Virus record (IMG/VR): IMGVR_UViG_3300037586_001091
Coordinates: 1-25,519 of that record
Direction: 5' to 3' (one strand)
Origin: a virus
Length of the DNA stretch: 25,519 nucleotides
Below the pieces are notes generated by a model that did no database searches, was not told the DNA's origin, and saw only the letters and a list, made by a program, of their open reading frames with translations. Each line of letters opens with the position of its first letter. Position 1 is the first letter of the stretch. Positions 1-25,519 of the stretch are shown piece by piece. The translations under genes were made by a program, and so were the position numbers.

Positions 1-2
1 AT

Positions 3-374
3 ATCGCTAATGCTAATGCTCAGGAAGAACTGAAAAGAGCAGATATCCTAGAAAGCATTGGGGGACAGAATGAATTTGACAAGATGAGTAATTGGGCACA
101 AAATAATCTTCCTAAAGATGAGATTGAGGGATTTAATAATGTTATTTCTACTGGAGATATTGGTCAAATTAAATTAGTTTTAGGAGCTTTAAGATCGAGA
201 ATGGGAGCAAAAACATTTATCCAGCCTGATGGAAATAGCACTTCTCAAGGGGATAGAGGAGCCTTTAAATCAAAAGCTGAGATGACTACTGCTGTTAATG
301 ATCCTAGATACTCTAAAGACACGGCATATCGTAATGAAGTGGCTAGAAAAATAATGATGAGCAAGAATTTATAA
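3..374 (+). CDS. Scaffolding protein, C-terminal part (T7 gp9-like)
   Basis: This is the C-terminal end of a T7-type capsid assembly scaffold, which directs procapsid formation and leaves the shell before or during DNA packaging. The reading frame is open from base 3 with no stop upstream, so the first in-frame ATG at 84 is an internal methionine and the true start lies outside the window. The visible 123 residues carry the pattern I recognise at the end of podophage scaffolds: a WAQNNLP stretch, a small helical segment, then FKSKAEMTTAVNDPRYSKD followed by a short basic end. The location directly before the capsid gene, separated only by a terminator and an HNH gene, matches T7 gene 9. The family call rests on this pattern plus synteny, not on a search. 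Confidence 0.85.
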   Translation: MANANAQEELKRADILESIGGQNEFDKMSNWAQNNLPKDEIEGFNNVISTGDIGQIKLVLGALRSRMGAKTFIQPDGNSTSQGDRGAFKSKAEMTTAVNDPRYSKDTAYRNEVARKIMMSKNL

Positions 375-396
375 AATATATTTACTTTTAGTTTTT

Positions 397-429
397 AAAC
401 ACCTCTATATAATGTAGAGGTGTTTTTTT
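397..429 (+). terminator. Intrinsic terminator after the scaffold gene
   Basis: A perfect 11-bp stem pairs AAACACCTCTA (397-407) with TAGAGGTGTTT (415-425) around a 7-base loop. It is followed by, and partly built from, a T-tract at 423-429. It should end or reduce transcripts coming through the portal/scaffold genes. The right arm contains GAGGTG (417-422), which is also a good ribosome binding site for the ATG at 430, so the folded hairpin would hide the start region of the next gene. Confidence 0.85.
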
Positions 430-837
430 ATGAAACAATGTAATAAATGTAAAAAGGAATTGACTAAGATAGACTTTCACAAAGATAAAGATAAGCAGGA
501 TGGATTGTCTACTATTTGTAAGACCTGTAAATACGAATATTCACACTCAGAAATTGGTTTATTTAATCAGTACAAGGCTAGATGTAAAAAATATAAAAGG
601 GAGTTTACAATTTCACTAGAGTTTTTTACCAAAGAAAGACATAAACCCTGTAAATATTGCTCAGTAAAGGACGCTGGGGGATTAGATAGAGAAGATAATA
701 ACATAGGATATACCCCAGAGAATGCTGTTCCATGCTGCTTTACTTGTAATTGGATGAAGAGAAACTTAACCGTTGATGAATTCACTAACCATATTATGAA
801 GATTTTATTCAATTTTATACACAAGAACAGGACTTAG
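430..837 (+). CDS. HNH homing-type endonuclease
   Basis: A 135-residue free-standing HNH nuclease, probably a mobile (homing) endonuclease gene inserted between scaffold and capsid. The N-terminus has a zinc-ribbon pattern with C4, C7, C30 and C33. The nuclease core starts with C74-x2-C77 and continues with L85-D86-R87, GY (93-94), N98, then C103-x2-C106-N107 and K110. This is the GLDRxxNxxGY...NxVPCCxxCN form of the HNH fold seen in many phage proteins. In this family the enzyme cuts DNA as a metal-dependent nickase or double-strand nuclease; here activity is inferred. The start at 430 uses GAGGTG (417-422) at 7-base spacing, which sits in the terminator hairpin. The stop codon touches a promoter-like motif at 840. 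Its zinc ribbon closely resembles that of the second HNH gene at 7368. Confidence 0.85.
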   Translation: MKQCNKCKKELTKIDFHKDKDKQDGLSTICKTCKYEYSHSEIGLFNQYKARCKKYKREFTISLEFFTKERHKPCKYCSVKDAGGLDREDNNIGYTPENAVPCCFTCNWMKRNLTVDEFTNHIMKILFNFIHKNRT

Positions 838-839
838 GT

Positions 840-857
840 GGTACTTATTATTAGACC
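840..857 (+). promoter_or_regulatory. Candidate late phage promoter before the capsid gene
   Basis: GGTACTTATTATTAG at 840-854 matches 12 of 15 bases of the GGTACTTATATATAG motif found before the tail tube genes, the fibre genes and (one or two bases different) the ejection operon. It lies just after the HNH stop codon and about 180 bases before the capsid start. T7 late promoters are also placed between gene 9 and gene 10, so a phage RNA polymerase promoter is the best reading. It is the most divergent of the four copies. Confidence 0.4.
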
Positions 858-1037
858 CGTGTCATTTAATTTTTAATTAAACACTAGCCAGATGCGTCTG
901 ATACCTATGTAGTTACTAAAATTTAAATAACAAGGATACTCTAATCCAAGTTTTTTATTTATTTTAATGTCTGATGAGATTTTGATTTAACCCTTATCTC
1001 TTAAGATATAATTGGCTATTACATAAGGAGTAATATT
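855..1037 (+). other. Untranslated leader before the capsid gene
   Basis: About 180 bases with no reading frame longer than a few codons on the + strand. It holds small hairpin possibilities, for example CAGA-TGCG-TCTG around 891-902, and ends in a strong ribosome site AAGGAG (1025-1030) eight bases before the capsid ATG. No tRNA fold was recognised. It is probably the 5' leader of the capsid transcript. Confidence 0.5.
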
Positions 1038-2129
1038 ATGGCTGATGTAGATCCTCTTTCACTAGGTGGCTCAGTACAGGGAGATGCTTTTACAGGCACT
1101 TTTGCTACTGATAACTCGCTTTGGCTGAAAGTTTTTGGTGGCGAAGTCCTCGCTGCCTTCGAAATGGCAATCGAGGTAACCCCTCGTATTCAATCCCGCA
1201 CTATTTCTAGTGGAAAAAGTGCTACCTTTCCTGTTCACGGAAGGGCACACGCAAGATCGCATGTTCCAGGCGAGGATATTTTAGACGCAGGTAACACTTC
1301 GACTGATTATGTTGATGCTGGTGCTTCTGGTCTTCCGCAGACTTGGGCATCTGGTACTTCAACTAAGTATCTCAGCTTCCTTGGTTCTAACGAAAAAGTT
1401 ATCAACATTAACGATATGCAAATTGCTTCTGTTTTTATTGATGATCTCGATGAAGCAAAAGCTCATTACGACCTAAGAGAAATTTATACCAAGGAATTGG
1501 GTAGATCTCTTGCTCGTAGAGTTGATAACCTTTCCTGTCGTGCTATCGCTGCGGCTGCTGCTGGTACTGCTGGTGCTGGTATGCCTATGCGTGGTGGACA
1601 ATCTGTTACTGATGCTAACATTGCTACCCAATCTGATGTTCTTGTAAGTGGTATTATTACTGCGGTTCAGAAACTCGATGAGTACGATATTCCTGCTGAA
1701 GAAAGAATGATTATTCTTGACCCTGCTCGTTACTACTTGCTGCTTCGTGCTGCTGGTGGTGCCGTTGGTACTGGTCAGAGTTATGCTGCTCTTCTGAGTC
1801 AGGATTATTCCCTCGGAAATGGTGACTTCGCTGAAGGTCGAGTCCTAATGGTTGCTGGTTGTCCTGTTGTGACTTCCAATAACACGGGATTTGGTGTTGA
1901 CTGGAGTCAGGCTGCTGGTGGTCTTTATAATACTGACCTTAATATCGACATGAGTAATTATGTTGGTCTGGTTGCTCACAAGTCTGCCGCAGGTATGGTT
2001 AAGCTTCGTGATATCACTATGGAAAGTGATTACATGGTTTCCCATCAGGGACACCTGTTTGTTTCTAAACTTGCTTGTGGTGTTGGTGCTTTGCGTACTG
2101 ATGCTGCTGTAAGCTTGGCAACTCCGTAA
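1038..2129 (+). CDS. Major capsid protein (T7 gp10-like)
   Basis: A 363-residue protein with the size and style of T7 gp10A-type major capsid proteins, which adopt the HK97 fold and form the icosahedral shell. The N-terminus (about residues 1-60, LKVFGGEVLAAFEMAIEVTP then ISSGKSATFPVHGRA) and the C-terminal half (SGIITAVQKLDEYDIPAEERMI, later GCPVVTSNN and a VGLVAHKSAAGMVK segment) are typical of the podophage family. It follows the scaffold gene as in T7. It has a strong ribosome site (AAGGAG, 1025-1030), a long leader, a promoter-like motif upstream and a terminator directly downstream. Its codon choice differs from its neighbours, with many GCT, GGT and CGT codons and a higher G+C content, as expected for a very highly expressed gene. 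It ends with tandem stops TAA TAG; I see no long alternative-frame extension like T7 10B. Confidence 0.93.
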   Translation: MADVDPLSLGGSVQGDAFTGTFATDNSLWLKVFGGEVLAAFEMAIEVTPRIQSRTISSGKSATFPVHGRAHARSHVPGEDILDAGNTSTDYVDAGASGLPQTWASGTSTKYLSFLGSNEKVININDMQIASVFIDDLDEAKAHYDLREIYTKELGRSLARRVDNLSCRAIAAAAAGTAGAGMPMRGGQSVTDANIATQSDVLVSGIITAVQKLDEYDIPAEERMIILDPARYYLLLRAAGGAVGTGQSYAALLSQDYSLGNGDFAEGRVLMVAGCPVVTSNNTGFGVDWSQAAGGLYNTDLNIDMSNYVGLVAHKSAAGMVKLRDITMESDYMVSHQGHLFVSKLACGVGALRTDAAVSLATP

Positions 2130-2165
2130 TAGATCAACACGCATTGTCGTGCTGAATTTCGCTAC

Positions 2166-2208
2166 ATCCCCCTCTTATTTTCTATAATAAGGGGGGGATT
2201 TTCTTTTG
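2166..2208 (+). terminator. Strong intrinsic terminator after the capsid gene
   Basis: A 14-bp stem pairs 2166-2179 (ATCCCCCTCTTATT) with 2186-2199 (AATAAGGGGGGGAT). There is one G-T wobble and a 6-base loop, and the stem is followed by TTTTCTTTT. It corresponds in position to the T7 terminator after gene 10. It should limit readthrough from the capsid transcript into the tail genes, which have their own promoter-like motif right after it. Confidence 0.88.
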
Positions 2209-2212
2209 GGTA

Positions 2213-2230
2213 GGTACTTATATATAGAGG
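2213..2230 (+). promoter_or_regulatory. Candidate late phage promoter before the tail tube genes
   Basis: GGTACTTATATATAG (2213-2227) is identical over 15 bases to the sequence before the fibre genes at 23614. It sits directly downstream of the capsid terminator and ends in GAGG, which doubles as the ribosome site for the ATG at 2240. The ...TATAG-purine end recalls T7-family promoters. No host-type -35 box is evident. Confidence 0.55.
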
Positions 2231-2239
2231 AAAATTTAT

Positions 2240-2839
2240 ATGGTAAAACAAACAGAATTAGATGCTGTAAATGAAGTTCTTAGTTTAGTGGGTATTGGTG
2301 AAATTGCTGATTTAACTGCTCCACTCAGACAAGATGCTCTTCAAGCTTCAGCTACCCTGTCTCAGGGATTAATGGAGATAGCAACTACAAGAAATTATTA
2401 TAACAGGTATGAGGATATTACTCTTACGAGAGACACAGATAATAAAATCCCTATCGCAGCTAATGTTTACGATGTTGAATTAAGAAATTCAAACAAACAA
2501 GTAGTTATTAAAAATAATTTTCTTTATAATCTAACAGATAACACCTTTGTTTTTGATTCTAGTCTTAAAGCTGATATTACTTATTACTTACAATTCGTAG
2601 AATTACCTGAAGTAGTAAAACGATATCTGACTATGAAGACTGCTAGAAAACTTTATCTTAAGTTATTTGGTGTTAGTCCTCATTTACAAGCATTAGCTAT
2701 GGAAGAGAAAATGGCTTATGATGTCTGGCAAAGATATGAAGATGAAAGTGGAGATTTAAACATCTTGAACCATTTTGATGTACATAATATTTGGTATGGT
2801 GCTAGACAAGGTGGTAGAGTACCTGGAATAGGAAACTAA
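2240..2839 (+). CDS. Tail tubular protein A (T7 gp11-like)
   Basis: A 199-residue protein matching the T7 gp11 (tail tubular protein A, gatekeeper/adaptor) family in length, since gp11 is about 196 residues, and in position right after the capsid gene. In T7 this protein forms a ring linking the portal to the nozzle. The N-terminal helix pattern VNEVLSLVGIGEIADL with following helical repeats is characteristic. So is the C-terminal helical part LTMKTARKLYLKLFG...MAYDVWQRYEDESGDLNIL. The ribosome site GAGGA (2227-2231) is eight bases before the ATG. The stop codon is one base from the start of the next gene, so the two tail tube genes are almost certainly co-translated. Confidence 0.9.
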   Translation: MVKQTELDAVNEVLSLVGIGEIADLTAPLRQDALQASATLSQGLMEIATTRNYYNRYEDITLTRDTDNKIPIAANVYDVELRNSNKQVVIKNNFLYNLTDNTFVFDSSLKADITYYLQFVELPEVVKRYLTMKTARKLYLKLFGVSPHLQALAMEEKMAYDVWQRYEDESGDLNILNHFDVHNIWYGARQGGRVPGIGN

Positions 2840-2840
2840 T

Positions 2841-5615
2841 ATGCCAACTCCTGTCTCAATTCCTAATTTTTATGGAGGTCTTTCCCAAAAAAGTGAAAGA
2901 CTAAGAAATAGTAACCAAATGAATGAGGTTACTAATATTGATATTACCGTAGAAGATGGTATAAGTAAAAGAAATCCTATTACTTATGTTTCTGCTTTAG
3001 ATATGGATGTATCCAGTACTGATGCTTTTGTACATACTTGGACCAAAGACGAAGATAGTACCTACTTCATGAAGTTTAATGGCTCTGGAGTAGAAGTTTA
3101 TGACCAAACAGGTGTTGAAAAGAATGTTTTCTTTCTAGATTCTTCTAGTTATGTCTCCAGTCTAGGGGATGGAAAACAACCCAGAGATGTATTTAAAACT
3201 TTATCTATAGGAGATGCCACAGTAGTCCTAAGAACAGATAAAGAAACAGCTATGGATTCAGATTTAACTGCTGCCGCTGATGCCTCCTCCGCTTATGTTT
3301 TCTTTAAACAGGCACAGTTAGGTAGAGTAACTTTTCAAATAACTTGTCAATTAGATACTTCAGCAGATGTAAAAAGATACTCATACAGTAAAACAGCTAA
3401 AAACACAGATGCTTTGGATAACAGTTATAAATATAATGGTTGGTATATTAAGCATAGTGCTGATACTAAAATAGTTGCTACTAGACATTACCTTGCTATT
3501 AATAGTCCCCAGGCGGGAACAAAGGCTGACACTCTATGGGGTGATGGAGCGGTAACTACTAATGTAATGGGTTCTGTATTAAAACTAAAAAAAACTAATG
3601 GAGAGCCCTTTGCTGATATTTCTACCGCAGATGGTTTAGGTGATCAAGCAATGTCATTAATTTGGCAAAATGTAGATTCTTTAGATGGCTTACCAGTTAA
3701 TCTAGATACTCCTGGGTATAAAGTTAGAGTGTTAGGTAATAAATCAGATAAGTCTGATGATTTTTATGTAGAATGGGCTGAAACTGGAAAAGGAGTAACT
3801 TATGAGACATTAGGTGATGGTGATTTAAGTGCTGTAGATGGTTCTTATACTAATGTTGGTTATTGGAAAGAAAGTAATGGCTTTCTTAAAGAGTATAAAT
3901 ATGATTATACGACAATGCCCCATGCTGTAATCCGCAGACCTGATAATAACTTCCTTTATATGAAATTAGATGGAGCAGAATCATGGAATTATGACATGGA
4001 TTCGGTAAATACTGGAGCCTCTTCCATTACTTTTGGAGAGAATCATAACTGGGTTGCTGGAGAAACCGTAATCTACAATAATGATACAGTTTCAGGTCTG
4101 AATATTGGGGGATTAGTAGACGGTCTAACTTATTTTATTAAATCTGTGCCTGACGCATCAACAATAACTTTATCTAGAACTTTAGACGGAACGATTGTTG
4201 ATTTAACTACTACAGGAACCGATAGCCCACATAACTTTAAAAATACTACTTATGAGAACTTTAAATTTGGAGGAAGAGACGCAGGAGATGACATAAGTAA
4301 TCCTCTCCCCTCCTTTATAGGAAAACCAATTAACTCTATGGCTCTATACAGAAACAGATTATGTTTTGTAGCTACAGACTCAGTTAATTGTTCTGAATTT
4401 GGGGAATTCTTTAACTTCTTTAGGGTTACTGTACAAGAGCTTATCGAAACTGCCCCTATTGAGGTAGCTGCTACAGATAATAAAACTAGAGAATTCGTTA
4501 ATGCTGTTGGTTTTAAGGATAAATTAGTAGTTTTCTCTAAAGATGGTCAGTTTGTCTTACAAGGTTCCCCAGGATTTAGTCCTGAAACGGTTTCCTTTAC
4601 CCTAGCTACTGCTTATCAATCAAATACTAAAGCAGATCCTTTTATTTTAGGGGATAAATTATTCTTCTTTGAAAAAAGAGGTAATTATAACAGAGTTCAG
4701 GAGCTAAAAGAGGTTCAATATCAAGGAAACTACGAAGCTTATGATGTATCTATTGATGTTCCTAAACTCTTAGCTGGGAATATTCAAAAAGTAGTCAGTA
4801 ATGGTATTGATAAAATTGCTCTATTTACAGATGATGACCTTTCTAAAGTACATATCTTAACTATTGTAGATAATGCTCAGGGAGAAAGAATTGTACAGGG
4901 CTGGTATACTCATAAATTTGATGATATTGAATTAGAAACTATAGCAATTGTAGAGAATACTTTATATGCGGTAGGATTGTTTGAAGGGAAACATAGGACG
5001 CTGTTTGAAATGGCTACATTAAATAATTTTGGTGATATCTTCCTAGACAATAGAGTAATTAGTACTAAAACACTCTCAAAATCTTATGATTCCCCCTCTG
5101 ATACTACCACCTATACAATGCCTTTTACTTTCTCTGGAACAGACTGGAAAGCGGTTAATACTGATACCCTTTTTGAGTATACTGTAAGTGGCACCACATC
5201 TAATACCATTGTATTACAAACTAATACTACTGCTGATACAATTTATTTTGGTATGCCCTATGAGAGTAAAATTCAATTCAGTAAGTTCTATCCACAGGCT
5301 AAACAGGGTACAGGAACTGTTATCTCGGATCAATTGGTATTAGACTCATTTAATGTTAGCTTTGATCAAGTAAATAGACAGGCTTTTGATGTTTCCGCAG
5401 CTATTGATAATGGAAAAACTTATGTAAAAGAATACACAAGTAATGTAACTGATACACAGCCTCTTGGATCAGCATATAACGATACTGATTACGCAGAGGT
5501 ATTAGTACAGTCTAGGAATAAAGATTGCCGATTAACCATTAGTAATAATACTTATGTACCCTTCAATTTAATCAATTTCGAATACTATTTGTCAGAAGGT
5601 TCAAAAAGAAGATAA
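2841..5615 (+). CDS. Tail tubular protein B (T7 gp12-like nozzle)
   Basis: A 924-residue protein, larger than the roughly 794-residue T7 gp12, that follows tail tubular protein A with a one-base gap and an AGGA site at 2830-2833. In T7 the gp12 hexamer forms the tail nozzle through which DNA leaves. The N-terminus, beginning with PVSIPNFYGGLSQKSERLRN, is the family signature: a short lead into the 'G(G/V)SQQ'-like segment, then many beta strands. A second recognisable block lies around INSMALYRNRLCFVATDSVNCSEFGEFFNFF, followed by KDKLVVFSKDGQFVLQG. The composition is beta-rich with many Asn, Thr and Asp residues and no membrane segments. The extra length compared with T7 is spread through the middle and end and cannot be assigned to a separate domain by eye. 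Confidence 0.9.
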   Translation: MPTPVSIPNFYGGLSQKSERLRNSNQMNEVTNIDITVEDGISKRNPITYVSALDMDVSSTDAFVHTWTKDEDSTYFMKFNGSGVEVYDQTGVEKNVFFLDSSSYVSSLGDGKQPRDVFKTLSIGDATVVLRTDKETAMDSDLTAAADASSAYVFFKQAQLGRVTFQITCQLDTSADVKRYSYSKTAKNTDALDNSYKYNGWYIKHSADTKIVATRHYLAINSPQAGTKADTLWGDGAVTTNVMGSVLKLKKTNGEPFADISTADGLGDQAMSLIWQNVDSLDGLPVNLDTPGYKVRVLGNKSDKSDDFYVEWAETGKGVTYETLGDGDLSAVDGSYTNVGYWKESNGFLKEYKYDYTTMPHAVIRRPDNNFLYMKLDGAESWNYDMDSVNTGASSITFGENHNWVAGETVIYNNDTVSGLNIGGLVDGLTYFIKSVPDASTITLSRTLDGTIVDLTTTGTDSPHNFKNTTYENFKFGGRDAGDDISNPLPSFIGKPINSMALYRNRLCFVATDSVNCSEFGEFFNFFRVTVQELIETAPIEVAATDNKTREFVNAVGFKDKLVVFSKDGQFVLQGSPGFSPETVSFTLATAYQSNTKADPFILGDKLFFFEKRGNYNRVQELKEVQYQGNYEAYDVSIDVPKLLAGNIQKVVSNGIDKIALFTDDDLSKVHILTIVDNAQGERIVQGWYTHKFDDIELETIAIVENTLYAVGLFEGKHRTLFEMATLNNFGDIFLDNRVISTKTLSKSYDSPSDTTTYTMPFTFSGTDWKAVNTDTLFEYTVSGTTSNTIVLQTNTTADTIYFGMPYESKIQFSKFYPQAKQGTGTVISDQLVLDSFNVSFDQVNRQAFDVSAAIDNGKTYVKEYTSNVTDTQPLGSAYNDTDYAEVLVQSRNKDCRLTISNNTYVPFNLINFEYYLSEGSKRR

Positions 5616-5660
5616 TTTAGAGTTCTAGCTATACTATATACCTATAGGAGGTATAATAAT

Positions 5661-5744
5661 ATGGACATTTGGATTGGATTCTTAGTCGGAGTTGGACTAA
5701 CAATGGTATTAATAGGGCTGACAGAATATGACACGATTAACTAA
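5661..5744 (+). CDS. Small single-span membrane peptide, 27 residues
   Basis: A short reading frame with a very strong ribosome site, GGAGG at 5647-5651, ten bases before ATG 5661. The start of the peptide is MDIWIGFLVGVGLTMVLIGL: almost entirely hydrophobic with glycines every few residues, followed by the polar end TEYDTIN. It would span the membrane once. The frame ends 17 bases inside the terminase gene in another frame, so terminase translation is probably coupled to it. I do not recognise a family. T7 has small lysis proteins just upstream of its large terminase (gp17.5 holin, gp18.5 spanin), so a lysis or membrane role is possible, but this peptide is much shorter than those. The strong ribosome site is the main reason to believe it is real. 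Confidence 0.6.
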   Translation: MDIWIGFLVGVGLTMVLIGLTEYDTIN

Positions 5745-7368
5745 TGTTGAACAGAAGCTTAAGAAGGACTTCCCTTTATTCGCAGACATCATATTTAAAG
5801 AGACTCTCCAGTTAGGAGGGATAACTGACCTACAAAGAGATTTCTGTGAGACACTACAAAAGAGCAAGGCTGATAGATTATTTTTATCCTGTTTTAGGGG
5901 GTTTGGTAAATCATATCTACTTGCTCTTTTTGCTGTATGGACTTTATATAACGATCCTGATGAGAAAATTATTGTAGTTAGTGCTTCCTCACCAAGAAGT
6001 AAAGACTTTGTAAGATTCTGTAAGGATGTTATATTAAAAACTCCTTTATTAGAGGATATGATTAGTACAAACAGGAGAGGACAGGATTTAAGAACTAGTA
6101 TTTATAGTTTTGATTGCGTTGGTTCTAAGCCCTCTCAATTTGCCTCTCTAAAGGCTGTAGGCATTACTGGACAGGTTACTGGTAGTAGAGCTACTATGGT
6201 GATCTATGACGATGTAGAGATCTCTACGAACTCTCAGACTGAGTCAGCTAGATTTAAATTAGCGGAAGCAATGAAGGAGAGTAATGCCTTGCTTCTACCA
6301 AAGGGGAGGATTATGATTATTGGTACTCCCCAATCTAGATTCAGTATCTACAATAGTATGGATGGTTTTAAAACATTTAAATATCCTATCTATTACCCAG
6401 ACCCCCTTAGTTATAAGAACTTAGCACCCTATTTAGCTAAAAAGATTAAGAAGGATAAAAACCTTTTAAACACAATTACAGAAACAGAGAGATTTACAAA
6501 AGATGATATTAATAGTAGACACGAAGCATACGGAAAATCACAATTCGCACTCCAGTACCAGTTGGATACTAAACTCCTTGATGAGTTGCTATTTCCTCTT
6601 CAATCCAGAAATGTTAGGATTGTACCTATTGGCTTAGAGAAAGCTTATACAAAATATAAATTTGGGGGGATATTTGAGGAGAAAGGATACACATTAGGTA
6701 TAGGTAAAGCATCAACTGAAAATATGTATCCCTATGACCAGATTATTTGTAGTATTGATACAGCAGGTAAAGGTATCTGTGAGAACTCTAGTACTATATT
6801 AAAAACTTTAGGTGGTAATGTATTCATAGCAGATAGCATGAACCATAAGGACGGATTTACAGATGAAACCTTTGATGAAATACTTACGATGTGTAAGAAA
6901 CATTATGTAAGCCTTATTGTTGTAGAGAGCAACTATAGTAACGGTTTATGGGCTAACTTATTAATAAAGCACTTAAAAGAAAAAAAGCTGGAGATAGGAG
7001 TAGAAGAGATATTTAGTAAAGGAAAGAAAGCAAAGAGAATAGTAGCTAGTGTAGAACCATTCCTAACAGCAGGTAAATTATACGCAGACAAAGACTGGTT
7101 CGTTAAAGAGATGAGTAACCCACATCAAAATTTATTTCAACAGTTAGAGAGTATAGACCCAGAATCCTTAACTTCAAACCAAGACGATAGAGCAGATTCA
7201 TTAGCATTAGGACTAGCTCATCTACAATCTAATTTAGGGGTTAACGAAGACAGAGCAGACGAAAGATATAGAACAAGACTACTAGAGATGGAACTAGAGT
7301 CAGTTATACACAGTAAAGACTTCTTCAGTCAAAAGATAACAAGAGGTAATTTTGGAGGTTGGAACTAA
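5728..7368 (+). CDS. Terminase large subunit (T7 gp19-like)
   Basis: The ATP-driven DNA packaging motor and genome-cutting nuclease, 546 residues (T7 gp19 is 586). The N-terminal ATPase has a Walker A-type loop CFRGFGKS (residues 55-62, K61 and S62) and a Walker B strand MVIYDD (157-162) with E164 after it. The C-terminal RNase H-like nuclease shows the usual acidic residues: D344 in CSIDTAGKG, E400 in IVVESNYSNG, and D487 with D490 in DDRADSLALGLAHL. The start at 5728 overlaps the end of the 27-residue peptide gene. The stop overlaps the ATG of the next HNH gene (TAATG), suggesting coupled translation. Its position between the tail tube and internal virion genes differs from T7, where gene 19 follows the fibre and lysis genes. 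No small-terminase gene is recognisable nearby. Confidence 0.95.
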   Translation: MTRLTNVEQKLKKDFPLFADIIFKETLQLGGITDLQRDFCETLQKSKADRLFLSCFRGFGKSYLLALFAVWTLYNDPDEKIIVVSASSPRSKDFVRFCKDVILKTPLLEDMISTNRRGQDLRTSIYSFDCVGSKPSQFASLKAVGITGQVTGSRATMVIYDDVEISTNSQTESARFKLAEAMKESNALLLPKGRIMIIGTPQSRFSIYNSMDGFKTFKYPIYYPDPLSYKNLAPYLAKKIKKDKNLLNTITETERFTKDDINSRHEAYGKSQFALQYQLDTKLLDELLFPLQSRNVRIVPIGLEKAYTKYKFGGIFEEKGYTLGIGKASTENMYPYDQIICSIDTAGKGICENSSTILKTLGGNVFIADSMNHKDGFTDETFDEILTMCKKHYVSLIVVESNYSNGLWANLLIKHLKEKKLEIGVEEIFSKGKKAKRIVASVEPFLTAGKLYADKDWFVKEMSNPHQNLFQQLESIDPESLTSNQDDRADSLALGLAHLQSNLGVNEDRADERYRTRLLEMELESVIHSKDFFSQKITRGNFGGWN

Positions 7369-7874
7369 TGAGTAGATATAAAGATTTTTTGGGCCTAGAC
7401 TTAGAGAAGAAACAAATGAAAAGATGTAATAAATGTAAACATTACCTAAGTAAGAGTCAATTCAATAAAAATCATAAAGGAAAACAGGGACTCTATTCGT
7501 GGTGTATAGATTGTAATAAAAAATATGGGAAGGAAAATAAAGAGAAGAATAGAAGGAATAAAAGAAATACTACCCAGAATAGAAGTAATACTCTATATAG
7601 GAAATATGGAATAACTGATAAACAATATAAAGACATGGAAAGGGAACAAAATAATAAATGTGCTATCTGTGAGAAACCTGAATCAAGGCTTGATGATAAT
7701 GGATATCCTACAAGACTCTGTGTAGATCATGATCATATTACAGGACATGTTAGAGGTCTTCTCTGTTCTAAATGTAATCTAGGGATTGGGTACTTAATGT
7801 CTGATGAAGGTACAGATATTTTATTTAACGCTGTAATCTACATTGAAAATCATAACCTAGATCATGACTTCTAA
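7368..7874 (+). CDS. HNH endonuclease, recombination endonuclease VII type
   Basis: A 168-residue endonuclease VII-type HNH nuclease, probably a free-standing mobile endonuclease. I chose ATG 7368, which overlaps the terminase stop (TAATG) and has GGAGG at 7354-7358; a TTG nine bases upstream is a weaker option. With this start, a zinc ribbon is formed by C20, C23, C46 and C49. A basic linker (about 50-75) follows. The endonuclease VII core has C98-x2-C101, D120-H121-D122-H123, T125-G126, R129-G130-L-L-C133 and C136-N137, the standard VDHDHxTGxxRGLLCxxCN signature. The zinc ribbon opens with MKRCNKCK at an internal ATG (7416), nearly the same as MKQCNKCK of the HNH gene at 430. In T4 this fold resolves branched DNA; here cutting a specific phage site or resolving packaging intermediates are both possible. 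Confidence 0.9.
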   Translation: MSRYKDFLGLDLEKKQMKRCNKCKHYLSKSQFNKNHKGKQGLYSWCIDCNKKYGKENKEKNRRNKRNTTQNRSNTLYRKYGITDKQYKDMEREQNNKCAICEKPESRLDDNGYPTRLCVDHDHITGHVRGLLCSKCNLGIGYLMSDEGTDILFNAVIYIENHNLDHDF

Positions 7875-7944
7875 CTGTGAAACTTGTGAGATACTTGAGA
7901 TGATTATCCATCTACTTATCATTAGCTGGTTAATTTGTTCATAG
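7864..7944 (+). CDS. Possible 26-residue Cys-containing membrane peptide
   Basis: A tiny frame starting inside the end of the HNH gene. It begins MTSNCETCEILE, with a C-x2-C pair, and continues with a hydrophobic stretch of about 13 residues containing one Trp. There is no good ribosome site, so translation would depend on coupling to the HNH stop codon ten bases downstream of its ATG. It may be a chance frame in an AT-rich gap. It is recorded because the hydrophobic run is unbroken and the surrounding 200 bases have no other content. Confidence 0.2.
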   Translation: MTSNCETCEILEMIIHLLIISWLICS

Positions 7945-8020
7945 CTGTTCTAAGCTAGTTAAAGCCTGTTTTTTAAATTTCATGTACCAAAAAAGATAAT
8001 AGAATTCAAATCTTTTTTAA

Positions 8021-8050
8021 ATAAATCCCATTAAATCCCATTAAATGGCA
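8021..8050 (+). repeat. Three tandem 10-bp repeats next to a promoter-like motif
   Basis: ATAAATCCCA, TTAAATCCCA and TTAAATGGCA follow one another at 8021-8030, 8031-8040 and 8041-8050. The last unit runs into the promoter-like GGCACTTATATATAC. The 10-bp spacing puts the units on the same face of the helix, which would suit a protein binding site, but slippage duplication is equally possible. Confidence 0.5.
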
Positions 8051-8066
8051 CTTATATATACAGGAG
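8047..8066 (+). promoter_or_regulatory. Candidate late phage promoter before the ejection operon
   Basis: GGCACTTATATATAC (8047-8061) differs at two of 15 bases from the copies at 2213 and 23614, and is followed by AGGAG, the ribosome site for ATG 8076. It stands at the head of the internal virion protein cluster. I see no other promoter-like sequence of this quality in the 200-base gap. Confidence 0.5.
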
Positions 8067-8075
8067 ACTTACATT

Positions 8076-8276
8076 ATGGCTAAAAAGAAGAAAAAGACAA
8101 GTAAAAAAATTAATTTAGACGAGATCTCATCAGTCTCAGAACCTGATGAAGAAGGTAAGATCACAGTAAAAGTTAAGAAAGAATCTAAACAAGTTGAGAA
8201 AGAAGTTAAAGAAGAATTTGATTGGGATAATCATAAAATTAAGAAAAACAATGACAACTTCTTTGGTCTGCTCTAA
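8076..8276 (+). CDS. Small highly charged protein, unknown function
   Basis: A 66-residue protein, first gene of the ejection operon. It has a good ribosome site (AGGAG, 8062-8066) and a promoter-like motif just upstream. The first 11 residues are almost all lysine (MAKKKKKTSKK). The middle is a Lys/Glu-rich helix-prone stretch (about 30-48), and the C-terminal end is more aromatic (FDWDNH, then NDNFFGLL). No enzyme motif or membrane segment is visible. The stop overlaps the next ATG (TAATG), so it is translated together with the gp13-like protein. A nucleic-acid-binding or internal virion role would fit the composition and position, but I do not recognise a family. It lacks the helix-turn-helix pattern expected of a small terminase. 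Confidence 0.75.
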   Translation: MAKKKKKTSKKINLDEISSVSEPDEEGKITVKVKKESKQVEKEVKEEFDWDNHKIKKNNDNFFGLL

Positions 8277-8818
8277 TGGAATCTAATGAGCCTAGAGTTG
8301 AAATCAGAGAATATTTAAACTCAGATATTAAATATCTCTCTGAAAACTTAAGAGATGCTGATGTATGTGAGATTAAAGCTGCACTTAATCTAAACTCATT
8401 AGATGGATTAGAGATGTGTGTAAAAGATTGTGATGAGCTTTGGGTAGCTACTATTGATTCTATCCCAGCTTGTATCTTTGGGATACAATCAGAGAAGATT
8501 ACGAATCAATATAAAGATCCTCAAGATGTTTATGCTGGTATGATCTGGGCAATGGGTACTGATTCTTTATTTAAATACCCTAAGACTTTAACAAGAACAA
8601 GTAGAAAAATAATTAAGAGATGGTTAGAAGATCATGATGTACTTTATAATTACATATGGAGTAAGAATGAATTACATAAGAAATGGTTGAAGAGTTTAGG
8701 ATTTCAATTCTTAGAGGATTGTAGAATAGTTAATGAGTTCAATGAAGTGTTTGAGTTTTTTTGTAAATTAGCTCCAATTGAAATTGATGATGGTGAGGTA
8801 GGGGGGGGCAAGGATTGA
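8276..8818 (+). CDS. Internal virion protein, T7 gp13-like (GNAT-like fold)
   Basis: A 180-residue protein of the T7 gp13 family, needed in T7 for correct assembly of the internal core and tail. The characteristic pattern is present: an opening segment with DIKYLSENLRDADVCEIKAA, a central strand (WVATIDSIPACIFGI), then MIWAMGTDSLF. After this comes a helix ending WLEDHDVLYNYIWSKNELHKKWLKSLGF, which is the acetyltransferase-like signature of the family. It is longer than T7 gp13 (about 138 residues), mainly through N-terminal and C-terminal additions. The start overlaps the previous stop. The C-terminal codons sit on a run of eight G (8801-8808) and the stop is followed by about ten T; a length error there would change only the last few residues. 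Confidence 0.8.
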   Translation: MESNEPRVEIREYLNSDIKYLSENLRDADVCEIKAALNLNSLDGLEMCVKDCDELWVATIDSIPACIFGIQSEKITNQYKDPQDVYAGMIWAMGTDSLFKYPKTLTRTSRKIIKRWLEDHDVLYNYIWSKNELHKKWLKSLGFQFLEDCRIVNEFNEVFEFFCKLAPIEIDDGEVGGGKD

Positions 8819-8886
8819 ATTTTTTTTTTATAATATAAGGGGCATTTTAAATTTTATAGAAATTTTTAGAACAGGATAATAATAAT

Positions 8887-9837
8887 ATGTGTATACCAAA
8901 TCAAGTAAATCCAGGGACAGCAACTCAAGCAACTTATGATGCAGCAGGGGGAATTCCTCTAACTTTAGGATCTAATTGGGGAACTAACGCACTAGGAATT
9001 CCCGATCCCTCAATTCCTCATATGACCCCAGCTATTCCAACAACAACTACCTTTCAACCATTAGGTCCTGTACAAGCCCCAACCAAGGCTGCTGGTGGTG
9101 GTGCTGAATTCGTGAAAAGCCCAGAAATTTCTTCTAATTATAGTAAAATGTTTGCTATACTAGGGGCAGGAATACAGTTATGGGATTTCAACACAAAGAC
9201 ACATGCAGCCAACCAAGCTGTTGATAGTTTAGAAAACGCTCAAGAGGCAGATAATATTAAATTTACTAATCGTCAAGCCTTAAATGATTTAGAGAGTAGG
9301 TCTACAATAGACGATATAACTAAACAAGCAGCGTCTACTAGAGCCGAATATAAAGTAGCTAAAGAAACCATAACAGGAGGCTCAACAGCCCGTCTTTTAT
9401 TACAGGATTTCCGTAAGAATGAGTTAGATTTGAAGGAGAAATCTATTGATATAGATACCCAGAAAAGAATAGCTATGAGGGATCAATTACAGAGTCAATA
9501 TGCCCAAAGAGAGGCTAAGGCAAAAGAAATAATGGATAGTGTCCCTACAAGAATGGAATTAGCAATAGGAATAGCAACAACAGCTATAGCAGCATATTCT
9601 ACATTTGGAGTAGGAATGTTTGCTACAGGGATGGGACAAGCCTTAATTTCACGAAGACAGAAGTATAATGCTGCTGAAGCAGTAACTCAGGCTAGTCAAA
9701 CCGCTCAACTTGATTATGATGCTAAACAAAGAGCCTTTGCAGAAAAAGTAGAGGAGCTTAGACGAAAAGAGGAAAAAAGAAAGGCTAAGGCATTATTTAA
9801 TAAGGATGATGATACCGATACCTATCAGTATATATAA
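8887..9837 (+). CDS. Internal virion protein B (T7 gp14-like)
   Basis: A 316-residue protein in the gp14 position. In T7, gp14 is ejected first and forms a pore in the outer membrane. The N-terminal 70 residues are rich in Pro, Thr and Gly and look unstructured. They are followed by a helical region (about 95-215) with many charged residues, and a hydrophobic segment at about 223-255 (MELAIGIATTAIAAYSTFGVG at its start) that could insert in a membrane. A Lys/Arg/Glu-rich helix and an acidic tail (DDDTDTYQYI) close the protein. It is longer than T7 gp14 (196 residues), mostly because of the N-terminal part. An AGGAT site at 8873-8877 precedes the ATG. The assignment rests on position, the hydrophobic-helical layout and its neighbours more than on motif identity. 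Confidence 0.72.
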   Translation: MCIPNQVNPGTATQATYDAAGGIPLTLGSNWGTNALGIPDPSIPHMTPAIPTTTTFQPLGPVQAPTKAAGGGAEFVKSPEISSNYSKMFAILGAGIQLWDFNTKTHAANQAVDSLENAQEADNIKFTNRQALNDLESRSTIDDITKQAASTRAEYKVAKETITGGSTARLLLQDFRKNELDLKEKSIDIDTQKRIAMRDQLQSQYAQREAKAKEIMDSVPTRMELAIGIATTAIAAYSTFGVGMFATGMGQALISRRQKYNAAEAVTQASQTAQLDYDAKQRAFAEKVEELRRKEEKRKAKALFNKDDDTDTYQYI

Positions 9838-9846
9838 GGAATTAAC

Positions 9847-12800
9847 ATGGGATACCGAGACAGATTAAAGTTTAACATACCCAATTTAACCTATGCTGAA
9901 CCTAGCTATGGAACACCTGTGGGTTACAACAACCAGAGCCCTGCTCAGAGGCTCTCTAAGCCTCTCCAGAACCTTTTAGGGGTAGCAGGTAAGGTAGCTC
10001 AGCAGGACATAGCTAAGACGCAGCAGGAGGAAGTACAGGCGTTTAAGCTGGAAGGGATAGAATTAGACAAAGAGGCTAAATTAAAACAAATTAAGTTTGA
10101 TAAGGAGTTTAAAGAGAGCCAGTTAAAATGGAAGTTTGAGTATGATCAAGACAAGATTTCATATGAGGAGATGAAGGAGCAGCAAATCAGAGAAGGGGGC
10201 TTACTTCGTAGGAAATATAATAAAAAGTCTTTTGCTGAAGCACAAAGAGACGGTGATATTCCCCCTACAGGAAACCCTTATTTAGCATGGGGTTGGTACG
10301 AGGCTGAAGGACAAAGAGCCAAGCTTTCCTTTCAAAATGAGGTTAGAGCAGCATTTGCCCAAGCAACATTAAATCCTGATAAATTTTTTGATCCTGTTGA
10401 AGGACTAGCTGCCTTTGAAGAAATGATGGCATTGAATAGAGCTAAGTCTTATATACAATTACCCCAGAATTATGTAGCTCAGGAGGAGTTTTTAAAGGGA
10501 TCAGAGTCTTTTTATGCTAGTATGAAGGCTCAATATAATAACCTTTTTGCTGAACATTCATTAGGAGTTCGTCAAAGTGGTTTTAATTCAGCAGGAATGG
10601 CAGCCGCTGAGGAGCATTTTAATGACATAGATTCAATTGGGGAAAGCTCCCCAATAGACTTGTGGGAAATGCTTGATCCAAAGGACCCAGAGGATCTAAA
10701 AATACTAGAATCCCTTAAAAATGCTACTCCAGACACAGAAGAAAAGGTACTAGAGAAGACCCGATCTTTCCTTATTAATCAGGCTAGAGAAGATTTAATT
10801 GAGGATTATCAAGCTATTTATGATGGTATTTACCTTGATGGCGAATCATTAGTAGGTGCTAATCCTACAGACTTCTTTCTTACTGTGTTAGGTAATAGTA
10901 ATTTAAGTCCATTAGACCAAGAAAGAGTAATTCAGAATATTAAAGCAGGAACGGACAAGTTAAGTAATACGGATAAGGGTAAAGCCTTCTTAAATACTAT
11001 TCATGAGGTTAGTAAGGTCCAGGCAACAAATGAATGGTATGATAATAATAGACAAGCAATAAATAATCTATATCGGGGTATAAATCAAATGCCCTATGCC
11101 GTGACAAATGAAACTGAATTAGATGATTTAAATAAATCCTTAAGAAAACAATTAGATGATTTAGTTGATCGTAATCTAAGTCCTGATATTTATTATGGAT
11201 TTGATAGACAATTAGGAGCGGCTCACCTAGCTGCCTCAAGAAAGATATACCCAGAACAAACAACTGCTTCCATAAAGGCACAACGAGAACAGAATCAGGT
11301 TGCTACTGTTCTATCCAATGTAACTGCTGGAAATATAACGGGTTCAGTAAATAAATTAGTAGAGATAAAAACGGCTGGGGCAACATCAACTAGTATTATA
11401 GAAATAGCCCAATCAGAACTATCTAAACATAGAAAAAGATATAATCAAGAATATAAAGCGGCTGTAGATGCTGGTGGAGATACTCCGATTCCTCCTGTCC
11501 CAGAAGAGTTGGGTATGATGTATGAGACATTAGAACAATTTAGATCTAAGACTAACGGTAATTGGACTTTAGGTAATTATTCCCCACAGGAATTACCTAA
11601 GTTGAGTAAATCTGAATCAGACTTTTTATTAAGTGAATTTAATGCTGGTAGATTAAACTTACATATGAACGAAAATAGTGGAGCGTATGAAATTTTTAAT
11701 AAATCTTGTACTGCTAATAGATCTGGTGATCCCGAGAGTTTAAGAAATATAGTGTCTGCCAATCTTGCTGTATGGGAAAAGAAAAAAGTATCAGAGGAGC
11801 AATATGAATTTACTGGGAAAGTCTCTATCCTTGGAGATGAGAAAGCAATTAATGTTGATTTGGCTACATTTGCTCAAAAGGTAATAGAGGATGAGGATAT
11901 TGCTATTAACGAATTCGTACAACACGAAATGTATCAAGCCTATCACTCTGAATACTTAAAAAATAAAAGCGGAGGAGAAAATGATTTAGCTGCGAAAGAG
12001 ATGGCTATGCAGCATGTTCAAAAGATGTATAAAGCAGTAACAATTAAATATGATCCATGGGGTACAACAAAACAGAAGTTTTATTTTGTTGATAACACCG
12101 AGGATATACAATCTGATTCTTATGATACTGTTACCACTATGGGAACTAGTGAGGGAGAGAGGGGACAAATTCTTAGGAATTTGATGGATGAGGTTAAAAG
12201 TATGCAACCTATAAATTATATTGAGGGTGCGGTAGCTCTAAGAGAATCAATAGTGGATGAACAAAGAGAAGAGAGATTAGATGGTCTATGGCAAGATAAC
12301 GCTCAGGCTTATTATGAGGGGAAGGTGGCTGACGCAGATGATGAGAATAAGAGTTTTAGTAAGTTCTTAGATAGTAAGGAATGGCAAGAATTTTTACTTA
12401 AGCAGACTGCTCACCTCCAGGGGGCTGGTGGCAACCCATTTGGTACGCAGCATATTCCCTTACTTTTAAGCCAGAAAAGTATAAGAGAACAAATAGAAAA
12501 GAATGGTGGTTTAATTAACGGTCCTAATATTAATATTTTAGTAAATGCATTAGCTAATGATTTAAGTCCTGAAAATCCTTCTCAATGGAAAAATAAGTTT
12601 AAAGACAAGTTAGCAAAGAGATTTATTCGCTTTGAGGTTTATACCCCAAAGGGACAAGCAAAAATTGTGGAAGGTAAGAAGCAAGAGCTTCTAGATCAAT
12701 ATAACGCAGATGTAAATGATCCTAAATCCCAGGAATCTAGAGATATATATGAGGGTTTAAAAGATGTTATTAAATGGAATTCAGTTAATGATAACTTTGA

Positions 12801-12963
12801 TACAGAAGGTTATATAACCATTAACGATGTATGGGATAATGGAACACCTTATTTTACAATGACAGATGAAAATGGAGAGGTGTTAAGATACACTAATACA
12901 CTTAATGGTATAGTTTATTTTGATCGTAGTACCTTAAAACCCATTCTAAGGAATAGAAAGTAA
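9847..12963 (+). CDS. Internal core/ejection protein (T7 gp15-like)
   Basis: A 1038-residue mostly helical protein in the place of T7 gp15 (747 residues), which with gp16 builds the periplasmic and inner-membrane channel for DNA entry. The first 40 residues are basic and Pro/Tyr-rich. A strongly charged coiled-coil region follows (about 60-120), then NPYLAWGWYEAEGQRAKLSF, a block I associate with this family, and further helical domains to the end. No membrane segments or catalytic motifs are visible. AAGGA at 9836-9840 gives the start. The stop is one base from the next ATG, so it is translated with the giant gp16-like protein, which is its expected partner. It is longer than T7 gp15 by about 290 residues, and the extra part cannot be placed without alignment. 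Confidence 0.8.
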   Translation: MGYRDRLKFNIPNLTYAEPSYGTPVGYNNQSPAQRLSKPLQNLLGVAGKVAQQDIAKTQQEEVQAFKLEGIELDKEAKLKQIKFDKEFKESQLKWKFEYDQDKISYEEMKEQQIREGGLLRRKYNKKSFAEAQRDGDIPPTGNPYLAWGWYEAEGQRAKLSFQNEVRAAFAQATLNPDKFFDPVEGLAAFEEMMALNRAKSYIQLPQNYVAQEEFLKGSESFYASMKAQYNNLFAEHSLGVRQSGFNSAGMAAAEEHFNDIDSIGESSPIDLWEMLDPKDPEDLKILESLKNATPDTEEKVLEKTRSFLINQAREDLIEDYQAIYDGIYLDGESLVGANPTDFFLTVLGNSNLSPLDQERVIQNIKAGTDKLSNTDKGKAFLNTIHEVSKVQATNEWYDNNRQAINNLYRGINQMPYAVTNETELDDLNKSLRKQLDDLVDRNLSPDIYYGFDRQLGAAHLAASRKIYPEQTTASIKAQREQNQVATVLSNVTAGNITGSVNKLVEIKTAGATSTSIIEIAQSELSKHRKRYNQEYKAAVDAGGDTPIPPVPEELGMMYETLEQFRSKTNGNWTLGNYSPQELPKLSKSESDFLLSEFNAGRLNLHMNENSGAYEIFNKSCTANRSGDPESLRNIVSANLAVWEKKKVSEEQYEFTGKVSILGDEKAINVDLATFAQKVIEDEDIAINEFVQHEMYQAYHSEYLKNKSGGENDLAAKEMAMQHVQKMYKAVTIKYDPWGTTKQKFYFVDNTEDIQSDSYDTVTTMGTSEGERGQILRNLMDEVKSMQPINYIEGAVALRESIVDEQREERLDGLWQDNAQAYYEGKVADADDENKSFSKFLDSKEWQEFLLKQTAHLQGAGGNPFGTQHIPLLLSQKSIREQIEKNGGLINGPNINILVNALANDLSPENPSQWKNKFKDKLAKRFIRFEVYTPKGQAKIVEGKKQELLDQYNADVNDPKSQESRDIYEGLKDVIKWNSVNDNFDTEGYITINDVWDNGTPYFTMTDENGEVLRYTNTLNGIVYFDRSTLKPILRNRK

Positions 12964-12964
12964 T

Positions 12965-15900
12965 ATGGCTCAAGATCCACCAAGCAGAGAAGACCTAGAC
13001 GAGGATTTCCTTAAGAAGAGAAAGGAAATGGCAAGAATTTTTAATATTACCTCTCCCGATACTCCCGATACTCCTACTCCCCCGTCATCAAAAGCTTCTG
13101 AAATAATAGTAGACACTCCAGAAACTCCAACCTCCGCTAAAGGAATTCTTTCTTTTAGAGAAATTCAACAGCTTCCTAAACTTAAAGTCTCTGATTATAA
13201 AGATGATTTTGAGGATGATGATTATTTTGGTTTTAAGAAAGTAGAGGAGTATAAAAAGACATTAGTTAATCCTCCTTCTCTTTGGTCGTGGGATGGTTTA
13301 TATAGTTATTCATTAGCTGCTGATGGTATAGATCCTAAACCTTGGAAAGCTTGGGGTAGACAAGTATTTGGTGAGAATATGTTACACCAAACCGCAAGTA
13401 GATTCTTTTTTGGTGAGGATCAAAAAGGTTATACAGACCCAGATTTTAGCTGGGAGAAGGAACCTTATAAATCTGAATATAAAAAACTTATAGAAGGATT
13501 ACCAGAGGGGTTTGCAGCATCTCTTAAAGAAGTAGGTTCTATTGATCAAGCTAGATATCTTCGTGCGAGGGCTGAAAGTGTAATTAATGACCAGATGGAA
13601 ATGGCAGAGGAATGGGGACAATGGGGTTCTCTAGGTCTGCAAATAGGAGGAGGTTTTTTGGATCCTGCTAATTATCTAATGTTTCCTTTTGCTGCTGCTT
13701 CAATTGGACATAAGGGAGCTATGGCATGGTCTACCGCACGAAGATTAGCAACTGCTGGTACGGTTGGAGCTTTAGAAGGATATGGTTATGGTAAACTATA
13801 TGAGGCTGCTGATGTTACAAAGACTGATCATCCTGATTGGATGGGTCCAGCATTAGGGGCAACTTTTGCTACTGCTTTTGTAGGAGTTCCTGGTATATTT
13901 AAACAACAGAAGTTTAAAAAATCTGTTATTGACGCTCAAAGGGCAGGAGCTTTAATTGATGATCTAGGAAATCCTATTAAGGTTGAAAGTTGGGATGAGT
14001 GGTATACTCTTAGAAAACAATATGAGACTGAACTAAATGAAATACTTAATAGGCATCAACCTAAATCTGAAGAAGGAGCTTTAGGAGGTAAAGTTGATTG
14101 GAGAACAAGAGGAAGAAAAGCGGATGTAACTTTAGATAATTTCCCAGACACTCCAGAAGGTAGACAATCAGCAAAAGAATATTGGGAGAAAGCATCAGAT
14201 ATTGAAAGGATAGATAGAGCTTGGGGTATTAATAGAGAAGAGATTGCTCGTAAATTTGAAGTGGATGAAGCTAGAACAGTAGAATCTACTGCTGAAGTTG
14301 TTGTTGATAAAACCAAAGGAACTCAGCAGGTTGAGTTTGTAAACTCTGAGACAGGAGAGCGTCAAACAATCCCTATAGAGCAAGTGGGAAAAGGTCCTAA
14401 GCCCAAAGATATTACTCCAGAGTCTGTATTAAGAAGTAAATTATGGAATGAAATAGATACTCTTGGAGAAGAAGAGTTTAATAGAAGATTTAGGGAAGCT
14501 GGTTTAGTGTTACAACAAGAGGGTAGGACTAGTATAGAGAGTCCTTGGAGTACTAGAGGTGCTGCTAAAGATCTTCTAGATTGGGAAATAGCTAGTAAAG
14601 ACTTACAGGAGCGTTTTGGTGTAGAAAGACCTGAAGATATACAAATTTATAAAGATGCTGCTGCTATGGCTATTGAATACAGAGGCAGGGGTGAAATTTT
14701 AAACTTAAATGTATTAGAGCATTTTACTGCTCTTAGATATAGGAAAGATAAAGCTAGAGATATTCTTGAGTTTTTATATAGAGAGGGTTATGCTACTGGA
14801 GAAAAACTTGCCCCAGGAATAAAGGTTGTTTGGCAGGATAGAACACCAGAACAAATGTCAAAACAGTCTTTGGAAGAGGTTCTGAAATATTCTGGGGAAG
14901 ATTATTCTCCTACATTTGAGTTTAAAGAGTTAATTCCAGGATTAAAAATGGAAGACGACTATACTTATCATTACACCGTTTCTCCTTTTGGTAGTGAACT
15001 CCTTCCTTGGTTCCATACAGGAACTAGACAAGCTGCTATGGACAGAGCAGTAAAGACAGCAAGGCACGGGGGTAGAAACAAACCACCTTTAGGTCGTGTA
15101 TTAATGCTTCCCAAACCTGATCTTTCTGATAAAACTAAATGGTTATATTTACCAGAGGATTTAGGTAGTTGGGAGCCAGACAGATTGATTGATCATTTAG
15201 TACAAATGCCAGAAATTATAGCATTAAAAGATGAAGGTCTGATAGTTGGATTAGAGAGAATTAAAAGAAGGTTTATTACTGGGCAAAAACATGTTCAGAA
15301 TAAGTTGTATGGGAAAACTGGTGTAACTAAAGATCCAGAACCTGCAAAATACACCAATACACCAGAGGCACAGAGAGAAATTGCGGAGGTATTGAACTCC
15401 TATGGTTTTGAGGGAGGTTATTACATTAATGCTGTTGAGGACCCAGGATCTACCTCTCTTGCTTGGTTCCAACCTCAAGATGAATTTTTAAAGCATTTCC
15501 AAACTAAGCTATACGCTGGAGTACCAATTGATACAGAAGAGATTTTGGCATGGATAAGATCAATGGCAACCGCTGGTAAGAAAATTACCCAAAAGGCTTG
15601 GACTGCTATCCTTAAGCTATTCAGAACTAAGCAAGAAAGGTCCTTAGACAAGTATAAAAAGGTTGAGGGGGATTTAACTAATTCTGATCAAAAGAGGCTG
15701 GATTTTTCTGAAGAGATACCCCCAAATGAAGTAAAACTACGATCTCGGCTAACGGACCTTTCGAAGCATTTAACAAGTCCACTTGGGGAAGAAAAGGAGA
15801 TGAGATTAGATCCTAATTTTTATAAAGATTGGTATGCTCTGGGTTTTGATAGAATACATACTCACTTGTCAAGACATAGAATCGGGAATGACCCAGATGT

Positions 15901-18900
15901 AAATGTTAATCCTAGTGAGCTACTTGCTCAATTAAATGATCTTTCCCCAGAAGCCCTAGATGCTCAAATGCTTGAGAGGTATAGAGAGATTTTTGTTGAA
16001 TGGAAAGTTGCTTATTACGAATATATTAACGAACTTCGGAAGAAGGATGATCCTGAGCCGTTGCCATCGTTCTTAGGACTACCTAGAGAAGTGTCCAGAA
16101 GAGTTCAGAATCAGGAGGCTGAAAAGTTTCTTAAAAATCTAGGAGATATCAAAGAAATAGATGCGGTAAGACAAGAATGGACCCGTGAGGCTGCCAGTCT
16201 TGATAAAAAGCAACTGTTTTTAGAGTTTATGGATCCAACGGCAGCGGTCCGAGGTGCTGAGAAGCATATTTTGCAAATGTATCACCGACAGCTACAGAGG
16301 CAGAAGATACAGAGAGATGAGCGTGGTGACTTGGACCAAAGATCTGATTATGAACTTCAAGATCATGTCGAGAAGCAGATGCGGAGACAGTATCCGCAAG
16401 AAGCTAAAATCGTGGAATTAGGGATCCTTCTAGGTCCTCGGATAAAATTTGATGGATTAGCTAGTCTGAATCATGAATATGCCACCTTTGTTAAAGATTA
16501 TCTTGCTAGTAAGACTCCTTTAGGTGAGTGGGAAACGAAAAAAGGGCAATTGGAAGCTCTTCAAAATGAGTCTCGCGAAGCTATTAAAACTCTTGAGCAA
16601 AACATTGAGGATGAGGCTATTTTTGCTGAATCTTTATTGGAAGCACACGGTCTACTTAATAGAGAAGCCTTAACTGCTCGTATTGCTGATATTAAACAAG
16701 CTATCAAGGATAAAAAGAATGTTGGTCAAAGAGGAATGGTTACTCTACCTCCAGGGGCAGGAGGAAATAAACCAGGGAAGAAAGAACTAGAGGTTTTAAG
16801 GTCTGCTCAAAAGTTAGCTAAGGACCTTCTATTTCCTTTGGGACAAGAAATAGTTAGCCAAGGACCTACAAGAGTTGGTGGAGGTACACCTAAAACTCTA
16901 GAAGATGTAGAAAGACGCTTACGAACTCTAGCACAAATGGGTATGCCAGAAAAAGAGGCGGCTAAAGCTAAAGAAAGATTAATGAGGGATTTAAATTTAG
17001 GTGCGAAAGTTGAGGAAGGTGTACAGGACTTTGATAGTTATACAACCGACCTTAAATACCTAGAAGAGGTAGATAGTGTATTTACTGCTCCTGAATATCC
17101 ACTTCAACAGCAGGATGTCGGACCTTGGAAGGGGTTAAAAAACAATGAGATAGATGAGGTTAGAGACGCTATTAACATTCTTTCTAATTATTTTAAAGAA
17201 GAGTTATTACCTGAGTTAGCTAGAATCCAAGAAGTTAGGGTAGACTATGAAAAGCAGAATCCTAATATTAGAGGTAAGTTTACAGGAAGACATCTTAATA
17301 AAGAAGAAAGAAGAACTCTTAAGCTTTTTAATGAAACCGATTTTGATAATTTACCACTTATTGAATATCCCAGGATATTAAATAGATTACTTAGGATCAC
17401 TAAAACTACCCTGGGAAGAAATAAAGCTGAAGTAATGATTTTAGCTAATTTAAATCTTAAGCATATTAAAAAGGGAGATCCTACTTCTGATTGGAATAGA
17501 TTAACTCAAGACCCAGTATTCCGTCAAGAAGTTTTGGATTCTTTTAAAACAGAAAGTCCTTCAGAGTTAAGTAAGGAAAGAATTAAATTCTTATCTACTC
17601 TTCATAACATTAAAACTCTTCAGGATATTGTAACTACTAATGTTGATCCGTTGCTTTCTTTTATTCCTGAAGATGTTGTAAAACATATTCGTCAACTTGG
17701 AGTCGCTAAAAGTTTACATGGACCTGCTAAGGAGGTATATGAATTTCGCAAGAGATCCTTAATTGCTAAACTGCGTAAAGAACCACTACTTAGAGAGAAA
17801 TGGGGAAAAACAGTAGGTCCTTTAAATAAGTGGTTTGATGTAGATGGTTTAGATTTAGGTAACATAGAAGAGTTTCGTGCTGGTTTTACACCCAGAGATT
17901 TAGAAAATCTTTTAAATGATATTAAGACTGGGGCTAGTTTGATTGGTGCTGCTATTAAGAATAAATTACTTGTAGGTCTTCCTCCAGCATCAGTAGCAGA
18001 AGATCTTAAGCCTATAAATACAATAGTTAGAGCCATAAAAAATGGTACTGTTAAACTTTATAATATTTATCATCCTAATCAATCACTCTTAGTTGACTCG
18101 GTACAGGCTGGAAATTTATCCGAAATGAGTGTTGTGGCAGCCCGTAATGCTGGTATTGATCCTAATGATTTAGTAGTTAGAAGGGTAACTCCAGAAATGT
18201 TTCTAGGTGATATAGATCCAGATACAGGATTACCTAAGCGTATTAATGATATTATTAGTGATGAGAACTGGAATAAAGGTTTTAAAAAGATTCTGGGGGG
18301 AGTACACGGGGCATTAGATCTTATATCTCTAGATCATTCTATCAGAGACAGAGCTTTATATAAATTTTACACAGAGGAATTAGAAAGAATAAATTGGAAT
18401 CTAGCTAATGCAAGAATGGAATTAGTAGTAGGTCCTGCAACAGCGCGTGATGCTCAAAAACTTGCAACTGATCAAACTAAATTAACAGAGTTAATTAAGA
18501 GAGTAGAACAGCGGCTGGAAACACCTAGTGAACTAGGACCGATAGAAACAGAAGGGGGTCTAGGTATAGTAGATTTAAATAATAAAATTAATCAATCTAA
18601 AGAGACTCTTATTGTTCTTAATGAACTTATTAGAACTACTCGTTTAAGAATAGATAATTTGGTAGATATAGATACAGCATCTCTAACAGAAGAGAACATA
18701 GGGTTCTTATCTGACAATCATGGTAATGTCATGTCACTTCTTGATGCTTATACCAGATTAGTGAGTGATAGGCATTCGCTAGAGAGAGTTCTCATCCCAA
18801 GGTATGAACACACTAGAGCATTAATTAAGGATCGGAGCAGAAATGTTTTTGAGGGAATTGTTGATCCTGATAAGGTAATTGAAGCACAAATACCTGATTT

Positions 18901-21900
18901 CACAGAGAGTAAAGATTTTTATGCCTATGTATCTAAGATGGACAAGAGGTTAAAAGATCATATTGATAATCAAAAAATAAATGTATTAAGCCCAGACTAT
19001 TTTAAAAAGCAGGGTATTGTAAAATTATTTAAAGCTAAACGAGAAGAGCTTAATATTATTGTTAATGGTTATAATGCCCCTAGTTTGTATCCAGAATTCA
19101 GTAGACTTCCAGCACGAAGAGATGTTTTTTCTATCTTGGAGAAATTTTTTAATATTGGTGGAGTTAAACTAACTCTTAACAATAAAGCTATTGAAGCGTA
19201 TAAGGATGTTAGTTATGAAAAGCTGTACCAACGAATACAAGCGGTGGCAGAATTTGGAGATGACCCCGCCTTGTGGACTGAGGATGCCCTCTCGCATCTG
19301 GGCTACGGGGATCTGTATAATCCTCAGTTAGCAAAATTGGCAGAACCAATTACTGTAGATCCATTGCGTCAACCACTAGATGTAATAAGATATAGGGAAT
19401 TGGATCTATTAGACTTTGCTAAAGTAACAGTAGAACAGTTAAATAAAGTTTATAGTACTGAAGAAACTTTATTTAAGGATTTAGATTATTTAGGGGATTT
19501 GGCAGAGTATAAATATCTCAAAAATAATAAGCTTAGGGAAAAACTTTTAACTGATACAGGAATTGCTTCTCCTGTGTTAAAATCCCATATTAATAAAGCT
19601 GCTAAATATCTTGCTGAAGAAGTTATGCGACTAAAAGAGATAAGAGAGAGTATAGATGCCCCAGAAGCGATGGGAACTAAGGCTAAGAAACGGGCAGAAT
19701 TTGCAGAGAAAGCTTGGTTTTTAAGTAATTATGGTACTTCTCCAGCACAACTTTTGGAGCCTCTTAATGTGTTTAGGGGAAAAGTACCAAGTATAGATAT
19801 ACCTCATCAAATAGGTATAACAGAAGATTTTCCATATTCTCTTCAAACAAATTATGATTTAGCCGCATTAACTGTTTGGCTAAGAGATCCTGCTTCGCCT
19901 AATGCTACTTGGTTGGATGCTACAGAATCTGAGGCATTTACTTTCTTTAGAAATAAGATAACTTTAGATGTTGAAAGTCATTTACGAGTAGCTTTTAATA
20001 ATTTAGAACAACAAATGGATGCTGAATTAGCACCCGTAGCTACATTTGAAGAATTAGCAAGGGGTGATGTTGAATGGGGTGTTAGAGCTAAAGACGATCC
20101 TGACAAAACTACTTATTTTTATGCTGGTCTGCCTCCTTTTGATATAGTTGACCCAATAAAGGCATTTTGGGGAATCATTACTGAGAAAGCCAAGAAGTTT
20201 TCTCTCTTCTTCAATGGAAAGGATTTCTTAAAACCAGATCTTCCCCCATTAGTTAGAAAAGACCCAGCCAGTAATTTCATAGGCACCTGGGGAAAGGATG
20301 AAAATAACCTTGTTATCTTTAGTGATAAGTTACCTAATTTCATAAAGAGACTCCGTTCTAGGAGGGGAAGATCTCAGGTTAATGAGTTGGGGCTAATTAG
20401 GAAGTTCGGTCAATGGGTGTATGGCTCTGAGAGGCTCCGTGTGGACGCAGGAGATGCTTCCGAAGGGGTTAACATGGCAGCAGCACAGACTCTATCAAAG
20501 TCCACTCTACTTGAGCAGGGAGCGGTTAAAGCCCGTACAAGAATTCTAGGTGAGTATACAGATAGGGTTATGTCAGCTAGGGATAGAGTAATTAAAGATA
20601 CCCTGATGCCCAGAAAGGAAGTGGATGATATTGATGTTATTGTTCAGGATACAGTATATGTAGTTTATCAAAGACTTCAGAAAAGTTTAGGTGCTAGTTT
20701 AGGACTTAATGATGGTGCTGTAATTGACGGAGTTATGCAAAACTATCCAGACCTTACTAGAGAAGCAGCAAAGAGTATCGTAAACTATGCTAAAGAATTG
20801 AATGATATTAAAACTGATTTCTTGAAAAGACATATTGGTGTAGATATAGAATCCTTAAATTTGGTTACTAAGGTAGATGTTACTGATCTAAGAAGATTTG
20901 CTGGGGTCTTTGAAGAATTAAGAGATGTTAATATTAATAACGAAGAACTACTTAGATTCCTAAAGACTGATGTTCTCAATGAAGTTAGGAGCGGGATTGA
21001 ATATGATGACTTCTCTAACTTTGCTCAAAAATTAATTGATGATGAGAATGTTATAATTCAAGAGGGTACTCTAAAAGAAATAGTTATTCCAGATATACTA
21101 AATCTTCTTGATCAATATGCTGATTTTTCTACTTATGAAAATATCCTTCAGATAATTGACACCTTTGGTTTAGATCAGGTACTAAAGAATCCCCAGAAGT
21201 TATTACTCTCTAAAGAGATAAGTGATGATTTTAATGTCAACATGCTTAAGCCTTATTCTGATGAGCCTTTTGTATTCTGGGATAGTTTAAGAGATCTAAA
21301 TCAAATTGCTGCGTATGGTCAAATAGAGAAGATGCTTGGTGATTCAGTTAAAGGAGCAGAGATTGGTGTATTAACTCCAAGACAAGAAGAGTTAATTAAA
21401 AACATAGTTGGATCACAGGGAGATTTTAGGGGTAGGATGCAGGAAGTTATTAATTCTTATCTTGGTCATATCATTTATAAGAACATCTCCAGAAACGCTA
21501 ATGATGGAACATCTATATTTGGTAATTTCACTAAGGATTCCTGGGGTAAATATCTCCAAAAGAATACCGTTGATAATCAAGTATTAACTGAAAGTCCTAC
21601 CTTTCCTATAGATTCAATAGAGGATACAGGAGATTTAGTAGTAAGCATAGATAAATTTATTAGAAACTATTTCTTTGAAAATGATGCTAGATTAAAACTA
21701 GAACTTGATTTTGATAAACCCCATAAAATTGAACTTCAAAGTAATGCTGCTGAAACCCAGAAACTATCTATGGATAGATTGAATACAGAGCATGGTAGAT
21801 TGAAGGGTAAAATTAGATCAGATGAACTTATTACTGATGATATCAGATTAAAAGACTTACCTGTTACTACTCCAAAAGATGAGTTAGCTGTCATGTTCGG

Positions 21901-23614
21901 TAAGCTTATTACTGCTAGAATTGAGAGTGACTTTATTAAAGAGTTTAATACTGTTCTTAAGTCTGAAGGATTATACCATAAAGAATTTACTAAGGGTGAG
22001 GATATCTTTGAATGGATTAAAGACAATAAAGATATTCTTATTAAACAAGGAGTAATTACAAACGGTAAAGAATTTGATTTAATGATTGGTATGCTTGAGA
22101 GGGATTTACTTGGTCAGAAACCAACTGATGCTCCTAGAGAAGTTGATGACTTTGTTCAAATGATGCAAAAAGGAGCAACAGCTACTAGTATCTTTGGATT
22201 TGGTATCCCAGCTATGCTAGAGTCTGCTCTTCCTATTGTTTCTAATTTACCTCACTTTATTAGGAATTTACCAGCAATGAAAGAGATTCTTCTTAATCCT
22301 AGAAGCGTAGGTAATGAAGGGCTTAAAGATTTCCTTAGAGGTGCTGGGGTTGGAACAGAAGCTAACTTGTTTAAGGGATCTGGGTCATCTAGAAAGAGTA
22401 TTATCTTTGATGATAAAAACCCCATGATTAAAAACCCTAATGCTTTACCTCCTCTTGGAAATAAAGATGTTCTTCAAAGAGGAATGGAAAAAGTTGAAGA
22501 GGGTTTAGCATTAGTTAACCCCTTCCAATATCCAGCAATAGTAAAAAGAAAATTAGGGAGTTTAGCCTCTGGTAGATCAACTGATAGGGATAAAAGCTTA
22601 AGAACTAAAACTTTTGATTCAATGATTGACCAACAAGCTGGTTTTATGAATTTCTTTACCAGAAAAGGTCAGGACATAGCAGCCAAAGCTTTTATCTCTA
22701 GAGTAATTGATAAAGTTAAGGTAGGGGATTTTGATAATTTTGTAGATCCTAATGTTGCTGCTCAAATTGGATGGAGTCCCGAAGATAGAGCTACAATTTA
22801 TAGAGAACTTAGAAAAGCATTGGATACTATCCCAGAAACAGAAATTAGAGGTGTATCAATGTATGATATTCCCTCTATGGTAAATGGTGACTCCAGTAAA
22901 GGCTGGACTGGGATGAGTGGTAGGACTAGGGATAAATTCCTGTCTGGTATCTATAACTATGTGGGTCAGCAAATCGTTAGACCTGATTTGGGTGATCTTC
23001 CTAGATTCATGGATAATAAATTCCTAAGCTTCTTAATGCAGTTTAGAGGGTTTGGAATGGCTGAATTTGGGAAAAGAATAGGTCCTACTGCTCAAAGGGT
23101 AGGTCAAGATCCTAAATCATGGGCTACAGCAGCTTTAGCCTCAATGCTTTTAATGAACGGAGTATACGCTGTTCTGACATATACATTAACTTTCCCAGAG
23201 GAAACCAAAAAGGATCTGGAGAGAATGGTTGGGACTAGAAGAAGTAAAGCAGATTTAACCTCTATTGTTACTGGTGAGGGATTAAAAACAAGAGTTGACA
23301 GAGCATTCTTAGGAGGATTAATTAACTCCTTCACAGGATTAACCAGTATTACTACTGATCCAATTCTAGATGCTTTGGATTTCCAGCTATATACTGAATG
23401 GTTCGATAGCTCTTGGAGAGGACCAGCAGCCAATATGGCAGAAAGTGTTGCTGCGTATAGATATGGTAAGAATTTAGGGAAATATCCATACGAGGTTTTA
23501 ACAGGAGATAAAGATATAGACTTTGAGGAAGCATCAAAATGGACAGCTAGACAAACTGGGATGTATAGAGTTTGGCAACTTTTCAGATTAATGAACCCAG
23601 ACACCTTCAAATAG
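12965..23614 (+). CDS. Giant ejection protein, gp16-like C-terminus, ADP-ribosyltransferase-like domain
   Basis: A 3549-residue protein in the place of T7 gp16 (1318 residues), which is ejected into the host and forms the inner-membrane part of the DNA channel. In order: an acidic Pro/Thr-rich start (1-60); a Gly/Ala-rich hydrophobic zone (about 220-313); an ADP-ribosyltransferase-like region (about 666-845) with Y668-H669-Y-T671, then WFHTGTRQAAMDRA (682-695) and YGFEGG...NAVEDPGSTS (813-831, E825); a long helical, partly coiled-coil centre; a hydrophobic stretch at about 3072-3105; and a C-terminal LPRFMDNKFLSFLMQF (3345-3360) with a membrane-like helix after it, which I recognise from podophage gp16-type proteins. 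A YAG(V/L)P motif occurs twice (850-854, 2386-2390). No transglycosylase motif like that at the T7 gp16 N-terminus is seen, nor RNA polymerase motifs. The stop codon lies in the next promoter-like element. The gp16-type role is fairly sure; the enzyme domain is inferred from motif order. Confidence 0.85.
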   Translation: MAQDPPSREDLDEDFLKKRKEMARIFNITSPDTPDTPTPPSSKASEIIVDTPETPTSAKGILSFREIQQLPKLKVSDYKDDFEDDDYFGFKKVEEYKKTLVNPPSLWSWDGLYSYSLAADGIDPKPWKAWGRQVFGENMLHQTASRFFFGEDQKGYTDPDFSWEKEPYKSEYKKLIEGLPEGFAASLKEVGSIDQARYLRARAESVINDQMEMAEEWGQWGSLGLQIGGGFLDPANYLMFPFAAASIGHKGAMAWSTARRLATAGTVGALEGYGYGKLYEAADVTKTDHPDWMGPALGATFATAFVGVPGIFKQQKFKKSVIDAQRAGALIDDLGNPIKVESWDEWYTLRKQYETELNEILNRHQPKSEEGALGGKVDWRTRGRKADVTLDNFPDTPEGRQSAKEYWEKASDIERIDRAWGINREEIARKFEVDEARTVESTAEVVVDKTKGTQQVEFVNSETGERQTIPIEQVGKGPKPKDITPESVLRSKLWNEIDTLGEEEFNRRFREAGLVLQQEGRTSIESPWSTRGAAKDLLDWEIASKDLQERFGVERPEDIQIYKDAAAMAIEYRGRGEILNLNVLEHFTALRYRKDKARDILEFLYREGYATGEKLAPGIKVVWQDRTPEQMSKQSLEEVLKYSGEDYSPTFEFKELIPGLKMEDDYTYHYTVSPFGSELLPWFHTGTRQAAMDRAVKTARHGGRNKPPLGRVLMLPKPDLSDKTKWLYLPEDLGSWEPDRLIDHLVQMPEIIALKDEGLIVGLERIKRRFITGQKHVQNKLYGKTGVTKDPEPAKYTNTPEAQREIAEVLNSYGFEGGYYINAVEDPGSTSLAWFQPQDEFLKHFQTKLYAGVPIDTEEILAWIRSMATAGKKITQKAWTAILKLFRTKQERSLDKYKKVEGDLTNSDQKRLDFSEEIPPNEVKLRSRLTDLSKHLTSPLGEEKEMRLDPNFYKDWYALGFDRIHTHLSRHRIGNDPDVNVNPSELLAQLNDLSPEALDAQMLERYREIFVEWKVAYYEYINELRKKDDPEPLPSFLGLPREVSRRVQNQEAEKFLKNLGDIKEIDAVRQEWTREAASLDKKQLFLEFMDPTAAVRGAEKHILQMYHRQLQRQKIQRDERGDLDQRSDYELQDHVEKQMRRQYPQEAKIVELGILLGPRIKFDGLASLNHEYATFVKDYLASKTPLGEWETKKGQLEALQNESREAIKTLEQNIEDEAIFAESLLEAHGLLNREALTARIADIKQAIKDKKNVGQRGMVTLPPGAGGNKPGKKELEVLRSAQKLAKDLLFPLGQEIVSQGPTRVGGGTPKTLEDVERRLRTLAQMGMPEKEAAKAKERLMRDLNLGAKVEEGVQDFDSYTTDLKYLEEVDSVFTAPEYPLQQQDVGPWKGLKNNEIDEVRDAINILSNYFKEELLPELARIQEVRVDYEKQNPNIRGKFTGRHLNKEERRTLKLFNETDFDNLPLIEYPRILNRLLRITKTTLGRNKAEVMILANLNLKHIKKGDPTSDWNRLTQDPVFRQEVLDSFKTESPSELSKERIKFLSTLHNIKTLQDIVTTNVDPLLSFIPEDVVKHIRQLGVAKSLHGPAKEVYEFRKRSLIAKLRKEPLLREKWGKTVGPLNKWFDVDGLDLGNIEEFRAGFTPRDLENLLNDIKTGASLIGAAIKNKLLVGLPPASVAEDLKPINTIVRAIKNGTVKLYNIYHPNQSLLVDSVQAGNLSEMSVVAARNAGIDPNDLVVRRVTPEMFLGDIDPDTGLPKRINDIISDENWNKGFKKILGGVHGALDLISLDHSIRDRALYKFYTEELERINWNLANARMELVVGPATARDAQKLATDQTKLTELIKRVEQRLETPSELGPIETEGGLGIVDLNNKINQSKETLIVLNELIRTTRLRIDNLVDIDTASLTEENIGFLSDNHGNVMSLLDAYTRLVSDRHSLERVLIPRYEHTRALIKDRSRNVFEGIVDPDKVIEAQIPDFTESKDFYAYVSKMDKRLKDHIDNQKINVLSPDYFKKQGIVKLFKAKREELNIIVNGYNAPSLYPEFSRLPARRDVFSILEKFFNIGGVKLTLNNKAIEAYKDVSYEKLYQRIQAVAEFGDDPALWTEDALSHLGYGDLYNPQLAKLAEPITVDPLRQPLDVIRYRELDLLDFAKVTVEQLNKVYSTEETLFKDLDYLGDLAEYKYLKNNKLREKLLTDTGIASPVLKSHINKAAKYLAEEVMRLKEIRESIDAPEAMGTKAKKRAEFAEKAWFLSNYGTSPAQLLEPLNVFRGKVPSIDIPHQIGITEDFPYSLQTNYDLAALTVWLRDPASPNATWLDATESEAFTFFRNKITLDVESHLRVAFNNLEQQMDAELAPVATFEELARGDVEWGVRAKDDPDKTTYFYAGLPPFDIVDPIKAFWGIITEKAKKFSLFFNGKDFLKPDLPPLVRKDPASNFIGTWGKDENNLVIFSDKLPNFIKRLRSRRGRSQVNELGLIRKFGQWVYGSERLRVDAGDASEGVNMAAAQTLSKSTLLEQGAVKARTRILGEYTDRVMSARDRVIKDTLMPRKEVDDIDVIVQDTVYVVYQRLQKSLGASLGLNDGAVIDGVMQNYPDLTREAAKSIVNYAKELNDIKTDFLKRHIGVDIESLNLVTKVDVTDLRRFAGVFEELRDVNINNEELLRFLKTDVLNEVRSGIEYDDFSNFAQKLIDDENVIIQEGTLKEIVIPDILNLLDQYADFSTYENILQIIDTFGLDQVLKNPQKLLLSKEISDDFNVNMLKPYSDEPFVFWDSLRDLNQIAAYGQIEKMLGDSVKGAEIGVLTPRQEELIKNIVGSQGDFRGRMQEVINSYLGHIIYKNISRNANDGTSIFGNFTKDSWGKYLQKNTVDNQVLTESPTFPIDSIEDTGDLVVSIDKFIRNYFFENDARLKLELDFDKPHKIELQSNAAETQKLSMDRLNTEHGRLKGKIRSDELITDDIRLKDLPVTTPKDELAVMFGKLITARIESDFIKEFNTVLKSEGLYHKEFTKGEDIFEWIKDNKDILIKQGVITNGKEFDLMIGMLERDLLGQKPTDAPREVDDFVQMMQKGATATSIFGFGIPAMLESALPIVSNLPHFIRNLPAMKEILLNPRSVGNEGLKDFLRGAGVGTEANLFKGSGSSRKSIIFDDKNPMIKNPNALPPLGNKDVLQRGMEKVEEGLALVNPFQYPAIVKRKLGSLASGRSTDRDKSLRTKTFDSMIDQQAGFMNFFTRKGQDIAAKAFISRVIDKVKVGDFDNFVDPNVAAQIGWSPEDRATIYRELRKALDTIPETEIRGVSMYDIPSMVNGDSSKGWTGMSGRTRDKFLSGIYNYVGQQIVRPDLGDLPRFMDNKFLSFLMQFRGFGMAEFGKRIGPTAQRVGQDPKSWATAALASMLLMNGVYAVLTYTLTFPEETKKDLERMVGTRRSKADLTSIVTGEGLKTRVDRAFLGGLINSFTGLTSITTDPILDALDFQLYTEWFDSSWRGPAANMAESVAAYRYGKNLGKYPYEVLTGDKDIDFEEASKWTARQTGMYRVWQLFRLMNPDTFK
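14957..15499 (+). other. ADP-ribosyltransferase-like domain within the giant protein
   Basis: Codons for about residues 665-845. The visible order is a strand with Y-H-Y-T (668-671) in place of the usual HGT; then an FHTG...QAAMDRA block (683-695); a segment LMLPKPDLSDKTKWLYLPED with W and D residues; and finally GFEGGYYINAVEDPGSTSLAWFQP (814-837). In phage 'polyvalent protein' ADP-ribosyltransferases the last block usually reads GYDGI.Y.NE.E...SY..F.P, and the pattern of H, Y and E is kept here (H669, Y820, E825). Known precedent: T4 packages and injects the ADP-ribosyltransferase Alt. Activity is not shown, and the fold call needs a structure prediction. Confidence 0.55.
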
Positions 23615-23631
23615 GTACTTATATATAGGAG
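23614..23631 (+). promoter_or_regulatory. Candidate late phage promoter before the fibre genes
   Basis: GGTACTTATATATAG (23614-23628) is the same 15 bases as at 2213. The first G is the last base of the stop codon of the giant gene, and the following GGAGA serves as ribosome site for ATG 23637, so stop, promoter and ribosome site are packed into about 25 bases. Confidence 0.55.
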
Positions 23632-23636
23632 ATAAT

Positions 23637-24791
23637 ATGGAATTTTTAAGTAAAATTGATTACACCACAGAAGGTGATGAGGATACATACGCAGGACCCG
23701 AGGCATTATTAGAATCTGATATTAAGGTTATTATTGAGGATGTGGAGATTGCTCAGACTGATGGAACATATCCTTGGACTGTAACACCTTTAGGATCTAA
23801 TGCTTTTGAAGTAGTATTTAGCAATGGTAATCTAGCTGCTAATTTAGCTTTAAGAATCTACAGGGATACAAATAAAACAGCATTATATAAAGAATTCTCT
23901 AATGCTCCTTTAAATGCTACAGATCTTAATCAATCCTTCAAAAAGATTCTTTATATTGAACAGGAGGCTTATGATGTATTAACTGAGGTTTCTAGTTTAT
24001 TTGCTCAAACAGGTAATGTACCAAATCCTGGGACAGGTCAGGAAAATGATTACATGCCTATTACTGAATCAGGTAATTGGACAATTAAAGGTCCAACAGC
24101 AATTAAAGAAGCTATGGATCTTGATATTGGTGCTTCTGTTCAATTTTCTTCAGTAAATGCTGATACTCTTTTAGCTGATAACTTTACTGTTGATACTGTT
24201 TCTGCTAATACAATGACCTTTAATACCATTAAGGGTGATTTAACCTTATCTTCTGCTGGATCTGAAATAGGGCAAGTTGCTATAGAGAGTCCTTTAAAAT
24301 TATCTCTTAAAGCGGATAATGACATTCAATTAAAGGTTGGTGATGCTACTCCTTGGAGATTTACAAAAGGGACTGGAGCAAGTCCTTATTATTATATTCT
24401 AACTAATTACGACCCTCTTCCAACAGGAATTGATTATAAAACTGGCTCCATTATGTTATCAGGGACAGATGCTGTTGTTACAGCAGCTAATACCCCAAAA
24501 GCTTTTGCTTTAGTCTCTAGTACTGCTACTGCTCCTTATTTAACTTCCAATAGAAATAATTATAATGTTAGTTCCATGACTAAAAATGGTACTGGGGATT
24601 ATACCCTTAAATTTAATTTAAATACTTTTGCTGATGTTTACTATATACCAACTTTCTCATTACACTCTGCTAGTAATACTTTTATTATGTTCGATGTATT
24701 CTCTACTACTGTAAGTGAAATGAGGGTAAAAACTTATGACTCTACTGAATCTCTAACTGATGCGGGGGCATTTAGTGTAACAATAACTTAA
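23637..24791 (+). CDS. Tail fibre/adaptor protein with T7 gp17-type N-terminus
   Basis: A 384-residue fibre-type protein. The first 115 residues match the T7 tail fibre N-terminal domain that attaches to the tail: a strand with YTTEGDEDTY, then DIKVIIEDVEIAQTDGTYPW, a strand-rich middle, LRIYRDTN (an R-x-T-type block), and LNATDLNQSFKKILYIEQEAYD closing with a helix. A linker with NDYMPITESGNW (NDY at 137-139) and a beta-rich region with repeated short strands (about 165-230) follow. The C-terminal 110 residues (from about ITSGSIML-like strands onward) look like a small beta-sandwich end. It is shorter than T7 gp17 (553 residues), so it may be an adaptor that carries another receptor-binding protein, possibly the next gene. 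Promoter-like motif and GGAGA site lie just upstream. Confidence 0.85.
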   Translation: MEFLSKIDYTTEGDEDTYAGPEALLESDIKVIIEDVEIAQTDGTYPWTVTPLGSNAFEVVFSNGNLAANLALRIYRDTNKTALYKEFSNAPLNATDLNQSFKKILYIEQEAYDVLTEVSSLFAQTGNVPNPGTGQENDYMPITESGNWTIKGPTAIKEAMDLDIGASVQFSSVNADTLLADNFTVDTVSANTMTFNTIKGDLTLSSAGSEIGQVAIESPLKLSLKADNDIQLKVGDATPWRFTKGTGASPYYYILTNYDPLPTGIDYKTGSIMLSGTDAVVTAANTPKAFALVSSTATAPYLTSNRNNYNVSSMTKNGTGDYTLKFNLNTFADVYYIPTFSLHSASNTFIMFDVFSTTVSEMRVKTYDSTESLTDAGAFSVTIT

Positions 24792-24792
24792 T

Positions 24793-25519
24793 ATGCCTAC
24801 TCCTATTCCTCCTTCTCCTGTTGAGAAACTCTCTAGATTTTATTATCCTTTAGAGAATAACTCTGCTACTACCTTTGCTGGTCCTACAGGTCTTGCTTCG
24901 GATAATGTATATGTATTTTTAGATGGAGTAAGTATACCCAAAGATCATCCTCATTATCCGTGGAAATTTGTTGCGGGAGAGGGAGTTGTTTTTACGGGGT
25001 CTAATGACACTAATGATCCTCCACCACTAAATGGAAATCTAGAAGTAGGAAGAACTACAAGTTTAAACTTTTCTAAATTTGGTTTTCCACAAGGATATCA
25101 TACTGATGCTAAAGTTTTAAATAGAGCCTTTACAGACGGTTTATTACAATCTAATGAATTAGTAGATTCAGCAGAAATTGCTAATACTGCTTGGGAAGAT
25201 GCTTCAGCAGTACCTACTCCTAATGAGGCACAAGCTAATGATTATATATTAATGTCTGATAATGCTAGTGAGTGGCAAATTAGAAATGCTGCTTGGTTTA
25301 GAAATAAAATGCTTCTAGACACAGATGATGATGTTAGATTTACTCAATGCTCCTCTACTGATTTAAGCTGTATTCTTGCTACAGATCTTAATGGAGATCC
25401 TCCTAATATAACTAATAACTTCTGGACTCCAGGGACTGTCTATTTTTCTGCTGTTGATCCTGGGAACAATGGAGCTTACAGTCCTGTTGCTGATGGTAGA
25501 ATAGGATATCTAAATCTAA
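24793..25519 (+). CDS. Second fibre/adaptor protein, 5' part (runs off the window)
   Basis: An open frame that begins one base after the previous stop (TAATATG) and stays open to the end of the window, giving 242 residues. The N-terminus has the same order of elements as the preceding fibre: RFYYPLENNSATTFAGP, VYVFLDGVSIPKDHPHYPW, LEVGRTTSLNFSKFG, then AKVLNRAFTDGLLQSNE. After this comes a linker with NDYILMSDNASEW (NDY at 149-151) and DTDDDVRFTQC, which lines up with the NDY...W...D...VQF linker of its neighbour. I take it as a second gp17-type domain protein from gene duplication. No clear ribosome site is present, so translation probably follows by reinitiation. The receptor-binding part lies beyond the window. 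Confidence 0.8.
   Translation, partial: MPTPIPPSPVEKLSRFYYPLENNSATTFAGPTGLASDNVYVFLDGVSIPKDHPHYPWKFVAGEGVVFTGSNDTNDPPPLNGNLEVGRTTSLNFSKFGFPQGYHTDAKVLNRAFTDGLLQSNELVDSAEIANTAWEDASAVPTPNEAQANDYILMSDNASEWQIRNAAWFRNKMLLDTDDDVRFTQCSSTDLSCILATDLNGDPPNITNNFWTPGTVYFSAVDPGNNGAYSPVADGRIGYLNL

What the first reader, a model, noticed from the sequence alone, without database searches (positions are those of the whole stretch)
14957..15499. Injected giant protein carries an ADP-ribosyltransferase-like domain
Residues 666-845 show the ordered blocks Y-H-Y-T, FHTG...QAAMDRA, a proline/tryptophan-rich strand segment, and GFEGGYYINAVEDPGSTS. These resemble ADP-ribosyltransferase domains described in phage 'polyvalent' proteins (H, Y and E kept as H669, Y820 and E825). 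The host protein is a gp16-type ejection protein, so the enzyme would enter the cell with the first DNA. T4 Alt is a known case of an injected ADP-ribosyltransferase, but I know of no such domain within T7 gp16 itself. It could act on the host RNA polymerase, translation or a defence protein.
Basis: partly seen in the sequence, partly recalled or inferred. Interest (0 to 1): 0.75.

Follow-up and report, generated by a model that had tools for sequence, protein, structure and literature searches.

The report
ADP-ribosyltransferase domain inside phage ejection protein
A giant protein that this phage is expected to push into the bacterium along with its DNA carries a divergent but recognisable ADP-ribosyltransferase, an enzyme fold that phages and toxins use to modify proteins of the cell they enter; it is a new member of a known theme, not a new kind of system.

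Summary
Confirmed. Residues about 662-852 of the 3549-aa ORF (window 12965-23614) form an ADP-ribosyltransferase (ART) domain. Direct Pfam, PHROG and PDB sequence searches miss it. A profile of 23 relatives that excludes the window finds it at E=5e-11, far above 1000 shuffles; all 20 relatives scanned hit Pfam ART-PolyVal. AlphaFold2 gives a fairly confident model (pLDDT 79, pTM 0.76) whose best structural neighbours are mostly ARTs. The carrier has T7 gp16 signatures (phrog_342) at both ends; the ART lies in the greatly expanded middle, the part that faces the host cytoplasm in T7.

H669 is the strand-1 His. The strand-2 Tyr is replaced by H684; Y820 is on strand 4; E825 is invariant but precedes strand 5, where the PARP-like acid position is S831. 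It belongs to an 'HxGT' subgroup of polyvalent ARTs.

Not unique: related domains sit in giant proteins at the same gene position in three other podovirus contigs, a similar ART is in the pre-ejectosome protein of cyanophage A-4L, and N4-like RPP1 is published. Two relatives sharing the gp16 framework lack it, so it looks like swappable cargo. Activity and target remain inference.

The parts
12965..23614 (+). 3549-aa T7 gp16-type internal virion (ejection) protein that carries the domain
   Evidence: single open frame; phrog_342 E=1.5e-19, matched at both ends; lies after MCP, tail tube A/B, TerL, endonuclease VII and a phrog_308 internal virion protein and before a tail fibre gene
13340..13879 (+). 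N-terminal gp16 framework block (aa 126-305, phrog_342 positions 225-396), hydrophobic, roughly T7 TMH I
   Evidence: hydrophobic stretch near aa 293; T7 TMH I is residues 243-410 (PMC8954989)
14948..15520 (+). ADP-ribosyltransferase domain, HxGT subgroup of ART-PolyVal (aa about 662-852)
   Evidence: HMM without window E=5.4e-11; hhalign 97%; AF2 pLDDT 79.4, pTM 0.76; structural neighbours mostly ARTs
14966..14977 (+). strand 1 motif Y668-H669-Y670-T671 (family YHGT); H669 is the strand-1 His
   Evidence: H nearly invariant in A2; strand 14-19 of the model
15011..15046 (+). strand 2 and helix motif F683-H684-T685-G686-T687-RQAAMDR (family HFGTxxAANxR); H684 replaces the strand-2 Tyr
   Evidence: H684 invariant in 21 sequences; aligned with Y of GFYFT
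15149..15172 (+).
   Evidence: alignment A2, nearly invariant D
15404..15469 (+). strands 4-5: G814-FEGGYYINAVEDPGSTSLAWF-835; Y820, N822, E825 and S831 invariant in the subgroup
   Evidence: strands 165-169 and 178-182 of the model
22643..23182 (+). C-terminal gp16 framework block (aa 3227-3406, phrog_342 positions 945-1101)
   Evidence: aa 2432-3543 align with relatives' giant proteins

Best explanation
The domain is a mono-ADP-ribosyltransferase effector built into the ejection protein. The gp16-type protein is packed in the virion core and threaded out through the tail into the cell envelope; its expanded middle, including the ART at aa 662-852, ends up in the host cytoplasm at the DNA entry port. 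There the ART would bind NAD+ with H669 and neighbouring residues, with H684 lining the nicotinamide pocket and E825 as the likely but unproven acid, and transfer ADP-ribose to a host macromolecule, most likely a protein, before any phage gene is expressed. Shown here: domain identity, predicted fold, conservation of subgroup-invariant residues, gp16 framework on both sides, recurrence in other podovirus giant proteins, absence in two relatives. Inferred: packaging and ejection (by homology with T7 gp16), cytoplasmic topology, catalytic activity, target.
For: Window-free HMM and hhalign hits and an independent weaker one. All 20 HxGT relatives scanned hit PF18760, best 4.6e-20. AF2 model and fold matches: VIA Z 7.6 diphtheria-toxin homologue, 7.3 VPA0770, 7.0 ParT, 6.4 MbcT, 6.0 Tpt1; BFVD E=1.3e-5 to the pT24 ART and matches to named polyvalent ARTs. 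Residues H669, H684, Y820, N822, E825, S831 kept at only 17-30% overall identity. gp16 framework at both ends. T7 gp16 residues 411-1118, between the two membrane regions, are modelled in the cytoplasm (PMC8954989). HxGT ARTs at aa 787, 864 and 998 of giant ORFs (1752+, 3057, 2888 aa) placed downstream of tail tube A/B in three other contigs. Published precedent for injected ARTs: T4 Alt, and polyvalent proteins by prediction (PMC5512222).
Against: No activity data. Y670 replaces the small residue of YH[G/A/S]T. The canonical strand-5 acid position holds Ser in the whole subgroup, so the catalytic acid is uncertain. The C-terminal QIKS signature of the family is not clearly kept. Fold matches to solved ARTs are modest (Z under 8; best Foldseek PDB E 0.05). 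The two nearest gp16 frameworks lack the domain, so it is not needed for DNA ejection as such. Packaging of this protein has not been observed.
Confidence: 0.66

Rival explanations
1. The domain keeps the ART fold but is a pseudoenzyme: it serves as a binding or structural module in the giant ejection protein, for example in the core stack or the cytoplasmic hub.
For: Y670 in the H-x-T motif, Ser at the PARP-like acid position, weak C-terminal signature, high divergence.
Against: The six subgroup-invariant residues are all kept at 17-30% overall identity, which a dead domain need not do; in PARPs the Gly of HG[ST] contacts nicotinamide by its main chain, so a larger side chain there may be tolerated (PMC7955679).
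Confidence: 0.2
2. The domain is an active NAD+-consuming enzyme whose main job is not host-protein modification: it hydrolyses NAD+ or ADP-ribosylates DNA, RNA or a small molecule, for example to blunt NAD-based defence or to mark the incoming genome at the entry port.
For: Structural neighbours include RES-family toxins (MbcT, Xre-RES) and Tpt1/KptA; the strand-2 His recalls the H-H-h clade of ARTs (clade definition PMC7955679; that Tpt1/KptA belongs to it is own knowledge); the T7 gp16 middle binds DNA (PMC8954989).
Against: The sequence family (ART-PolyVal) is grouped with protein-modifying ARTs (PMC5512222); RES, Tpt1 and diphtheria-toxin matches have similar Z, so they do not discriminate.
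Confidence: 0.12
3. Chance resemblance of motif blocks; no ART domain.
For: Direct Pfam, PHROG and PDB sequence searches and GFYFT-type profiles find nothing.
Against: Window-free HxGT profile E=5.4e-11 against 1000 shuffles; hhalign 97%; fairly confident model with ART neighbours.
Confidence: 0.02

Closest known systems
ART-PolyVal (Pfam PF18760), HxGT-type members such as Tunturiibacter phage Tunturi_5, Tenacibaculum phage pT24, Synechococcus phage MinM2
   Same: Same motif order: HxT, HxGTxxAAxxR, LPDLGSW (in many), GxDGxxYxNxxEDxGSxSxxxF; 17-30% identity to the IMG/VR members; detected by a profile of them
   Different: Window is more divergent (below Pfam detection), has YHYT, GFEG and no clear QIKS; its carrier is a T7 gp16-type protein
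Roseovarius Plymouth podovirus 1 vRNAP (CBX87992.1), prototype polyvalent ART
   Same: ART of PF18760 inside a giant podoviral protein predicted to be injected with DNA
   Different: N4-like virion RNA polymerase carrier; strand-2 GLFFT type, clade described as H-Y-D
Anabaena phage A-4L ORF27 (probable match of PDB 9k3a chain B, cyanophage A4 pre-ejectosome)
   Same: Podovirus ejection protein in the same gene slot (after tail tube B and other internal proteins, before tail fibre) with an ART-like stretch at aa about 1422-1606; weak PF18760 match E=0.0035; the window model matches 9k3a_B with Z 6.9
   Different: GTYFS-type strand 2, ART near the C-terminus, no detectable sequence relation to the window's gp16
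HxGT-ART giant ORFs of IMG/VR contigs 3300031519_002912, 3300029787_000317, 3300035698_002620 (L041, L043, L061)
   Same: HxGT ART in a giant ORF downstream of tail tube A/B
   Different: No phrog_342 signature detected; L061 carries a second ART-like stretch
Bacteriophage T7 gp16
   Same: Framework blocks at both ends; position in the structural operon
   Different: T7 gp16 is 1318 aa with an N-terminal transglycosylase and no ART; the window protein has about 2900 aa between the blocks and no match to the transglycosylase part of phrog_342
T4 Alt
   Same: ART packaged in the head and injected (PMC5512222)
   Different: R-S-E clade, standalone protein, not an ejection-channel protein

Membership tests
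ART-PolyVal (PF18760) | Direct match to the Pfam model over its cut-off | tested here: not met
   no match even at E 10; relation to the family rests on the HxGT intermediates
ART-PolyVal (PF18760) | Homology to undisputed members | tested here: met
   window-free profile of members E=5.4e-11; all 20 members scanned hit PF18760; hhalign 97%
ART-PolyVal (PF18760) | H (strand 1) - Y (strand 2) - D (strand 5) active site as published for the clade | tested here: inconclusive
   H669 met; the strand-2 position is H684, not Tyr, as in the whole HxGT subgroup whose members Pfam accepts; E825 aligns with the Asp of some members (cr130, PalP_Y7, DflJY45) but the PARP-like position is S831
ADP-ribosyltransferase superfamily | Split beta-sheet ART fold | tested here: met
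   AF2 pLDDT 79.4, pTM 0.76 with strands in ART order; VIA Z 5-7.6 to many ARTs; BFVD E down to 2e-6. Z is under 8, so the fold match alone is moderate
ADP-ribosyltransferase superfamily | NAD+ binding and ADP-ribose transfer | not testable with these tools
   needs a protein assay
T7 gp16-type internal virion protein (phrog_342) | Sequence match to the family framework | tested here: met
   profile 225-396 and 945-1101, E 7.5e-15 and 1e-12, collinear
T7 gp16-type internal virion protein (phrog_342) | N-terminal lytic transglycosylase | tested here: inconclusive
   profile positions 1-224 not matched and no Pfam hit; the domain is also missing in P22-type homologues (PMC8954989)
T7 gp16-type internal virion protein (phrog_342) | Presence in the virion and ejection into the cell | not testable with these tools
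   inferred from homology and gene order
Polyvalent protein | Several unrelated enzymatic domains in one injected polypeptide | tested here: inconclusive
   only the ART was identified; the rest of the expanded middle matches nothing

The most novel reading that the evidence does not exclude
A distinct ART subgroup with a His-His-Glu/Ser pocket (H669, H684, E825 or S831) is displayed on the cytoplasmic hub of a T7-type DNA ejection machine and modifies a host factor at the DNA entry port itself, coupling genome entry to host take-over before any gene expression; different podoviruses swap effector cargo in this slot of gp16.
Probability: 0.3. Interest if true: 0.72.

Novelty: new member of a known kind. 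Interest (0 to 1): 0.5.

Why it matters
If active, the domain would be an enzyme delivered by the ejection machine itself, so it could act on the host before the first phage gene is read. It extends the polyvalent-ART theme to a T7 gp16-framework protein, where the topology after ejection is known in outline, and makes a testable prediction: the expanded gp16 middle is a slot for effector cargo. It also points to an unannotated ART-like stretch in a protein of an isolated, structurally studied phage (cyanophage A-4L), a ready system for tests.

Tried and rejected
Direct Pfam, PHROG and PDB sequence searches of the region: nothing. tblastn of the domain and of both ends of the protein in phages: nothing. 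Close-relative scans of IMG/VR with the domain or parts of the protein: nothing. Profiles of mixed or GFYFT-type polyvalent ARTs do not see the domain. The hhalign run against A1 (E=4.6e-69) was discarded because A1 contains the window sequence. An assembly or recent-transfer artefact was considered: no break in base composition (ART GC 38.9%, GC3 26% against gene 36.7%, 24%) and one intact frame; but no second contig covering the domain was found, so the assembly cannot be checked independently. Foldseek against PDB alone was weak (best E 0.05), so the VIA second look was used; it can only re-rank Foldseek's candidates. Literature searches for an ART in a T7-like ejection protein found none in the held library; the A4 structure paper is not held.

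Full report
What is there. The finding lies in one uninterrupted 3549-codon frame, window 12965-23614. The gene sits in a podovirus structural operon: major head protein, tail tube A, tail tube B, large terminase, endonuclease VII, an internal virion protein (phrog_308), two ORFs of 316 and 1038 aa without family matches, the giant ORF, then a tail fibre gene. The record is an IMG/VR virus contig of 25519 bases. Its nearest tail tube B relatives, apart from near-identical short contigs, are 42-46% identical.

The carrier protein. It matches phrog_342, the T7 gp16 family, at E=1.5e-19. A frame search shows two collinear blocks: aa 126-305 on profile positions 225-396, and aa 3227-3406 on 945-1101. 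In T7 gp16 (1318 aa) the two putative membrane regions are residues 243-410 and 1119-1290, and residues 411-1118 between them are modelled in the host cytoplasm (PMC8954989). So the window protein has the gp16 framework with about 2900 aa between the blocks, and the ART region lies in the part that is cytoplasmic in T7. This topology is inference by homology. The transglycosylase part of the family (profile 1-224) is not matched.

Check of the observation. The quoted blocks are present at the stated place. Pfam, PHROGs and PDB sequence searches of the region find nothing, nor does PF18760 searched in the record. tblastn and close-relative scans find nothing. To find more distant kin, a polyvalent-ART consensus recalled from memory was used as tblastn bait in phage records; it is a lead, and every step after it was tested. 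Three of the domains it returned (Tunturi_5, MinM2, pT24) share the window's motif order; Tunturi_5 and pT24 are PF18760 members at E=7e-17 and 1e-18. A scan of IMG/VR with an alignment of these three and the window gave 27 loci.

Statistics. A profile of 23 of these relatives, without the window, hits the 3549-aa protein at aa 668-838 with 29.2 bits, E=5.4e-11; the best of 1000 shuffles scores 7.3 bits. hhalign against a window-free alignment gives probability 97%, E about 2-4e-11, score 60; other tiles of the protein reach at most 10.9 and shuffles of the domain 12.5. All 20 relatives scanned hit PF18760. Because the IMG/VR scan patterns had included window residues, a stricter control used only the three bait-found domains: 10.1 bits, E=3.2e-5, above every shuffle (best 5.9) but by a modest margin. 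Profiles of the common GFYFT-type ARTs do not see the domain: it belongs with the HxGT subgroup.

Structure. AlphaFold2 on the window domain with 20 relatives gives pLDDT 79.4 and pTM 0.76, with strands at 14-19, 31-34, 58-64, 74-76, 165-169, 178-182 and 194-199 and helices between them (add 652 for protein numbering). In the VIA comparison the top rows are ARTs: a diphtheria-toxin homologue (Z 7.6), VPA0770 (7.3), ParT (7.0), MbcT (6.4), Tpt1 (6.0), diphtheria toxin and pertussis toxin S1 near 5.5. Z under 8 is moderate by the tool's own note, and some helical proteins intrude at Z 5-6. In predicted viral structures the best hits include pT24's HxGT ART and proteins named polyvalent ART, E 2e-6 to 2e-3. 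Sequence and structure agree.

Active site. The published polyvalent ART clade has His in strand 1, Tyr in strand 2 and Asp in strand 5 (PMC5512222). In the window H669 is the strand-1 His. The Tyr of GFYFT aligns with the His of HFGT/HTGT, so the strand-2 residue is H684, invariant in 21 sequences. E825 is invariant in the subgroup and aligns with an Asp in some other members (cr130, PalP_Y7, DflJY45), but lies in the strand 4-5 turn; where PARPs and some polyvalent ARTs (F116, USP25) have Glu, the subgroup has invariant Ser (S831). Which residue acts as the acid cannot be decided here. Y670 replaces a small residue; in PARPs this Gly contacts nicotinamide through its main chain (PMC7955679), so the change need not kill activity.

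Is it cargo? Two contigs of 47 and 36 kb with 43-44% identical tail tube B have giant proteins of 3316 and 3389 aa. They align with the window protein over aa 2432-3543, one also around 1745-1874 and one over 158-334, but nothing significant aligns between 335 and 1744, and no ART is found in them. The two relatives also do not align with each other in the matching slot. So the ART sits in a variable section of a conserved framework. Conversely, three of the HxGT contigs carry tail tube B, and their ARTs lie at aa 787, 864 and 998 of giant ORFs (1752+, 3057 and 2888 aa) downstream of tail tube A/B. These lack a phrog_342 signature but occupy the same slot.

What is known. ARTs are the commonest predicted protein-modifying domains of polyvalent proteins, with the N4-like RPP1 virion RNA polymerase as prototype (PMC5512222; PF18760 match confirmed). 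In the VIA list the window model also matches cyanophage A4 pre-ejectosome chain 9k3a_B (Z 6.9). Anabaena phage A-4L ORF27, the probable source of that chain, has a YHGT...GTYFS...GVDAL stretch at aa about 1422-1606 with a weak PF18760 match; it is annotated only as 'tail protein'. So an ART in an ejected podovirus protein is not new in kind; what was not found in the held literature is one inside a T7 gp16-framework protein.

Mechanism. Most likely a mono-ADP-ribosyltransferase effector ejected as part of the DNA channel and exposed in the cytoplasm, modifying a host protein early. Shown: domain, predicted fold, conserved residues, framework, recurrence, variability. Inferred: ejection, topology, catalysis, target. 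The main rival is an inactive ART fold; a second is an NAD+-consuming enzyme with a non-protein target.

Verdict.

Noticed in passing
L066 (NC_024358.1) 20452-21006, minus strand: Anabaena phage A-4L ORF27, annotated 'tail protein' and probably the chain B of the solved pre-ejectosome 9k3a, carries an unannotated ART-like stretch (YHGT, GTYFS, GVDAL) at aa about 1422-1606.
   Followed up: partly
L070 (contig 3300035698_002620) 7405-16071: The 2888-aa giant protein carries an HxGT ART followed by a second, GIYFA-type ART-like stretch (FHGSS...GKGIYFA...GKDGIII...EEIIAFDPNQIKS) in tandem.
   Followed up: no
window 9847-12963 and 8887-9837: The 1038-aa and 316-aa ORFs between the phrog_308 gene and the gp16-type gene match no Pfam or PHROG family; gene order suggests further internal virion proteins.
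   Followed up: partly
window 12965-13340: No match to the transglycosylase part of the gp16 family; where, or whether, this phage carries a peptidoglycan hydrolase in the virion is not clear from the window.
   Followed up: no
window 7359-7874: Recombination endonuclease VII gene (Pfam E=5e-21) with a TTG-started frame overlapping the end of the terminase gene, within the structural operon.
   Followed up: no
window 15812-18184 (aa about 950-1740): Long stretch of the gp16-type protein between the ART and the first block shared with a relative has no recognisable domain; it may hold further cargo.
   Followed up: no
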